Part shown: piece after piece, positions 1 through 64,000 of the stretch
Layout: each line of letters opens with the position of its first letter
How positions within the stretch are numbered: the first letter of the stretch is position 1
Assembly: GCA_013791955.1 (NCBI GenBank)
Contig: VMSW01000007.1
Coordinates: 744,001-808,000, forward strand
DNA length: 64,000 bases
Direction of reading: 5' to 3'
From: Propionicimonas sp.
GTDB lineage: Bacteria; Actinomycetota; Actinomycetes; Propionibacteriales; Propionibacteriaceae
Made by a program: the position numbers and the translations under genes
Notes under the pieces: model-generated
Database searches by the model: none
Told to the model about the DNA's origin: nothing
What the model saw: the letters and a program-made list of their open reading frames with translations, nothing else

Positions 1-588
1 CTCGCCGCTGAGTTGGCCGCCGGCCCGTTGAAGGGGCTGCGACTAGGCATTCTGCACGGCCAGCTAGCCAGTGACGCCAAAGATGAGGCGATGGCCGCCT
101 TTGCCGCTGGCGCGCTCGATGTGCTCGTCGCCACCACGGTCATCGAGGTGGGGGTGGATATTCCGAACGCCACCATGATGGTGGTCTGGGATGCCGACCG
201 GTTTGGGATTTCCCAGCTACACCAGCTCCGGGGACGAATCGGCCGCGGCAGCCACCCGGGGGTGTGTCTGCTGATCACCACGGTGGCCCCCGGTGAGCCG
301 GCCCGTGATCGTCTGGACGCAGTAGCTGCGACCCGGGACGGGTTCCGCCTGGCCGAGCTCGACCTTGAGCAGCGCCGCGAGGGCGACGTCCTGGGAGCAG
401 TTCAAGCTGGCAGCCGGTCAAGCCTGCGATTGCTGCGGGTGCTCGACCATGCCGAGGTGATCGCCTTGGCCCGCGACCTGGCAATCGAGGCTGTCTCCCG
501 TGACCCGGGACGGGCCGTCCCAGGCTTCGCAGACGCCGTGCGCGCCACCGAGTTGCTCACCAGCGGAGACTGGCTCGAACACAGTTGA
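1..588 (+). CDS. recG: ATP-dependent DNA helicase RecG, C-terminal part (5' end outside window)
   Basis: This is the last 195 codons of RecG, the helicase that regresses stalled replication forks and branch-migrates Holliday junctions. The reading frame is open from base 1, so the gene begins upstream of the window. The second RecA-like helicase lobe is visible, with an ATTVIEVGVD motif and helicase motif VI (QLRGRIGRG, about residues 75-83). The C-terminal wedge-contact region follows. The adjacent rsmD and coaD genes are the usual actinobacterial neighbours. UvrD/PriA-type helicases lack this motif combination, so the assignment is firm despite truncation. Confidence 0.93.
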   Translation, partial: LAAELAAGPLKGLRLGILHGQLASDAKDEAMAAFAAGALDVLVATTVIEVGVDIPNATMMVVWDADRFGISQLHQLRGRIGRGSHPGVCLLITTVAPGEPARDRLDAVAATRDGFRLAELDLEQRREGDVLGAVQAGSRSSLRLLRVLDHAEVIALARDLAIEAVSRDPGRAVPGFADAVRATELLTSGDWLEHS

Positions 589-624
589 GCCACCATGGCC
601 CGCAGCCAACTAGGCTGGCCGATT

Positions 625-1212
625 GTGACCAGGATCATTGCCGGCACCTGCAAAGGGCATCGGCTCCGCACGCCAGCGACTTCGGCTACCCGTCCCACTA
701 CTGACCGGGTCCGGGAGGCGGCATTTTCGGTGATTGCTGATTGGGCTGGCACCGGCGGTGAGCCCAGCGCCGAAATGCTGGCCGGATTGTCCTTCCTCGA
801 TCTGTACGCGGGCTCGGCTGCGGTCGCGCTTGAAGCCGCGAGTCGGGGTGCCGAGCCGGTGCTGGCAGTCGAATCGGTGGGCGCGGTGTCCGCGCTGGCC
901 AAGGGGAACGCCCAAGCCACTGGTTTGAAGGTGAAGATGGTCACAGCGAAGGTGGAGAAATGGCTAGCCACACCGGCTTCGCAGCCTTTCGACGTGGTGT
1001 GGGCAGACCCGCCATATGCGGTCGAGAACGCCGAGGTGGAGCGGGTGGTTTCCTTGCTCGAGCAGGGCTGGCTGGCCCCGGATGGACTGCTGGTCCTCGA
1101 GCGCTCATCAAGGGATGAGCCACCACAACTGCCAGTTGCACTAACGCGGACCTGGCTTCGGCGTTACGGTGAGACAACCCTGTACTTCGCGATGAAGGAA
1201 GAAACTTGTTAG
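625..1212 (+). CDS. rsmD: 16S rRNA (guanine(966)-N(2))-methyltransferase RsmD
   Basis: This is an SAM-dependent methyltransferase of 195 residues that modifies G966 of 16S rRNA in the 30S subunit. The start of the protein, TRIIAGTCKGHRL, is the family's standard N-terminus. An FLDLYAGSAAVALEA SAM-binding motif and the catalytic DPPY motif (residues 128-131) are present. The GTG at 625 was chosen because it begins the conserved MTRIIAG block. An in-frame ATG at 595 would add ten residues and has no ribosome binding site. The gene overlaps the TTG start of coaD by seven bases, so the two are probably translationally coupled. Confidence 0.93.
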   Translation: MTRIIAGTCKGHRLRTPATSATRPTTDRVREAAFSVIADWAGTGGEPSAEMLAGLSFLDLYAGSAAVALEAASRGAEPVLAVESVGAVSALAKGNAQATGLKVKMVTAKVEKWLATPASQPFDVVWADPPYAVENAEVERVVSLLEQGWLAPDGLLVLERSSRDEPPQLPVALTRTWLRRYGETTLYFAMKEETC

Positions 1213-1697
1213 CCGTCTGCCCAGGTTCGTTCGATCCGATCACAAACGGGCATCTGGACGTGATCACTCGCGCCGCGGCGATCTTCGACGATGTGCTGGT
1301 GGCCGTCGGGCAGAACTCGACCAAGCAGTACCTGTTCAGTCTCGCTGAGCGGGTGGAACTGGTTGGCGCCTGCACCGCTCACCTACCCAACGTCCGCGTA
1401 GAGGAGCTCACCGGCCTGCTGGTGGACTTCGTGAAGGAGCGGGGTGGCCGGGTTTTGGTTAAAGGGGTACGGTTTGCCGCTGACTTTGAATTTGAACTGC
1501 AGATGGCGAATCTGAACTCAGCTGTTGGTGGGGTCGAGACTTTGATCTTGCCTTCGGCGTCACAGTGGTCGACTCTGTCTTCCACGATGGTTCGGGAAAT
1601 CGCGGTCCACGGAGGGGATGTGTCCAGCTTTGTGCCGGACGCCGTGGCCGCGCGCATCCGGCTCAAGTCCGCAGGAGAGGAGAGGGCCGATGGTTGA
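1206..1697 (+). CDS. coaD: Pantetheine-phosphate adenylyltransferase (CoaD)
   Basis: CoaD transfers AMP from ATP to 4'-phosphopantetheine, the penultimate step of coenzyme A synthesis. The 163-residue length is normal for the family. The nucleotidyltransferase motif TNGH (T/HxGH, residues 13-16), the phosphopantetheine site near VGQNSTKQYLFS, and the SSTMVRE motif near residue 125 are all visible. The start is TTG at 1206, placed five bases after AAGGAAG and inside the end of rsmD. The 3' end overlaps the next gene by eight bases. Confidence 0.95.
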   Translation: MLAVCPGSFDPITNGHLDVITRAAAIFDDVLVAVGQNSTKQYLFSLAERVELVGACTAHLPNVRVEELTGLLVDFVKERGGRVLVKGVRFAADFEFELQMANLNSAVGGVETLILPSASQWSTLSSTMVREIAVHGGDVSSFVPDAVAARIRLKSAGEERADG

Positions 1698-2187
1698 TCG
1701 GACTGAAGGGGTACTTAACCAGTTACGCGAAGTCGTGGCCGGCGCTAAATCGGTGCCGATGTCCGCGTCCTGCATGATCAACAGGGCTGAACTGCTGTCC
1801 CTGATTGACAAAGCGATGGTCGCCTTGGCCGAAGACGTCCAAGAGGCACATCGAGTAACCGCAACTTCACTGGAGACCCTTGAACGGGCCCATGCCGAGG
1901 CGCAACAGATCGTGGCGGCCGCTGAAGACCGGGCTGTTTATCTGGCTACCCAGGATCAAGTGTTCGAGGAAGCCCAGCGCAAGGCCACCGCCTTGGAGCA
2001 GAAGGCCCTTGCCGATGCTGAGGCGCTGCGCCGTGAGGCCGATTCCTACGTCGATTCCCGGATCGCGACCTTCGAGGCCAGCCTGCACAAGACCATGTCG
2101 CAGGTGCGGACGATGCGGGAACGGTTGGCTCGCCGATCCTCACTTGACGACGACTCCACCAGAGCTCTGCCCAAGCTTGAAGACTGA
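1690..2187 (+). CDS. sepIVA: SepIVA-like DivIVA-domain coiled-coil protein
   Basis: The product is a 165-residue, strongly helical protein rich in Ala, Glu and Arg. Its central portion (about residues 55-145) has the heptad pattern of a DivIVA-type coiled coil. In mycobacteria the gene at this position in the coaD/DUF177/rnc neighbourhood encodes SepIVA, an essential septation factor that acts at the inner membrane and division site. The assignment rests on that synteny and the coiled-coil architecture, not on a catalytic motif. The ATG at 1690 follows an AGGAGAGGAGAGG ribosome binding site. ATP-synthase b-like annotations of such proteins are usually artefacts of the coiled coil. Confidence 0.7.
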   Translation: MVDRTEGVLNQLREVVAGAKSVPMSASCMINRAELLSLIDKAMVALAEDVQEAHRVTATSLETLERAHAEAQQIVAAAEDRAVYLATQDQVFEEAQRKATALEQKALADAEALRREADSYVDSRIATFEASLHKTMSQVRTMRERLARRSSLDDDSTRALPKLED

Positions 2188-2204
2188 CCCGCCCACCTCA
2201 CTAT

Positions 2205-2222
2205 CGGCGGCTTTTGCCGCCG
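2205..2222 (+). terminator. Small GC hairpin between sepIVA and the DUF177 gene
   Basis: CGGCGGC and GCCGCCG form a perfect 7-bp stem around a TTTT loop. There is no T-run after it, so it may be a weak or attenuating terminator or an RNA-stability element rather than a full stop. Confidence 0.35.
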
Positions 2223-2289
2223 CAGCATGTGCCTTGGTAGAGTTCGTCGTTGGTTATGACGCTGCCGAGCTATGTCGAAGGGAACCGTC

Positions 2290-2847
2290 GTGACTCCCCA
2301 TCTGCTAGACCCGCGTTCCGGGCTTGTCCTGGACACTCGTGATTTGAGTCGTCGGCCTGGTGTGATGAAGGAGATCACTCGGGTCGCGGAGGCACCATCG
2401 GATCTCGGCATCGAAGTAATCGGGGTGCCACCCGGCTCACCCATCGAGTTCGACCTCAGGTTGGAATCGGTGGTGGAAGGGGTGCTGGTCACCGGATCCG
2501 CTAAGGTCCAACTTCGCGGTAGCTGTACGCGCTGTCTGGAAGAGATCGCCTCGAGCGAGGAGATCGATATCCAGGAGCTGTTCTGTTACCCGGGCAAGGA
2601 ACTTGGCGATGAGGAGGCCAGCCGCATCGAGGGCGATTTGATCGACCTCGAACCCGTCCTGCGGGACGCGGTGGTGCTCGATTTGCCGTTTACGCCGTTA
2701 TGTCGTCCGGACTGCGCCGGGTTGTGCCCTGACTGTGGGGCCAATCTGAACGCCGACCCGGATCACATTCATGATGAGTCGATCGATCCTCGATGGACTT
2801 CTCTGGCGGAATGGACGCAAGAGCAGACGACGAAGAACAAGGAGTGA
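2290..2847 (+). CDS. DUF177 (YceD-type) protein upstream of rpmF
   Basis: The 185-residue protein belongs to the DUF177/YceD family, which almost always sits next to rpmF. Plant and E. coli members are linked to 23S rRNA accumulation. Cysteines occur as CTRC in the middle and as a C-terminal CRPDCAGLCPDCG cluster, consistent with a zinc site. GTG at 2290 is preferred because GAAGGGA lies six bases upstream. An in-frame ATG at 2272 would overlap that Shine-Dalgarno sequence. The 3' end is four bases before the GTG of rpmF, so co-translation is likely. Confidence 0.82.
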   Translation: MTPHLLDPRSGLVLDTRDLSRRPGVMKEITRVAEAPSDLGIEVIGVPPGSPIEFDLRLESVVEGVLVTGSAKVQLRGSCTRCLEEIASSEEIDIQELFCYPGKELGDEEASRIEGDLIDLEPVLRDAVVLDLPFTPLCRPDCAGLCPDCGANLNADPDHIHDESIDPRWTSLAEWTQEQTTKNKE

Positions 2848-2851
2848 CCCC

Positions 2852-3043
2852 GTGGCCGTCCCCAAGCGGAAAATGTCCCGTGCTAACACCCGGGCCCGCC
2901 GTTCCCAGTGGAAGACCACTGCACCGACGCTGGTGACCTGTGCCAACGCCGCTTGCGGGGCTGTGCATCTGCCGCACACGGTTTGCCCTGCGTGCGGTCA
3001 GTATGGCCCTCGGGCCGCCCGCCGTCAGGTTCTCGAGTCCTGA
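2852..3043 (+). CDS. rpmF: 50S ribosomal protein L32
   Basis: L32 is a small structural protein of the large ribosomal subunit. The protein has 63 residues and the hallmark N-terminus [17 protein letters not shown] and a CPAC pair provide four cysteines, so this is the zinc-containing form rather than the Cys-free paralog that some actinobacteria use under zinc limitation. The GTG start has AAGGAG seven bases upstream. It lies between the DUF177 gene and rnc, a standard arrangement. Confidence 0.95.
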
Positions 3044-3047
3044 CGTC

Positions 3048-3764
3048 ATGCCGGATGCTTCCGGCGAAAGCGCGACCCACGGTCGCGCCTTACAGCTGAT
3101 TGAGCAGTTGGGGATCGATCTCGACCCCCAACTGTTTCAGCTCGCCATGACCCATCGCTCCTTTGCCTACGAGCATGGTGGCCTGCCGCACAACGAGCGG
3201 CTTGAGTTCCTTGGCGACGCCGTCCTTGGCGTTGTGGTGACCGAACACCTCTACCGCACCTATCCCGACCTTCCCGAGGGCCGGTTGGCAAAGCTGCGCG
3301 CCGCGGTGGTGAATGCTCACAGCCTTGCTGATGTGGCCCGCGATCTCGATCTCGGCTCCCAGATCCGGTTGGGGCGTGGCGAGCAGAGCACCGGTGGGGC
3401 CGACAAGTCCTCCATTCTGGCCGATTCGCTGGAGGCGTTCCTGGGTTCGGTGCTGATCTCGGCTGGACGCGACAGCGCCGACCGGCTGATCCGACACCTC
3501 TTTGACCCGCTGGTTGCTGAGGCTGCCGCACTGGGTGCGGGACTGGACTGGAAGACCAGCCTCCAAGAGCTCGCCGCCGACCGTGATCTTGGTCTGGTCA
3601 GCTATCGGATCACCGAATCCGGCCCGGACCACGACAAGCGCTTTGAGGCGATTGCGGTCGTAGCTGGCAACTCTTTCCCGCCTGGTCGCGGCACTTCAAA
3701 GAAGCAGGCCGAACAGGGCGCAGCCGAGCACGCCTTCAACGTGCTGGCGGCCCAACCCGTCTGA
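3048..3764 (+). CDS. rnc: Ribonuclease III
   Basis: RNase III cleaves double-stranded RNA in rRNA precursors and structured mRNAs. The 238-residue protein has the signature NERLEFLGD at residues 49-57, the catalytic D and E in the second helical segment ([14 protein letters not shown]), and a C-terminal double-stranded RNA-binding domain from about residue 165 ending in [14 protein letters not shown]. The start ATG at 3048 follows rpmF by four bases. The stop codon overlaps the start of mutM. Confidence 0.95.
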
Positions 3765-4615
3765 TGCCCGAGCTTCCCGAGGTCGAAGTGGTTCGGCTCG
3801 GCCTAGCTGGTGCCATCCCCAATCGCAGGATCGCCGAGGTTTCGGTGCTCCATCCCCGGCCGGTGCGCCGTCATGTTGGGGGAGCCGACGACTTCGCGTC
3901 CAGCCTGACAGGGCGCAGCTTCGGCGTACCGCGACGGCGCGGGAAGTACCTGTGGTTGCCATTTGCTGACGGAGACGCGCTGATGGCCCATCTGGGTATG
4001 AGCGGCCAGTTTCGGCTGGACGATCCCGGTAGCCCGTTGCCCCCGCAATGCCGGGTGGTGATTGCTTTCACTGACGGCGGGACCGAGCTGCGATTCGCTG
4101 ACCAGCGGATGTTCGGTGGCCTGTGGGTGAGCGCGGGCGGTGCTGATGGTCCAACCGAGATCGCCCACATCGCTGCCGACCTGTTCGACGATTCGCTCGA
4201 CCTGGACGCGTTGTCGGCAGTCATCACCACCAAGCGAAGCGGGATCAAGCGGGTACTGCTGAACCAGACGGTGGTTTCCGGCATCGGCAACATCTATGCC
4301 GACGAGGCGCTTTGGCGAGCGCGGCTCCACTACGACACCCCCGCCAACCAACTCAGCCAGGCCGAGGCGCTCGACCTGCTGGAGGCCGCCAGGCAGGTAA
4401 TGGCGGCAGCTCTTGCCGAAGGTGGCACTTCCTTCGACGCCCTCTATGTGAATGTGAACGGGTCGGTCGGTTACTTCGGACGTTCGCTGGCCGCCTATGG
4501 CCGGGCGGATCTTCCTTGTGATCGATGCGGCCAGCCAATCGTGCGGGAGGCCTTCATGAACCGGTCTTCCTATCGCTGCCCTGGCTGTCAGCCGCGTCCG
4601 AGCGCCGTCGGCTGA
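3764..4615 (+). CDS. mutM: Formamidopyrimidine-DNA glycosylase (Fpg/MutM)
   Basis: MutM excises 8-oxoguanine and formamidopyrimidines and nicks the abasic site. The 283-residue protein begins MPELPEVE, in which Pro2 becomes the nucleophile after Met removal and Glu3 is the catalytic acid. A C-terminal zinc finger is formed by C252, C255, C272 and C275. The start overlaps the rnc stop (TGATG). Endonuclease VIII paralogs of actinobacteria differ at the N-terminal PELPEVE block, so Fpg is the better call. Confidence 0.94.
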   Translation: MPELPEVEVVRLGLAGAIPNRRIAEVSVLHPRPVRRHVGGADDFASSLTGRSFGVPRRRGKYLWLPFADGDALMAHLGMSGQFRLDDPGSPLPPQCRVVIAFTDGGTELRFADQRMFGGLWVSAGGADGPTEIAHIAADLFDDSLDLDALSAVITTKRSGIKRVLLNQTVVSGIGNIYADEALWRARLHYDTPANQLSQAEALDLLEAARQVMAAALAEGGTSFDALYVNVNGSVGYFGRSLAAYGRADLPCDRCGQPIVREAFMNRSSYRCPGCQPRPSAVG

Positions 4616-4695
4616 ACCGCCGCCGTGAGCAAACCTCGCCGCGCTGGGCTGGTCCGGTGAGCTGGCGGACGCTTGGGCGTATATCCTTCGCAGTT

Positions 4696-5259
4696 GTGAG
4701 CCCCGCCAATCTGTACCAGCGCTATGGCCACGTTCTGAGGCAGTTCATCAAGTTCGGATTGGTGGGCGGCGCCGGGGTCGTGGTGAACATGATCGTGGCC
4801 ATCGCTATGAACAAGGCCAATGGCGGCACGGTGAACGCCCAACAGGTTTTGTTCGCCATTCCGGGCACTAGCTACAACTTCCGGTTCACTTCGCTGGTGT
4901 GGATCGTGGCGTTCCTCATCGCCAACGTCTTCAACTTCCAGCTGAACCGCTCCTGGACCTTTCGCGGCACGGCGAAGGCGCCCTGGTTCCACGAGTTTTG
5001 GCCGTTTCTGTTGGTTGGCAGCGTGGCCGCCCTGATCGGCCTGTTCGTGAAGATTGCCTTCACCAACCCGACCTCGCCGATCTACCTTCCCGAGCCCTGG
5101 TTCCACGAGAACGCTGGGTTGCGCTCACGGGAGTACTGGTCGCAGTTGCTCACGATCGTGGTGACCATGCCGATCAACTTCCTGGTCAACAAGCTGTGGA
5201 CCTTCCGGCACGTCCGCAGGCGTCATGCTGAGCGGATCGACGAAGCGGTGAGCGGCTGA
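4696..5259 (+). CDS. GtrA-like four-TM membrane protein
   Basis: The product looks like a GtrA/DPMS-family membrane protein. These small four-helix proteins are often linked to polyprenyl-phosphate-sugar translocation or cell-surface glycosylation. Hydrophobic segments follow FIKFGLVGGAGVVVN, and a conserved NFQLNRSWTF motif precedes the third segment with a matching NFLVNKLWTF near the C-terminus. Two GTG starts are possible, 4657 and 4696, and neither has a good ribosome binding site. The later one gives the typical family N-terminus. It lies two bases before smc, so it probably belongs to that transcript. Confidence 0.72.
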   Translation: MSPANLYQRYGHVLRQFIKFGLVGGAGVVVNMIVAIAMNKANGGTVNAQQVLFAIPGTSYNFRFTSLVWIVAFLIANVFNFQLNRSWTFRGTAKAPWFHEFWPFLLVGSVAALIGLFVKIAFTNPTSPIYLPEPWFHENAGLRSREYWSQLLTIVVTMPINFLVNKLWTFRHVRRRHAERIDEAVSG

Positions 5260-5260
5260 C

Positions 5261-8200
5261 ATGTACCTGAAGAGCCTGACGATGCGCGGTTTCAAGTCGT
5301 TCGCTTCCAGCACCACGATGGTCTTCGAGCCTGGCGTCACCTGCGTGGTCGGTCCGAACGGTTCGGGCAAGTCGAACGTGGTTGATGCGCTGGCCTGGGT
5401 AATGGGCGAGCAGGGTGCTAAGACCCTGCGTGGCGGCAAGATGGAAGATGTTATCTTCGCTGGCACGTCTGGACGGGCACCGTTGGGTCGAGCCGAAGTC
5501 GAACTGAAGATCGACAATTCCGACGGGGCATTGCCCATCGACTACACCGAAGTGACGATCAGCCGGACGATGTTCCGCAGCGGCGGCTCGGAGTATGCGA
5601 TCAACGGCACACCAGCCCGCCTGCTGGACGTCCAGGAGTTGCTCAGCGATTCCGGTATCGGCCGGGAGATGCACGTCATTGTTGGCCAGGGCCAACTCGA
5701 CTCGATCTTGCAGGCCACTCCGGAAATCCGCCGGGGCTTCATCGAAGAAGCCGCTGGTGTACTCAAACACCGCAAGCGCAAGGAGAAGGCCGAGCGCAAG
5801 CTCGAGTCGACCGCAGCCAATCTGAACCGGCTGAACGACCTGCTAGGCGAGATCCGCCGCCAACTGAAGCCGCTGGGCCGACAGGCCGAGGTGGCCCGGA
5901 AGGCCGCAGTGGTGCAGGCCGAGGTGCGCGACGCCAGGGCCAGGCTGCTGGCAGAAGATCTGGCCACGGCCAGTCAGGCTTTGGAATCGGATCTGGCCGC
6001 CGAGGCTGAGCTCAAGCAGCGACGGCTGCGGCTGGAGGAGCAGCTGACAGAGGCTCGCCAGGCTGAGCAGTTGGCAGAGGCCGCGGCCCAACAGGCGCTG
6101 CCGCGGCTGGCCGCGGCGCAGGAGACCTGGTATTCGTTGGCGGGCCTGGCCGAGCGCGTCTCGAGCACGGCGACGATCGCGGCCGAACGACTGCGCAATG
6201 CTGAGGCAATCGGCACCGAAGAGCGACCGGGTCGCGACCCGGAGGCAATCGAGCGCGAGGCGGCCGAAGTGGTGGCCGCCGAGGCCGAACTCGGCCACGA
6301 GATTGAGTCGCTCGCGGCGGCATTGACCGCGGCCACCGAGGCGCGGACGGTCGCCGAGGCTGCCCACACCGAAGCCGAACAGCAGTACGCGGCCCAGCAG
6401 CGCGCGATCGCCGATCGACGCGAGGGCCTGGCCCGGCTGATTGGTGAGGTAAATACGCTTCGCAGCCGGGTTGAGGCCGCCGCGTCCGAAATCGATCGGC
6501 TCGCCGAGGCTCGGGCCCAAGCCGATGAGCGAGGTGCGCAGGCCAAGCACCGGTTCGCCTCCTTGGAGACCCGGCTGGCCGGGCTGAGCGCTGGCGAGTC
6601 TGGTTTGGATGCCGCTTACGAGGTTGCTGCTGAAGCCGAGGCCAACGCCGAAGCCGAACGCAATCGGCTGACTGATGCCCTCCGGGCCGCCGCTGCCGAG
6701 CGGGGGGCGCTGGCTGCGCGCGCCGAAGCTCTGGCTCTGGGGCTCAACCAGCGCGACGGCGGCGCCGCCTTGCTGGCCGCCGGCAACCGGCTGGACGGCC
6801 TGCTGGGCTCGGTGGCGGCACTGATCAAGGTCAATCCCGGCGATCAGGTGGCGATTGCTGCTGCACTTGGTGCGGCCGCGGACGCGGTAGCGGTGACCGG
6901 GGTGGATGCCGCGGTCCGGGCCTTTGACCACCTGAAGACCGAGGATCTCGGCCGCGCGGGCCTGCTATTGGGCGGCGGGCCGAGTGAGGACCCGGCCAGT
7001 TGGCCGAAACTGCCGACTACAGCCCGCTGGGCCATCGACACGGTGGAGTGCGAAGAGCGCATGCGTCCGCCACTCCAACGTTTGCTTTTCAAGGTCGCGC
7101 TAGTGGCCGACCTAGCCACCGCCCGCGAGCTGGTGACCAAGCTGCCCGAAGTGAGCGCGGTTACCGCCGACGGCGACCTGCTGAGCTCCTGGTTTGCCGC
7201 AGGCGGTTCGGCTGGGCAGCCATCAGTGATCGAGGTTCAGGCCGCCCTCGACGAAGCCAACGCCAAGCTCGCCGCTGCCCAAACTGATGCTGAGCGGCTG
7301 CGCTTCGCCGTGGCTAAGGCCGAAGACGAGTTGGCAGCCGCCAAACAACGCGCGGAGGCTGCCCTAGCGCGGCTCCACGAATCCGACGCCGAGCATGGAG
7401 CCCTCGCCGAAGAGGCCGCCGAACTCAATCAGACCGTGCGAGCCGCGCTTGCTGAGGCGGGTCGGTTGAGCGAAGCAGCCCAGAATGCCGCCACGGCCAG
7501 AGAGCAGGGGTTGGCCAATCTCTCCGACCTGGAACGCCGCCTGGAACTGGCTGAGGCTCAAACCGAGTTGAGCGAGGCGGACCCGACCCAACGCGACCAC
7601 AGCTCTGATGTCGCTCGCGCAGCTCGGGCCGCCGAGATGGAGGCCCGGTTGGGCCTGCGTACGGTCGAAGAGCGGGCTAGGGCGTTGGCTGGCAGAGCTG
7701 AAAGCCTCACCCGAGCCGCCCAGGCTGAGCGGGACGCGCGAGCCAAGGCCGCAGCCAGACGGGAACAGTTGCGCCGCGAGGCGGAAACCGCCGCTTCGGT
7801 ACAGCTGGCCGCAACCTGGCTTGCCGGGCAGATCGGCAACTCCCGGGTGTTGGCCGAGGCCGAGCGCACTGCTGCCCAACAGGCCCGTGCCGCCGCCGAG
7901 GGCGAGTTGTCGGCTGCCCGTCAGCGCGGCCGCGAGCTGGCCAAGCAGTTCGAGGGCATGGTGGATACCGTCCACCGCGACGAGCTCGCCCGGGCTCAGC
8001 AGCAGATGAAGATCGAGGCGTTGGCCGAAAAGGCGCTGGCCGAGCTCGGCTTGGACGCGGCCGTGCTGTTGGCGGACTACGGGCCGCAGGTGCCCGTCCC
8101 GCTGCTGCTAGGACCCGACGGCGCACCGTTGGGCGTCGACGATGAGCCGCCAGAGCCGGTGCCTTACGTCCGTGCTGAGCAGGAGAAGCGGCTGCGCGCT

Positions 8201-8821
8201 GCCGAGCGGGACTTGGCGGTGCTGGGCAAGGTGAATCCGCTGGCGCTGGAAGAGTTCGAGGCAATGAGTGAGCGCCACGCCTTCCTGGCCGAGCAGTTGG
8301 TCGACCTGCGCAAGACCCGTGAAGACCTGATGGAGATCATCAGCGACGTCGACACCCGCGTGCAGGAGGTTTTTGCGGCCGCGTATGCCGACGTTGAGGC
8401 AGCTTTTGCCGACTCTTTCTCCCGGCTGTTCCCCGGCGGTGAGGGACGTCTGGTGCTCACCGAACCAGGGGAGTGGCTGACTACCGGAGTCGATGTCGAG
8501 GCCCGTCCCGCCGGTAAGAAGGTCAAGCGGCTTTCGTTGCTCTCTGGCGGTGAGCGCTCCCTGGTGGCGGTGGCCTTCCTGGTGGCCTTATTCAAGGCCA
8601 GGCCCAGCCCCTTCTACATCCTGGATGAGGTTGAGGCTGCCCTCGACGATGTGAACCTCGGCCGACTTCTGGAGATCTACCAGGAATTGCGCAACGACAG
8701 CCAGTTGCTGGTTATCACTCACCAGAAGCGGACGATGGAGATTGCCGACGCGCTTTATGGCGTGACGATGCGCGCAGACGGTGTCACTACGGTGATCAGC
8801 CAGCGGCTGAGGGAAAGCTGA
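5261..8821 (+). CDS. smc: Chromosome segregation protein SMC
   Basis: SMC is the ATPase of the bacterial condensin complex (SMC-ScpAB), which compacts and separates chromosomes. At 1186 residues it has the normal size. The Walker A motif GPNGSGKS is at residues 31-38, followed by the Q-loop region. Two long Ala/Glu/Arg-rich coiled-coil arms flank a glycine-rich hinge at roughly residues 500-680. The ABC signature LSGGE is near residue 1094 and the Walker B LDEVEAALDD near 1120. scpA and scpB are not in the window. Confidence 0.97.
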   Translation: MYLKSLTMRGFKSFASSTTMVFEPGVTCVVGPNGSGKSNVVDALAWVMGEQGAKTLRGGKMEDVIFAGTSGRAPLGRAEVELKIDNSDGALPIDYTEVTISRTMFRSGGSEYAINGTPARLLDVQELLSDSGIGREMHVIVGQGQLDSILQATPEIRRGFIEEAAGVLKHRKRKEKAERKLESTAANLNRLNDLLGEIRRQLKPLGRQAEVARKAAVVQAEVRDARARLLAEDLATASQALESDLAAEAELKQRRLRLEEQLTEARQAEQLAEAAAQQALPRLAAAQETWYSLAGLAERVSSTATIAAERLRNAEAIGTEERPGRDPEAIEREAAEVVAAEAELGHEIESLAAALTAATEARTVAEAAHTEAEQQYAAQQRAIADRREGLARLIGEVNTLRSRVEAAASEIDRLAEARAQADERGAQAKHRFASLETRLAGLSAGESGLDAAYEVAAEAEANAEAERNRLTDALRAAAAERGALAARAEALALGLNQRDGGAALLAAGNRLDGLLGSVAALIKVNPGDQVAIAAALGAAADAVAVTGVDAAVRAFDHLKTEDLGRAGLLLGGGPSEDPASWPKLPTTARWAIDTVECEERMRPPLQRLLFKVALVADLATARELVTKLPEVSAVTADGDLLSSWFAAGGSAGQPSVIEVQAALDEANAKLAAAQTDAERLRFAVAKAEDELAAAKQRAEAALARLHESDAEHGALAEEAAELNQTVRAALAEAGRLSEAAQNAATAREQGLANLSDLERRLELAEAQTELSEADPTQRDHSSDVARAARAAEMEARLGLRTVEERARALAGRAESLTRAAQAERDARAKAAARREQLRREAETAASVQLAATWLAGQIGNSRVLAEAERTAAQQARAAAEGELSAARQRGRELAKQFEGMVDTVHRDELARAQQQMKIEALAEKALAELGLDAAVLLADYGPQVPVPLLLGPDGAPLGVDDEPPEPVPYVRAEQEKRLRAAERDLAVLGKVNPLALEEFEAMSERHAFLAEQLVDLRKTREDLMEIISDVDTRVQEVFAAAYADVEAAFADSFSRLFPGGEGRLVLTEPGEWLTTGVDVEARPAGKKVKRLSLLSGGERSLVAVAFLVALFKARPSPFYILDEVEAALDDVNLGRLLEIYQELRNDSQLLVITHQKRTMEIADALYGVTMRADGVTTVISQRLRES

Positions 8822-8907
8822 GTGTTGCTAGAAACTCGCTGAGGGCGCTTTGGTGCTGGAATTCGTGAGGCATACTTGGCCATGGTTCTGTTTTGAAAGG
8901 CTAACTT

Positions 8908-9186
8908 GTGTTGCTCGCCTGGGTCTCCACTGGAGTGATCCTGCTGATCGCGGTTGCGGTGATCGCCGTAGTTGCTGTTGGTATGAACGGGTCGATGGCT
9001 GAGCGCGCGCCCGAGTTGGCCGATGTGATGGCCAGTACCGCTCGTCATCTCAACGGTGACGCCGAACCGCCCAAGGTGCTGGTCGAACTTTTCGAGGAGA
9101 TCCCAGAGCTCCGGCCGTCGGCTCGCAGCGCAGAATCTGCCCCGATGTTCGGCACTGAGCCAGCTGCGGGAACAGACCGGCGCTGA
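8908..9186 (+). CDS. Small single-pass membrane protein of unknown function
   Basis: This 92-residue protein was not recognised. It has one hydrophobic segment (about residues 4-26) followed by a soluble tail. The GTG start has GAAAGG seven bases upstream, and the gene sits alone between smc and ftsY in the same direction. The tail has an acidic EELFEEIPEL-like patch but no catalytic motif. It could be a small envelope or division accessory protein, but nothing in the sequence demonstrates that. Confidence 0.6.
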   Translation: MLLAWVSTGVILLIAVAVIAVVAVGMNGSMAERAPELADVMASTARHLNGDAEPPKVLVELFEEIPELRPSARSAESAPMFGTEPAAGTDRR

Positions 9187-9230
9187 GACCCACCGCAAGT
9201 TTGCGCGGTAAGGCCGCCTAGAATCCGTGC

Positions 9231-10382
9231 GTGGAGTTTTTCTGGATAATTCTTGGCGGCGTCGTGCTGGTGCTGCTGGTCGCTACCCTCACTATCGTTT
9301 TCGGCAAGCAGCGTGCGCTGCCGCCGTCCGATTCGACGCTGGCGCTTTCGCCGGTCGAACCTGAGGCGTCCGATGGCGCTGCCGCGGGGAGCGAGCCCAG
9401 CGCCGCTGCCCCTTCCGCAGTCATCGAGACCGAGTCGGCCTGGCCGGAGGCGGCACCCGAGCCAGCCGCGTCCAGACTCACTCGGCTGCGGCGCCGGCTT
9501 TCGGCCAGCAACAACCCCTTGGCTCGCGGCCTGCTTTCGTTATTGTCTGCCGACCGGCTGGACGCCGAGGCCTGGGACGACCTCGAAGCCACCCTGATCA
9601 CCGCTGACCTGGGGGTAGGGCCTACCCAGGAGTTGATCACTGCGTTGCGCCGAGAACTCGCGATCGATGCGGGCTCGGATCGCGGCCAGGCCAAGCAGGT
9701 GCTGCGCAACGAGCTACTGAGACTGGTCGGCACTGAAGCCGACCGGAGCCTGCACATCACCGGTGCCGATGGCGTGCCCGGGGTGGTGCTGGTGGTTGGA
9801 GTGAACGGCACCGGAAAGACCACCACCGTCGGCAAGCTGGCCAGGGTGCTGGTCTCTGAGGGTCACTCGGTTTTATTGGCTGCGGCCGACACGTTCCGGG
9901 CGGCGGCGGCTGATCAGCTGCAGACCTGGGGTTCACGAGTCGGGGTGGAAGTGGTTCGCGGCCCCGAGGCTGGCGATCCGGCCTCAGTGGCCTTCGATGC
10001 CGTGGCCAAGGGCATCGCCGACGGAGTCGATGTGGTGGTCGTCGACACCGCTGGGCGGCTGCACACCAAAGCCGGGCTGATGGACGAACTGGGCAAGATC
10101 AAGCGGGTAATCGAGCGCAAAGCCCCGGTGACCGAAGTGCTGCTGCTGATCGATGCCACCACCGGTCAGAACGGGCTTGCCCAAGCCAGGGTGTTCGCGG
10201 AAGTGGTTGAGGTCACCGGCATCGTGCTGTCCAAACTCGACGGGTCGGCCAAGGGTGGCATCGTCGTGCCAGTGCAGCGTGAGCTGGGGGTGCCGGTGAA
10301 GCTGATCGGGCTTGGTGAAGGGCCAGATGACCTGGCGCCGTTCGATCCCGAAGGCTTCGTAGACGCCCTCCTTGAGGAGTAA
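9231..10382 (+). CDS. ftsY: Signal recognition particle receptor FtsY
   Basis: FtsY is the membrane-associated SRP receptor GTPase that docks ribosome-SRP complexes at the translocon. The 383-residue protein has an N-terminal hydrophobic segment (about residues 3-24), an acidic Ala-rich linker, then the NG domain. G1 is GVNGTGKTTT (about residues 190-199), G3 is DTAGRLHTK, and SKLDGSAKGG follows. An N-terminal membrane anchor replaces the long acidic A-domain of E. coli FtsY, as is usual in actinobacteria. The GTG start has only a weak, distant ribosome binding site. Confidence 0.95.
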   Translation: MEFFWIILGGVVLVLLVATLTIVFGKQRALPPSDSTLALSPVEPEASDGAAAGSEPSAAAPSAVIETESAWPEAAPEPAASRLTRLRRRLSASNNPLARGLLSLLSADRLDAEAWDDLEATLITADLGVGPTQELITALRRELAIDAGSDRGQAKQVLRNELLRLVGTEADRSLHITGADGVPGVVLVVGVNGTGKTTTVGKLARVLVSEGHSVLLAAADTFRAAAADQLQTWGSRVGVEVVRGPEAGDPASVAFDAVAKGIADGVDVVVVDTAGRLHTKAGLMDELGKIKRVIERKAPVTEVLLLIDATTGQNGLAQARVFAEVVEVTGIVLSKLDGSAKGGIVVPVQRELGVPVKLIGLGEGPDDLAPFDPEGFVDALLEE

Positions 10383-10384
10383 CG

Positions 10385-10873
10385 GTGGAAATCCGTGACG
10401 CTGAGCCCAGTGACCTGCCTGCGATCCTGGAGATCTACAACGAGGCGGTGGCCAACACCACCGCCAGCTGGGACTACGAACCCTGGACGCCGGTGCAGCA
10501 CGCCGACTGGTATGCCCACAAGGCAGAGCTCGGATTTCCGCTGCTGGTAGCCGAGGACGACGGCGTGGTGGTGGGTTATGCGACCTATTCGGCGTTCCGG
10601 GAGAAGATCGGCTACGCCCTCACCCGAGAGCACAGCGTCTACCTGGCGCCGGACGCTCGGGGCCGTGGCATCGGAAAGTTGCTCATGGTCCGACTCATCG
10701 AGGTGGCTCGCCGTGACGGCGTTCACGTGCTCGTCGGGGCGCTGAGTGCCGACAACGAGGCCTCGATTCGGCTGCACGAGTCGCTGGGTTTCGCCGAGGT
10801 GGGTCGGCTGCCGCAGACTGGGCGAAAGTTCGGCCGGTGGCTGGATCTGGTCTACGTGCAGCTGGTGTTGTAG
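10385..10873 (+). CDS. GNAT N-acetyltransferase, phosphinothricin/L-amino-acid acetyltransferase type
   Basis: The 162-residue protein is a GNAT-fold acetyltransferase. It has the pattern of the phosphinothricin/methionine-sulfoximine acetyltransferase family: IYNEAVANTTASWDYEP near the N-terminus, the acetyl-CoA loop ARGRGIGKLL, and ADNEASIRLHESLGF near the C-terminus. The enzymes acetylate the amino group of toxic or ordinary amino acids, and the true substrate cannot be read from sequence. The GTG start is preceded by GAGGAG and lies two bases after ftsY. The family name does not prove herbicide resistance. Confidence 0.82.
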   Translation: MEIRDAEPSDLPAILEIYNEAVANTTASWDYEPWTPVQHADWYAHKAELGFPLLVAEDDGVVVGYATYSAFREKIGYALTREHSVYLAPDARGRGIGKLLMVRLIEVARRDGVHVLVGALSADNEASIRLHESLGFAEVGRLPQTGRKFGRWLDLVYVQLVL

Positions 10874-10938
10874 CGAAACACCATTGCTTTCCCCGCCGGT
10901 AGTATGTGCTTCCGGCCCAATCCAGCGTTAGGGATCTC

Positions 10939-12516
10939 TTGTTCGACACGCTTTCAGATCGCCTTTCTGCGGTCTTCCGCAACCTTCGGGGCAAAGGACG
11001 TCTCAGCGAGGCCGATCTCACCGAGACGCTGCGGGAGATCCGATTGGCGCTGCTCGAAGCCGACGTCAACCTTGGGGTAGTCAAGGAGTTCATCGCCGCG
11101 GTGCGCGAGCGCGCAGTCGGCGTCCAGATCCACGCTGCGCTGAATCCGGCTCAGCAGATCATCCAGATCGTCAACGATGAACTCACCGAGATCCTGGGCG
11201 GGCAAACTCGGCAGCTGCGCTTCGCCAAGCGTCCGCCGACGGTCATCATGCTGGCCGGTCTGCAGGGTGCCGGTAAGACCACCCTGGCCGGCAAGCTGGG
11301 CAAATGGCTCAGAGATCAGGGCCATTCACCGCTGCTGGTGGCCGCCGACCTGCAGCGTCCCAATGCGGTCAATCAGCTTCAGGTGGTTGGCGAGCGGGCC
11401 GGGGTGCATGTCTTCGCCCCAGAACCTGGCAACGGGGTCGGCGACCCGGTGGCCGTGGCGAAGGCGTCGATCGAGCATGCCACCACCAAACTGTACGACG
11501 TCGTGATCGTCGACACGGCGGGCCGGTTGGGCGTGGATGCCGAACTGATGCAGCAGGCGGCTGACATTCGCGATGCCGTAGAGCCGAACGAGATCCTGTT
11601 CGTCGTTGACGCGATGATCGGTCAGGACGCGGTGAACACCGCCAATGCCTTCGCGGCCGGGGTCGGCTTCGACGGCGTGGTGCTTTCCAAGATGGACGGC
11701 GACGCCCGCGGTGGCGCAGCTTTGTCGATCACCAAAGTCACCGGCAAGCCGATCATGTTCGCCTCCAACGGTGAGGGCTTGGACGACTTTGACGCCTTCC
11801 ATCCCGATCGGATGGCCAGCCGCATCCTCGACCTGGGTGACGTGCTGACCCTGATTGAGCAGGCCCAGAAGTCCTTCGACACTGAGGCCAGCGCGAAGGC
11901 GGCTGAGAAGCTGCTGGGCGGCAAGGGCGACTTCGGTCTGGACGACTTCCTGCAGCAGATGCAATCGGTGCGCAAGATGGGGCCGCTGTCGAAGATTCTG
12001 GGGATGATGCCCGGAATGGGGCAGATGAAGGATCAGATCGCCGGCATCGATGAACGCGAGATTGATCGAATCGAGGCAATCATCTATTCGATGACCCCGT
12101 CCGAGCGGTCCGACCCCAAGTTGTTGAATGGCTCGCGGCGCTTGCGAATCGCCAACGGATCGGGCACCAAGGTCTCTGACGTCAATGCCTTGGTGAAGCG
12201 GTTCACCGAAGCCAAGAAGATGATGCAGATGATGGCCGGCGGCATGCCCGGCATGCCCGGAATGCCGGGCATGGCTGGCGGGGGTGCGATCGGCGGTGGC
12301 GGCAAGAAGCGCCAGGCCAGGGCGGCCAAGAAGCGCAAAGGCCCGGCCGGGCCACCGCGTCCGGCTGCTCGTCCTGAGCTTGAGTCGCCGCAGGCATCGC
12401 CGTTCGGCGCAACGGCCGCAGTGCCGCAGGCCGATGTCGCCAAGCAGTTGACCGACTTCCAGTTGCCGCCGGAGTTGCAGCAGCTGTTCAACCCGCAGAA
12501 CAAGGGCCCCAGCTGA
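10939..12516 (+). CDS. ffh: Signal recognition particle protein Ffh (SRP54)
   Basis: Ffh binds 4.5S RNA and the signal sequences of nascent membrane proteins and delivers them to FtsY. The NG domain shows G1 GLQGAGKTT (residues 107-115), DTAGRLGVD and SKMDGDARGG. The methionine-rich M domain ends in a Gly/Met tract (GGMPGMPGMPGMAGG, near residue 433) and a basic tail. The TTG at 10939 is chosen because MFDTLSDRL is the standard start and AGGGA lies just upstream. An ATG at 10906 would add eleven unconserved residues. Length is about 525 residues. Confidence 0.95.
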   Translation: MFDTLSDRLSAVFRNLRGKGRLSEADLTETLREIRLALLEADVNLGVVKEFIAAVRERAVGVQIHAALNPAQQIIQIVNDELTEILGGQTRQLRFAKRPPTVIMLAGLQGAGKTTLAGKLGKWLRDQGHSPLLVAADLQRPNAVNQLQVVGERAGVHVFAPEPGNGVGDPVAVAKASIEHATTKLYDVVIVDTAGRLGVDAELMQQAADIRDAVEPNEILFVVDAMIGQDAVNTANAFAAGVGFDGVVLSKMDGDARGGAALSITKVTGKPIMFASNGEGLDDFDAFHPDRMASRILDLGDVLTLIEQAQKSFDTEASAKAAEKLLGGKGDFGLDDFLQQMQSVRKMGPLSKILGMMPGMGQMKDQIAGIDEREIDRIEAIIYSMTPSERSDPKLLNGSRRLRIANGSGTKVSDVNALVKRFTEAKKMMQMMAGGMPGMPGMPGMAGGGAIGGGGKKRQARAAKKRKGPAGPPRPAARPELESPQASPFGATAAVPQADVAKQLTDFQLPPELQQLFNPQNKGPS

Positions 12517-12674
12517 ATCTCTGCCCGCGTCTGAGTTAGGTGGGCCGTCAAGCCGGCGCAAACGAGTTGGCGTTTCCGTGTTACCTATTGACCCCTGCTG
12601 GCCAGTTACAGGTGGAATGCTCATCTCTGGCGGGCCGCCACCGGTGGCCCAGGTGAGCCCCTAGGGAGGCCGCT

Positions 12675-13223
12675 GTGGGGGCGAATGCTCAGCAGGCCGG
12701 GTCGGCGGCAGCATCCGAAGTTGCGCCCGACCCGCTGGATACCCACGGCGTGGTGGTCCGCTACGAGCGGATGGTCTACGGGATCGCGCTGAGTCACACC
12801 CAATGCCGCGGGGACGCTGACGACGTCTTTCAGGAGGTTTTCCTTGCCTACCATCGCCGCCAGCCGCCCTGCCGCAGCGAAGAACACCGCAAAGCCTGGT
12901 TGATCACCACGGCCCTCAACTGCGCCCGCCAGTTGGCTGGCAGTTCGTGGCGCACCAGGATCGTGCCGCTAACCGCCGATGTTCGCGACTCGACCCCGCA
13001 GCAATTCGAGTTCGCAACTCTGGAGCAGAACATGCTGTTCGCCGCCCTGCGGGCATTGCCGCCGTCCTATCGCGCGGTGCTTTTTCTCTTCTACTTCGAA
13101 GACCTCCCGATCGCGCAGGTCGCTGAGGTGCTGGACCTGTCGGCGGCCACGGTGAAGATGCGGCTGTCGCGGGGCAGGCGTTTGATGCGAGACCGACTCA
13201 CTGGAGGTGTGTTCGATGAATGA
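12675..13223 (+). CDS. ECF-type RNA polymerase sigma factor
   Basis: The 182-residue protein is a group IV (extracytoplasmic function) sigma factor, which directs RNA polymerase to a small regulon in response to an envelope signal. Region 2 contains DADDVFQEVFLAYHRR, and region 4 contains LPPSYRAVLFLFYFEDLPI followed by an HTH ending in TVKMRLSRGRRLMRDRL. The GTG start has AGGGAGG five bases upstream. It overlaps the following membrane beta-propeller gene by eight bases, the arrangement normally seen between an ECF sigma factor and its anti-sigma partner. Its target promoters are unknown. Confidence 0.9.
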   Translation: MGANAQQAGSAAASEVAPDPLDTHGVVVRYERMVYGIALSHTQCRGDADDVFQEVFLAYHRRQPPCRSEEHRKAWLITTALNCARQLAGSSWRTRIVPLTADVRDSTPQQFEFATLEQNMLFAALRALPPSYRAVLFLFYFEDLPIAQVAEVLDLSAATVKMRLSRGRRLMRDRLTGGVFDE

Positions 13224-15231
13224 CGAAATCTTCGCCGCAATGGTTGAGCAAATGCGCCCGGAGCAGTCGGTGCTGGCGGAACTGCGAACCCAGATCGATG
13301 CGGAAAGCCCCGCTGGGCTGTCCGTCGGCACCGCTGCCACTGGCCAGGGCAAGCTCTCCCATCCGCGTTGGGGGCTGGCACTGGCCGCAGCTGTGCTTGC
13401 GGTGGCATTGGTGGTGCCTGCGCTGAGTGGTGGCTGGCCCTTCGCCCCAGGTGGTGCGACCGTGGAGTCCGACGCCAACACGGTGACGGCGGCCGACTAC
13501 GCCACTTTGTATCGGGCGGTCTCGGACTCAGCGACCAAGTGGGCCGGCACAGATGATGTCGTTGTTGGGGACAGCTCCACTTCGAGGGCGGAGTATGGTC
13601 CGGCCCCGACGGCCTCGAGCGGGAAGACGAACGTCCAGATCGACGGGATCGATGAGGGCGACATCGTCAAGAGCGATGGCCGCGTCATCTATGTGGCCAC
13701 CGGGAAACAGGTCGCCATCGTGGCTGCCGATGGCGACCAAACCCGCGAATTGGGCCGCATCGACACTTCCACTGGCGGGGCGGGTAAACCGAGCCAGGCG
13801 CAAAACAGCTTGCAGGGGCCGGTGGTGGAGTTGGTATTGCGCGGCTCCACGCTGGTAGTGCTGGTCATTGAGTACCGGCCGCGGGCTTCCGCACTGCCCA
13901 GCGGATTCCCGGGGACGCGGGGTCCCACCTACCTGCCCCTGGACGCGGCTCTCACCAAGGCGCTGATCTATGACGTCTCCGATCCAGCGGCGCCGCGCTA
14001 TCTCACCAGCCTGGGTCAAAGCGGGGCGCTGGTCACCACTCGGCTTGCCGGTGATCTGCTCTACGTGGTGACTGAATACCTGATCGCCGACAAGGACTCC
14101 GTGAAGCCTGACGATCCGCAGACCTTCGTGCCGGTGCTCACCAAGGATGAAGCGGTCAGCGCGGCCAAGCCAGCCGACTGCGGAATCATGCCGGCGCCGG
14201 ACGGACCGCGCTATGCCGTAGTGAGCAGCATCGATTTGGGCAGTCGCGCCCGGGTGGATACCGAGTCAGTCTTTGGTGGGTCAGCCACGGTCTTCATGAG
14301 CGTCGACAACCTCTACCTGGCCGCCGGGCAATGGGACGCATCGAAGGCTGAGGCCGGCAAAGCCGGGGCTCCGAAAGACCTGGAGCAGGTGACGCTCACC
14401 CAGCTGGCCCGAATCGCCATCGACGCTGGGAAGCTCACCTTGGCAGCCCAGGGGGCAGTGCCGGGCACAGTGCTCAACCAGTTCGCCCTGGATGAGTACG
14501 AGGGGAAGCTGCGGGTGGTCACCAGCATCGAGGGGCAGAGTCGGCAGGGTCGCTGGGAGCGGCGCGCGGCGCTGTTCGTCCTTGGGGCCAACCTGAAGCC
14601 GGTCGGCTCGATCTCGTCGCTGGTCAAAGGTGAGACGGTTCAATCGGTGCGGTTCGCCGGGCCGGTGGGTTACGTGGTGACCTTCAAGCAAGTCGACCCG
14701 CTGTTCGCGATCGATCTGAGCGATCCGGCCAAGCCAAAGGTGCTCAGCGCTTTGAAGATCCCTGGCTTCAGCACCTACCTGCACCCGTGGAGCGATGGTG
14801 ATTTGCTCGGTCTTGGTCGTAGCGCCAACAACAAGGGTCAGCAGAGCGGTCTGAAGCTCGCCATGTTTGACGTGACCGATCCGCTCGCGGTGCGCGAAAG
14901 TGCGTCGCTGCCGGTTCGCGGCGACGACTCTGAAGCGCTAACCGAGCACAAGGCCGTCCTGGTCGATACCGGTACCGGTCTGATCGGATTCCCGATCAGC
15001 TCGTGGTCCTCAGAAGAGTTGAAGCTGAGCTACGCGGTGTATCGGTATTCGCCGGGGACCGGCTTCACGCTGGCGAAGAAGATCACCCTCAGTTCGTCCG
15101 CCCAATCTCAGGCCGACGCAGTTCGCGGGCTGCTCATTGGTGGTCACCTCTACCTCGCCAGCGCAGGTTCGGTGACCAGCTACCGCAGCGACTCCTTCCA
15201 GGCTGTGGTGAAGGTGACCCTGGGCCGCTGA
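13216..15231 (+). CDS. Membrane-anchored beta-propeller domain protein, possible sigma-factor partner
   Basis: The 671-residue protein has a cytoplasmic N-terminal segment of about 50 residues, one transmembrane helix (about residues 53-73), and a large extracytoplasmic domain. That domain resembles the secreted beta-propeller family (COG4880/PF09826): NVQIDGIDEGDIVKSDGR and YVATGKQVAIV are typical, and repeated LYVVT, YLAAG and LGLGR strand pairs follow. It overlaps the upstream ECF sigma gene and has its own GGAGGTG ribosome binding site. The short cytoplasmic tail could act as an anti-sigma segment, but no zinc-binding HxxxCxxC motif is visible, so that role is inference. Confidence 0.8.
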   Translation: MNDEIFAAMVEQMRPEQSVLAELRTQIDAESPAGLSVGTAATGQGKLSHPRWGLALAAAVLAVALVVPALSGGWPFAPGGATVESDANTVTAADYATLYRAVSDSATKWAGTDDVVVGDSSTSRAEYGPAPTASSGKTNVQIDGIDEGDIVKSDGRVIYVATGKQVAIVAADGDQTRELGRIDTSTGGAGKPSQAQNSLQGPVVELVLRGSTLVVLVIEYRPRASALPSGFPGTRGPTYLPLDAALTKALIYDVSDPAAPRYLTSLGQSGALVTTRLAGDLLYVVTEYLIADKDSVKPDDPQTFVPVLTKDEAVSAAKPADCGIMPAPDGPRYAVVSSIDLGSRARVDTESVFGGSATVFMSVDNLYLAAGQWDASKAEAGKAGAPKDLEQVTLTQLARIAIDAGKLTLAAQGAVPGTVLNQFALDEYEGKLRVVTSIEGQSRQGRWERRAALFVLGANLKPVGSISSLVKGETVQSVRFAGPVGYVVTFKQVDPLFAIDLSDPAKPKVLSALKIPGFSTYLHPWSDGDLLGLGRSANNKGQQSGLKLAMFDVTDPLAVRESASLPVRGDDSEALTEHKAVLVDTGTGLIGFPISSWSSEELKLSYAVYRYSPGTGFTLAKKITLSSSAQSQADAVRGLLIGGHLYLASAGSVTSYRSDSFQAVVKVTLGR

Positions 15232-15276
15232 ACTGCGGGGGTCCCTTTGCTGGGCGAATCCGCTAACCTCCCGACC

Positions 15277-16449
15277 ATGGATCAGCAGCACGCTCCGCTG
15301 GGCTTGGGAGAACCCGAGTTCTTCGTCCACTCCCACGGTGTCGCAGAACCTTCCGGCCCTCTCCACAAGGGGGCGCTCCACCTGCAGGGGGTGATCCTCC
15401 CCGATGGTGAGGTTGGTGAGCTGTGGGTCGTTGATGGCGTGCTGCGCACTGAACCGGTAGCCGATGCGGTGACTGTTTGTCGTGGTGCCTGGATCATGCC
15501 AGGGCTAGTGGACGCGCATTGCCACGTCGGGCTGGGTCCGCACGGCCCGGTGCCCAATGAAGTCGCCGAAGCCCAAGCGGTCACCGATCGGGAGGCTGGC
15601 ACCTTGCTGATCCGCGACGCCGGGTCGCCGATCGATACCCGTTGGATTGATGATCGCCCCGACCTGCCGCGGATCGTCCGGGCCGGCCGACACATCGCCC
15701 GTACCAAGCGCTACCTGCGCAATTACGCCAACGAAGTCGAACCCGAAGAACTCATTGACGAGGTGGCTCGCCAGGCGGTCGTCGGTGATGGCTGGGTGAA
15801 GCTGGTGGGGGACTGGATCGACCGCGACAGCGGCGACCTGGGCCCACTGTGGCCAGCTGAGGTGGCAACCGCAGCCATCGCCAAGGCCCACGAACTCGGC
15901 GCTCGGGTGACGGCACACTGCTTCGGGGAAGAATCGGTGCAGCAACTGGTTCGCGCTGGCATCGACGGCATCGAGCACGGCACCGGCCTGGATCCGGCGA
16001 CGATCGAGTTGATGGCCGACCGGGGGGTGGCGCTGGTGCCCACCATGATCAATCTGGAGAACTTCCCGGCCTTCGCCGATGCTGGCGAGGAGAAGTTCCC
16101 TCGGTATGCCGCCCACATGCGTGACCTGTATGAGCGTCGTTACCAGACCCTCGGGGCCGCGGTGGAGGCCGGGGTGCCAGTTTTCGCCGGGACGGATGCT
16201 GGCGGCACCATCCCGCACGGGTTGATTGCTGCCGAGGTGGAATTGCTGGCCAAGCTTGGCGGAGTCGACTTCGCCTTGGGGGCTGCCTCCTGGCGGGCCA
16301 GAAATTGGCTGGGGGCGCCGGAGTTGGCTGATGGCCAGTGGGCTGATCTGGTGGTCTACGCCGCTGACCCGAGACGTGAGTTGGCCGTCCTGGCCCATCC
16401 GGAACTGGTGATCCTGCGCGGTCGAGTGGTGGCCGGACCGGTTGGCTGA
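15277..16449 (+). CDS. Metal-dependent amidohydrolase (imidazolonepropionase/prolidase-like)
   Basis: The product is a TIM-barrel amidohydrolase of 390 residues. The metal-binding H81-C-H83 pair lies in GLVDAHCHVG. A second metal ligand is in TAHCFGEE, another in GIEHGTGL, and the catalytic aspartate is in FAGTDAGG. The family hydrolyses amide or cyclic-amide bonds in small molecules, and the substrate is not identifiable here. ATG at 15277 lacks a ribosome binding site but begins the conserved region. An upstream in-frame start at 15247 is less likely. The gene may be leaderless or read from the beta-propeller transcript. Confidence 0.82.
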   Translation: MDQQHAPLGLGEPEFFVHSHGVAEPSGPLHKGALHLQGVILPDGEVGELWVVDGVLRTEPVADAVTVCRGAWIMPGLVDAHCHVGLGPHGPVPNEVAEAQAVTDREAGTLLIRDAGSPIDTRWIDDRPDLPRIVRAGRHIARTKRYLRNYANEVEPEELIDEVARQAVVGDGWVKLVGDWIDRDSGDLGPLWPAEVATAAIAKAHELGARVTAHCFGEESVQQLVRAGIDGIEHGTGLDPATIELMADRGVALVPTMINLENFPAFADAGEEKFPRYAAHMRDLYERRYQTLGAAVEAGVPVFAGTDAGGTIPHGLIAAEVELLAKLGGVDFALGAASWRARNWLGAPELADGQWADLVVYAADPRRELAVLAHPELVILRGRVVAGPVG

Positions 16450-16675
16450 GCCTTCGGGGTGCCAATGGTGGGTGCGGCAGACGGCGCCGGTTCGCCCAAG
16501 GTGGTGCCGGTCTGGCAGAATGGCCTGCGCATCTGTGCCGTGGCGCCCTCTCTCGTGTCCGCGTGCATTTGATCCATCCGGGTTCGTTCGTCGTTGCCCC
16601 ACAGCGCCGACCGGAACCACCCGTTCGGGCCGGTGACGTTACCGGTCCTAGTTCTGCACAGGAGAAACCACACCC
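16450..16675 (+). promoter_or_regulatory. Leader/promoter region of the rpsP operon
   Basis: This 226-bp gap separates the amidohydrolase from rpsP. A -10-like CAGAAT is at 16516-16521, with TTCGCC 19 bases upstream as a poor -35 candidate. A small CCGGT/ACCGG inverted repeat lies near 16631-16647, and AGGAGA (16660-16665) is the rpsP ribosome binding site. The promoter call is by eye only. Confidence 0.4.
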
Positions 16676-17161
16676 GTGGCTGTCAAAATTCGACTGAAGC
16701 GGCTCGGCAAGATCCGCTCACCTCACTACCGCATTGTCGTCATGGATGCCCGCGCCAAGCGGGACGGCCGGGCGATCGAGGAAATCGGCCTCTACCACCC
16801 GAAGAACGACCCGTCGGTAATCAGGGTCAACTCCGAGCGGGCCCAGTACTGGCTAGGCGTTGGTGCCCAGCCCACTGAAGCTGTCGTTGCGATCTTCAAG
16901 CGCACCGGCGATTGGCAGAAGTTCAGCGGCGACACCAGCCCGTCCGGTGTTGACCCGCAGCCGCCGCGTCCAGACAAGGTGGCCATCTTCAATGCCGCCC
17001 TGGCTGAGGCCGACGACCAGCCCGCCACTTCGGCCATCTCGAAGGCGAAGAAGGGCAAGAAGGCTGAAGCCGAGGCTGCCGAAGAGGCTGCCGTTGAAGC
17101 TCCCGCCGAGGTCGAGGCTCCGGCCGAGGCTGAAGCCCCGGCAAAGGCTGAAGAGGCCTGA
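16676..17161 (+). CDS. rpsP: 30S ribosomal protein S16 with long acidic C-terminal extension
   Basis: S16 is a structural protein of the small subunit. The first about 85 residues match the family ([40 protein letters not shown]). The 161-residue length is about twice that of E. coli S16. The extra part is an Ala/Glu-rich low-complexity tail (repeats of EAPAE type) preceded by a [10 protein letters not shown] stretch. Such tails are common in actinobacteria. The GTG start is ten bases after AGGAGA. The gene is followed by khpA, rimM and trmD, the standard ribosome-maturation group. Confidence 0.95.
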
Positions 17162-17163
17162 CG

Positions 17164-17418
17164 GTGCTTACCGACGCACTGGAGCACCTGGTTCGTGGCC
17201 TGGTGCCCAACCCGGATGATGTCCGGGTGCGGGAGTACGACCGTGGGCGCGTCCGCACCATTGAGGTGCGGGTGCATCCAGAAGACATCGGCAAGGTCAT
17301 CGGTCGTCAGGGCCGCACCGCAAGCGCGCTGCGTACCGTGATCGCCGCCCTGGCCGGACGAGAGCAGGTTCGCATCGATTTCGTCGATGTCGACCGGCAG
17401 ACCCGTCGTCGTCGCTGA
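17164..17418 (+). CDS. khpA: KH-domain RNA-binding protein KhpA
   Basis: This is an 84-residue, single KH-domain protein. The GKVIGRQGRTASALRTVI segment is the GxxG RNA-binding loop with its flanking helices. KhpA homologs bind diverse RNAs and, with KhpB, influence division and cell length in Gram-positives. The gene sits two bases after rpsP and ahead of rimM, which is the conserved context of this family. The GTG start is internal to the operon with no separate promoter. Confidence 0.92.
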   Translation: MLTDALEHLVRGLVPNPDDVRVREYDRGRVRTIEVRVHPEDIGKVIGRQGRTASALRTVIAALAGREQVRIDFVDVDRQTRRRR

Positions 17419-17446
17419 ATAGCAGCTCCCTTCGGGGGGCCCATCT

Positions 17447-17478
17447 ACCGCCCCGTCCGCAGTATGCGGCGGGGCGGT
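17447..17478 (+). terminator. Stem-loop between khpA and rimM
   Basis: ACCGCCCCG and CGGGGCGGT form a 9-bp stem that continues inward as CCGC/GCGG with one bulged T. The trailing TCGGTATTTATGG is only weakly T-rich. It could partly terminate or process the rpsP-khpA transcript before rimM. Confidence 0.5.
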
Positions 17479-17497
17479 CGGTATTTATGGAGGTCAG

Positions 17498-18010
17498 ATG
17501 AGCCAGCTAGTGGTCGTAGGCGTGGTCGGTCGTCCGCACGGGTTGCGAGGCGAGGTGACGGTGCGTCCCCACACCGACCAGGTCGAGGAACGGTTTGCCG
17601 ATGGCGCGCAGTTCGCATTCGAGGGGCGCCAACTCACGGTGGCTAGCCACAGCTGGACCCAGGGGCGGCTGGTGGTCGGCTTTGCTGGCGTAACTGACCG
17701 TTCCGGGGCTGAAGGCCTGCGTGGCGTGGAGCTATGGGCTGAGGCCAGCCAGGCAGAACTCGGCGAAGATGAGTTTCACGACACCGTGCTGGTGGGTTTG
17801 ACGGCGGTGGATCCTGCTGGGCTCCACTTAGGCGAAGTGATCGGGGTTCAACATCATCCCGCCCAGGATCTGCTGGTGGTGCGTACCTCCGCCGGCGAGC
17901 GGCTGGTCCCTTTCGTGAGTGAGCTGGTGCCTGAGGTGGATCCGCAGAACCGGCGGCTGGTGATCAATCCAATTCCGGGGCTGCTTAGCGAGGTGCCCGA
18001 TGAGGATTGA
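17498..18010 (+). CDS. rimM: Ribosome maturation factor RimM
   Basis: RimM assists assembly of the 30S head domain and binds S19. The 170-residue protein starts with [18 protein letters not shown], the standard N-terminal barrel motif, and ends with a PRC-barrel domain containing [16 protein letters not shown]. The ATG start is preceded by GGAGGT. Its stop overlaps the trmD start (ATGAGGATTGA), so the two are translationally coupled. Confidence 0.94.
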
Positions 18011-18716
18011 CCTGATCAGCATCTTCCCTGACTATTTCGCGCCATTGCAGTTGTCCTTGGTGGGCAAGGCGATCAGCACCGGCCTGGTGGACGTCGGCGT
18101 CCACGATCTGCGCGATTGGACCCACGATCGGCATCGGAGCGTTGACGACACCCCCTACGGCGGCGGTGCTGGCATGGTGATGAAGCCCGAGCCTTGGGGA
18201 GAGGCCCTGGACACCCTCGTCCCGGACGGTGGGCCGACCCCGATCCTGGTGGTGCCGACCCCAGCTGGACAGCCGTTTCGGCAGGCCTTGGCCGCAGAGT
18301 TGGCCCAGGCCGATTGGCTGGTGTTCGCCTGTGGCCGTTATGAGGGCATCGACGCCCGGGTGATGGAACACGCTCGAACGCGGCTGGTGGTCCGGGAAGT
18401 CAGCCTCGGTGATTACGTCCTCAACGGCGGAGAAGTGGCTGCTTTGGCGATCATCGAAGCCGTGGTGCGGCTGCTACCGGGGGTGGTCGGTAACCCCGAG
18501 TCACTGGTCGAGGAATCCCATGGGGCCGACTTGGACGGACTGCTGGAATACCCGGTCTACACCAAACCTGCGTCCTGGAGAGGCCTGGAGGTGCCGCCGG
18601 TGCTGCTTAGCGGTCATCACGGCGAAGTGACCAAGTGGCGAGCCGAGCAGGCGCTCCGGATCACTGCCGAGCGGCGGCCAGATCTCCTAAAAGGGCCTGA
18701 ATTAGGAAACGTCTAG
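18000..18716 (+). CDS. trmD: tRNA (guanine(37)-N1)-methyltransferase TrmD
   Basis: TrmD methylates G37 of tRNAs to prevent frameshifting. It is a SPOUT-fold, knotted dimeric enzyme. The 238-residue protein shows the SPOUT signatures [21 protein letters not shown] and [11 protein letters not shown], which form the trefoil knot and SAM pocket. The start overlaps rimM. In most actinobacteria rplS follows directly, but here the sdhCAB genes and one membrane-protein gene lie between. Confidence 0.95.
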
Positions 18717-18835
18717 GTTTCAAAATCATCCTATTAGGCCTAGCCGGGCCCAGTTCGTCCACATTGTGAGACAGCTGAGTCGGCCATGTCTGCCCATGGG
18801 CCAAACAGCGCCGCCAACTCACTAGGGTGTGCACC

Positions 18836-19564
18836 GTGGCGACAATGACCCTTACCCCTCATCAGAGGGCTGTCCGATCCTCGGTCGCGCTGAAGGCCTT
18901 GATGGCCCTCACGGGGCTGTTGCTGATCGGCTTCCTGCTGATGCACATGTTTGGCAACTTCAAGATGTTCCTCGGTGAGGAGGCCTTCAACCACTATGCA
19001 GGTTGGCTCAAAGGCGAGACTCCCGACGGTGGCATCCTCTACCCGATCCTGCCCGCTGGGGCGTTCATCTGGGTGTTCCGCACCGTGCTGGTGGCAGCGG
19101 TATTGCTGCACGTGTACTCCGCTCTCACCCTGTGGCAGCGCGCTAAGGCAGCGACGCCGTCGTCCTACCAGGCCAAGCGCACGCTTTCCCAGACCTATTC
19201 GGCGCGCACCATGCGCTGGGGCGGAGTGATCCTGGCTGGCGTGCTGATCTTCCACCTGGCTCAATTCACGGTGCACTCCGCGCTGACGGCTGGCTCCTTC
19301 GGAGCGACCTACGCCGACTCCCCGTACAAGATGTTCGTGGGCGAGTTCCAGCAGTGGTGGATGGTGGCCCTGTACGCGATCTGGATGGCGACGGTCGCCA
19401 TGCATGTCCGGCACGGCTTCTGGAGTGCGTTCGCGACCCTGGGGGCCAACACCAGCCCTAAGGCACAAACGGTGCTTAATGCCTGCGCGTGGGCGGCGGC
19501 GATCCTGCTCTACATCGGCTTCATCTTCGCGCCGGTGGCCGTACTCTTCGGATGGATTCACTGA
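18836..19564 (+). CDS. sdhC: Succinate dehydrogenase/fumarate reductase cytochrome b subunit
   Basis: This is the membrane anchor of complex II, 242 residues long with about five hydrophobic segments. Histidines in [25 protein letters not shown] and MHVRHGFW are candidate heme b ligands, as in the B-type two-heme enzymes of Bacillus and other actinobacteria. No separate sdhD is present. Such enzymes use menaquinone. GTG at 18836 is preferred, with AGGG eight bases upstream. GTG 18827 and ATG 18845 are in frame. The stop overlaps the sdhA start. Confidence 0.9.
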
Positions 19565-21576
19565 TGGCTACGACTTCCAAGACCCTGCCCGGTGCCGACT
19601 TCTTCACCCTCGGTGCCGAAATCGCTGATACCAAGGCGCCCGCTGGCCCGATCGAGAAGAAGTGGTCACAGCGCAAGTTCGGCGCGAAGCTGGTTAACCC
19701 GGCCAACCGTCGCAAGATGACGGTGATCATCGTCGGAACCGGTCTCGCCGGTGGCGCGGCCGCTGCCTCGCTGGGCGAAGCCGGCTACAACGTGCTGAAC
19801 TTCTGCTACCAGGACAGCCCGCGCCGGGCGCACTCGATTGCAGCTCAGGGCGGCATCAATGCGGCCAAGAACTACCGCAACGACAACGACTCGGTGTACC
19901 GCCTGTTCTACGACACGGTGAAGGGTGGCGACTACCGGGCTCGGGAGACCAACGTTTACCGGCTCGCCGAGATCAGCGCGAACATCATCGATCAGTGTGT
20001 GGCTCAGGGCGTCCCGTTCGCACGTGAGTACAGCGGCCTGCTCGACAACCGCTCCTTCGGCGGCGTGCAGGTGCAGCGCACCTTCTACGCCCGCGGCCAG
20101 ACCGGTCAGCAGTTGCTGATCGGCGCCTACCAGGCCCTTGAGCGCCAGGTGGCGGCTGGCACGGTGAAGAACTACACCCGCAACGAGATGCTCGAAGTGA
20201 TCGTGGCGGACGGGCGTGCCCGCGGCATCGTCACCCGTGACCTGGTCACCGGCGAGATTGAGACCTATCTGGGCGATGCAGTGGTGTTGGCCACCGGCGG
20301 CTACGGAAACGTGTTCTACCTGTCGACCAACGCGATGGGTTCGAACGTGACCGCGGCCTGGCGCGCGCACCGCAAGGGCGCCTACATGGCCAACCCGTGC
20401 TACACCCAGATCCATCCGACCTGCATCCCGGTCCATGGCGACAGCCAATCCAAGCTCACCTTGATGAGTGAGTCGTTGCGAAACGACGGTCGGATTTGGG
20501 TGCCTAAGCGGGTCGAAGACTGCGATAAGGACCCGCGCGACATCGCCGAGGAGGACCGCGACTACTACCTGGAGCGGATCTACCCGTCCTTCGGCAACCT
20601 GGTGCCGCGTGATATCGCTTCGCGTCAGGCCAAGAACATGTGCGACGAAGGTCGCGGTGTCGGTCCGGCAGTCAAGGAGTTCGATCACGACGGCAACGAG
20701 GTGCATGTGCGTCGCGGTGTCTACCTGGACTTCGCTGAGGCCATCGAGCGCCTCGGCAAGGACGAGGTGGCAGCCCGTTACGGCAACCTCTTTGACATGT
20801 ACGCCCAGATCACCGGTGAGAAGCCGTACGAGGCGCCGATGCGGATCTACCCGGCGGTGCACTACGTGATGGGCGGGCTGTGGGTCGACTACGACCTGAT
20901 GAGCTCAATCCAGGGCCTGTATGTGGCCGGGGAAGCCAACTTCTCCGATCACGGCGCCAACCGGCTGGGCGCTTCGGCGCTGATGCAGGGCCTTGGGGAC
21001 GGCTACTTCGTCCTGCCGAACACCATCAACGACTACCTCGCCGATTCGGCCAAGTTCGACAAGATCGACGAGTCGCACCCGGCAGTAGTCGAGGCACTCG
21101 CCGACGTGAAGGGCCGGGTCGAGAAGCTGCTTGCCATTCAGGGCACCCGCTCGGTGGACTCTTTCCACAAGGAACTGGGTCACATCATGTGGGAGTACTG
21201 CGGCATGGAGCGCACTGAGGAAGGCCTGCAGATCGCGATCGCCAAGATCGACAAGCTGAACGAGGAGTTCTGGAGCAACGTCAAGGTCACCGGCGTGAAC
21301 GAGGACTTCAATCAGGCGCTGGAAAAGGCCGGCCGAGTGGCCGACTTCATCGAGTTGGGCCGGTTGCTGTGTGTCGATGCCCTGCATCGACGCGAGTCCT
21401 GCGGTGGGCATTTCCGGGCTGAGAGCCAGACCGAGGAAGGCGAAGCGCTTCGCGACGACGACCAGTTCCTCTATGCGGCTGCCTGGGAGTACACCGGCGA
21501 GGGTGCCAAGCCGGTGCTGCATAAGGAACCACTGGTCTATGAGGCCATCGAGCTGAAGCAACGGAGTTACAAGTGA
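19564..21576 (+). CDS. sdhA: Succinate dehydrogenase/fumarate reductase flavoprotein subunit
   Basis: This is the catalytic FAD subunit of complex II, which interconverts succinate and fumarate. The 670-residue protein has the dinucleotide motif [16 protein letters not shown] (about residues 57-72), the covalent FAD His region [18 protein letters not shown], and active-site segments [10 protein letters not shown] and [11 protein letters not shown]. The long form with extra N-terminal residues is typical of the B-type group. The start ATG lies within TGATG shared with sdhC, and the 3' end overlaps sdhB. Confidence 0.95.
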
Positions 21577-22334
21577 ACATCACCCTGCGCGTATGGCGCC
21601 AAGCAAACGCCGCCTCACAGGGGCGGATGGTCACTTACCAGGTTCAGGACGTATCGGAAGACATGTCTTTCCTGGAGATGCTCGACCTGCTCAATGAGGA
21701 TCTCACCGTCAAGGGTGAAGAGCCGGTGGCCTTCGACCACGACTGCCGTGAGGGCATCTGCGGCATGTGTGGCGTCGTCATCAACGGCACGGCCCACGGG
21801 CGGGGCAACTCGCCGGTGGCCACCACTACTTGCCAGTTGCACATGCGGTCCTTCTCCGACGGTGCGGTCATCGACGTCGAGCCTTGGCGGGCTGGTTCCT
21901 TCCCAGTGATCAAGGACCTGGTCGTCAATCGGTCGGCCTTTGACCGGATCATCCAGGCTGGTGGCTTTGTGTCGGTGAGCACCGGTGCAGCCCCGGAGGC
22001 TCATGCCAATGCGGTCAGCAAGCTGAAGGCCGATCGGGCCTTCGACGCGGCCACCTGCATCGGTTGCGGTGCCTGCGTGGCCGCCTGCCCGAACCACTCC
22101 GGCATGCTGTTCGCTGCTGCCAAGATCACCCACCTGGCGATGCTTCCGCAAGGCCAGCCGGAGCGTCCGCTGCGGATCAAGAAGATGGTCGCTGCGCACG
22201 ACGAAGAGGGCTTCGGTGGTTGCACCAACATCGGCGAATGCGCCGCGGTGTGCCCCAAGGAGATTCCTCTGGACGTGATCGGCCAGCTCAACCGGGATCT
22301 GCTCGCCTCGCTGTTCAAGCGAGACGGCAAGTAG
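21573..22334 (+). CDS. sdhB: Succinate dehydrogenase/fumarate reductase iron-sulfur subunit
   Basis: This is the electron-transfer subunit of complex II, 253 residues long. The [2Fe-2S] ligands are C58, C63, C66 and C87. The C-terminal part has [12 protein letters not shown] and later [12 protein letters not shown] for the [4Fe-4S] and [3Fe-4S] clusters. The GTG start overlaps the sdhA stop (GTGA). Electrons pass from SdhA FAD through these clusters to menaquinone at SdhC. A strong terminator follows directly. Confidence 0.95.
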
Positions 22335-22343
22335 TTCAACCTC

Positions 22344-22382
22344 GAAGGCGGGCTCTGGAGATTGCTTCCAGAGCCCGCCTTC
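22344..22382 (+). terminator. Rho-independent terminator after sdhCAB
   Basis: A perfect 16-bp stem (22344-22359 with 22367-22382) encloses the loop GATTGCT and is followed by GTTGCTTT. This is the strongest intrinsic terminator in this part of the window. Confidence 0.88.
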
Positions 22383-22419
22383 GTTGCTTTAGTCTGCGTT
22401 GGTGAGCTCGGGAGGTGAA

Positions 22420-23133
22420 GTGGCCTACGAACGGTTGGACGCCGAGGCGGTCGCGATGACGGCGCATCGCCTGACCGATCGGATCAAGGCCCGTTTTCCG
22501 CAGCGCAATCTTGGGCAGGTGGCAGACCGCCTAGCCAGCATCACCGCTGAGGTTGAGCAGGCGACAGCTCGCTCAACCACGATGCGGGTGTTGCGGGGCA
22601 CCGGCGTGGTCCTGATCGCAGTCCTGGTCGTGTTGGCGGTCATTTCCCTGGCCGCGCTGGCTGTCGAACTGGTGAGCAACACTGGATCCACCCTCGGCTG
22701 GCTTCAGGCCATCGAGACCACGGTCAATGACCTGGTGTTCGGCGGCATCGCCGTGGCCTTCTTGTGGTTGCTGCCGGCCCGAGTGGAGCGGCGCCGGATC
22801 CTCGCGGAGTTGCATCGACTGCGATCACTTGCGCACGTGATTGACATGCACCAGCTCACTAAGGACCCGGAGCGGTTCGCCGCCGACTATGAGCGCACCG
22901 AGCAGTCGGTACGAGTGGGGCTGGAAGCCCACGAAGTGGGCAACTACCTGGAGTACTGCTCGGAGCTGTTGTCATTGGTAGCCAAGACCGCTGCGCTGTA
23001 TGCGGAGCGGACTACCGACGGTGCCGTGCTGGCGACGATTTCCGACATTGAGAACCTCACCAACTCGATGTCGCGCAAGATCTGGCAGAAGCTGGCGCTG
23101 CTGCCTCGTGAAACGGCCGCCGGGCTGAGCTGA
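22420..23133 (+). CDS. Putative two-TM membrane protein of unknown function
   Basis: The 237-residue product was not recognised. An N-terminal helical stretch precedes a transmembrane segment (VVLIAVLVVLAVISLAALAV), then a second hydrophobic segment (LVFGGIAVAFLWLLPA), then a helical cytoplasmic tail with no obvious motif. The architecture resembles small coiled-coil membrane proteins of unknown role. GTG at 22420 is preferred for its GGGAGG ribosome binding site. The gene is flanked by the sdh terminator and rplS. Confidence 0.6.
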   Translation: MAYERLDAEAVAMTAHRLTDRIKARFPQRNLGQVADRLASITAEVEQATARSTTMRVLRGTGVVLIAVLVVLAVISLAALAVELVSNTGSTLGWLQAIETTVNDLVFGGIAVAFLWLLPARVERRRILAELHRLRSLAHVIDMHQLTKDPERFAADYERTEQSVRVGLEAHEVGNYLEYCSELLSLVAKTAALYAERTTDGAVLATISDIENLTNSMSRKIWQKLALLPRETAAGLS

Positions 23134-23267
23134 GGCGATTTCCCCAGCCGCCTGCGATATGGCAAACTTGGCTGTCGTTGTGCTGAGCGTGCTCCTGCCA
23201 CAGGGGGAAGGCGTGCTCACCCAGATTCAAAGCGAACGAAGTGGCCTGTGGCACTGGCGAGGAAACC

Positions 23268-23618
23268 ATGAATAAGTTGGTAGAGCAGGTCGGCGCGGCC
23301 GGGCTTCGAGACGATATGCCCGACTTCCGTCCCGGCGATCAGGTGCGCGTTCACGTGCGCGTGGTCGAGGGCACCCGCTCCCGTATTCAGGTCTTCGCAG
23401 GTGCGGTCATCGGCCGCAACGGCTCGGGCATCACCGAGGCGTTCACCGTCCGCAAGGTCAGCTTCGGTACCGGTGTCGAGCGCACCTTCCCGCTGCACAG
23501 CCCGATCATCGAGAAGATTGAGGTCGAGCGGTTCGGAGACGTGCGGCGCGCCAAGCTTTACTACCTTCGTGGTCTGCGCGGCAAAGCTGCAAAGATCAAG
23601 GAGAAGCGCGACCGCTGA
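23268..23618 (+). CDS. rplS: 50S ribosomal protein L19
   Basis: L19 sits at the interface of the two ribosomal subunits. The 116-residue protein has the conserved [15 protein letters not shown] segment, the [20 protein letters not shown] motif, and [17 protein letters not shown] near the C-terminus. The ATG at 23268 has GAGGAAA upstream. In related genomes rplS follows trmD directly, so the intervening sdh genes look like an insertion or rearrangement. Confidence 0.95.
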
Positions 23619-23675
23619 CGGTTCGCGCTGTAGCGCGGGCAAGAAATGCTGCAGCATGGCCGAGAGGGGACGTAA

Positions 23676-24452
23676 GTGAGCGGTCGAGAGCGGAGTTCTG
23701 GCTCTGCCGGAACATCCAGCAGCAGCCCGATGCTCGCTTGGCTCCGTGAGATCACCATCGTCGTCATCGGCGCGCTGGTCGCCTCCACGCTGTTGCGCCT
23801 GTTCGTGGCGCAGATGTTCGTGATTCCGTCTTCCTCGATGGAGAACACCCTGCTAATCGGCGACCGCGTAGCGGTGCAGAAGATTGTGCCCTTCCAGCGT
23901 GGTGATGTCGTGGTCTTCCGCGATTCGCTCGGCTGGCTGGGCGCAGCTCCTCCCGAGGAGAAGATCGGGCAGAAGGTGCTCATCTTCATCGGGCTGGCTC
24001 CAGATGAGAGCGCCAATCACCTGATCAAGCGAGTGGTGGGCATCCCCGGTGACCACGTGACCTGCTGTGACGCCCAGGGACGGGTGACGGTGAATGGCGT
24101 CGCCCTGAACGAGGCGGAGTATCTCTACGTCGATCCGATCACCGGCCGTCGGGCCGACCCTTCTTCAAGGTCTTTTGACGTGGTCGTCCCAGCTGGCACC
24201 GTGTTCGTGATGGGGGATCACCGCAACGCCTCCCAGGATTCGCGCTGTCACATTGGCGAGGAGGTGCCAGGTAAGCCCGAGGGCTACCAGGCCTTCGTGC
24301 CCATCAGTGACATCGTGGGCACCGCGGTTGCAGTGGTGTATCCCTTCGGGCGCTTCCACGGGCTAGTGCGACCAGCCACCTACCAAAACCTTCCCGCTCC
24401 CGCCGCGGCCCCTAAGGACCCGGTGATCAAGGGAGATCGGGTCACCTGCTAG
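23676..24452 (+). CDS. lepB: Signal peptidase I (Ser/Lys type)
   Basis: LepB cleaves signal peptides from Sec- and Tat-exported proteins on the outer face of the membrane. The 258-residue protein has one N-terminal transmembrane segment, catalytic S54 in IPSSSME, catalytic K118 in HLIKRVVG, and the GDHRNASQDSR box. It is the housekeeping Ser/Lys type, distinct from the Ser/His SipW-like enzyme at 57436. GTG at 23676 follows GAGAGGGGA. rnhB starts three bases after its stop. Confidence 0.94.
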   Translation: MSGRERSSGSAGTSSSSPMLAWLREITIVVIGALVASTLLRLFVAQMFVIPSSSMENTLLIGDRVAVQKIVPFQRGDVVVFRDSLGWLGAAPPEEKIGQKVLIFIGLAPDESANHLIKRVVGIPGDHVTCCDAQGRVTVNGVALNEAEYLYVDPITGRRADPSSRSFDVVVPAGTVFVMGDHRNASQDSRCHIGEEVPGKPEGYQAFVPISDIVGTAVAVVYPFGRFHGLVRPATYQNLPAPAAAPKDPVIKGDRVTC

Positions 24453-24455
24453 GCG

Positions 24456-25103
24456 ATGACCGTCACCGTACGTCCGGGATCGGGCATCTACGGCTACGAG
24501 CAAGCATTGCGGCGTGGCGGCTTTGACCTGATCGGGGGAGCCGACGAGGCCGGTCGAGGCGCCTGCGCTGGGCCCTTGGTGGCCGGTGCGGTGATTCTTC
24601 GTCCAGGCCGATCGGGTCGCATTGATGGGCTGGCTGATTCAAAACTGCTGTCGCCCAAACAGCGGGACCGGATCTATGAAGTGATCCTTTCCCGGGCGTT
24701 GGCCTGGTCAGTGGTAGCCATCGATCCGGCCGAATGCGACCAGCTAGGAATGCATCAGGCGAACCTGACCGCGTTGCGGCGGGCACTGGCCAGCCTCAGC
24801 CCGCAGCCGGACTTCGTCCTGACCGACGGCTTCAGCGTTGACGGTTTGCCCTCGCCAAGCCTGTCGATGTGGAAGGGCGATCGGGTGGCAGCGTGTGTGT
24901 CTGCTGCCTCAGTGGTGGCGAAGGTCACCCGGGACCGGATCATGACTGACTGGCACCAGCGCTACCCGGAGTACGCCCTGGATATTCACAAGGGCTACTG
25001 CACGGTGCTGCACCAGGAGCGACTGGAGCAACACGGGCCCAGCGTTATCCACCGACAGTGCTTCGAGAACGTCAGACGAGCGGGTAAGGTGAGGCCGAAA
25101 TGA
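24456..25103 (+). CDS. rnhB: Ribonuclease HII
   Basis: RNase HII removes ribonucleotides misincorporated in DNA and cleaves RNA-DNA hybrids. The 215-residue protein shows ADEAGRGACAGPLVAGAV, in which D and E are metal ligands, and later aspartates in DGFSVDG and the KVTRDRIM segment. The start has no separate promoter and lies close behind lepB. Its stop overlaps the next gene (ATGA). Confidence 0.94.
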   Translation: MTVTVRPGSGIYGYEQALRRGGFDLIGGADEAGRGACAGPLVAGAVILRPGRSGRIDGLADSKLLSPKQRDRIYEVILSRALAWSVVAIDPAECDQLGMHQANLTALRRALASLSPQPDFVLTDGFSVDGLPSPSLSMWKGDRVAACVSAASVVAKVTRDRIMTDWHQRYPEYALDIHKGYCTVLHQERLEQHGPSVIHRQCFENVRRAGKVRPK

Positions 25104-25411
25104 GCGCCGAAGACTTGGAGCAGTACGAGTCGGATCTCGAGCTGCAGCTGTACAAGGAATACAAGGACGTCGTCGGGATCTTCACCTACGCGGTCGAGAC
25201 CGAGCGTCGTTTCTACCTGTGCAACGCGGTCGACCTGAAGGTCCGCACCGAGGGTGGCGATGTCTACTACGAGGTATCGATGGCTGATGCCTGGGTGTGG
25301 GACATGTACCGTCCGGCTCGGTTCGTGAAGAGCGCGAAGGTGCTCACCTTCCGCGACGTGTCGATCGAGGAGATCGTCCACAACGACCTGAAGGTTCCCG
25401 ACGGCTTGTGA
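25100..25411 (+). CDS. DUF2469 family protein
   Basis: This 103-residue protein belongs to the actinobacteria-specific DUF2469 family, which regularly follows rnhB. The sequence YESDLELQLYKEYKDVVGIF and YYEVSMADAWVWDMYRP are its recognisable blocks. No biochemical role is established. The ATG overlaps the rnhB stop, implying co-translation. Confidence 0.85.
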   Translation: MSAEDLEQYESDLELQLYKEYKDVVGIFTYAVETERRFYLCNAVDLKVRTEGGDVYYEVSMADAWVWDMYRPARFVKSAKVLTFRDVSIEEIVHNDLKVPDGL

Positions 25412-25518
25412 GTCCTGCCGTTTGCCTGTGGATGAGCCGATGGACTGATCCACACCCACCGCTTTGCTGAACACTTCCCTGGTGGCCTGCCCATAGTCAC
25501 CACTGGAGGTGGTTGGCT

Positions 25519-25881
25519 GTGGACAAAGCTCAGGTCTGGCATGCGGGGGAGGACGTCGCGGCAGAGCACCTGGCCGGGCTGGGTTGGCGCATTGTGGAGC
25601 GAAACTGGCGCTGTCGTGCCGGTGAGCTGGACATCATCGCGATCGAACCTGGTCCAGAGCCGGTAGTGGTGTTCTGCGAAGTCAAAACCCGACGCGGTAC
25701 GGCCTTCGGTCAACCAGTGGAGGCCATCACGAGGGCCAAGCTGGCCAAATTGCGGGAGTTGTCCCTGCTCTGGTTGCGGGCAGCCGGGCACACCGGTGCG
25801 AACCTTCGAATCGACGCGATCGGCGTACTGCTCTCTCAACACGGTCCGGCTTTGGTGGATCACCGACGAGGGATCTGCTGA
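25519..25881 (+). CDS. YraN family endonuclease-fold protein
   Basis: This 120-residue protein is a member of UPF0102/YraN, a restriction-endonuclease-like fold of uncertain role. The core motifs are GELDIIAIE and VFCEVKTRRG, matching the D-x(n)-E-x-K nuclease pattern. GTG at 25519 is preferred, with GGAGGT eight bases upstream. A TTG at 25513 is too close to it. Its stop overlaps the start of comM, the usual order (yraN-comM-dprA) in actinobacteria. Confidence 0.88.
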   Translation: MDKAQVWHAGEDVAAEHLAGLGWRIVERNWRCRAGELDIIAIEPGPEPVVVFCEVKTRRGTAFGQPVEAITRAKLAKLRELSLLWLRAAGHTGANLRIDAIGVLLSQHGPALVDHRRGIC

Positions 25882-27413
25882 TGCGGCAGGCGAAGTCGTT
25901 CTCGGTCGCCCTGGTGGGGGTTGAAGGAGCCGTGATCGAGGTGGAGGCGGCCATCAGTTCTGGTCTGCCCCGGACCACGATGGTCGGGCTGCCGGACGCT
26001 GCGCTGAAGGAAGCTAGAGATCGCTGCCGAGCGGCGATGAGCGCGGTGGGTCCGGGCTGGCCAACAGGTCCAGTCACGATCAACCTCTCCCCGGCGACTC
26101 TGCCCAAGGCCGGTTCTCACTACGACCTGAGCATTGCCGCTGCCGTGGCCGCAGCAAAGGGAACCTTTGATCCGCGGGCGCTTGAGGGCGTGGTGCTGTT
26201 CGGGGAGCTTGGCTTGGGCGGCCGAGTCAGAGGAGTGCGCGGGCTGCTGCCCGCACTGCTGACGGCGGTGGCGAAGGGCTTCACCCGGGCTGTCGTGCCT
26301 GCTGAGCAGCTTCGGGAGGCCACGCTGATTACGGGGCTGAGTGTCTACGGGGTGGGCGATCTCGCCGAGCTGTTCGACGTGCTGGCCGGTGGGGGCGGTG
26401 CTGCGATGCCGGCGCCAGGGGCAGCGGAGGTTGATGATCGACGCCGTCCCGATCTCGCCGATGTAGCTGGCCAAGAGGAAGCCAAGTGGGCATTGGAGGT
26501 GGCTGCGGCCGGTCGGCACCATCTCTACCTGCATGGGCCACCCGGAGTTGGCAAGACGCTGTTGGCTGAGCGCCTGGCCTCGATCCTGCCCGACCTAACC
26601 GAAGCCGAGTCGTTGGAGGTCTCGGCCATCCATTCGCTGTGCGGAATCAATCTGGATGACGGGCTGGTGCGCCGCCCTCCCTATGCCGACCCGCATCACT
26701 CGGCTTCCCTGGCGAGTCTGGTTGGCGGCGGCGCGCGAGTCGCGATGCCTGGGGCAATCTCCCGGGCCCACCGGGGGGTGCTCTTTCTGGACGAGGCGCC
26801 GGAGTTCCCACCCCGGGCCATGGACGCGCTGCGGGTGCCCCTGGAGTCTGGGCGGGTCGTGCTGGCGCGTTCGGAGTCCACGGCGGTGTATCCGGCGAGG
26901 TTCCAGCTCGTGATGGCAGCCAATCCCTGCCCGTGTGGGATGGCCGGGACGCCGGGGGCCGATTGCCGGTGTCCACCCATGGCGGTGCGGCGCTACGCGT
27001 CCCGGGTATCGGGACCGGTCTTGGACCGGGTGGATATTCACCAGCGGCTGCGGCCAGTGCGCAGCGCGTTGCTGTCGTCCGCCGACTCAGTGGGGGAGTC
27101 AAGCGCTGCGGTCGCCGACCGGGTGGCGGCGGCCCGGGATCGGCAGCGGCATCGGTTGAGCCCACTCGGTTGGAGCACCAATGCTGAAGTGCCAGGGCCA
27201 GTACTACGAAAACACCTGCCGGCACCTGTCGGCGCCGAGCTGATCACCCGGGCACTGGTGCGGGGGCAACTCTCGGCCCGTGGCGTTGACAAGGTACTGC
27301 GGCTGGCCTGGACAGTGGCGGACCTGGCTGGGGCGCCGTCACCGACTGTTGATCATCTACACACCGCGTTGGCGATGCGGCGCGGAGAAGACGGAGCGGG
27401 GGGATCACATTGA
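25881..27413 (+). CDS. comM: YifB/ComM family Mg-chelatase-like AAA+ ATPase
   Basis: ComM is an AAA+ helicase that promotes branch migration during natural transformation. The 510-residue protein has an N-terminal Lon-type substrate domain, Walker A GPPGVGKT (residues 219-226), a Walker B FLDEAPEF, and a sensor-like NPCPCG motif. The start overlaps yraN and the stop overlaps dprA (TTGA). Proteins of this family were formerly annotated as competence Mg-chelatases, and no chelatase activity is implied. Confidence 0.92.
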   Translation: MRQAKSFSVALVGVEGAVIEVEAAISSGLPRTTMVGLPDAALKEARDRCRAAMSAVGPGWPTGPVTINLSPATLPKAGSHYDLSIAAAVAAAKGTFDPRALEGVVLFGELGLGGRVRGVRGLLPALLTAVAKGFTRAVVPAEQLREATLITGLSVYGVGDLAELFDVLAGGGGAAMPAPGAAEVDDRRRPDLADVAGQEEAKWALEVAAAGRHHLYLHGPPGVGKTLLAERLASILPDLTEAESLEVSAIHSLCGINLDDGLVRRPPYADPHHSASLASLVGGGARVAMPGAISRAHRGVLFLDEAPEFPPRAMDALRVPLESGRVVLARSESTAVYPARFQLVMAANPCPCGMAGTPGADCRCPPMAVRRYASRVSGPVLDRVDIHQRLRPVRSALLSSADSVGESSAAVADRVAAARDRQRHRLSPLGWSTNAEVPGPVLRKHLPAPVGAELITRALVRGQLSARGVDKVLRLAWTVADLAGAPSPTVDHLHTALAMRRGEDGAGGSH

Positions 27414-28546
27414 CCGACGAACGGACGGCGCGGATGTGCCTGGCAGCGGTGGTGGAGCCCGGGCACCGAGCGGTCGGCGAGGCGGTGGCCGAGTTTGGCG
27501 CCGAAGCGGTTTGGGCCGGTTTGGCCGCCGCGGGTGGGAGCAGCCCGCTAGAACGGCGCGCCCAGACCATCGTCCCCGAAGACCTCGTCGCCCACACCCG
27601 GGTAGCGGGGCAGCGCTTCGTCATCCCCGGCGATGAGGAGTGGCCCGCAGGGATGTCCGGATTGGCCGAGTGTGAACCGGTGCAACAGTTGGGTGGTGGG
27701 CCGCTGGGGCTTTGGGTGTCCGGTGCCGGGCGGCTGGGCGAACTCACCGCAAAGGCGGTGGCCATTGTGGGGTCGAGGGCCTCAACTGCCTACGGTGATC
27801 GAGTGGCTGCCGACTTCGCTGCCGAGCTCTCCGAAGCTGGCCGAACCGTGGTTTCCGGCGGCGCCTATGGCATCGATGCGGCCGCGCATCGTGGCGCGCT
27901 GGCGGGCCGCACCCCGACGGTGGCGGTCCAGGCCGGCGGATTGGATCAGCCTTACCCGAGTGGGCACGCCAAGTTGTTCTCCCGAATCGCCGAAGCCGGT
28001 GTGGTGGTCGGTGAGTTGGCGCCAGGAGAGCACCCGACCCGGGTGCGCTTTCTGGCCAGAAACCGGCTGATTGCTGCGATGTCTGAAGGGACGGTGATGG
28101 TGGAGGCGGCGGCCCGTTCGGGGGCGCGCAATACCGTCACCTGGGCCAATGCCTTGCGGCGACTGGTGATGGCAGTGCCGGGTCCGGTCACCAGTGCCAA
28201 CTCGGTCACGCCACATCGGTTGATCCGTGAGGCGGAGGCGACCCTGGTGAGTTCCCCGGCAGAGGTCTTGGAGTTGCTCTCGCCGCTTGGCGGGGACTTC
28301 CGGCAGCCGCGTGGTGAACATCGCCCCACCGACGATTTGGCCGCTGATGAGCTAAGGCTGTTCGAGGCAATCCCTGCTCGCGGGGCGCTGAGCGCGGGGG
28401 AGCTGGCGTTGAAGGCTGGATTGGCCATGCCAACTTGCCTGGCCCTGCTCAGCAGGCTCGCCGAGCAGGGCTTCATCAGCCAGGACGCGGAGTCGAACTG
28501 GCGCCTGCCTGCGCGACTTCGCAAGGACCGGCGAGCCTCGGAGTAG
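27410..28546 (+). CDS. dprA: DNA processing protein DprA
   Basis: DprA loads RecA onto incoming single-stranded DNA during transformation. The 378-residue protein contains a Rossmann-fold core with AIVGSRASTAYGDRVA, GGAYGIDAAAHRGAL and RFLARNRLIAAMS, followed by a C-terminal winged-helix-like DprA_C domain ending in FISQDAESNWRL. The TTG start overlaps the comM stop. Together with comM and yraN it forms a competence-related group, although no comEA/comEC genes are in the window. Confidence 0.93.
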   Translation: MTDERTARMCLAAVVEPGHRAVGEAVAEFGAEAVWAGLAAAGGSSPLERRAQTIVPEDLVAHTRVAGQRFVIPGDEEWPAGMSGLAECEPVQQLGGGPLGLWVSGAGRLGELTAKAVAIVGSRASTAYGDRVAADFAAELSEAGRTVVSGGAYGIDAAAHRGALAGRTPTVAVQAGGLDQPYPSGHAKLFSRIAEAGVVVGELAPGEHPTRVRFLARNRLIAAMSEGTVMVEAAARSGARNTVTWANALRRLVMAVPGPVTSANSVTPHRLIREAEATLVSSPAEVLELLSPLGGDFRQPRGEHRPTDDLAADELRLFEAIPARGALSAGELALKAGLAMPTCLALLSRLAEQGFISQDAESNWRLPARLRKDRRASE

Positions 28547-28990
28547 GGGTGTAACCCCAACGGGGACTTTTCGGGGGCCCAGGATCGATCTAGCCTCTTT
28601 GTATCAGGGGGGAGCAGCCGCTACTCGGCGAACCGTAACTGGTGGGCAGCGACTGACCTGGATACCCATCGCAACGTCATGGGGTGGACGAGAGCCATGC
28701 TCGTCCACCCCATGTCCTGTTTGGTGGGCGGAAGGAAGCAAGTTTCCCAAGGACCGCCGTGGCCAGGGATGCCTCGTGGCGCTGATCGACCCAGTGGCTC
28801 TGCTCCCGAGATCGGGAGGCCAGGAAATCCACAACGACGAAGCAACTTAATTCGACGTATCGCCTAGTCGTGCGCGGTGTGAAAGTAGCCGATGCCGTTT
28901 GTCAAAATGGTCCTTGGCTATGCCCCCGGGGGTGTAGCCTGATGGTGGTTGAGCAAAGCAGCTGAACCAGATCAAGGAGAGTCAGAGGCA
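28547..28990 (+). promoter_or_regulatory. 444-bp gap upstream of the sulfur-carrier/Qmo-like operon
   Basis: No convincing gene was found here. The gap begins with small G/C hairpins immediately after dprA (GGGGT/ACCCC around GTA) that could end the dprA transcript. It contains the long hairpin at 28678-28714, listed separately, and a 10-bp GC palindrome CCCCCGGGGG at 28923-28932. AAGGAGA at 28974-28980 is the ribosome binding site of the next gene. Small open frames near 28600-28850 lack ribosome binding sites. The operon promoter must lie here or upstream, but I cannot locate it with confidence. Confidence 0.5.
28678..28714 (+). terminator. 15-bp perfect inverted repeat, possible terminator or RNA hairpin
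   Basis: CATGGGGTGGACGAG pairs perfectly with CTCGTCCACCCCATG around the seven-base loop AGCCATG, then TCCTGTTT follows. It lies about 130 bases after dprA and about 275 bases before the TusA-like gene. It may be the dprA terminator, the 3' end of a small RNA, or part of the leader of the sulfur operon. Confidence 0.6.
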
Positions 28991-29251
28991 ATGTCTGCGT
29001 CCGTGGAAGAACTCAAGGCCATCGCGTCCCCTGTCATCGTTGACGCTAGAGGCGTCTCCTGCCCCGGCCCCATCCTGGCGGCCAAGAAGCAGATCAGTGG
29101 CGTCACTGTCGGCAATGTCATGGAGGTGCTGGCGACTGATTCCGGCACCCTGAAAGATATTCCCGCCTGGTGCCGCAAGATGGGTCACGATTTCCTCGGC
29201 TCTTTTGAAGAGGCTGGTGCGATCCACCTGTTCTTGCGCAAAGCGAAGTAA
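28991..29251 (+). CDS. TusA-family sulfur carrier protein
   Basis: The 86-residue protein has the TusA/SirA/YeeD signature: VIVDARGVSCPGPILAAKK, with the persulfide-carrying Cys at residue 24 (C-P-G-P). Such proteins accept sulfane sulfur and hand it to tRNA thiolation, molybdopterin or dissimilatory sulfur pathways. ATG at 28991 follows AAGGAGA. An upstream TTG at 28949 would bypass that site. It is the first gene of a seven-gene operon containing DsrE- and Qmo-like proteins, so a redox or dissimilatory sulfur role is more likely than tRNA modification. That role is inference from context. Confidence 0.88.
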   Translation: MSASVEELKAIASPVIVDARGVSCPGPILAAKKQISGVTVGNVMEVLATDSGTLKDIPAWCRKMGHDFLGSFEEAGAIHLFLRKAK

Positions 29252-29254
29252 GCC

Positions 29255-29683
29255 ATGTCGCCAGAGATCCACCCCGACACGAACTCACCAAGGATCCTGG
29301 TCTTCTCCACGATCAACATCTCCGACCCCGGCATCGACCTGGCTGGGAGTCGCCATCTGGAGTACCCGGCGACGGTGCAGACCATGCCTGTTCCTTGCAG
29401 CAGTGGGCTCAAGCCCGCTTGGCTGATACATGCCCTTGAGAAGGGGTTTGACGGTGTCTTCGTCGCCTCAGATGGCGAAGAGTGCGCCTACCTTCCGGAT
29501 TGTGCGGAGCGAACCTCGAGGATCATCGCCGAAGCCCAGGCGATCATGACTGCTCGCGGGATCTCCCCGGACCGGCTCAAGATGGCCGCGGTGTGTTCGG
29601 TGTGCGCCGAACCCTTCGCCAACTACATGCGTGAATTCTCGGAGAAGCTAAAGCAGGTCCGCGCGGCTTCTTCCGTAGCGTGA
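29255..29683 (+). CDS. MvhD/FrhD-like small subunit (hydrogenase delta-type) with altered cysteines
   Basis: The 142-residue protein matches the MvhD/FrhD (PF02662) pattern in the block DLAGSRHLEYP, MPVPCSSG, ALEKGFDGVFVASDGEECAYL and GISPDRLKMAAVCSVCAEPF. In archaeal hydrogenase-Hdr complexes MvhD is the [2Fe-2S] electron bridge to HdrA. In some QmoB proteins it is a fused domain. Here the N-terminal CxxC pair of the classic family is missing (STINISDPG instead). C48, C77, C83, C114 and C117 remain. The gene starts three bases after the TusA-like gene. The family call is by motif, so it needs an HMM test. Confidence 0.72.
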   Translation: MSPEIHPDTNSPRILVFSTINISDPGIDLAGSRHLEYPATVQTMPVPCSSGLKPAWLIHALEKGFDGVFVASDGEECAYLPDCAERTSRIIAEAQAIMTARGISPDRLKMAAVCSVCAEPFANYMREFSEKLKQVRAASSVA

Positions 29684-29719
29684 ACTATCTCTAAAAACAA
29701 ACAGAAAGCGGTGACAAAG

Positions 29720-30199
29720 ATGTCGAAGAAGACCATCATTGTCTTCAGCGGAGACTACGATCGCGTGATGGCTGCATTCATCATTGCGAACGGTGCCGCA
29801 GCAATGGACGACGAAGTAACTATGTTCTTCACCTTCTGGGGCCTTTCGGCTCTGCGCAAGCAGCCTAATCCGGGAGCCCCGGCTGCGGCAAAGAGTGGCT
29901 TGCAGAAGGTGTTTTCCGGAATGCTGCCAAAGCATCCTGAGAAGCTCGGCCTGTCTAAATTCAACTTCGCTGGCGCTGGCCGCATGATGATGAAGAAGGT
30001 CATGAAGTCCGAGAACGTAATGACGGTTTCCGAATTGCTGGAGACCGCCCAGGAGCAAGGCATCAAGATGATCGCCTGCACCATGTCGATGGACGTCCTG
30101 GGCATCGGCAAGGAAGAGCTGATCGATGGGATCGAATACGCCGGCGTCGCCACCTATCTGGGTGAAGCGGACGAGGCGAACGTCAACCTCTTCATCTAG
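29720..30199 (+). CDS. DsrE/DsrF/DsrH-like (DsrE2-type) protein
   Basis: The 159-residue protein resembles the DsrE2 family of sulfur-transfer proteins. It has an N-terminal KKTIIVFSGDYDRVMAAFI strand-helix unit, a TMFFTFWGL segment, and the conserved Cys at residue 120 in MIACTMSMDVLGI. DsrE-type proteins exchange persulfide sulfur with TusA. ATG at 29720 begins the conserved region. A GTG at 29711 is an alternative and neither has a strong ribosome binding site. Co-occurrence with a TusA-like gene in one operon supports a sulfur-relay function. Confidence 0.82.
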   Translation: MSKKTIIVFSGDYDRVMAAFIIANGAAAMDDEVTMFFTFWGLSALRKQPNPGAPAAAKSGLQKVFSGMLPKHPEKLGLSKFNFAGAGRMMMKKVMKSENVMTVSELLETAQEQGIKMIACTMSMDVLGIGKEELIDGIEYAGVATYLGEADEANVNLFI

Positions 30200-30239
30200 C
30201 TAGAGCGGGAAGTCAGCGGTGACAAGCAAGGAGACTGCG

Positions 30240-33002
30240 ATGGACTACGACGTCCTGGTGTTGGGCAGCGGTATCGGGGGCATGGAGTCCTCGATCAAAT
30301 TGGCTGACATGGGCTACCAGGTCCTGTTGGTGGAGAAGGAGGCCAGTGTTGGCGGTCGGATGATCTTGTTGAGCAAGGTGTTCCCGACCCTGGACTGCGC
30401 TTCCTGTATCTCGGGGCCGAAAATGTCAACGACCATTAATCACCCCAACATCAAGACGCTCGCCTACAGCGAGATCGATCACATCAGCAGAAATACGCAT
30501 GGTGGATTCCAGGTGACGGTTCGCGAGAAGGCGAAGTTTGTCGACTGGGCGGCCTGCACCGGCTGCGATGTGTGTCAGAAGGAGTGCACGGTCGCAGTCC
30601 CTGATCAGTTCAACGCTGAACTAGCCCCGCGTCGAGCTGCCTACATCGCTTTTCCCCAAGCCGTACCGAAGAAGGCGATTCTCGATCGCTCTGGAACATC
30701 GCCCTGTATCGCGGCTTGCCCGGCGGGTATCAAGGCACATGGCTACGTCTCGCTGACGCGCACCGGCAAGTACGAAGAGGCTTTTCAGCTGAATCTTGAT
30801 GCGACGCCCCTGGTGGGCACGCTGGGACGGGCCTGCTACGCACCCTGCGAAAACGGCTGCACCCGCAGCCAGGTCGAGGGCACTCTGCCCATCCGGATGA
30901 TCAAGCGCTACGTCGCTGACGAGCACTACGCGACTCACGAAGGTCCGGGCGTCGAGGTGTCGCCACCGACCGGCAAGTCGGTCGCGGTCGTCGGTTCCGG
31001 CCCCGCCGGGCTAACTGCCGCTTGGCAACTGGCCCGTCAAGGCCACCGCGTCACCATCCACGAGGCTCAGGCAAGCCCCGGCGGGTACGCCCGCCACGGC
31101 ATTCCGAGCTTCCGGTTGCCCAAGGATGTTGTCGAGGCCGATATCGCCAACCTGACGGCAATCGGAGTTGAGATCATCTGCAACTCCCCGGTCGCTGACC
31201 TTCAGGCGCTGAAGGATTCCGGCTACGACGCGGTCGTTATTGCCACCGGAGCTCATCGCGAAGCCGCGTTGGACGCCGCCGGTGTTGACGCAGCCGGGGT
31301 GGTGTCAGGGCTTTCCTACTTGAAGGACTCCGCGGCTGAGGTTGGTCCGGATCTCACCGGAAAGCGAGTAGTGGTGGTCGGCGGAGACGTGGTCGCCATG
31401 AACGCCGCCCGGACGGCATTGCGCCAAGGTGCTACCTCGGCCACCGTAGTTGCCGAGGCTGGCAAGCCCGGTGCGCTGCCCTGCAACGAGATCGAGTACA
31501 CCGAAGCTGCCGCCGAAGGGGTGGAGTTCGTCTTCTCCACCAGCGTCGCTGAACTCCGCACCGCTGCCAGCGGTGAGGTGACCGCGGTGCGCTGCGTTCC
31601 ATTCAGCGCACCGAGCACTTCGGCTGACGCATCCGAGGATGCCGAGGCTGGCGAGACTGTCCAGGCTGCTGCCGCTCCGGCGACAGCGTCCACGGCGGCC
31701 AGCGAACTGGTGGCCGATCTGGTGATCACCTGCCTGGGCCTTGACGTGGACGAGTCGTTGTTCGTCGAGCTAGCTGGCGTTGGCAACAAGTCCCGCATTC
31801 TGGCCAACCGGCGCTCGCTGCAAACCAAGGCCAAGTGGCTGTTCGCAGCAGGGGATGTGGCCAGTGGCCTCTCGACGATCACCAGGGCCGTTGGCTCGGG
31901 ACGGCGAGCTGCCCACATGGTCGATCGCTTCTTGAAGGGCGAGTCGCTGGACGGCTTCGAGCTGGACAGCAAGCTCTCCACGACCAAGCACCGCGATGTG
32001 TTGGCCAGGCATTCATCGATTACCCATCGCGATCCGGTCACTGGTCAGGTGCGGCTCAACCAACAGCCGCGGGACTTCGCCGAAATCGAAGCTGGGCTCA
32101 CCGAGGAAGAGGCCCGCTCTGGGGCCGGTTCCTGCCTGGACTGCGGGATCTGTTCGGAATGCCAGGAGTGCGCCAAGCAGTGTCCGGCATTCGCCATCGA
32201 CATGACCCAACGCGACAAGGTGTCTGAGGTTGAAGTGGGTGCGGTGGTGGTTTCCACCGGGCACAAGCTGTTCGCCGCTGACCTCAAGCCGGAGTACGGC
32301 TTCGGCAAGTTCCCCAACGTCATCACCGCGATGCAGATGGACCGCCTGCTGGCGCCCACTCGTCCGTTCAACACAGTGCTGAGACCCGGTGACGGCAAGG
32401 TCCCCGACCGCATCGCCTACATCTCCTGCACTGGTTCGCGAGACAAGACCGTGGGCAATCCGCTGTGCTCGAAGTTCTGCTGCATGTATTCGATCAAGCA
32501 GAACCAGCTGATCATGGGCGCGCTGCCACTGGCCGACGTCACCATGCACTACATGGACATGCGGGCGGCCGGTAAGCGCTACGAGGAGTTCTACACCCAG
32601 GCTCGTGACATGGGGGCGCAGTACATCAAGGGCCGCGTGGCCAAGATCACCGAAGAAGAAAACGGTGACCTGCTGGTTCGCTATGAGGACATCGAGAACG
32701 GTGGTGGCATCGTCGAAGCGAGCTACGACCTGGTGGTCCTGGCGGTTGGCATCCAACCCAACCGTGACGTGGAGAACCTGTTCACTGATGCGCCGCTGGG
32801 CCTGGACGAGTACTACTACGTGGCCGAACCCAGTGCTGAGCTGAGTCCCGGGCAGACCAATATCCCTGGCGTTTTCGTGGCAGGTACGGCCGCAGGCGCC
32901 AAGGACATCGTGGACACCATCCTGCACGCCGGCGCAGCCGTGGCCCAGGTGGCAGCCCACCTCGAACACCAACACTTCGCTGAGCAGGAGGCCCTGGTAT
33001 GA
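30240..33002 (+). CDS. HdrA/QmoA-like flavoprotein with inserted GltD-like NAD(P)H-oxidoreductase module
   Basis: This 920-residue protein is a three-part fusion. Residues 1-125 are the HdrA start: FAD motif LGSGIGGMESS, the HdrA CxxC in LDCASC (C53, C56) and a ferredoxin-like C106-C109-C112-C116 set. Residues about 130-565 look like a complete GltD/NfnB-type domain: SPCIAACP and YAPCENGC, FAD motif VVGSGPAGLTAAW, and a second Rossmann motif GGDVVAMNAART. From about residue 632 HdrA resumes with CLDCGICSECQECAKQCP, SCTGSRD and CSKFCCMYSIKQ. The start ATG follows AAGGAG by six bases. The second Rossmann motif lacks one expected Gly, so NAD(P) binding is uncertain. It overlaps the next gene by four bases. 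Confidence 0.88.
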   Translation: MDYDVLVLGSGIGGMESSIKLADMGYQVLLVEKEASVGGRMILLSKVFPTLDCASCISGPKMSTTINHPNIKTLAYSEIDHISRNTHGGFQVTVREKAKFVDWAACTGCDVCQKECTVAVPDQFNAELAPRRAAYIAFPQAVPKKAILDRSGTSPCIAACPAGIKAHGYVSLTRTGKYEEAFQLNLDATPLVGTLGRACYAPCENGCTRSQVEGTLPIRMIKRYVADEHYATHEGPGVEVSPPTGKSVAVVGSGPAGLTAAWQLARQGHRVTIHEAQASPGGYARHGIPSFRLPKDVVEADIANLTAIGVEIICNSPVADLQALKDSGYDAVVIATGAHREAALDAAGVDAAGVVSGLSYLKDSAAEVGPDLTGKRVVVVGGDVVAMNAARTALRQGATSATVVAEAGKPGALPCNEIEYTEAAAEGVEFVFSTSVAELRTAASGEVTAVRCVPFSAPSTSADASEDAEAGETVQAAAAPATASTAASELVADLVITCLGLDVDESLFVELAGVGNKSRILANRRSLQTKAKWLFAAGDVASGLSTITRAVGSGRRAAHMVDRFLKGESLDGFELDSKLSTTKHRDVLARHSSITHRDPVTGQVRLNQQPRDFAEIEAGLTEEEARSGAGSCLDCGICSECQECAKQCPAFAIDMTQRDKVSEVEVGAVVVSTGHKLFAADLKPEYGFGKFPNVITAMQMDRLLAPTRPFNTVLRPGDGKVPDRIAYISCTGSRDKTVGNPLCSKFCCMYSIKQNQLIMGALPLADVTMHYMDMRAAGKRYEEFYTQARDMGAQYIKGRVAKITEEENGDLLVRYEDIENGGGIVEASYDLVVLAVGIQPNRDVENLFTDAPLGLDEYYYVAEPSAELSPGQTNIPGVFVAGTAAGAKDIVDTILHAGAAVAQVAAHLEHQHFAEQEALV

Positions 33003-34789
33003 GCGAGAACGAAGCCACCCCTGTGGGCAAGGTCGCACCAGAAGACCGCCGGATCGGCGTCTACATCTGCCACTGTGGCGGCAACATCTCCGACTACGTA
33101 GATGTGGAAGCCGTCCGGGAAGCATTGGCTGACGAGCCCGGCGTGGTCGTTTCCACCACGGAGCTGTTCGCCTGTTCAGACGGCACCCAGCACGACATGA
33201 TCGATGCGATCAAGGAGAAGCAGCTCGACGGGCTGGTGGTCGCCTCCTGTTCACCGAAGCTGCATCAGGTGACCTTCCGCAATGTTGCCGCCCGGGCGGG
33301 GATGAACCCCTACACCTACTCCCAGGTGAACGTGCGTGAGCAGGGCTCCTGGGCGCACCAGCACGACAAAGCTGGCGCTACCGAGAAGGTGATTGGCCTG
33401 GTGCGCTCCAGTGTGGCCAAGACGAGATTGTCTGATGCTCTGGAGCCGCTGCGGTTCGACACCGTGCCGCGAGCACTGGTCGTTGGCGGCGGGATCGCCG
33501 GGTTGCGGGCCGCGATTGGCCTGGCCGAGATCGGCCTCGAAGCAGTGGTGGTCGAGAAGGCCCCCGAAGTTGGGGGTTGGGTTGGCCGCCATGGCGAGAC
33601 CTTCCCTTCGAATGCTGCCGGACGCGACCAGATCGCCTCGTTGACCGAGCAGATCAAGCAGCGCCGCGACATCACCGTCTACACCAACGCTGAGCTGACC
33701 GGAAAGTCAGGCACCTTCGGCAACTACAGCGCCGAAATCACGCTGCATCGCGAAGGCGGCGACAAGACCCTGAGCGTCGACGTCGGCTCGATCATCGTCG
33801 CGACAGGCTTCGATTCCTACGCCCCCGACGATGGCGAGTTCGGCTACGGCATCGACGGAGTGGTCACCCTCCCGCAGTTCAAAGAACTGGTGGACGCCTC
33901 CGAGGTCGGCAAACTCACCTACAACGGGCGCCCGGTGCGCTCGGTCGGCTATGTCTACTGCGTCGGGTCCAGGCAAGAGGCAGGTGGCAACGAGTACTGC
34001 TCGAAGTTCTGCTGCACCGCCGCGATTCACGCCTCAGTGCTGGTGAACAAGCTGGATCCGGGCATTCGGCAGTTCCACCTGTATCGCGACGTGCGGGCCT
34101 ACGGGCGCAACGAGTTGCTTTACAACGAAACGCGCGATGCCGGCTCGGTCTTCCTGAAATTCGCCGACGATGCCCCGCCAACAGTGGCGAAGCTACCGAG
34201 CGGCGGTCTGGGACTCACCATCACCGATCTGCTTACCGATAGCCGCGAAGTGACGATTCCGGTCGATCTGGTGGTGTTGGTGACGGGGATGGTGCCGAGG
34301 CAGAACAAGTCCCTGGTGGATCTGCTGAAACTTCCGTTGGGTACCGATGGCTTCTTCAACGAGATCCATCCCAAGCTGCGCCCGGTGGAGACGGTGGTGG
34401 ACGGCGTGATGATCGCCGGCTGCTGCCAGAGTCCGCGCACCGCTGGGGAAAGCGTTGCAGCTGGCCTGGCCGCAGTGGCCCAAAGCGCAGCCCTGCTGAA
34501 AAAGGGCTACGCCGAACTCGAGCCGCTGGTGGCCAGGATCGATCCGGAGAAATGCACCGGAAGCGGGGACTGCCTCACCGCCTGTCCCTACGACTCGATC
34601 ACCAGTATCGAATGGGACGGTCGCCAGATCGCCTCAGTTGACCCAGCGACCTGCAAGGGCTGCGGCGGTTGCATCCCGGTTTGCGGGGCTGATGCCATCG
34701 ACCTGCTCGGCTACACCGACGCCCAGATGCGGGCTGCGATCGAAGAGATGTTTGAGGCCAGTGTGCCAGTGAAGGAGCCGGTGGCATGA
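32999..34789 (+). CDS. HdrA/QmoB-like flavoprotein, FAD and C-terminal ferredoxin domains
   Basis: The 596-residue protein starts like archaeal HdrA (VYICHCGGNISDYVDVEAV, VVASCSPKLHQVTFR). It then has an FAD domain with VVGGGIAGLRAA, but the Cys pair usually found after the FAD motif is replaced by FPSNAAGRD. SKFCCTAAIHAS follows. The C-terminus has two ferredoxin motifs: C519-TGSGD-C525-LTA-C529, where the second Cys is Ser (S522), and C552-C555-C558-C562. QmoB-like subunits pass electrons between HdrA/QmoA and the membrane subunit. The start overlaps the upstream stop (ATGA), and the stop overlaps the next start. Confidence 0.85.
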   Translation: MSENEATPVGKVAPEDRRIGVYICHCGGNISDYVDVEAVREALADEPGVVVSTTELFACSDGTQHDMIDAIKEKQLDGLVVASCSPKLHQVTFRNVAARAGMNPYTYSQVNVREQGSWAHQHDKAGATEKVIGLVRSSVAKTRLSDALEPLRFDTVPRALVVGGGIAGLRAAIGLAEIGLEAVVVEKAPEVGGWVGRHGETFPSNAAGRDQIASLTEQIKQRRDITVYTNAELTGKSGTFGNYSAEITLHREGGDKTLSVDVGSIIVATGFDSYAPDDGEFGYGIDGVVTLPQFKELVDASEVGKLTYNGRPVRSVGYVYCVGSRQEAGGNEYCSKFCCTAAIHASVLVNKLDPGIRQFHLYRDVRAYGRNELLYNETRDAGSVFLKFADDAPPTVAKLPSGGLGLTITDLLTDSREVTIPVDLVVLVTGMVPRQNKSLVDLLKLPLGTDGFFNEIHPKLRPVETVVDGVMIAGCCQSPRTAGESVAAGLAAVAQSAALLKKGYAELEPLVARIDPEKCTGSGDCLTACPYDSITSIEWDGRQIASVDPATCKGCGGCIPVCGADAIDLLGYTDAQMRAAIEEMFEASVPVKEPVA

Positions 34790-35031
34790 ACCAGACGCTG
34801 CGTGACCCGCGTGAAGTGATGCGCGAGGAGATGCTGATGCATGCACCGATCCTCGCCGCCGTTGCCGAAGAGCCGTTGACCATTCCGCAGATTGCCGAAC
34901 GGATCGGGCATCCCGCTCCCGAAGTGGTCTATTGGGTGATGGGGATGCGGCGCTATGGCTTCCTCTCAGAAAGCGGTGACGCCGATGACGACGGCTTCTT
35001 CGCCTACGCCGCTACCGGAAGGCAGGTCTAA
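34786..35031 (+). CDS. Small putative winged-helix protein inside the Qmo-like operon
   Basis: This 81-residue protein was not assigned to a family. Residues about 30-62 (LTIPQIAERIGHPAPEVVYWVMGMRRYGFL) resemble a helix-turn-helix/winged-helix unit, and the tail is acidic. It overlaps the QmoB-like gene by four bases and sits two bases before the QmoC-like gene, so it is co-translated. It could be a small assembly factor or a DNA-binding regulator of the operon, but sequence alone does not decide this. Confidence 0.65.
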   Translation: MNQTLRDPREVMREEMLMHAPILAAVAEEPLTIPQIAERIGHPAPEVVYWVMGMRRYGFLSESGDADDDGFFAYAATGRQV

Positions 35032-35033
35032 CG

Positions 35034-36209
35034 ATGGCCACCTTGGTGAACCCGAATCTGATTACCGACCTACAGAAGTTCGGCGCCGCTGACGTCAACG
35101 CCTGCTTCTCCTGTGGCAACTGCACCGCGATCTGCCCGCTGGCCGACAACGATGCCACCTTCCCGCGGCGCTTCATTCGGCTGGCCCAGGTTGGCTTGAC
35201 TGACGACCTGGTTACCAGCAAGGAGTTGTGGACCTGCTACCAATGCGGCATGTGCACCTCCCGGTGCCCGCAAGAAGCTGATCCGGCTGAGTTCATGGCT
35301 ACTGCTCGGCGCTACGCCATCGCCAAGCTCGACCGGACCGGCATCGCTCGAGCGATGTACACCAGCCCGGTGGCTGCGGCCGTGATTTCCCTGGTTGGAC
35401 TGGTGATCTTTGGCGGCTTCTTCGCGTCAGTGAAGGCATCTGCTGAGGAAAGGCTCGTCTTCGGCGTCCCGTATGAGTGGATTCACTTGGTGGGACTCGT
35501 AGTCATGATCCTGGTCGTGCTGATCGCCGTGTTCAACCTGGCGATGATGGCGCGGGCTACTGCAAAGCGAGACGAGGTCAGCGCCAAGTCGCTGTTCGGA
35601 TCCAGGAAGGCCTGGGGCAACACCCTGCGAGCCGTGTGGTACTCGGTCGGAGTTGAGTCGCTGGGCCAGAAGCGCTACCGCGAGGATTGCGAGGACGACG
35701 ACCCCAAGGAGCCGCTGTACCGGCGCCGTTGGCTGATTCACTTCTTGACCGTGTGGGGTTTCCTGGCGCTGTTTGCGGCGACGTTGATCCACTACGGAAG
35801 TGACATCATCGGCTTGCAGGGGGCCGCTGTGGGTGTGGTTGCCTTGGTGGCTCGGCTCGTGGGCACGGTCGGCGGGGTAGCGATGATGTACGGCGTCACC
35901 TGGTTCATGATCAACCGCAAGCAGAAGGTGAGCGCTGCCGCGCAGCACAGTGCGCCCTCGGATTGGCTGTTCCTGTGGATGCTATGGATCACTGGCCTGA
36001 CCGGCTTCATCATCGAGGTCTCGCTGTACCTGCCGCAGGATCATCCGCAGCCGTGGGCGTATGTGTTGTTCCTGGTGCATGTGGCGATCGCGATGGAGTT
36101 GGTGTTGTTCCTGCCGTTCACCAAGTTCGCTCATGTGATGTACCGACCGGTGGCGCTGTTCTTCTACGCACTCGCTAAGCAGCGTTCTGCGGAGTTGCAG
36201 TCGGTCTGA
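35034..36209 (+). CDS. QmoC-like membrane subunit: HdrC ferredoxin fused to cytochrome b-type domain
   Basis: The 391-residue protein joins an HdrC-like N-terminus with two [4Fe-4S] motifs (C24-C27-C30-C34 and C68-C71-C74-C78, each ending in CP) to about six transmembrane segments of a NarI/HdrE-type cytochrome b domain. This layout is that of QmoC, the quinone-interacting subunit of the Qmo complex. Histidines at WIHLVGL, IHFLTVWG, LIHYG and LVHVAIAM are heme-ligand candidates. It is the last gene of the operon, two bases after the small winged-helix gene, and a terminator follows. A DsrMK-type subunit is the nearest alternative. Confidence 0.83.
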   Translation: MATLVNPNLITDLQKFGAADVNACFSCGNCTAICPLADNDATFPRRFIRLAQVGLTDDLVTSKELWTCYQCGMCTSRCPQEADPAEFMATARRYAIAKLDRTGIARAMYTSPVAAAVISLVGLVIFGGFFASVKASAEERLVFGVPYEWIHLVGLVVMILVVLIAVFNLAMMARATAKRDEVSAKSLFGSRKAWGNTLRAVWYSVGVESLGQKRYREDCEDDDPKEPLYRRRWLIHFLTVWGFLALFAATLIHYGSDIIGLQGAAVGVVALVARLVGTVGGVAMMYGVTWFMINRKQKVSAAAQHSAPSDWLFLWMLWITGLTGFIIEVSLYLPQDHPQPWAYVLFLVHVAIAMELVLFLPFTKFAHVMYRPVALFFYALAKQRSAELQSV

Positions 36210-36227
36210 GTTAACGTCTTGCGGCAG

Positions 36228-36254
36228 CCCTGGTCGAGCACCCCTCGACCAGGG
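36228..36254. terminator. Bidirectional terminator between the Qmo-like operon and the UvrA-like gene
   Basis: CCCTGGTCGAG and CTCGACCAGGG form a perfect 11-bp stem around CACCC. It lies between two genes that converge (QmoC-like ends at 36209, the reverse-strand ATPase ends at 36268). No T-run follows on either side, so efficiency is uncertain. Confidence 0.75.
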
Positions 36255-36267
36255 CCGTGCCACGTCA

Positions 36268-38646
36268 TCACCGGGTGATGTAGGCCGCCAGGTACTTTGC
36301 GGTGAGGGTCTGGTCGGCCGCGACCAGGTCGGACGGCGTCCCAGCGAAGACGATCCGGCCACCATCGTGGCCGGCTCCCGGGCCGAGATCGATGATCCAG
36401 TCGGCATGCGCCATGACGGCTTGATGGTGCTCGATGGCGATCACCGACTTGCCGGCGTCAACCAGCCGATCCAGCAGGCCCAGCAACTGCTCGACGTCGG
36501 CCAGATGGAGGCCGACGGTGGGCTCATCCAGCACGTAGATGCCGCCTGCAGCGGCCATTTGGGTGGCCAGCTTCAGCCGCTGCCGCTCGCCGCCAGACAG
36601 TGTCGTCAGCGGTTGGCCGAGAGTCAGGTAACCCAATCCGACGTCGGTGAGGCGATCAAGGATCGCCTTCGCCGGCGTCACCTTCGCGGTGCTGGAGTTG
36701 AAGAAGTCGGCGGCCTCAGCGACCGGCATCGCCAGCACCTCGGCGATATTGCGTCCGGCCAGGTGGTATTCCAGCACTGCGGCCTGGAATCGCTTGCCCT
36801 CGCATTCGGCGCAGGTGGTGGCAACCCCAGCCATGATGGCCAGGTCGGTGTAGATCACCCCGGCCCCGTTGCAGGCGGGGCAGGCGCCTTCGGAGTTGGC
36901 GCTGAACAATGCCGGTTTGACCCCGTTGGCCTTGGCAAAGGCCTTCCGAACTGGTTCGAGCAGCCCGGTGTAGGTGGCGGGATTGCTTCTTCGGGAACCG
37001 CGGATGGCTCCCTGATCGATGAGCACGACATCGTCCAGCGGTGCCACCGAGCTGTCAATGAGCGAGCTCTTGCCCGATCCGGCCACCCCGGTGAGTACGA
37101 CCAGCACGCCCAGCGGGATGTCCACGTCGACGTTGCGCAGGTTGTGACTGGTGGCCCCACGAACCGCAAGCGCACCGGTGGGGGTCCGAACCGCGTCCTT
37201 CAGCTTGGCGCGGTCTTCGAAATGGCGCCCAGTGATGGTGTTGCTGGCTCGTAGTGCGTCCACGCTGCCTTCAAAACAGACCTCGCCACCAGACACTCCG
37301 GCGCCAGGGCCCAAGTCGACCACATGGTCTGCGATGGCGATGATTTCGGGCTTGTGCTCGATGACCAACACCGTGTTGCCCTTGTCGCGCAGGCGCAACA
37401 GCAGGGCATTCAGCCGTTGGATGTCTGCCGGATGCAGCCCGATGCTCGGCTCGTCGAAGACGTAGGTGATGTCGGTGAGGGCTGAGCCGAGATGCCGGAC
37501 CATCTTCGCCCGCTGCGCCTCCCCACCCGAAAGAGTGCCGGAGGAGCGATCCAAGCTCAGGTAGCCCAGGCCAATCTCGGTGAAGGAGTCCAGCAGGGCG
37601 AGCAACTTGGCCAGCAGGGGGGCCACCGAATCGTCGGTGATGCCGCGAACCCAATCGGCCAGATCGCCGATCTGCATCGCGCAGGCCTCAGCGATGCTGA
37701 TGCCGTCCACCAGTGAGGAGCGAGCGCCGTCGTTGAGACGGGTACCGGCACAATCGGGGCACGTGGTGAAAGTGGCCGCCCGCTCCACGAAGGCGCGGAT
37801 ATGGGGCTGCAACGAATCGATGTCCTTGCTCAGGATCGACTTCTGCACGCGGGGCACCAGGCCTTCATAGGTGACGTTGATGCCCTCGACTTTGATCCGG
37901 CGGGCTTGGCCGTAAAGGAACTCGTGCAGCTGACGTTCGGTGAACTCCGAGATCGGCGAGTCGCCGGGCACCACTGCGGCGAAGATGCGCCCGTACCAGC
38001 CGTCCGCGCTGAAGCCGGGCACCTTGATGGCACCCTCGAACAGCGTCTTCGATTCGTCGTAGAGCTGAGTCAGGTCGAGGTCGTTGATGCTGCCCAGGCC
38101 CTCGCAGCGCGGGCACATGCCCCCGATAGCGGTGAAGGCCGCCTTCTGTTTCACCGGCTTTCCGGGGCCGCGCTCGATGGTGACCGCACCGGCACCATGC
38201 ACGGTGGCGACGTTGAAACTGAACGCCTGGGGCGAGCCAAGATGCGGCTGGCCGAGGCGGCTGAACAAGATGCGCAGCATGGCGTTGGCATCGGTAACGG
38301 TGCCAAGCGTCGAGCGCGGATTGCCACCGATTCGTTCCTGGTCAACGATGATCGCCGTGGTTAGCCCTTCGAGGAGGTCCACCTCTGGGCGATCCAGTGT
38401 TGGCATGAAGCCCTGAATGAACGAGGAGTAGGTCTCGTTGATCAGTCGCTGCGATTCGGCAGCGATCGTGCCGAAGACCAGGGAGCTCTTGCCGGACCCA
38501 GAAACCCCGGTGAAGACCGTCAGGCGTCGCTTAGGTAGCTCCACGGTGATGTTCTTGAGGTTGTTCTCCCGGGCACCGTGGACGCGAATCACTTCGTGGA
38601 GGTCAGCACTGGCAGCCTGGGACGTCCTCGTCCGGTCTTCACCCAT
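36268..38646 (-). CDS. UvrA-like ABC ATPase (UvrA2/drug-resistance type, no UvrB-binding domain)
   Basis: This 792-residue protein has two ABC modules: Walker A GVSGSGKSS and GVAGSGKSS, and signatures SGGEAQR and SGGERQR. Zinc-type cysteine pairs CPRCEGLG, CPDCAGTR, CPACNGAG and CAECEGKR are also present. It is about 150 residues shorter than classical UvrA and lacks the UvrB-binding segment after the first Walker A. Proteins of this class (UvrA2/DrrC-like) are linked to resistance to DNA-binding compounds rather than to core excision repair. It is a single gene on the reverse strand, divergent from katA. Confidence 0.9.
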   Translation of the reverse strand: MGEDRTRTSQAASADLHEVIRVHGARENNLKNITVELPKRRLTVFTGVSGSGKSSLVFGTIAAESQRLINETYSSFIQGFMPTLDRPEVDLLEGLTTAIIVDQERIGGNPRSTLGTVTDANAMLRILFSRLGQPHLGSPQAFSFNVATVHGAGAVTIERGPGKPVKQKAAFTAIGGMCPRCEGLGSINDLDLTQLYDESKTLFEGAIKVPGFSADGWYGRIFAAVVPGDSPISEFTERQLHEFLYGQARRIKVEGINVTYEGLVPRVQKSILSKDIDSLQPHIRAFVERAATFTTCPDCAGTRLNDGARSSLVDGISIAEACAMQIGDLADWVRGITDDSVAPLLAKLLALLDSFTEIGLGYLSLDRSSGTLSGGEAQRAKMVRHLGSALTDITYVFDEPSIGLHPADIQRLNALLLRLRDKGNTVLVIEHKPEIIAIADHVVDLGPGAGVSGGEVCFEGSVDALRASNTITGRHFEDRAKLKDAVRTPTGALAVRGATSHNLRNVDVDIPLGVLVVLTGVAGSGKSSLIDSSVAPLDDVVLIDQGAIRGSRRSNPATYTGLLEPVRKAFAKANGVKPALFSANSEGACPACNGAGVIYTDLAIMAGVATTCAECEGKRFQAAVLEYHLAGRNIAEVLAMPVAEAADFFNSSTAKVTPAKAILDRLTDVGLGYLTLGQPLTTLSGGERQRLKLATQMAAAGGIYVLDEPTVGLHLADVEQLLGLLDRLVDAGKSVIAIEHHQAVMAHADWIIDLGPGAGHDGGRIVFAGTPSDLVAADQTLTAKYLAAYITR

Positions 38647-38915
38647 GGGCCTCAGGCTAGCTTGCGATGGTGGCGCCCGGCGTCTGGCTAGGTAGGGCTT
38701 CTAGTTCAGACGCTCGTGCGTATATTGGTGGGCAGGATCTGGTCAGTTCCGGTTCGCGCTTGCGCGATTCGGCCCGGTGGGCGGGGCGCCTAAGCGCTTG
38801 TTGTCAGACTCACCTCGATGCCAACCAGCACTAGGTCGTCGGCTACGCGCACGGCGCGATCAGGCGCCCACGGACCCCCGCTTCTCTTGAGACACCCCCA
38901 ACCAAGGAGAATCAA

Positions 38916-40373
38916 ATGTCGAACAATTTCAGCACAACGCAGAGTGGTGCTCCGATCGCCAGCAATGAGCACTCGTTGACCACTGGGCCCGACGGCGTCA
39001 CCGCGCTGCATGATCACGTCCTTCTCGAGAAGCTCGCGGCGTTCAACCGTGAGCGTGTCCCGGAGCGTAATCCGCATGCCAAGGGCGGCGGCGCCTTTGG
39101 CGAGTTAGTGGTCACCGAAGACGTCTCGGCCTACACCCGAGCGGCCGTTTTTCAGCCGGGTACGACAACCGAGATGCTGTTGCGGTTCTCCTCAGTAGCA
39201 GGCGAGCAGGGGTCACCTGATACCTGGCGTGATGTGCGTGGCTACGCGCTGCGCTTCTACACCACCGAGGGTAACTACGACATCGTCGGCAACAACACCC
39301 CGGTGTTCTTCATCCGCGATGCGATGAAGTTCCCCGACTTCATCCACTCACAAAAGCGCCTCCCGGGTTCGGCGCTGCGCGACCCCGACATGCAGTGGGA
39401 CTTCTGGACGCTTTCACCCGAGTCCGCGCACCAGGTGACCTACCTAATGGGGGACCGCGGGCTTTCAAAGTCGTGGCGTCACCTAAACGGCTACGGCTCA
39501 CACACCTACCAGTGGATCAACGCTGCTGGCGATCGGTTCTGGGTGCAATACCACTTCAAGTCCCGTCAGGGCGTCGAGCGCCTCGACGCCGATGAAGCTG
39601 AGCGGCTCGCTGGCACGGACGCGGACTACTACCGTCGGGACCTTCACGAGGCTATCGAGCGTGGTGAGTTGCCGATCTGGGACGTCTTCGTGCAGGTCAT
39701 GCCCTACCACGAGGCGAACACCTACCGATTCAATCCCTTCGACCTCACCAAGATCTGGCCGCATGCGGACTACCCGCTGATCAAGGTCGGGCACTACACC
39801 CTGAATCGAAACCCGCAGAACTTCTTCGCCGAGATCGAACAGGCGGCATTCTCGCCGTCGAACCTGGTGCCGGGCATCGGCATCAGCCCCGACAAGATGC
39901 TCATGGCTCGGGTCTTCGCCTACCCAGACGCGCAGCGCAATCGCATCGGCACGAATTACAACCAACTGCCGGTGAATCAGCCGCACGCGGCTGAGGTGCA
40001 CACCAACCAGCACGAGGGCAGCATGCGCTACCAGTTCAGTGACGCCACCGTGCCGACCTATTCGCCCAACTCGCTCGGTGGCCCGGTGCCGGACGTCGAT
40101 CGCGCGGGCGAGGCGAGCTGGGAGACCGACGGCGCGCTGATCCGGGCGGCCCAGACGCTGCACAGCGAAGACGACGATTTCGGTCAGGCCGGAACGCTGT
40201 ACCGCGACGTCTTCGATGATGCGGCAAAGGGCCGCCTGCAACAGGTGCTGATCGGCCAGTACAGCGCCTTGACCATCAACGCCATCAAGGAGCGTTTCAT
40301 TTGGTATTGGACCCAAGTCGACGCCAACCTCGGACGCTCGCTGGCAGTCGCGGTGGGCGCACCTGCGGCTTGA
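38916..40373 (+). CDS. katA: Monofunctional heme catalase
   Basis: Catalase dismutates hydrogen peroxide. The 485-residue length fits the small-subunit clade. The active-site region [17 protein letters not shown] contains the catalytic His, [14 protein letters not shown] the heme-pocket region, and [14 protein letters not shown] the proximal Tyr ligand region. The ATG follows AAGGAGAATCAA, and a strong terminator follows the gene. The 269-bp region upstream, shared with the reverse-strand ATPase gene, probably holds its promoter. Confidence 0.95.
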
Positions 40374-40399
40374 CCTCGCTCGGGGTCCGGAAATTGGCA

Positions 40400-40432
40400 G
40401 TGGCTCTGACTAATTCTCCTAGTCAGAGCCAC
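40400..40432. terminator. Terminator between katA and tRNA-Leu
   Basis: GTGGCTCTGACTA pairs perfectly with TAGTCAGAGCCAC (13 bp) around ATTCTCC. It can end katA on the forward strand and the tRNA-Leu transcript on the reverse strand. Confidence 0.8.
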
Positions 40433-40441
40433 AACTGCTGG

Positions 40442-40527
40442 TGTCCGAGAGAGGACTTGAACCTCCACGCCCGATAAAGGGCACTAGCACCTCAAGCTAG
40501 CGCGTCTACCTATTCCGCCACCCGGAC
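40442..40527 (-). tRNA. tRNA-Leu (anticodon GAG)
   Basis: Read on the reverse strand, the sequence begins GTCCGGG and ends CTCGGACA, giving a 7-bp acceptor stem (with one G-U) and discriminator A. The anticodon stem-loop is CTAGC-TTGAGGT-GCTAG, so the anticodon is GAG, which reads CUC and CUU leucine codons. A long variable arm (CCCTTTATCGGGC region) and the TTCAAGT T-loop confirm a class II leucine tRNA of 86 nt. No CCA is encoded. Confidence 0.95.
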
Positions 40528-40638
40528 AGGTGGTCTGCTGGGCTAGGCCCAGACAGCCTGAGAACTATAGCAACGCCAGACCAGCATGGCGATTTGGGGA
40601 CCCTGCTGCCACCGCCGGGGCAGTGGCAGGATGAGGGG

Positions 40639-41952
40639 ATGGATGCCCCGCCAACCGCGAGTGATGAAGTCGCCGACCTTTGCAGCGAACTGATTCGGTT
40701 CGACACCTCCAATTTTGGCCCTGAAGGGTCGAAGGGCGAGCGGGAGGCTACTGAGTATGTGGCGGCCAAGCTCGCCGAGGTCGGCATCGAGTCGGAGTTG
40801 TTCGAGTCTGAGCATCGGCGAACCTCGCTGGTTGCCCATTGGGAGCCGGACGGGTGCGACAAGAACGCGCCGCCACTGCTCATTCACGGGCATACCGATG
40901 TGGTGCCAGCGATCGCCTCGGAGTGGCAGGTGGACCCCTTCGCTGGGGAAGTGCGCGACGGCTACGTCTGGGGTCGGGGCGCGGTAGACATGAAGGACTT
41001 CGATGCAATCCTGCTGGCGGTGGTGCGTGATCGGCAGCGCACTGGACGCCCACCGCGGCGGCCGATCCGATTGGTGTTCACCGCAGACGAGGAGGCCGGC
41101 GGTGCGAAGGGGGCCGGGTGGCTGGCCAAGAACCACCCCGAGCTGATCGCCGACTGCAGTGAGGCTATCGGCGAGGTGGGCGGCTTCTCGCTCACCGTCA
41201 ACGACAAGCGGCTCTACCTGATCCAAACCGCCGAAAAGGGCCTGGCCTGGTTGAACCTGATTGCAACGGGTACTGCGGGACATGGCTCGATGCGCAATGA
41301 CGACAATGCCATCACCGAGTTGGCCGGCGCGGTCAGCCGGGTTGGCAACTACCGCTGGCCGCAGCGGCTGCGTCCGTCGGTGCAGGCCTTTCTTGAGGCA
41401 CTCGAAGACACCCTGGGCACTCAGATCGCCACCGACGATGTGGAGCAAACCTTGGCCCGGCTGGGTTCGATAGCCCGCATGGTCGGCGCCACGATGTCGA
41501 ACACTGCCAATCCGACGATGCTCGCCGGCGGCTACAAGTTGAACGTGATTCCCGGCGAGGCGACCGCTGGCATCGATGGACGTTTCATCCCTGGCTTTGA
41601 GCAGGAATTCTACGAGACCATCACTGAACTCATCGGTGACAAGGTGCGCTACGAAGTAGCCACCGGCGACATCGCGGTCGAAACCACCTTCGACGGCGAC
41701 CTGGTCAACGCGATGACCGCCAGTCTGGCCGCGGCCGATCCGGGATCGATCGCCGTCCCCTTCATGATGAGCGCCGGCACTGATGCCAAGGCTTGGGCGC
41801 CGCTGGGGGTGCGTTGCTTCGGGTTCGCGCCCTTGCGGCTGCCGCCTGAGCTGGATTTCGTAGCCCTCTTCCATGGGGTGGACGAACGGGTGCCGATCGA
41901 GTCGCTGCAGTTCGGCTGCCAGGTGCTTGACGACTTCCTGGACCGGGCCTGA
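40639..41952 (+). CDS. M20-family zinc metallopeptidase/deacylase
   Basis: The 437-residue protein is an M20/M25/M40-type zinc hydrolase (succinyl-diaminopimelate desuccinylase or carboxypeptidase-like). Metal and catalytic residues are in HGHTDVVPA, WGRGAVDMKDF and TADEEAGGAKG, with the dimerisation domain between. ATG at 40639 is chosen over the track's earlier in-frame start because MDAPPTASDE begins the conserved region, with AGG eight bases upstream. The substrate is unknown. The gene overlaps the following methyltransferase by one base. Confidence 0.87.
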   Translation: MDAPPTASDEVADLCSELIRFDTSNFGPEGSKGEREATEYVAAKLAEVGIESELFESEHRRTSLVAHWEPDGCDKNAPPLLIHGHTDVVPAIASEWQVDPFAGEVRDGYVWGRGAVDMKDFDAILLAVVRDRQRTGRPPRRPIRLVFTADEEAGGAKGAGWLAKNHPELIADCSEAIGEVGGFSLTVNDKRLYLIQTAEKGLAWLNLIATGTAGHGSMRNDDNAITELAGAVSRVGNYRWPQRLRPSVQAFLEALEDTLGTQIATDDVEQTLARLGSIARMVGATMSNTANPTMLAGGYKLNVIPGEATAGIDGRFIPGFEQEFYETITELIGDKVRYEVATGDIAVETTFDGDLVNAMTASLAAADPGSIAVPFMMSAGTDAKAWAPLGVRCFGFAPLRLPPELDFVALFHGVDERVPIESLQFGCQVLDDFLDRA

Positions 41953-42683
41953 TGAGTGACGTCGAACGAGCCACGAGTTTTGGGTCGGCGGTGGACGCCT
42001 ACCAGACCGGGCGTCCGGAGTATGACCGCGAGCATGTGGCTTGGCTCTTGGCGGAGGTCAGCGGGCGCGTCCTCGATCTGGGTGCCGGCTCGGGCAAGCT
42101 GACTCGCGCAATCGCCCGGCTCGGCTTCGAGGTGGTGGCAGTCGATCCAGATGAGCAGATGCTGGCCGGGCTCGGTGAGCTGCCGAACCTGGTTGGCACC
42201 GCAGAGCAGATTCCGCTGCCGGACGCGAGCGTGGCTGCGGTCACCGTTGGCCAGGCCTGGCACTGGTTCGACCCTGTCAGCGCTGGCGCTGAGATCGCCC
42301 GAGTGCTGCAACCCGGAGGCAGGCTCGGCCTGATCTGGAATACCCGAGACCTTGCCCATCCCTTCGTCGCTGAGTTGTCTGAAGTGATGGGGGAGTCGCC
42401 GGCGGAGCGGATGATGGATGAGGAACTAGTCACCGACGTACCAGGATTCACCCCCTTCGAGTGCAGCCGCCGGGATCGGATCCGCATGATGACCCCGGCC
42501 GAACTGGAGGCGATGGTGGTCTCCCGCAGCCACTACCTGACCGGATCGCCGCAGTTGCGGCGTGACGTGGTTGCTGGCGTCCACCGCCTCCTGGCCACCC
42601 ATCCGCATACCCGGGGCCGGGAAGAGTTCGAATACCCGCTGCATGGCACCGCCTACCGGGCCAACCTGGCTGCGTCTGGCTAG
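41952..42683 (+). CDS. Class I SAM-dependent methyltransferase
   Basis: This 243-residue protein has motif I VLDLGAGSGKL, an acidic VVAVDPDEQML motif, and LIWNTRDL near the end of the core, typical of UbiE/COQ5-like small-molecule methyltransferases. The substrate cannot be assigned. The start shares TGATGAG with the peptidase stop. Its TAG stop and the stop of the reverse-strand gene that follows share the palindrome CTAG, so the two transcripts converge with no spacer. Confidence 0.82.
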   Translation: MSDVERATSFGSAVDAYQTGRPEYDREHVAWLLAEVSGRVLDLGAGSGKLTRAIARLGFEVVAVDPDEQMLAGLGELPNLVGTAEQIPLPDASVAAVTVGQAWHWFDPVSAGAEIARVLQPGGRLGLIWNTRDLAHPFVAELSEVMGESPAERMMDEELVTDVPGFTPFECSRRDRIRMMTPAELEAMVVSRSHYLTGSPQLRRDVVAGVHRLLATHPHTRGREEFEYPLHGTAYRANLAASG

Positions 42684-44272
42684 CTGTCCAGGTAGTCCGG
42701 GCTGTACCAACTCAGGATCGTGGCTTGGCCGGCGCTGACCTGGATGGAAACCATCAGCCCGTGCCGACAGGTCGTCTGACGATAGCTACCGGTCTGGCGA
42801 TAGATCTGGTCCCACGGGTGGCGCCAGCCGACACTGTGCTCGGGCTTCGCGGTGGTCGTATCGTCGATCAGGATCGACACCACCGCGATCACCCCTTTGT
42901 CGCTGCGGCCGATACGGATGCCGCCCCGCTGAATCCAGGCCGACCACCGGGTGGTGCTCCAGTAGGTGGGCTTATGGTCGTTGGTCCGCCACTTCTTCAA
43001 GTCAGCGGGCAGTTCCAGACTCACCTTGCCGCTAGTCAGATACCGCACCACCTTGGCCGCTGCCTCTTCAACTGCCCTGCGCTCCTCAATCGTCGGCTCG
43101 CCCTGCCCGGCCGCTGGTGGGGCAGGCTTGCCAGCCGACACCACGGCGACCTCTAGCCAGGGTGAGTAGGAATGGGCGCGAGTGAAGACCGACGCGTTGA
43201 CCGGTGTTCGATCGGGTTCGGAGCCGCAGGAGATCACTCTGGTGGCCAGCACCTCCAACGGATAGGCGTGTGGGGCGATACCCGGATAGGACACTCCCAG
43301 CTTCGTGCGGCAGGTGGCGGCTTTGGCTTTGGTTTTCTCTACTCGGCTCCAGGCGGTGTCGAAACGCTCGGCGGCGAGCAGTAGTTCGCCGTTTGCGGTG
43401 GACCACTCCCGATCGGAGTAGCGCGGGGCCGCGGCCGCTGCGCTGGCAGCATTTCGGCGTCGGTCATAGTCGGCGGCGAGGGCCGTCAGGTCCAGCCCGT
43501 CGAGGGGATCTCGGGTCAGTTCCTTGCGGGGTGTTAGTGGCACCTTGCCGACCAACTCTTCGGTCGAGCAGCCCGAGCCTGCTAATAAGACTGAGCAGCC
43601 CAGCAGCACGACGGTGAGCGTCCGCAGTGCGCGCAGTGGGGAGTGGGTGGGCTCGGCAGTCTCCTCTGCGGGTCCGACCAGCTGCCGTTGCTGGCGCCGC
43701 CGAAACCAGGGCGCACCGACCAGAAGCACGACGCCGACGCTGGTTAGTGAGAGCGAAATCGCGAATGCTCCGGGGAGCTGGCTGCCGATGGAAACGCGCA
43801 GGGCGGCAGATCCGCCCGTCACGGTGGTGACCACCGCCTCGACTGGTTGGCCAGCGAAGTCGCCCGCGACAGCCTGGGTTCCCGGTCCTATCGATCGGGC
43901 CTTCCAGAAGTCGAGCCCGGCCGGTGCGGCGGGCAGGGCCGGGTTCTGGGCTGGCCGAGATTCCGCCATCAGGCCTGCAGGGGAAAACCAGCCGACCTGT
44001 GCGGTGGTGGTAGTGGCGATGTAGTCGTCCACGTCGACGGCGTGGCCGATGCCGATGAATACCTCGCCGGCTGAGGAAGATGCGGAGATTCGCATCGGGA
44101 GAGATTGGGACAGCAGGCCGTAGTTGGTTACGACCGCTTCTTCGCCACTTGGATTCACCAACTGCGCTGGCGAATCGATCCAGTCATCAGGACCGACCCA
44201 GTAGGCAGCACCTAACCCGGCCACCACCATGGCGACCCCCGCCGCTCCCGCCAGCCACCGCAACCGCCCCAT
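42680..44272 (-). CDS. Membrane protein of unknown function with internal lipobox-like segment
   Basis: No family was recognised for this 530-residue protein. It has an N-terminal transmembrane segment (residues about 6-27), a second near residues 168-190 (FAISLSLTSVGVVLLVG), and a third, signal-peptide-like segment ending in LLAGSGC at C235. A soluble extracytoplasmic domain of about 290 residues with cysteines follows. The third segment looks like a lipoprotein signal in the middle of the chain, yet no in-frame start sits just upstream of it. The chain may be a true three-TM protein, or two genes fused. It is convergent with the methyltransferase. Confidence 0.6.
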   Translation of the reverse strand: MGRLRWLAGAAGVAMVVAGLGAAYWVGPDDWIDSPAQLVNPSGEEAVVTNYGLLSQSLPMRISASSSAGEVFIGIGHAVDVDDYIATTTTAQVGWFSPAGLMAESRPAQNPALPAAPAGLDFWKARSIGPGTQAVAGDFAGQPVEAVVTTVTGGSAALRVSIGSQLPGAFAISLSLTSVGVVLLVGAPWFRRRQQRQLVGPAEETAEPTHSPLRALRTLTVVLLGCSVLLAGSGCSTEELVGKVPLTPRKELTRDPLDGLDLTALAADYDRRRNAASAAAAAPRYSDREWSTANGELLLAAERFDTAWSRVEKTKAKAATCRTKLGVSYPGIAPHAYPLEVLATRVISCGSEPDRTPVNASVFTRAHSYSPWLEVAVVSAGKPAPPAAGQGEPTIEERRAVEEAAAKVVRYLTSGKVSLELPADLKKWRTNDHKPTYWSTTRWSAWIQRGGIRIGRSDKGVIAVVSILIDDTTTAKPEHSVGWRHPWDQIYRQTGSYRQTTCRHGLMVSIQVSAGQATILSWYSPDYLDS

Positions 44273-44365
44273 TTCCCGCCCTCCTGATCGACTTCGTCAG
44301 TCAACCTAGAGGCGTCGAAGCCCGCGTCGGGGGAGTTATCCACAGGCCCCCGGGGCCGTCCTGGC

Positions 44366-44938
44366 TTAGAACGGACGCTCGCCGCGGGCAGCCTTGGCGG
44401 CAATCGCAGCGATTCGGCGTTCCCTGGTCTCGGGGCGTTTGGCGGTGGCGATCCAGCCCAGCGCTTGCTTGCGCTGGCTGGGCGGGAACGAATCCCACTC
44501 CTGCCTAGCCGCTGGGTCGGCAGCCAGGGCAGCGGACAGATCCTCCGGCACGATTAGGGCCTCCGCGGCGTCCAGCAGCGTCCAGCGTCCGTCGGCTTTC
44601 GCGCGCTCAATCTCGGCGATTCCTGCTGGCTGCAAGCGTCCCTCGGCTGCCAGTTCGGCCACCCGCGCTTTGTTGGTGGCGGCCCAGGGGCTATTTGGAC
44701 GCCTGCGGGTAAACCACAGCATCGATCGAGTGTCGTCTAGCGGCTTGGATTGGCCATCGATCCAACCCCAGCACAAAGCTTCGCGGATCAGTTCGTCATA
44801 GCTGGGATGCGGCTGGCCGGTGCTAGGACGCCAGAGCACCACCCAAACGCCTTCAGATTCGCCGTGGTGAAGCGACAGCCACTGGTGCCAGTCTTGGATT
44901 GTCTCCACCGATAGTCGGTGCGCCTGCGCCATCCCCAT
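44366..44938 (-). CDS. YdeI/OmpD-associated family protein
   Basis: This 190-residue protein belongs to the YdeI/OmdA-like family (COG4430): GVWVVLWRPSTGQPHPSYDELIREALCWGWIDG and the C-terminal LGWIATAKRPETRERRI are its recognisable blocks. The family is poorly characterised, with links to antimicrobial-peptide sensitivity and surface changes in some species. ATG at 44938 is preferred because GGAG lies six bases upstream. A longer reading to 45061 would run into the aldo/keto reductase gene. It lies 25 bases downstream of that gene. Confidence 0.78.
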   Translation of the reverse strand: MGMAQAHRLSVETIQDWHQWLSLHHGESEGVWVVLWRPSTGQPHPSYDELIREALCWGWIDGQSKPLDDTRSMLWFTRRRPNSPWAATNKARVAELAAEGRLQPAGIAEIERAKADGRWTLLDAAEALIVPEDLSAALAADPAARQEWDSFPPSQRKQALGWIATAKRPETRERRIAAIAAKAARGERPF

Positions 44939-44963
44939 TGGAATCTCCGCTCCTAGTCGCCGA

Positions 44964-45956
44964 TCACTCCAACGTGATGGTGGGCTCGTCAGCTTCCCGC
45001 AGCAGATTCGGGCCGCCGGAAACATCGTCGAGAGCTGCGGTGATTTCGGCCGGAAGCTCAAGGTCTTCAGCGGCGAGATAGGGCTCCAGTTGGTTGAGCG
45101 TGCGGGCGCCGAGTAGGGGAGCGGTCACTCCCGGAGCATCCCGCACCCACAGCAGGGCGACCTGAGCCGGGGTGAACTCCAGTCCGTCGGCGGCAATCAT
45201 CACCGCGTCCACCACGGAGCGCGAGCGGGCCTCCAAATAGGGCTCGACGAACCAGGAGAAGTGTTCGCTCGAGCCGCGCGAGCCCTTCGGCTGACCGCCG
45301 CGGTATTTGCCGGTGAGTACCCCCCGACCGATCGGCGACCAAGGGAAGAAGCCCATGTGGAACGCGCGAATCGCCGGAATCACCTCCACCTCGGCGCGCC
45401 GGGCCAGCAGCGAGTACTCCACCTGCGCGGTGGTGATCGGGGCCCGTCCAGGAAAGGCGCCTTGCCAGGTCGCCGCCTGGGCGGTCTGCCAGCCGACGAA
45501 ATTACTCACCCCGGCGTAGCGGACCTCACCAGCGCCAACTGCAGTATCAATCGCGGCCAAAGTTTCCTCGATCGGGGCCTGACCCCAGGCGTGGATCTGC
45601 CAGATGTCGATGTGGTCGGTGCCGAGTCGGCGCAACGACTCGCGAAGGTCGGCGAGCAACGAGGTGCGGGACGTGTCGACCACGCGCTGCCCGTTGCGGA
45701 TGCCGAACCCTGCTTTGGTTGCGATCACCAGGTCATCACGGTCGACATCGCCAGCTCTGATGAGGCGTCCGATGATGCGTTCAGCATCGCCGGCGGCGTA
45801 GGCGGCGGCGGTATCGAGCAGATTGCCGCCAGCGCCGACGAACTTGCGCAGCACCGCACGGGCGTCCTCGAGTTTGGTCTCCCGTCCCCAGGTCAGGGTG
45901 CCCAGACCCAGTCGGGAAACCTGGAGGCCACTTCGACCCACCGCCCTGAGCTGCAT
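44964..45956 (-). CDS. Aldo/keto reductase
   Basis: The 330-residue protein is an NAD(P)H-dependent oxidoreductase with the (beta/alpha)8 aldo-keto reductase fold. The catalytic tetrad is D48 and Y53 (LLDTAAAYAAG), K81 and H122 (IWQIHAWG). GVSNFVGWQ and QVEYSLLARR are further family blocks. It resembles the YghZ/Kv-beta-like subfamily, and the substrate is unknown. It is followed by the YdeI-like gene and preceded by uppP on the same strand. Confidence 0.88.
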   Translation of the reverse strand: MQLRAVGRSGLQVSRLGLGTLTWGRETKLEDARAVLRKFVGAGGNLLDTAAAYAAGDAERIIGRLIRAGDVDRDDLVIATKAGFGIRNGQRVVDTSRTSLLADLRESLRRLGTDHIDIWQIHAWGQAPIEETLAAIDTAVGAGEVRYAGVSNFVGWQTAQAATWQGAFPGRAPITTAQVEYSLLARRAEVEVIPAIRAFHMGFFPWSPIGRGVLTGKYRGGQPKGSRGSSEHFSWFVEPYLEARSRSVVDAVMIAADGLEFTPAQVALLWVRDAPGVTAPLLGARTLNQLEPYLAAEDLELPAEITAALDDVSGGPNLLREADEPTITLE

Positions 45957-45965
45957 GCGCCAACC

Positions 45966-46787
45966 CTACGGCTGCAACACTCCGGTCAGGAGCAAGGAGG
46001 CCACTACGGCGGCGAGTCCGAGGCGATACCAGACAAAGATCGAGAAGGTGTGCTTGCTGACGTACTTCAGCAGCCAATGAATGACGCCCAAGGCGATGAC
46101 GAAGGCGATCACGGTGGCCACGATCGTCGGGCCCCAAGACAGGGTGGGGTCGTCCGGAATGTCCTTCAGCTTGAACAGCCCCGAGATGAACACTGCCGGG
46201 ATTGCCAGCAGGAAGGCATAGCGGGCTGAAGCCTCGCGCTTGTAGCCCAGAAACAGCCCGCCGGCGATGGTGGCTCCGGAGCGGGAGACCCCGGGAATGA
46301 GCGCGAGTGCCTGAGCGAAGCCGAGCGCGATGCCGTCCCACCAGGTCAGCTGGGTGAGTTCGTAACTGTTCTTAGCCACCCGGTCGGCGATCCAGAGCAC
46401 GACTGCGAAGACCGCCAACATGGCCACGGTGATCCACAGGTTGCGCAGGCTGGTGTCGATCGCATCTTCGAATAGCAGCCCCAACACCCCGATCGGAATC
46501 GAGCCGATGATCACTAGCCAGCCCATCCGGGCGTCCGGATCATTTCGCGGGATGCGTCCAAACAGCGCCTGAAACCAGTGCGAGATGATCCGCCCGATGT
46601 CCCGGGCGAAATAGAGGATCACCGCAGACTCAGTGCCTAGCTGAGTGACAGCGGTGAAGGCCGCGCCGGGGTCGTGTCCGCCGAAGAAGAGCTGACCGAC
46701 GATCGACTGGTGTGCGCTGGAGGAGATCGGAAGGAACTCGGTCAACCCCTGCACAATGCCGAGCACAATCGCTTCTAGCCAACTCAT
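45966..46787 (-). CDS. uppP: Undecaprenyl-diphosphatase (UppP/BacA)
   Basis: UppP recycles undecaprenyl pyrophosphate to the monophosphate carrier used for peptidoglycan synthesis. The 273-residue membrane protein has multiple TM segments and the two signature motifs [13 protein letters not shown] and [10 protein letters not shown] at 46787 has AAAGGGG six bases upstream. A TTG one codon earlier is less likely. The gene reads away from mshC. Confidence 0.93.
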
Positions 46788-46844
46788 CAACTGCCCCTTT
46801 CGTTCGCGGGCCAGCCTAGGCCCTGGCGTCGATAGGCTTCGCGC

Positions 46845-48086
46845 ATGGATGCCTGGGAATCAGTGGTGGTGCCGAAGCTGCCCGCCGCGGCCGATTCGAT
46901 GGTTCGCCTGCACAACCCGCTCACTGGCGACACGTTGCCCGTCGGACCGGCCAGCGGCGAGGCGCGACTCTACGCCTGCGGTATCACCCCCTACGACGCC
47001 ACTCATCTCGGGCACGCCTTCACCTACGTTTCGGTCGACCTATTGGTCCGAGCCTGGATGGATACCGCGCTAACGGTTCGCTACGCCCAAAACGTCACCG
47101 ATGTGGACGACCCGCTGCTGGAGCGCGCCAACGCCACCGGAGTTGATTGGGAGGCGCTGGCAGCCGAGCAGATTGAGCTCTTTCGCACCGACATGCGCAC
47201 GCTCCGGGTGCTGCCGCCGGCGCAGCTGACTGGGGTGGTGGAGTCCTTGGAGCTGGTGACCGGAGCCATTCAGCGGCTCAAGGATCGCCAAGTGATCTAC
47301 CAGGTGCCCGACCCGGCCTACCCAGACTGGTACTTCTCAATCACCAGCACCAGCAATCTGTTGGCCGATTCCCCGGTCTCGATGTTGGAGGCCGATCAGC
47401 TGTTCGCCGAACGCGGCGGTGACCCCGAGCGAGAGGGCAAGCGACACCGCCTCGATCCGCTCCTGTGGCGCCAACAACGAGCCGGTGAACCTGGCTGGGA
47501 TTCCTGGCTGGGACGAGGCCGTCCTGGTTGGCATATCGAATGCACCGCCATCGCCGTGGACGCCTTGGGTCCGGCCTTCGATGTGCAGGCCGGCGGTAGG
47601 GACCTTGCCTTCCCCCATCATCCGATGTCGGCGGCTGGAGCAAGGGCACTCACTGGGGAGCCGTTCGCGAAGGCCTTCCTGCACACCGGGATGGTCGGCT
47701 ATGCCGGGGCCAAGATGAGCAAATCCCTTGGGAATCTGGTGTTCGTTTCGCAGCTCCTGGCCGACGGCGTCGACCCGATGGCCATCCGGCTGCTATTGCT
47801 CAGCCAGCACTACCGCAGCGACTGGGAATACACCCCGGAGTTGCTGGCAGCTGCGGCTGACCGGTTGGCGCGGTGGCGAGCCGCAGTTGGGGCGCCGACG
47901 GCTCCGAATGCGGACTCGCTGGTGGCTGCGGTTCGAGCCGCGATCCGCAATGACCTGGACGCGCCGAGCGCGCTGGCTGCGCTCGATGCCTGGGCGCAGT
48001 CCGTTAGTGAGGGCGGGGGAGCCGACGCCGCGGCCCCGGGGTTGGTGCGAGACCTGGTGGACGCGCTCCTAGGGGTGCGGCTCTAA
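46845..48086 (+). CDS. mshC: Cysteine:glucosaminyl-inositol ligase MshC (mycothiol synthesis)
   Basis: MshC ligates cysteine to GlcN-inositol in mycothiol biosynthesis, the thiol redox buffer of actinobacteria. The 413-residue protein resembles cysteinyl-tRNA synthetase but lacks the tRNA anticodon-binding part. It has the THLGH motif (HIGH equivalent, about residues 51-55), KMSKS at residues 290-294, and zinc ligands in YACGI and [10 protein letters not shown] CysRS paralog is excluded by the short C-terminus and the MshC-like N-terminal [10 protein letters not shown]. The gene anchors this chromosome to the mycothiol-producing actinobacteria. Confidence 0.94.
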
Positions 48087-48146
48087 GTCGTCCGCCGAGT
48101 TGCGACAAGTGCGGCTGAGGCGGGCTCACCGGTAGGCTGCGCGAAC

Positions 48147-48413
48147 GTGAGCAAATCCTTCGAAGACCTGTTCGCCGAACTGCGCGTCCGAGCTGCGACC
48201 CGTCCGGCCGGTTCGGGCACCGTGCGCGAGTTGGACGCTGGGGTGCATGCCATCGGCAAGAAGATTGTCGAAGAGGCCGCTGAGGTGTGGATGGCCGCGG
48301 AATTTCAGTCGAAAGGCGAGGCCGCCGAAGAGATCAGCCAACTGCTGTATCACCTGCAAGTACTGATGCTCTCGCTCGGGCTGGAGCTCGAAGACGTTTA
48401 CGAATACTTGTGA
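48147..48413 (+). CDS. hisE: Phosphoribosyl-ATP diphosphatase
   Basis: HisE hydrolyses phosphoribosyl-ATP to phosphoribosyl-AMP in histidine synthesis. The 88-residue protein shows [13 protein letters not shown], the acidic metal-binding helix, followed by [14 protein letters not shown]. The GTG start is close to mshC, and hisG begins 20 bases after its stop. The hisE-hisG pair is the usual actinobacterial arrangement, separate from the rest of the his operon. Confidence 0.92.
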
Positions 48414-48433
48414 GCCGGAAAGAGGAACCTGCG

Positions 48434-49291
48434 ATGGCCACTGAGCTGTTGAAGATCGCTGTGCCCAACAAGGGCTCACTGGCTGAAGGTGCCGCCGAGA
48501 TGCTGCGCGAAGCCGGCTACCGGCAGCGCCACGACGCCAAAGACCTGGTGCTGGTTGATGAGACCAACGGGGTGGAGTTCTATTACCTGCGTCCCCGCGA
48601 TATCGCCGTTTACGTTGGCGAGGGCACCCTCGACCTCGGCATCACCGGGCGCGACATGCTGCTCGACTCCGGTGCCGAAGCCGACGAGGTGATCAGCCTC
48701 GGGTTCGGTGGTACCCGATTCCGGTTCGCCGCCCCTGGCGGCGCCGAACTGTCACTGGCCGATCTGGCCGGAAAGCGAATCGCCACTTCCTACGCTGGTC
48801 TGGTTGGCGCCTACCTCGATCAGGCTGGCATTTCGGCCCGCTTGATTCACTTGGACGGGGCGGTTGAGTCTTCGGTGCGCCTCGGTGTGGCTGACGTCGT
48901 GGCCGACGTGGTCGAGACCGGTACCACTTTGAAGCGGGCCGGGCTGGAGTTGTTCGGGGAAGCGATTCTGGAATCGGAGGCGGTGCTGATTCAGCGTCGT
49001 GGTGTGGCGGCTCCCGATGGGCTCGACCTGCTGGTTCGCCGCCTCAACGGCGTCCTGACCGCCCGGGACTACTTGATGGTCGACTACAACGTGCCCACCG
49101 AGTTGTTGGCTGTGACCACCGCTGTGACTCCGGGACTGGATGCACCAACGGTCTCGCCGCTAGCCAAGGAAGGCTGGGTTGCCGTGCGAGCCATGATCCC
49201 GGCCAAGCGGGCCCAACAGATCATGGATGAGCTCTGGGAAGCGGGGGCTGAGGGGATCCTGGTCACCAGCATCCACGCTTGCCGGTTGTAG
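48434..49291 (+). CDS. hisG: ATP phosphoribosyltransferase (long form)
   Basis: HisG catalyses the first, feedback-controlled step of histidine synthesis. The 285-residue protein is the long form with a C-terminal regulatory domain (GVLTARDYLMVDYNVP and later MIPAKRAQQIMDEL). The PRPP-binding segment is DVVETGTTLK. ATG at 48434 follows AAAGAGGAAC. The gene continues a hisEG unit and is followed by the infC leader. Confidence 0.94.
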   Translation: MATELLKIAVPNKGSLAEGAAEMLREAGYRQRHDAKDLVLVDETNGVEFYYLRPRDIAVYVGEGTLDLGITGRDMLLDSGAEADEVISLGFGGTRFRFAAPGGAELSLADLAGKRIATSYAGLVGAYLDQAGISARLIHLDGAVESSVRLGVADVVADVVETGTTLKRAGLELFGEAILESEAVLIQRRGVAAPDGLDLLVRRLNGVLTARDYLMVDYNVPTELLAVTTAVTPGLDAPTVSPLAKEGWVAVRAMIPAKRAQQIMDELWEAGAEGILVTSIHACRL

Positions 49292-49342
49292 GCGAAGGTG
49301 GAACCGCCCGCTTTCGATTCGTGTCAGCGGGCGGGTTCAGGC

Positions 49343-49348
49343 TAGAAT
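49343..49348 (+). promoter_or_regulatory. Candidate -10 element of the infC-rpmI-rplT operon
   Basis: TAGAAT lies at the start of the 252-bp leader after hisG. A good -35 at the usual distance is not obvious, so this is a weak prediction. Confidence 0.35.
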
Positions 49349-49446
49349 CGCGGTTGATCGACTGCACCGAGAGGTGGCAGTCCGCGAAAGTGGAGACCTG
49401 AGCTCCCACCTGATCACCTGGCTGGTGATGGGTCGGTAACTGCGAA

Positions 49447-49498
49447 GCGACGCTCGGCGTCGCCAAAGCATCAGGGTCTTCGCGTGCGCGGAGGCCCT
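49447..49498 (+). promoter_or_regulatory. infC leader with attenuator-like hairpins
   Basis: Within the leader, GCGACGC/GCGTCGC (49447-49453 with 49457-49463) forms a first hairpin. AGGGTCTTCGCG pairs with CGCGGAGGCCCT (49473-49484 with 49487-49498, two G-U pairs) to give a second, followed by TTTTCGTT. The second is terminator-like and lies about 45 bases upstream of infC. This fits transcription attenuation of the translation-factor/ribosomal-protein operon. An alternative antiterminator fold was not worked out. Confidence 0.6.
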
Positions 49499-49543
49499 TT
49501 TCGTTGCCTGCAAATCAGCCACAAACGAGTCTTTGGAGGACAC

Positions 49544-50233
49544 ATCAGCACTGAACCGCGGATCAACGAGCGCATCAAGGTATCTGAGGTGCGCCTGGTC
49601 GGCCCTGCCGGAGAGCAGGTCGGCATCGTGCGGATCGACGACGCGCTACGCCTTGCTCGCGAGTCCGATCTCGACTTGGTCGAGGTCGCACCGATGGCGC
49701 GTCCGCCGGTGGCCAAGTTGATGGACTACGGCAAGTTCAAATACGAAGCCGCGCAGAAAGCCCGCGAGTCCCGGCGCAACCAGACCAACACCGTGATCAA
49801 GGAGATGAAGCTTCGTCCCAAGATCGACAGCCACGACTACGAGACAAAAAAGGGTCACGTGGTCCGGTTCCTCAAGGCTGGCGACAAGGTGAAGATCACC
49901 ATCATGTTCCGTGGACGCGAACAGAGTCGCCCCGAGTTGGGCTTCAACCTGTTGAAGAAGCTCGCCGAAGACGTGGTTGAGGACGGGTTCATCGAATCCG
50001 CGCCCAAGCAGGACGGGCGCAACATGCTGATGGTGCTGTCGCCCACCCGGAAGAAGACCGAAGCCAAGGTTGAGGTGGAAGCCGCCAAGGCTGCTAAGGC
50101 AGCTATTCGCGCCGCCGCGGCTGAAGAAGCACATCGCTTGGAGGCTGAGTTGCGAGCTGCGTCAGTGGCTGCTGCTCATCCGAAGAAGAAGCGGGGGCCC
50201 GCTGACAACATGGACCCCGACATCGACCTGTAA
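49544..50233 (+). CDS. infC: Translation initiation factor IF-3, predicted AUC start codon
   Basis: IF-3 keeps subunits apart and monitors the initiation codon. The core begins [10 protein letters not shown] and includes [20 protein letters not shown] and the C-terminal domain [25 protein letters not shown]. The Shine-Dalgarno GGAGG (49535-49539) points to ATC at 49544, the codon just before [10 protein letters not shown]. The only upstream in-frame alternative is GTG at 49484 inside the terminator hairpin. An AUC/AUU start on infC is known to give IF-3 autoregulation in other bacteria. A Lys/Ala-rich tail of about 50 residues ends the 229-residue protein. Confidence 0.93.
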
Positions 50234-50256
50234 AGAGATAGAGAAGGACGCCAGAT

Positions 50257-50460
50257 ATGCCGAAGATGAAGACCCACTCGGGTGCTAAGAAGCGCTTCCG
50301 GGTTACTGGCACGGGCAAGATCATGCACCGCCAGGCCGGCAAGATGCACCTAAACGAGCACAAGCCCAGCACCCAGACCCGCCGGCTGGATGGCGACCAG
50401 GTCCTAGCGCCCGGCGATGCCAAGAAGGCCCGCAAGCTTCTCGGCAAACGCGCCAAGTGA
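50257..50460 (+). CDS. rpmI: 50S ribosomal protein L35
   Basis: L35 is a small, very basic large-subunit protein. The 67 residues begin [22 protein letters not shown], the family hallmark, and end in [12 protein letters not shown]. It is the second gene of the infC-rpmI-rplT operon, with a ribosome binding site in the 23-base gap after infC. Confidence 0.95.
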
Positions 50461-50499
50461 CGCACCAATCCTGAACTTTAGAACTGAGGAGTAACCGAA

Positions 50500-50868
50500 A
50501 TGGCACGCGTGAAGCGTTCTGTGAATGCGCACAAGAAGCGCCGCGAAGTCCTGGACGAGGCGTCCGGCTACCGCGGCCAGCGCTCGCGGTTGTACCGCAA
50601 GGCCAAGGAGCAGCTGCTGCACTCCTACACCTACGCCTACCGGGATCGTCGCGCTCGCAAGGGCGACTTCCGCTCCCTGTGGATCCAGCGCATCAACGCT
50701 GCGACCCGTGCGGAGGGGATGACCTACAACCGATTTATCAACGGTCTGAAGACCGCTGGTATCGAGGTTGATCGCAAGATGCTGGCTGAAATGGCAGTGA
50801 ACGACACCACGGCGTTTAACGCGTTGGTCGCCATCGCCAAGCAGAACCAGCCGGCCCAGGCCGCCTGA
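50500..50868 (+). CDS. rplT: 50S ribosomal protein L20
   Basis: L20 is an early-assembly large-subunit protein. The 122-residue protein starts [15 protein letters not shown], continues [18 protein letters not shown], and ends with the C-terminal RNA-binding helices ([16 protein letters not shown]). The ATG is preceded by GAGGAG. It closes the infC operon, and a terminator hairpin follows. Confidence 0.96.
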
Positions 50869-50883
50869 GCACAAGCTCAACAC

Positions 50884-50912
50884 CGGCCGGGCTCGATAAT
50901 CGGGCCCGGCCG
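50884..50912 (+). terminator. Terminator-like hairpin after rplT
   Basis: CGGCCGGGC pairs with GCCCGGCCG (50884-50892 with 50904-50912) and the stem extends inward through TCG/CGG to a five-base loop, giving about 12 bp. No T-run follows (GACCCC). The trmH-type gene starts 28 bases later, so partial read-through is likely. Confidence 0.65.
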
Positions 50913-50940
50913 ACCCCATTCCAAGTAGAAGGACAGACGA

Positions 50941-51762
50941 GTGAGTGTCCCTTCATCACTTGAACTACCTGAACCGTCCCAGGCGATGTTGCGCGCCGCT
51001 CGTGCGCTGCAACGGCGCCCGGAGCGTAAGGAAACCGGCAAGTTCCTCGTAGAAGGCCGCCAAGCCGTTCGAGAGGCTCTCGGGATGCCCGGCGTGGTGG
51101 AAGCGGTCTACTTCCGCTGGTCTGCCGCGTTGGACAACGCCGATCTGGTCGAGGTGGCCAAGAATGCTGGCGTCCCCTACTTCGGGGTCAGCGAGCAGAA
51201 CCTGGCCACCATGACCGACACGGTCACGCCCCAAGGTGTGGTGGCAGTGGCCAACGACATCGACGTGCCGCTGGCCGATGTCGTCGGCGAAGGCACCAAG
51301 CTGGTGGTCATCTGCGCCCAGGTGCGCGACCCGGGTAACGCTGGGACGGTGATTCGCTGTGCTGATGCTTTCGGGGCCGATGCGGTGATTCTGAGCTCGG
51401 ATTCGGTTGAGGTGTACAACCCAAAGACCGTCCGCGCGAGCGTCGGGAGTCTCTTTCACCTGCCGATCGTCGTTGGGGTGGATCTGGCCGAGGCGATCGC
51501 GGCCTGCCGCGATGCCGGGATGCAGATCTATGCCACCGATGGTGCGGCTGGCACCGACTTGACCGATTTGACTGCCGACCTGGGCAAGCCAACCGCCTGG
51601 GTGATGGGCAACGAGTCCTGGGGTCTACCGGTGGAGCATTTGGCGATGGCTGACCGCACGGTGGCCGTCCCGATCTATGGCAAGGCTGAGAGCCTAAATC
51701 TGGCCACCGCTGCCGCGGTATGCCTGTACGCCAGCGCTAGCGCGCAGCGCGCGTCCAACTGA
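50941..51762 (+). CDS. TrmH-family (SpoU) rRNA/tRNA 2'-O-methyltransferase
   Basis: The 273-residue protein has an N-terminal substrate-binding domain and a SPOUT catalytic domain with the motifs CAQVRDPGNAGTVIRCADAFG, VMGNESWGLP and VPIYGKAESLNLATAAAV. Members methylate ribose 2'-OH in rRNA or tRNA. The RlmB or TsnR-like target is not resolved by sequence. GTG at 50941 begins the gene, and pheS follows closely. This location before pheST is common in actinobacteria. Confidence 0.9.
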   Translation: MSVPSSLELPEPSQAMLRAARALQRRPERKETGKFLVEGRQAVREALGMPGVVEAVYFRWSAALDNADLVEVAKNAGVPYFGVSEQNLATMTDTVTPQGVVAVANDIDVPLADVVGEGTKLVVICAQVRDPGNAGTVIRCADAFGADAVILSSDSVEVYNPKTVRASVGSLFHLPIVVGVDLAEAIAACRDAGMQIYATDGAAGTDLTDLTADLGKPTAWVMGNESWGLPVEHLAMADRTVAVPIYGKAESLNLATAAAVCLYASASAQRASN

Positions 51763-51781
51763 TTTGCAAGGAGTGACGTCC

Positions 51782-52876
51782 ATGACCGGCTCCACACCGA
51801 AGGCCGACCTGGGCCAGGAGTCCCTCGACGCCCTGGTCGCAGCCGCTTTGGCCGGCTTCGCCGATGCCACCACCACTGCGGAGCTGAAGCAGGCCAGGTT
51901 GGCGCACTCGGGTGACCGTTCGCCGCTGGCATTGGCCAACCGGGCCATCGGCACGTTGCCAGGCACCGAACGCAAAGACGCTGGGCAGCGGATCGGCACG
52001 GCGCGAGCCCAGGTTGCCGCCGCGCTTGCCGAGCGGGAGGCCGCTGTTGGCGCTGCCGAGCTAGCAGCCCGACTGGCCAGCGAACGCATCGATGTGACCC
52101 TGCCGGTGGAACTGGTTCCCGAGGGCGCGCCGCATCCCATCACTTCGCTAATCGAGTTGATGAGCGATGTCTTCACCTCCATGGGGTGGGAGATCGCTGA
52201 AGGGCCGGAGGCCGAGGGGGAGTGGCTCAACTTCGATGCTTTGAATATCGGCCCCGATCACCCGGCCCGTGGCACCACCGACACCCTCTTTGTCGAACCC
52301 CTTGAGAACCACATCGTCTTGCGTACCCACACCTCCCCGGTGCAGGCGCGCTCGATGTTGACCAGGGACCTACCGATCTACATCGTCTGCCCGGGCAAGG
52401 TGTATCGCGCTGACGAGTTCGACGCCACCCACGTGCCGGTGTTCCACCAGATCGAAGGTTTGTGCATCGACAAGGGCATCTCGCTGGCGAACTTGAAAGG
52501 CACGCTCGACCATCTGGCCAAGGCGATGTTCGGTCAGGAAATCGAGACCCGGATGCGCCCGCATTACTTCCCGTTCACCGAGCCATCGGCCGAAGTAGAT
52601 CTGAAGTGCTTCGTCTGTCATGGCGCCAGCGTCGGCAATCCTGAGGCGCCGTGCCGAACATGTAAGTCGCAGGGCTGGATCGAGTGGGGTGGCTGCGGTG
52701 TGGTCAACCCCCGGGTGCTGATCGCCTGCGGGATCGACCCGGAGGTGTACTCCGGCTTCGCCTTCGGCATGGGTATTGAGCGGACGCTGATGTTCCGCAA
52801 CAACGCCGCCGATATGCGCGACATGGTTGAGGGCGACGTGCGGTTCAGCCGCTCGCTGAAGGGATTGGCACGATGA
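51782..52876 (+). CDS. pheS: Phenylalanyl-tRNA synthetase alpha subunit
   Basis: PheS carries the catalytic site for Phe activation. The 364-residue protein has an N-terminal coiled coil (residues about 20-100) and the class II motifs VYRADEFDATHVPVFHQIEG (motif 2) and GIERTLMFRN (motif 3). ATG at 51782 has AAGGAG eight bases upstream. An upstream TTG would overlap that site. Its stop overlaps the pheT start (ATGAGG). Confidence 0.94.
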   Translation: MTGSTPKADLGQESLDALVAAALAGFADATTTAELKQARLAHSGDRSPLALANRAIGTLPGTERKDAGQRIGTARAQVAAALAEREAAVGAAELAARLASERIDVTLPVELVPEGAPHPITSLIELMSDVFTSMGWEIAEGPEAEGEWLNFDALNIGPDHPARGTTDTLFVEPLENHIVLRTHTSPVQARSMLTRDLPIYIVCPGKVYRADEFDATHVPVFHQIEGLCIDKGISLANLKGTLDHLAKAMFGQEIETRMRPHYFPFTEPSAEVDLKCFVCHGASVGNPEAPCRTCKSQGWIEWGGCGVVNPRVLIACGIDPEVYSGFAFGMGIERTLMFRNNAADMRDMVEGDVRFSRSLKGLAR

Positions 52877-55386
52877 GGGCGCCGCTGAACTGGCTGGCTG
52901 AGCACGTCGAATTACCCGCCGAGCTGACCGGGCGCGAATTGGGCGAGGTGCTGATCCGAGCCGGGCTAGAGGTGGAAACCGTCGATGAGGTTGGCGCCGA
53001 CGTCACTGGCCCGATCGTGGTCGGCCAGATTCTGGCTTTTGTTGCCGAACCGCAGGCGAACGGCAAGACCATCCGTTGGGTTCAGGTCGATGTTGGAGCC
53101 GAACACAATCAGCCGCATGAGGACTATCCCCAGGGTTGCCGAAGCGTGGTTTGCGGTGCCGACAACTTCGCCGTCGGCGACCTGGTCGTGGTGGCGCTGC
53201 CTGGCTCGGTGCTAGCTGGCGACTTCGCCATCTCGGCGCGCAAGACCTATGGGCACCTCTCCGACGGAATGATCTGCGCTGAAGATGAGCTCGGGATCGG
53301 CACCGACCACACCGGCATTATCGTGCTACCCAGCGAACTCGCCGATGGCTCGGTGCTGGCCCCTGGCGATGATCCGGCGGAGTACCTGTTGCTGCGCGAT
53401 GACGTGCTCGACATCGACGTGAGTCCCGATATTGGCTATTGCCTCAGCATTCGCGGCCTGGCTCGCGAGACGGCCCAGAACCTCGGTGGTGCGTTCACCG
53501 ATGTGGTCGACCGGGCCACCCCGGCCACCAAAGCCGATGGCTACCCGGTGGTGCTCGCCGATCCGGCCTGCCCGCTGTTCGTCGCGCTAAGTGTCTCGGG
53601 CATCGACCCGAGCCAGCCGACCCCGCGCTGGATGGCGCGGCGGCTGGTGATGGCGGGAATGCGGTCGATTTCGCTCGCGGTGGACATCACCAACTATGTG
53701 ATGTTGGAGACCGGGCAGCCGTTGCATGCCTACGACGCGTCGCTATTGCAGGGCCCGATAGTGGTGCGGAAGGCCAATCCGGGGGAGACCCTGGTCACTT
53801 TGGACGATCAGAAACGCACCCTCGATCCGGACGACTTGCTGATCACTGATGACACCGGGCCGATCGGCCTGGCCGGCGTGATGGGCGGTGAATCGACCGA
53901 ACTGCGCGAAACCAGCACCGACGTGCTGATCGAGGCTGCCAACTTCGACCCGACCACGATTTCGCGCACCCTGCGCCGCCACAACCTGCCCTCTGAGGCC
54001 TCCAAACGGTTCCACCGGGGCGTTGACCCGAACGCCGCCTACAGCGCAGCACACCTGGCAGCCCGGCTGCTGGAGGAGTTGGCCGGGGGCACCCTGTGGA
54101 GTGCGGAGACCGTTGCTGGTGCTGTGCCGCAGCCGCCCACCCAAACCATCGCCGCCGACCTGCCCACGCGCATTCTTGGCCTGGAAGTGTCGGCAGACCG
54201 GGTCGCTGAGATCCTCAGCGCGAGCGGTTGTCAGGTCAGCCGTGCCGGGGATCAGTTGTCCTTGGTGCCGCCGACCTGGCGCCCGGACTTGCGCGATCCC
54301 TACGACTACGTTGAAGAAGTCGGCCGCAAGGTTGGCCTCGACAAGCTGCCCTCGGTGCTCCCGTCCGCGCCTGCTGGACGAGGCCTGACCCGCGAGCAGC
54401 GGGCCCACCGAGCCGTGGGCCGCGCCGCAGTGGCGTCCGGCTTCGTGGAGGTGCTGACCTTCCCGTTTGCCGCCGAAGAAGATCTGGATCGGATGGCGAT
54501 CTCGCCTGAGGATCCACGACGCACCCTGGTGCGGCTGGCGAACCCCCTGGCTGGCACTGCGCCGTACTTGCGAACCTCGATCCTGCCGGCGTTGTTCGCG
54601 TCGGTGGCGCGCAATACTTCGCGCGGGAATGACGACCTGGCCATCTTTGAGACCGGCAGCGTTTTCCGGGCCGGGTCGGGGCAGCCTGCGCCGCTGCCTG
54701 CAGTAACCCAGCGTCCGAGCGTCGAGGAGCTAGCCGCGATCGAGGCCGCGCTGCCAGTTCAGCCTCGGCATTTCGCTGCCGTGTTGTGTGGGAGCTGGCG
54801 CTGTCCGGGCTGGGCGGGTGCTGGCGAGCCCGCTGGTTGGCAGCAGGTGTTTGCTCTGGTGGACGCGCTCGGCGCCGCAGTTGGCGCGCCGGTGACGCGC
54901 CTGGCGGCTGCGGAGGCGCCCTGGCATCCTGGACGCTGTGCCGCTGTGGTTGTTGCGGGCGAGGTCATTGGCCACGCTGGCGAACTGCATCCTTCAGTAG
55001 TGGGGGAATTCGGCTTGCCTGAGCGCAGCGCAGCAGTAGAGATTGATCTGGACCGGCTGGTGGCCCTGGCGCCTCACGGTGGCAGCATTGCGCCAGTGTC
55101 GGGGCATCCGGTGGCCAAGGAAGATATCGCGGTGGTCGTTCCTGATGCCGTAAGCGTCGGTGAGGTGCAACGCGCTCTGGCGGCCGGTGCCGGTGAACTG
55201 CTTGAGTCGATCAGTCTTTTCGACCTTTACACCGGCGGACAGGTGCCCGACGGCCACCGCTCGCTGGCATTCGCACTGCGCTTCCGTGCGCCTGACCGGA
55301 CACTCACCGACGCCGAGACAGCCGCGGCTCGTCAGCGGGCCGTGGTGGCGGCTGCCGAACTGGGTGCGGTGCTGAGGGATTTCTGA
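52873..55386 (+). CDS. pheT: Phenylalanyl-tRNA synthetase beta subunit
   Basis: PheT recognises tRNA-Phe and contributes editing. The 837-residue protein has an N-terminal tRNA-binding domain (residues about 40-150), B3/B4 editing-type domains and B5, then the PheRS core, and a C-terminal ferredoxin-fold anticodon-binding domain (VSVGEVQRALAAGAGELLE). The start overlaps pheS by four bases. No gene on the same strand follows within 400 bases, so transcription probably ends shortly after. Confidence 0.94.
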   Translation: MRAPLNWLAEHVELPAELTGRELGEVLIRAGLEVETVDEVGADVTGPIVVGQILAFVAEPQANGKTIRWVQVDVGAEHNQPHEDYPQGCRSVVCGADNFAVGDLVVVALPGSVLAGDFAISARKTYGHLSDGMICAEDELGIGTDHTGIIVLPSELADGSVLAPGDDPAEYLLLRDDVLDIDVSPDIGYCLSIRGLARETAQNLGGAFTDVVDRATPATKADGYPVVLADPACPLFVALSVSGIDPSQPTPRWMARRLVMAGMRSISLAVDITNYVMLETGQPLHAYDASLLQGPIVVRKANPGETLVTLDDQKRTLDPDDLLITDDTGPIGLAGVMGGESTELRETSTDVLIEAANFDPTTISRTLRRHNLPSEASKRFHRGVDPNAAYSAAHLAARLLEELAGGTLWSAETVAGAVPQPPTQTIAADLPTRILGLEVSADRVAEILSASGCQVSRAGDQLSLVPPTWRPDLRDPYDYVEEVGRKVGLDKLPSVLPSAPAGRGLTREQRAHRAVGRAAVASGFVEVLTFPFAAEEDLDRMAISPEDPRRTLVRLANPLAGTAPYLRTSILPALFASVARNTSRGNDDLAIFETGSVFRAGSGQPAPLPAVTQRPSVEELAAIEAALPVQPRHFAAVLCGSWRCPGWAGAGEPAGWQQVFALVDALGAAVGAPVTRLAAAEAPWHPGRCAAVVVAGEVIGHAGELHPSVVGEFGLPERSAAVEIDLDRLVALAPHGGSIAPVSGHPVAKEDIAVVVPDAVSVGEVQRALAAGAGELLESISLFDLYTGGQVPDGHRSLAFALRFRAPDRTLTDAETAAARQRAVVAAAELGAVLRDF

Positions 55387-55790
55387 GGCTCCCTTTCGGC
55401 ATTGACGCTGTTTGATTGCGAAAATGCCTAAAAACTGAGCATCAGTATGAAAAATATCCCGGTGGCGATAGCTCGGTTCCCCCGCACGGGTACCTGGTCT
55501 TGTGACCCATTTGGGGGACAGGTGGGGGAACCCTCACCCATACGACGAGCCTTGACCACAATATGGCGCCTTCTGGCGCTATCACTGACCCCAAGATGGT
55601 AGCGCTTACATCGCGTTGACTAGGTATAACGCAAATTCAGACGGCTGAAGAATGAGCCCTGTCAGGTAGGTGGGCGGGTGGTTCTACCTACCCGATGTCG
55701 AGAAATCGAAGCAGCCAGGGCAGACTACTAAGTGAACGAACTGTAATCGCCGAGGTAGCAGATCGGCACAGTCTTTAGGAAGTGACTACG
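55387..55790. promoter_or_regulatory. 404-bp gap upstream of the SipW/TasA-type cluster
   Basis: No gene was found in this stretch, which is more AT-rich than its surroundings. It contains one copy of the GTCCCC...GGGTGACA-type repeat on the reverse strand (55502-55520, listed separately) and a GGTAGGT/ACCTACC inverted repeat (55665-55671 with 55686-55692). A -10-like TATAAC is at 55625-55630, but no convincing -35 lies at the right distance. The promoter of the first surface-protein gene is expected here. Confidence 0.5.
55502..55520 (-). repeat. Operator-like repeat, copy 1 (reverse orientation)
   Basis: The reverse complement reads GTCCCCCAAATGGGTCAC, matching the GTCCCC N5 GGGT(G)AC pattern shared by seven other copies near the tasA-like genes. 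It lies about 270 bases upstream of the divergent 55791 gene. Confidence 0.6.
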
Positions 55791-56405
55791 GTGTCCGCCA
55801 ACACTTACGTTACGCAGAGGCTCTGGCGTAGGACTCGCCAGGTCGTCGCTGGTATGGCCGGGATTCTCATCACGACCATCGGTGCGACGACCACGGCGCT
55901 GGCCGTCAGAGACCTCGGCGGCTTCGAGGTGTTCCAGGGGATCGGTCGGGTCGATCTGAAGGCCGCCCCGGCTGGCGTAGTCACACTCAGCGAACATGAC
56001 AGCGCTGCAGATGCCGCGCGGCTCAGTGACCAAGCCGTCACCGATGGACTGCAGCCGGGTGAGGCTGCCTACTTCGGCTACACCCTCGCCCTGGGTGCGC
56101 AAAGTGTCCCGGTAGCTGCGGTCACGATGGAGCCGTCCGCGGTGAGCGGCGACCGAAGTGCGCTGAGCTATGAGGTGCGCAAGGTTGCAGATGCCACCCA
56201 GTGCCGACGTGATTGGTCGGCAGGTGAAGTAGTCGTTGCGCCGCGAGCCTTCAGCGATCCAGCGTCGGAGTCTTTTGGCGTTACCCGGCTCGGTGCATCA
56301 CCCCGGCCGACGCAGCTCTGCATCAAGGTGTCGCTGGCGGACTCGGCCACCTCTGCACACACCGGTTCGGTCGCTTGGCGGTTCCTCGCCACTCCTGCTA
56401 CCTGA
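55791..56405 (+). CDS. Secreted protein, divergent SipW-substrate-like
   Basis: The 204-residue protein has a basic N-terminus and a hydrophobic segment (VVAGMAGILITTIGATTTALAV). The mature part is Ser/Thr/Ala-rich with two cysteines (TQCRRDW and LCIKVSL) and ends GSVAWRFLATPAT. Overall it resembles the neighbouring TasA/camelysin-like proteins, including a C-terminal TGSVAWRF block similar to their TGTASWVF, but its signal region is more divergent. GTG at 55791 has AGGAAG eight bases upstream and is preferred over GTG 55782. Its function is unknown, and an extracellular matrix role is inferred from neighbours. Confidence 0.7.
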   Translation: MSANTYVTQRLWRRTRQVVAGMAGILITTIGATTTALAVRDLGGFEVFQGIGRVDLKAAPAGVVTLSEHDSAADAARLSDQAVTDGLQPGEAAYFGYTLALGAQSVPVAAVTMEPSAVSGDRSALSYEVRKVADATQCRRDWSAGEVVVAPRAFSDPASESFGVTRLGASPRPTQLCIKVSLADSATSAHTGSVAWRFLATPAT

Positions 56406-56761
56406 TAGCGAAAACACAGTTCCAATCGCACGACATCGATGACAGCCGTCCCCTAATGGGTGACAGGAGTTAGTCGTCATGTCCCCTTTATGGGTGACAA
56501 ATGGGACGTTAAGTGGTCACTCTGGTGGGTGACAAAAGCAAAATACCTTTGGAGGTTGAAAACGGTGTTCTCTCTTTCCTGTGGTCGCTCAAGGCCCTCC
56601 GCACTAGGGGCGACGGCATGCATGTAGCCCGTAAGGGGGGATGATTGCGATGCTTGTTGTGCTTGTGGGGGCGGCATTAATCGCTTGTATTCCGGCGCAT
56701 TTATCGTTACTGTCAGTGCCACTCATCCAGCAAGTTAGGGACTTCTAGGAAAGGCACTGAC
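56406..56761. promoter_or_regulatory. 356-bp regulatory gap upstream of the first tasA-like gene
   Basis: Three repeat copies (56448-56534) occupy the first part. The middle contains a possible structured leader: GTCGC pairs with GCGAC, enclosing CCCT/AGGG (56584-56614). AGGAAAGG just before 56762 is the ribosome binding site. No protein-coding gene is supported here. A reverse-strand open frame over 56477-56722 has no codon-level or homology support. Confidence 0.55.
56448..56534 (+). repeat. Operator-like repeats, copies 2-4
   Basis: Three copies of an imperfect inverted repeat lie at 56448-56465 (GTCCCCTAATGGGTGACA), 56481-56499 (GTCCCCTTTATGGGTGACA) and 56516-56534 (GTCACTCTGGTGGGTGACA). 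The starts are 33 and 35 bases apart, close to three helical turns, so the copies face the same side of the DNA. The nearest gene is the tasA-like gene at 56762. Confidence 0.75.
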
Positions 56762-57373
56762 ATGACCTCCACCACCACCGCTGATCGGCGCGGTCGGCGG
56801 CGCAAGTTAGCCGCGATCTTGGCCGGCGGCTTGGTCGTTGGCGTCGGCACCATGGCCACCCTGGCGTCGTGGAACGACGCCGAGTACGCCTCGGGCAGCT
56901 TCACTGCGGGCAGGTTCAACCTGCTGGGCAGTGTCGATCAGTCCGCGTTCGGCGAGCACGCCTCCGCTGGTGCTGCCGCCGCATTGACCTTCACAGCACC
57001 GGTGACTGCCCTCACTCCAGGTGATGTTGTGTATGCCCCCTACGCGCTGCGCTTGGATGACACCACCACCAATGGCGGCACCGTCGCAGTCACCCCGGGC
57101 GCCAGTACCGGCACCGTGACCAACGTCACCTACACCTTGTTCACCACCGCGACTGCTGGCTGCTCGGCGGCCTCAACTCCAGTCACTACTGTGGTGGCCA
57201 ACGGTACGGACCTCGGCTCGGTTGGCACTCCGCTGACTTTCGCCGTGGCCAAGCCGGTACTTCCGTCGGCCGGGGCCATTACCTACCTGTGTTTCAAGGT
57301 AACTGCAGGCGCGGCCCTCGGGCAGGGGCAGACTGGTACTGCAAGCTGGGTGTTCACCGCCACCTCTAACTGA
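56762..57373 (+). CDS. TasA/camelysin-like surface protein, copy 1
   Basis: The 203-residue protein has a SipW-type signal: basic RRGRRRK, a hydrophobic stretch (AAILAGGLVVGVGTMATLA), then the SWNDAEYASGSFTAG motif characteristic of SipW-dependent substrates. The mature domain is Thr/Gly/Ala-rich with a single Cys pair and resembles fibre-forming TasA/camelysin proteins. Its C-terminal TGTASWVFTATSN is nearly identical to copy 2. ATG is preceded by AGGAAAGG. The neighbouring SipW-type peptidase is its likely processor. Confidence 0.82.
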   Translation: MTSTTTADRRGRRRKLAAILAGGLVVGVGTMATLASWNDAEYASGSFTAGRFNLLGSVDQSAFGEHASAGAAAALTFTAPVTALTPGDVVYAPYALRLDDTTTNGGTVAVTPGASTGTVTNVTYTLFTTATAGCSAASTPVTTVVANGTDLGSVGTPLTFAVAKPVLPSAGAITYLCFKVTAGAALGQGQTGTASWVFTATSN

Positions 57374-57386
57374 CAGTAATCGGGAT

Positions 57387-57411
57387 CCGGCCAGGGCTTG
57401 ACCCTGGCCGG
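57387..57411 (+). terminator. Hairpin between the tasA-like gene and the signal peptidase gene
   Basis: CCGGCCAGGG pairs with CCCTGGCCGG (10 bp) around CTTGA. There is no T-run, so it probably lowers rather than stops transcription into the downstream peptidase gene. Confidence 0.6.
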
Positions 57412-57435
57412 ACTTCCGCGGAAAGGACCAACCCC

Positions 57436-58137
57436 ATGTCCCGTACGCGAGGTTCCAGTAGGCCAGAAGGGCCGCGCGTGCGTCGGGCCCGACCGAGCTG
57501 GTGGCACCGAGTCAGTGAGAATCTGATCGATGTCGTGTTGTGGAGCCTCGGCGTGTTGGGCCTGCTTAGCCTCATTGCGGCCGGTGTGGCCCATTTCTGG
57601 GGGCTTTCGATCGTCCTGTTCTCCACTGGCTCAATGTCGCCCACCATCCCGGCTGGCGCGGCTGCGTTGGTGCAGCGCATACCGGCCAGCCAAATTATGG
57701 TCGGGGACGTGGTTACCGTCGAGCGTGCTGATGCGCTGCCGGTCACTCACCGGGTCACTTCGGTGCGTCCGGCCGAGACCCCGGGCGAATACGTCATCAC
57801 TATGCGTGGTGATGCCAACCCAGCTGAGGACGTCAACCCCTACCAGGTCCGCGAGGTGCGCCGCGTCCTGTATTCGGTGCCCGGGGTCGCAGCAGGTATC
57901 GCCAGGCTTCGCGATCCGCGGCTCATCGCCGGCATGACCCTGGTTGCCGGGGTCCTGGTTACCTGGGCCTTCTGGCCGCGGCGGGGCTCCGGTCCGACCC
58001 GCTTGGTCGAGGAGGATGCTGAGCCGACCGATGAAGCTGAGGGGCCCGTTGAGCCCATCGCTGCGCAGCCAGGCGAGGTTGTCATCGGCTCAGATTCAAC
58101 GATCGACCCTGAAGCCTCCGGCCCGGTTCCGAATTAG
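57436..58137 (+). CDS. sipW: SipW-type signal peptidase (Ser/His)
   Basis: The 233-residue protein has an N-terminal TM segment, catalytic S66 in STGSMSPTI, and H105 in PVTHRV where bacterial LepB enzymes carry Lys. GDANPAEDVNPY is the third box, and a second TM segment (LIAGMTLVAGVLVTWAFW) and an acidic C-terminal tail follow. This is the SipW/ER/archaeal class that processes TasA-like substrates in Bacillus. Its position between two TasA-like genes strongly supports that substrate assignment. A start with GGAAAGGA is at 57436. The enzyme contrasts with the Ser/Lys LepB at 23676. Confidence 0.86.
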   Translation: MSRTRGSSRPEGPRVRRARPSWWHRVSENLIDVVLWSLGVLGLLSLIAAGVAHFWGLSIVLFSTGSMSPTIPAGAAALVQRIPASQIMVGDVVTVERADALPVTHRVTSVRPAETPGEYVITMRGDANPAEDVNPYQVREVRRVLYSVPGVAAGIARLRDPRLIAGMTLVAGVLVTWAFWPRRGSGPTRLVEEDAEPTDEAEGPVEPIAAQPGEVVIGSDSTIDPEASGPVPN

Positions 58138-58461
58138 GGGTGGGGCGTCCCCATTTGGGGGACAAAGGGAACGGAAAAAGTCTCACGATAGAGAACGTCG
58201 TTCGCGCCATTTCTGATGATGTCCCCAATAAGGGTGACAATGGTGAAACGCGTGCCTGAGATCCCTTTGTGGGGGCCAGGATCGTGCCGGTCGCTCATAG
58301 GGGTGACAAGGGGGGATGCGTTCCAGGACGTGCTTTAACCAGGATTAACGTTCCGGGGTTCGAAGGCCATCTGGATCACCGGTGGCGTTGCACTATTTGC
58401 GTAGTCGTGAGTGACTATTACCGGTGTACTTATCTGACAAAAACTAGTGGAAGGCCTTCAA
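58138..58461. promoter_or_regulatory. 324-bp regulatory gap upstream of the second tasA-like gene
   Basis: Copies 5-8 of the operator-like repeat lie in the first half (58147-58308). The second half is AT-richer, with no convincing promoter. GGAAGG seven bases before GTG 58462 is the ribosome binding site. No gene was found. Confidence 0.55.
58147..58308 (+). repeat. Operator-like repeats, copies 5-8
   Basis: Copies are GTCCCCATTTGGGGGACA (58147-58164), GTCCCCAATAAGGGTGACA (58221-58239), a degenerate GATCCCTTTGTGGGGGCCA (58260-58278), and GTCGCTCATAGGGGTGACA (58290-58308). The last three start 39 and 30 bases apart. They lie between the sipW-type gene and the second tasA-like gene. Confidence 0.7.
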
Positions 58462-59079
58462 GTGGCTCTCACCCAATCCAATGAGGACGGCCGCGGCAAG
58501 CGCCGCAAGGTGGCCGCGATCCTGGCCGGCGGCTTGGTCGTCGGCGTCGGCACGATGGCGACCCTGGCGTCCTGGAATGATGCCGAGTACGCCTCCGGCA
58601 GCTTCACTGCAGGCAAGTTCAATCTGCAGGGCAGCATCGATCAGGCCGCGTTCACCGAACATGCGACTGCCGGCGCGGCGGCCGCACTGACGTTCAGCGC
58701 TCCGGTCACGGCGATGACTCCGACTGACACCGTCTATTCCGGCTACGCGCTGCGCTTGGACAAGACCTCGTCCAACGCTGGCACCGTAGTGGTGACGGCT
58801 GGTAGCAGCGTCGGCACGGTGACTGACGTCACCTACACCCTGTTTACCACCGCGACTGCAGGCTGCTCGGCGGCTTCGACCCCGGTCACCACAGTTGTCC
58901 CCAATGGCACCGCACTCGGTTCGGTCGGGTCTGCGACCAGCTTCGCGGTTGCCAAGCCGGCGAACACCACCACCGATGGTGTCCCGACCTACCTCTGCTT
59001 CAAGGTGACCGCTGGTGCGGGCCTCACGCAGGGCCAGACCGGGACTGCCAACTGGGTGTTCACCGCTACTTCCAACTAA
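58462..59079 (+). CDS. TasA/camelysin-like surface protein, copy 2
   Basis: This 205-residue protein is a close paralog of the 56762 product. It shares the signal segment AAILAGGLVVGVGTMATLA, the SWNDAEYASGSFTAG motif, and the closing TGTANWVFTATSN. GTG at 58462 has GGAAGG seven bases upstream. A GTG at 58447 would place that site inside the gene. Like its paralog it should be exported and cleaved by the SipW-type enzyme encoded just upstream, then form an extracellular fibre or surface coat. Filament formation itself is inference. Confidence 0.82.
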   Translation: MALTQSNEDGRGKRRKVAAILAGGLVVGVGTMATLASWNDAEYASGSFTAGKFNLQGSIDQAAFTEHATAGAAAALTFSAPVTAMTPTDTVYSGYALRLDKTSSNAGTVVVTAGSSVGTVTDVTYTLFTTATAGCSAASTPVTTVVPNGTALGSVGSATSFAVAKPANTTTDGVPTYLCFKVTAGAGLTQGQTGTANWVFTATSN

Positions 59080-59096
59080 TCCGCAACTCTGCCGGG

Positions 59097-59137
59097 AACC
59101 CGGCCAGGAAACGCCCACCGGGTGACCTGGCCGGGTT
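59097..59137 (+). terminator. Terminator-like hairpin after the second tasA-like gene
   Basis: AACCCGGCCAGG pairs with CCTGGCCGGGTT (12 bp) around a 17-base loop, followed by ACTG. It resembles the hairpin after copy 1 and may limit read-through into the downstream RCC1-type gene. Confidence 0.6.
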
Positions 59138-59161
59138 ACTGTCAGATTCGGAGGTCAGAAG

Positions 59162-59353
59162 ATGCTTGAAACTTCCCTGAGTGTTGCGGCAGTCGCCTCA
59201 TCCGATGAGTGCCAGCTGTCGGGTTTGAGGCGCCCGCACGCACAGGGATCGCAAGCGACCGGGGCCGGATTGCTAGCTGGTGCCGGTTGGATGATCGCGG
59301 GCGAGCCTGTTACTGGGTTCGATACGTGGTCGAGCCGGGAGGTAGTGCAGTGA
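59162..59353 (+). CDS. 63-residue hypothetical protein upstream of the RCC1-type gene
   Basis: The open frame has GGAGG seven bases before its ATG and ends in TGA that overlaps the GTG of the next gene (GTGA), as expected for translational coupling. The predicted peptide has no recognised domain and a low-complexity, Ala/Ser/Gly-rich composition. It may be a real small protein, a leader peptide that couples translation of the large gene, or a non-coding frame. Confidence 0.42.
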   Translation: MLETSLSVAAVASSDECQLSGLRRPHAQGSQATGAGLLAGAGWMIAGEPVTGFDTWSSREVVQ

Positions 59354-62300
59354 AGAGGGGTCTGCACTACCACCCGGCGTCACCAAGGGGACGCCGCCGA
59401 GTACTGGCGTTCGGGATGGGCATGCTGGCCGCCATGTCACTGGTGTGGCAACAGCAGGCCACCTTGGCCAGCTTCGTGGATGCCGAGCATGGCAAGGGCA
59501 CCTTCAGTGCAGACACCCTGAGTGCCATTACGCCGACGCTGACGCCCAGCTACGGCAGGATCGCAGCCTCCTGGAGCGCTGATGCGCCAACCGACCCTTG
59601 GGCCACCCCGCAATACACTCTGGACTGGTCGCCGAATGTGGGCGGGCTGGGCTCCAGTGAGCTCTACAGCGGAACCGGGACCAGCGCCAATCTGACTACT
59701 GGCACCGCGACCCAGAGCAGCACTGCGCTGCTTTTCACCGATGTGGCCGCCGGTGGCACTCATGCCTGCGGCGTGTCGCAGGGTGCCGTCTACTGCTGGG
59801 GCACTAGCACGGTGGGTGCCCTAGGTCTCGGCACGGGTACCACCGGCACCAACGTTCCCCTGCGAGTGAATGGCGGGACGCTGGGCACCAAGACCGTGGT
59901 GCAGGTGACCGCCGGCACTGGTCACACCTGCGTACGAACCAGCGACGCCAGGGCCTATTGCTGGGGGGCTGGCGCCAGTGGCCGGCTGGGCAGCGGCACC
60001 ACTGCCAATCAGTTCCTGCCGGTGACGGTCTCCACGCTCGCCGACGTGACCGACATCGCGGGCGGCACCACCCACACCTGCGCGGTGAACGGTGGCGCGG
60101 CCTACTGCTGGGGCCTCAACGGCAATGGCCAACTCGGCGACAACTCGTACACCACTCGCACCACGCCGGTACCGGTCTACACCTCCGGCATCTTCGGTGG
60201 GCGGACGGTTAGTGCGGTGTCAGCTGGCGGAACGCACAGTTGCGCCGTCGCTGATGGTCGGGCCTTCTGTTGGGGATACAACGGCAACGGACGCTTGGGC
60301 AACAGTTCGTACGCGCAGTCGGTGATTCCGGTCGCCGTATCCACCGCGACGCTGCTGGCTGGACGTACGGTCACGAAGATCAGTGCGGGGACCTCCCATA
60401 GCTGTGCTGTGGCCGACGGAAAGGCCTTCTGCTGGGGGCTCAACACCAACGGACGCCTCGGCGACAGCTCGGCTACTACCAGGACCGTCCCAGTCGCGGT
60501 GACCACAACTGTGATGTCTGGAGCTGTTGAAACCATCAGTGCTGGCTACGCCCACACTTGTGCAGTCGCCGCTGGTGGTGCCTACTGTTGGGGTCTGGGT
60601 ACCAGTGGCCAACTCGGCAGCGCCGCCTCGGCCAGTTCGACGGTGCCGGTGAAGGCGGCGGGCACACTCAGCTCACGAACGGTCACGACCGTGTCAGCTG
60701 GCACCAACTTTTCCTGCGCCACCGGTAACACCCCGGCCGCTTGTTGGGGACTGGGCACCAGTCGCCAAATCGGCGATGGCGCTTCGACGACCAGGAACGC
60801 GCCTGTTGACGTCCTGCTGAATGGGAGCACCTGTCCGGATGGGTCGGTGCGGGTGGCGAGCGACTGTTCGCTGGCCGAGGGCACCAACTACTACCTCCGG
60901 CTTGGCTACAGCATCGGTTCGTGGACGGCCCCGGACAGTGCCTGGATAAGGGGAACGACCCAAACCCGCGACGGCGTTGACCCGAGCCTAGATTCGCGCA
61001 CCACCACGTCCGTCACACTGCAATGGGACGCGGCGCCCGAGCCGGAAGACTCGTTTGCGGAGTACACCGTGAAGCGTTCGACCAGCGCGAGCGGCTCGAG
61101 CCCGACGACCCTGGCCATCACTCCGAGTCTCGGAGCGACCGATCGGGGTGGTCTACCCACCAGCCGCACCTACACCAAGATTTCGGTCGGCACCGGGCAC
61201 GCCTGCGGGATTCTGGACGGCGATCTCTACTGCTGGGGGCTGAATACCAGCGGGCAGCTTGGCCTCGGCGACCTGGTCGAGCGGAATGCCCCGACGAGGG
61301 TGCCCGGGCTTTCTGGCACGGTCACCGATGTATCGGCCGGCGCTACCCATACCTGCGCGGTGGCAAGCGGAGTTGTCTACTGCTGGGGCCTCAACACCTA
61401 CGGGCAACTCGGCGACAACAGCACCACCACGCGCACCAGCCCGGTATCGGTGTCGAATCAAACCGGCTACACCGTGCTTCAGGTCAGCGCTGGCACCTCC
61501 CACAGCTGTGCAATCACCCAGGGCGGTGAGTCTTGGTGCTGGGGCCGCAACAACTCCGGTCAGCTCGGCAACGGTGGCACCACCAACAGCAGCGTGCCGG
61601 TAGGCCCGCACACGGGTGCCATTCCGGCTGGTCAGGTAGTTGAGATCAGCGCTGGCGGTTCGCATACCTGTGCAGTTGCGGCGTCGCGCGCCTATTGCTG
61701 GGGTCTGGGTACCTCTGGCCAGTTGGGTGCCGCGGGATCCTCTTACACCCCGATTGCCGTCAACACCGGCTACGCCATGGGTACCAACGCGGTCACCGAA
61801 ATCAGCGCCGGCAATGTCCATACCTGTGCGATCGCGGCTAGTCGGGCCTACTGCTGGGGTTCGGACAACAAAGGCCAGGTGGGCAACGGCGCGGCGGGCT
61901 CCAGTTGGAATACCTCCGCGGTGACCACAACTTTGATGTCGGGGACGGTGACCTCGATTTCGAGTGGCACCGAAACCACCTGTGCCACGGCTTCGAGCAA
62001 GAACTACTGCTGGGGTGAGGGCAGTTCGGGCCAGCTAGGCAACACTGCTTCCGCTGATGCGACTTCGCCAGTCGCGGTTTCCGCTCAAGGTGCGCTAGCT
62101 GGCATGACCGCCAGTGATGTCGCGACCGGCGCCACCCACAGCTGTGGGTTGCTCGACGGCCGCCCGTACTGCTGGGGGCGGGGCGAGAACGGGCGCTTGG
62201 GTAACCGTGAGGTTGTGGCTGCGACTTTCAACTACCCACAGCAGACTCCGCCGGACGCGCTGTGCGCAGTCGGCGCGACCCCAATGGGCGATGGCTCCTG

Positions 62301-62400
62301 CAGCCTGGCGCCTAGTACCACCTACTACTACCGGGTCTCCTACACCTTGGACGGTGGCCCGGCGCGAACCGGTAGCTGGGTGGGAATCAGCACTAGCTAG
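59350..62400 (+). CDS. Large secreted RCC1-repeat protein with SipW-type signal
   Basis: The 1016-residue protein has a signal region resembling the TasA-like paralogs (hydrophobic [15 protein letters not shown], then [20 protein letters not shown]). Fourteen RCC1-type blades follow. Blades 1-7 run from about residue 134 to 480 and blades 8-14 from about residue 610 to 960. Each has a C...YCWG-type Cys pair and a GxLG turn. A linker with [18 protein letters not shown] separates the two propellers and a related [16 protein letters not shown] block ends the protein. GTG at 59350 has GGGAGG seven bases upstream and is preferred to the in-frame 59209 start. Its 3' end overlaps hemL by eight bases, in convergence. 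Confidence 0.82.
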
Positions 62401-63688
62401 CACTGGCGGCGGCCCGAGCCGCTGCTGGTAGCGCGGCAACCGCCCGCTCGATCACCGACTCGTCGTGGGCTGCCGAGACGAACCAGGCCTCAAAAGCTGA
62501 TGGCGGCAGGGCTACTCCCGCGCTTAGCATCGCGTGGAAGAACGCTCGGTAGGGCGACACCTGCTGGGTTTGGGCCTCGGCGTAGTTACGCACCGGGGTG
62601 TCCAGGCCCCAAAACACTGAAAACAGCGATCCCGCTCGCTGCAGCCGGTGGGACACACCAGCTTCGGTGAGTGCTGCGGTGACCGCTGCAGCCAGCGCAG
62701 CCGCAGCAGCGTCCACCCGGTCGTAGACGCCAGCATCGGCCAGCCTCAACGTGGCAATGCCAGCTGCAGTCGCCAACGGGTTACCAGACAGGGTGCCAGC
62801 CTGGTAGACCGGCCCGAGCGGAGCGAGCAGCTCCATGATTTCGGCCCGGCCGCCGATCGCGGCCAACGGCATTCCACCGCCAACCACCTTGCCGAAGGTG
62901 AACAGATCCGGAGCCACCTTTCGGCCCTCGTAGCCCCACCAGCCGGACGCTGAAACCCGGAAGCCGACCAGCACCTCGTCATAGATGAGCAGCGCGCCGT
63001 GCGCGGTGGTCAACTCGCGCAGCAGTTCGTTGAAGCCCGGCTCAGGTGGCACGATGCCCATATTCGCCGCGGCCGGCTCAGTGATAACTGCCGCAATCTG
63101 ATCGCCCCGCTCGGCGAACAACGCGCGAATGGCTGCAAAGTCATTGAACGGCACCACCAGGGTCTGTGCAGCGATGGCCGCTGGCACGCCCGCAGACCCC
63201 GGCAAACTGGCAGTGGCGAGCCCCGAACCAGCGGCGACCAACAATCCGTCGGAGTGGCCGTGATAGCAGCCGGCGAACTTCACCAGGAGATCGCGCCCAG
63301 TTGCGCCCCGGGCCAGCCGGATCGCGGTCATGGTGGCTTCAGTGCCGGTGGAAACCAGCCGCACCCGCTCGGCGAGCGGCACTCTGGCCCGGACCAGCTC
63401 GGCCAGTTCAGCCTCGGCCACCGTCGGGGCGCCGAAGGATAGGCCCTTGGCTGCGGCCGCCTGCACGGCGGCGACCACCTCAGGGTGGGCATGGCCGAGC
63501 AGCGCCGGGCCCCAGGAGCCGACCAGATCGAGGTATTCGCGTCCATCAACGTCATAGACAAAGGCTCCGCGGGCGTGATCGATGAAGCGTGGCGTGCCGC
63601 CCACCGAGCCGAACGCCCGGACGGGGGAGTCGACACCGCCAGGAATGACTCGCTGAGCGCGGTCGAAGGCCGCCTCGTTGCCGCTCAT
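62393..63688 (-). CDS. hemL: Glutamate-1-semialdehyde 2,1-aminomutase
   Basis: HemL converts glutamate-1-semialdehyde to 5-aminolevulinate with PLP, in the C5 pathway of heme/tetrapyrrole synthesis. The 431-residue protein has [12 protein letters not shown] at the start, [11 protein letters not shown] near the cofactor, and [14 protein letters not shown] with the PLP-binding Lys. ATG at 63688 overlaps the stop of hemB (ATGA), so translation is coupled. A GTG at 63697 is an alternative. Confidence 0.94.
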
Positions 63689-64000
63689 CGCAGCCACCCG
63701 GCCAACTCCAGGGCAGCATAGGTGAGCACGATGTCAGCACCGGCGCGGACGATGCAGGTGACGGATTCGGTCAGGGCTGCCTGCCGATCGATCCAACCTC
63801 GCTCAGCGGCGGCGGCGATCATCGCGTACTCGCCGGAGACCTGGTAGGCCGCAACCGGCACCTGACTGGCCTGAGCGACCTCGGCCAGCACGTCGAGGTA
63901 ATGCCCGGCAGGCTTCACCATCACGATGTCAGCGCCCTCGAACTCGTCCAGGCTGGCCTCCAGGCGCCCCTCTCGACGGTTGGCCGGATCCTGCTGGTAG
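63685..64000 (-). CDS. hemB: Porphobilinogen synthase, C-terminal part (5' end outside window)
   Basis: This is the last 104 codons of HemB (delta-aminolevulinate dehydratase), which condenses two 5-aminolevulinate molecules to porphobilinogen. The block [19 protein letters not shown], then [20 protein letters not shown] and [21 protein letters not shown], contains the conserved Lys-adjacent and C-terminal motifs of the family. The gene begins beyond base 64000. Its stop overlaps hemL, so hemB-hemL form an operon, as is common in actinobacteria. Confidence 0.93.

Follow-up and report, generated by a model that had tools for sequence, protein, structure and literature searches.

The locus described here raises the question of what a set of sulfur-carrier genes adjoining genes for a QmoABC-like electron-transfer complex does in Propionicimonas sp., and with which partner such a complex could exchange electrons. 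The window, the whole stretch of 64,000 nucleotides that was analysed (744001-808000 of the contig in a 3.10 Mb genome), contains seven intact genes on the + strand between 28949 and 36209, with spacing between neighbours ranging from -4 to +27 nt:

28949..29251, + strand, TusA-like sulfur carrier (PF01206; start TTG 28949 or ATG 28991)
29255..29683, + strand, MvhD/FlpD-like [2Fe-2S] electron-transfer protein, in its own gene (PF02662)
29711..30199, + strand, DsrE2-like sulfur-carrier protein (PF13686, NF047629)
30219..33002, + strand, HdrA with an inserted GltD domain, QmoA-like (HdrA2 and GltD-type models)
32999..34789, + strand, HdrA/QmoB-like subunit without MvhD domain, with a C-terminal ferredoxin domain (NF040770)
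34786..35031, + strand, 81-aa winged-helix protein (predicted fold, linkage)
35034..36209, + strand, QmoC-like membrane subunit with HdrC-type Fe-S and di-haem-type membrane domains (NF038018)

The array of overlapping or abutting genes reported in the earlier note is present where it was placed, with all frames open. The tusA frame begins at TTG 28949, and the start at 28991 given in that note is an in-frame ATG of the same ORF. The gap is +3 nt between tusA and mvhD, +27 nt between mvhD and dsrE2, and +2 nt between the winged-helix gene and qmoC, and the hdrA-qmoB and qmoB-winged helix junctions each overlap by 4 nt (-4 nt). Between dsrE2 and hdrA the gap is +19 nt from GTG 30219 or +40 nt from the in-frame ATG 30240, the start favoured by the family alignment. 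Pfam and NCBIfam searches of each protein bear out the family assignments first made from visible motifs; since several scores are below the equivalog cut-offs, the matches are taken as family members rather than proven equivalents. Judged from these families, HdrA::GltD, the QmoB-like protein, the separate MvhD and the QmoC-like protein would amount to a whole QmoABC-like set with its own sulfur carriers.

The TusA-like protein matches PF01206 (Pfam, E 1.1e-20) and shows the CPGP motif, with C38 invariant in 87/87 aligned rows. The DsrE2-like protein matches DrsE_2 PF13686 (Pfam, E 3.1e-60) and, at 91 bits, lies below the 210-bit cut-off of NF047629 (NCBIfam); its C123 is invariant in 76/76 rows, and the conserved cysteines of both proteins uphold their description as carriers. 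The MvhD/FlpD-like protein matches PF02662 (Pfam, E 3.1e-28), with five cysteines invariant in 89/89 rows. The QmoB-like protein has no PF02662 match in Pfam, the MvhD domain being a separate gene, and in Thermosulfurimonas MvhD is described as the C-terminal domain of QmoB (PMC4911364, in the part cited).

The fourth protein shows an HdrA2 match at both ends (447 bits, below the equivalog cut-off) and GltD-type models in the middle. Alignment to the HdrA chains 5odc and 9sfi places HdrA at approximately 6-157, GltD at 158-577 and HdrA again at 641-919. Both parts of the HdrA-GltD fusion previously proposed are thus found, the GltD domain lying inside HdrA; because GltD is inserted between the HdrA halves, the protein is considered QmoA-like. 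The family alignment contains 93 rows, of which 86 are distinct since seven contigs occur twice; one of 94 sources, without a full-length fusion, was dropped. The 20 cysteines checked, including the GltD Fe-S cysteines, are invariant in 93/93 rows, and so is K760, which corresponds to K409 of HdrA, the lysine proposed for bifurcation in the portion of PMC12054007 cited here. The same source describes type III HdrA, nine sequences from methane-metabolising archaea in which GltD is inserted in the same HdrA region and which are thought to react with NAD(P)H. In contrast to these, the module of the window is bacterial and tied to sulfur carriers, the position equivalent to E356 (D708) is D in 87/93 rows and E in 6/93, and most rows show GXGXXA (of the GGGNVA type) instead of GXGXXG, the motif of the window being degenerate.

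At this second Rossmann motif of GltD the window shares GGDVVA with six relatives; locus L055 has GGDNLA and locus L115 GGCNVA, and an intact motif of the G-G-G-[N/D] type is found in 84/93 rows. The window GltD domain also lacks YRR, as do other lineages; since YRR is present in just 64/93 rows, its absence alone is no sign of decay. Four pairs from the window clade give a pN/pS of 0.41-0.57 for the NAD(P) subdomain, compared with 0.12-0.26 for six pairs from outside it; the window and L062, which are very close to each other, give 0.13. For the two HdrA parts the first four pairs give 0.065-0.105. Pairs inside one clade are non-independent, and some dS values are near or beyond saturation. 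In the window clade, the nucleotide-binding subdomain of GltD is under relaxed constraint and has a degenerate motif, with the Fe-S cysteines retained. The possible coupling to NAD(P)H raised in the earlier note is weakened for the window organism by the GGDVVA motif and the relaxed constraint, and appears doubtful in this lineage; the motifs make it plausible for most of the HdrA::GltD family. An AlphaFold2 model of HdrA::GltD from 11 sequences reached a pLDDT of 58.9 and was unusable for domain packing.

The fifth protein matches the HdrA2 model NF040770 (NCBIfam, 461 bits, below cut-off) and aligns to HdrA 5odc without an MvhD tail. The cysteines checked are invariant in 83 rows except at two positions: position 476, with C in 77 and S in 6 rows, and a ligand position of the C-terminal ferredoxin, with C in 66, S in 14 and other residues in 3 rows, where the window has S522 (34562-34569). 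The position equivalent to K409 is H in 76/83 rows. The last gene encodes the QmoC-type membrane subunit announced by the earlier note: it matches NF038018 (qmoC) at 185 bits, below the 300-bit cut-off, over nearly the full length (protein 9-377, model 5-360 of 360), and eight cysteines and H151, H236, H349 and H367, the latter predicted to bind haem, are invariant in 53/53 aligned rows. The electron outlet is QmoC in 47 scored rows and HdrC in 24, with two changes on the tree, a count that excludes L068 and L088, scored as HdrC and truncated at contig ends. The tree holds no reference Qmo sequences and leaves out 11/93 rows, seven of them from the same contigs as named loci and four close kin. 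In the two HdrC-type loci checked, L145 and L128, a gene encoding a CCG-domain protein adjoins that of HdrC.

The 81-aa sixth protein shows no family match in Pfam or NCBIfam. Its AlphaFold2 model (pLDDT 93.0, pTM 0.83) has the winged-helix order of elements, and the 50 Foldseek matches listed of 1809 (E up to 10) include MarR- and ArsR-type proteins, none reaching E 0.001. DsrD is a small winged-helix activator of DsrAB, similar to this protein in size, fold class and association with sulfur redox genes; however, it is absent from those 50 matches and from a sequence-profile search of the PDB, which gave weak unrelated matches (best E 0.042). A profile of the winged-helix protein finds exactly the same 17/147 family genomes as QmoC, with one copy each, and among the 80 best relatives' loci the gene is linked wherever the contig is long enough (69/69), which suggests a dedicated component of the cluster. 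Its most likely role is a structural or allosteric one, as a subunit. An ordinary repressor is a less likely reading given the strict linkage and the exact co-occurrence with QmoC.

Scanning genomes with the HdrA::GltD alignment as seed gave 381 relatives, of which the best 80 loci, picked by HdrA::GltD only, were examined. Among these best 80 of 381, counting loci with contig room, TusA is linked in 70/70, MvhD in 74/74, QmoB in 73/73 and either QmoC or HdrC in 65/65; the pattern may be looser in relatives further away. Of the same 80 loci, 31/49 have a strong DsrE2 match, upstream in 16 and downstream in 15, and 18 show none. Apart from single odd bins, the 80 records are labelled Actinomycetota, Chloroflexota and Bacillota. 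The cultured carriers are Cellulomonas sp. SG140 and Actinotalea lenta in Actinomycetota, and Desulfoscipio, Desulfofundulus, Desulfotruncus and Desulfallas in Bacillota; the Chloroflexota carriers are all metagenome bins, which may be mislabelled. The named relatives include Propionibacteriaceae metagenome genomes and Propionicimonas sp. D180. Since the same set recurs in distant genomes, it is not a product of chance, and the gene combination that seemed unfamiliar for an actinobacterium is not peculiar to a single one.

Full-length HdrA::GltD is present in 14/29 same-genus genomes, the own genome not counted. QmoC matches, the own genome counted, occur in 17/147 family, 2/296 class and 14/296 phylum genomes, the last figure taking in other Hdr/Qmo loci. 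Thirteen other genomes of the phylum sample show QmoC matches, and seven were examined. The recurrence of the gene set in other actinobacteria, suggested as a check by the earlier note, was found: L049, L051 and L052 contain all seven genes in orders that differ from that of the window. L050 shows neither the GltD insertion nor a DsrE2 match. L053, L065 and L066, without TusA or winged-helix matches, were rejected as the same module and are other Hdr/Qmo loci. Viral spread was also considered, and no relative was found among viral contigs with the query used.

The usual partners of such complexes were sought in the genomes. No aprA or dsrA match was found in the own genome and none of 60 genomes is over the cut-off for either gene (0/60), with weak aprA matches in 17/60 and weak dsrA matches in 33/60; coupling to AprAB or DsrAB was rejected on this basis, so that the partner should be another one. 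The own genome shows no dsrA-family match even at E 0.001, and in many relatives there are weak matches, which are likely to be to assimilatory sulfite reductases; the window organism may lack assimilatory sulfite reduction. DsrC (PF04358) was rejected as partner, being absent in the own genome and present in 3/14 cluster-bearing and 5/15 cluster-free same-genus genomes. A PF04143 importer is absent in all 30 genus genomes searched, the own one included. DsrC does not track the cluster, and neither it nor the importer lends support to the sulfane-sulfur:menaquinone reading set out below.

Some relatives show sulfur-related neighbours in the flanks viewed, which are examples from loci chosen by eye and carry no enrichment statistic. 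Locus L072, of Propionicimonas sp. D180, contains divergent genes for a DsrE-like protein, DsrC and a type III SQR beside the cluster (5997-8678), and this SQR scores 594 bits with a selenoprotein-subtype model, over the cut-off of 525. Near the cluster, L095 encodes an SQR-like protein, L099 encodes TauE/SafE, and L131 encodes a protein that resembles CoA-disulfide reductase and has a rhodanese domain. A CsoR-type repressor gene is near the cluster in L063, L075 (two), L081, L082, L124, L137, L138, L139 and L145, and in several loci, L119 among them, ArsR-type repressor genes lie upstream of tusA. NCBIfam gives weak matches for these repressors, the CsoR-type proteins to RicR and the ArsR protein to BigR, below cut-off; the cysteine pattern of the CsoR-type protein in L075 presumably resembles that of the persulfide sensor CstR. 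The CsoR and ArsR queries found no match in the window, and no sulfur-related neighbour was seen beside its operon.

Several known systems share parts with this module. QmoABC, including the type II Qmo of PMC10504309 as outlined in the text cited, likewise shows two HdrA-type flavoproteins and a QmoC that combines an HdrC part with a di-haem membrane part, whereas in the window QmoA has the GltD insertion, QmoB lacks the MvhD end and MvhD is separate, TusA, the winged helix and usually DsrE2 are linked, and the genome has no match to aprA, the APS reductase partner. The sHdr sulfur-oxidising system also ties Hdr-like proteins to TusA and DsrE carriers (PMC4378227, PMC6776052, PMC6067878, in the parts cited); the published clusters contain HdrB with CCG domains and lipoate-binding proteins (PMC4378227, PMC6776052, same parts), but a CCG domain (HdrB-type, PF02754) is found in none of the seven operon proteins with Pfam, and no lipoate-binding protein was noticed in the flanks read by eye. 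The QmoAB-HdrBC arrangement of Gram-positive sulfate reducers, as summarized in PMC10504309, is approached by L145 and L128, which use HdrC and a CCG-domain protein. In Desulfotomaculum reducens, Dred_1325-30 includes HdrC, HdrB, MvhD and two HdrA proteins, one of which is large and has domains that putatively bind NADH; the list given in the cited part of PMC4759654 names a formate dehydrogenase but neither TusA nor DsrE nor a winged helix, the large HdrA being compared by description. The parts are therefore known (type II Qmo, type III HdrA, sHdr, QmoAB-HdrBC), and the assembled module has no description in the literature searched, which leaves subscription journals mostly outside, so that it may be in print elsewhere.

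The probable role of the operon is electron transfer between sulfur bound to proteins and the respiratory pool of the membrane. That it is one redox module, a sulfane-sulfur:menaquinone oxidoreductase with TusA/DsrE2 carriers, is a reading to which we give an even chance, the complex, substrate, direction and quinone all being inferred. TusA and DsrE2 would hold cytoplasmic sulfane sulfur as a protein persulfide; the Qmo/Hdr core (HdrA::GltD as QmoA, the HdrA/QmoB-like protein and the separate MvhD) would trade electrons with the bound sulfur through flavins and Fe-S clusters, QmoC would link this core to menaquinone, and the winged-helix protein would be a subunit with a structural or allosteric role. 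Passing electrons from sulfane sulfur to menaquinone is downhill by standard potentials, and this direction was chosen for that reason: in the window organism the electrons would pass to menaquinone in an oxidation or detoxification, with sulfite perhaps as product. The families, the linkage in 80 loci, the conserved carrier cysteines, Fe-S ligands, QmoC histidines and K760 count for this reading, as do the missing aprA/dsrA and, in some relatives, the sulfur-related neighbours and CsoR/ArsR repressors. The lack of a CCG (HdrB-type) domain as a sulfur-acting site and of a strong DsrE2 match in 18/49 loci count against it. A purely oxidative role is further opposed by the same module in Desulfotruncus, Desulfofundulus, Desulfoscipio and Desulfallas, which are sulfate reducers. 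These Bacillota favour instead a reductive role, in which flavin-based confurcation at HdrA::GltD would draw on menaquinol together with a low-potential donor to reduce the sulfane sulfur of TusA/DsrE2 to sulfide, for respiration or redox disposal. The bifurcation-type lysine in every row and the nucleotide motif intact in 84/93 relatives agree with it, but the degenerate NAD(P)H port of the window clade removes one likely low-potential donor and sulfide formation from menaquinol alone is uphill; we regard this role as unlikely here.

In other bacteria TusA serves biosynthesis, and the SQR of selenoprotein subtype near the cluster in L072 would fit a relay in which TusA/DsrE2 supply biosynthetic pathways with sulfur (or selenium) while the redox complex only keeps the carriers reduced. 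Such a relay is improbable, since a cluster present in only 17/147 family genomes is dispensable and a membrane complex of seven genes that has QmoC as its outlet seems elaborate for it. A canonical QmoABC that works with APS reductase, whether in sulfate reduction or in the reverse direction, has the same subunit types and a nearly full-length qmoC match in its favour; it is largely refuted by the missing AprAB, and with dsrA also unmatched, QmoC below cut-off, GltD inserted in QmoA, and TusA and MvhD always linked among the best 80 of 381, its chance is very slight.

Returning to the sulfane-sulfur:menaquinone reading, a broader version can be advanced tentatively, at somewhat under an even chance for all its parts jointly: Actinomycetota, Chloroflexota and Bacillota would commonly have a module for sulfane-sulfur respiration that needs neither Dsr nor Apr nor lipoate proteins. 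Its core (TusA, MvhD, HdrA::GltD, HdrA/QmoB, winged helix and often DsrE2) would be fixed, its outlet swappable (membrane QmoC or soluble HdrC with a CCG protein), and its dedicated winged-helix subunit non-transcriptional in role. In the window lineage the NAD(P)H port would have been lost, so that what was an electron hub with three branches would now run only from sulfur to quinone. The function of type II Qmo in organisms without Apr or Dsr is left open in section 9 of PMC10504309, in the part cited; if the module of the window belongs to type II Qmo, TusA/DsrE2-bound sulfur as partner would be a testable answer. If this is true, heterotrophic actinobacteria and Chloroflexota would have an additional route from sulfur to quinone, one that Dsr/Apr marker genes miss, and the natural contrasts, NAD(P)H site intact or decayed and outlet QmoC or HdrC, would permit dissection of electron routing.

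Promoter and terminator scans of the region gave counts no higher than chance. The gap between dprA and tusA shows a perfect 15-pair inverted repeat with a 7-nt loop (28678-28714), possibly the dprA terminator, such sites being at chance level in the region. The operon is flanked by dprA (27410-28546) and a convergent UvrA-like gene (36268-38646, - strand), whose 792-aa product was named by eye from its sequence. Both adjoin the cluster also in L060, L061, L062 and L064. In the cluster-bearing same-genus genomes G015, G021, G026 and G028, dprA and the cluster are on separate contigs; with dprA beside the cluster in some genus genomes and on another contig in others, the site seems to be lineage-specific.
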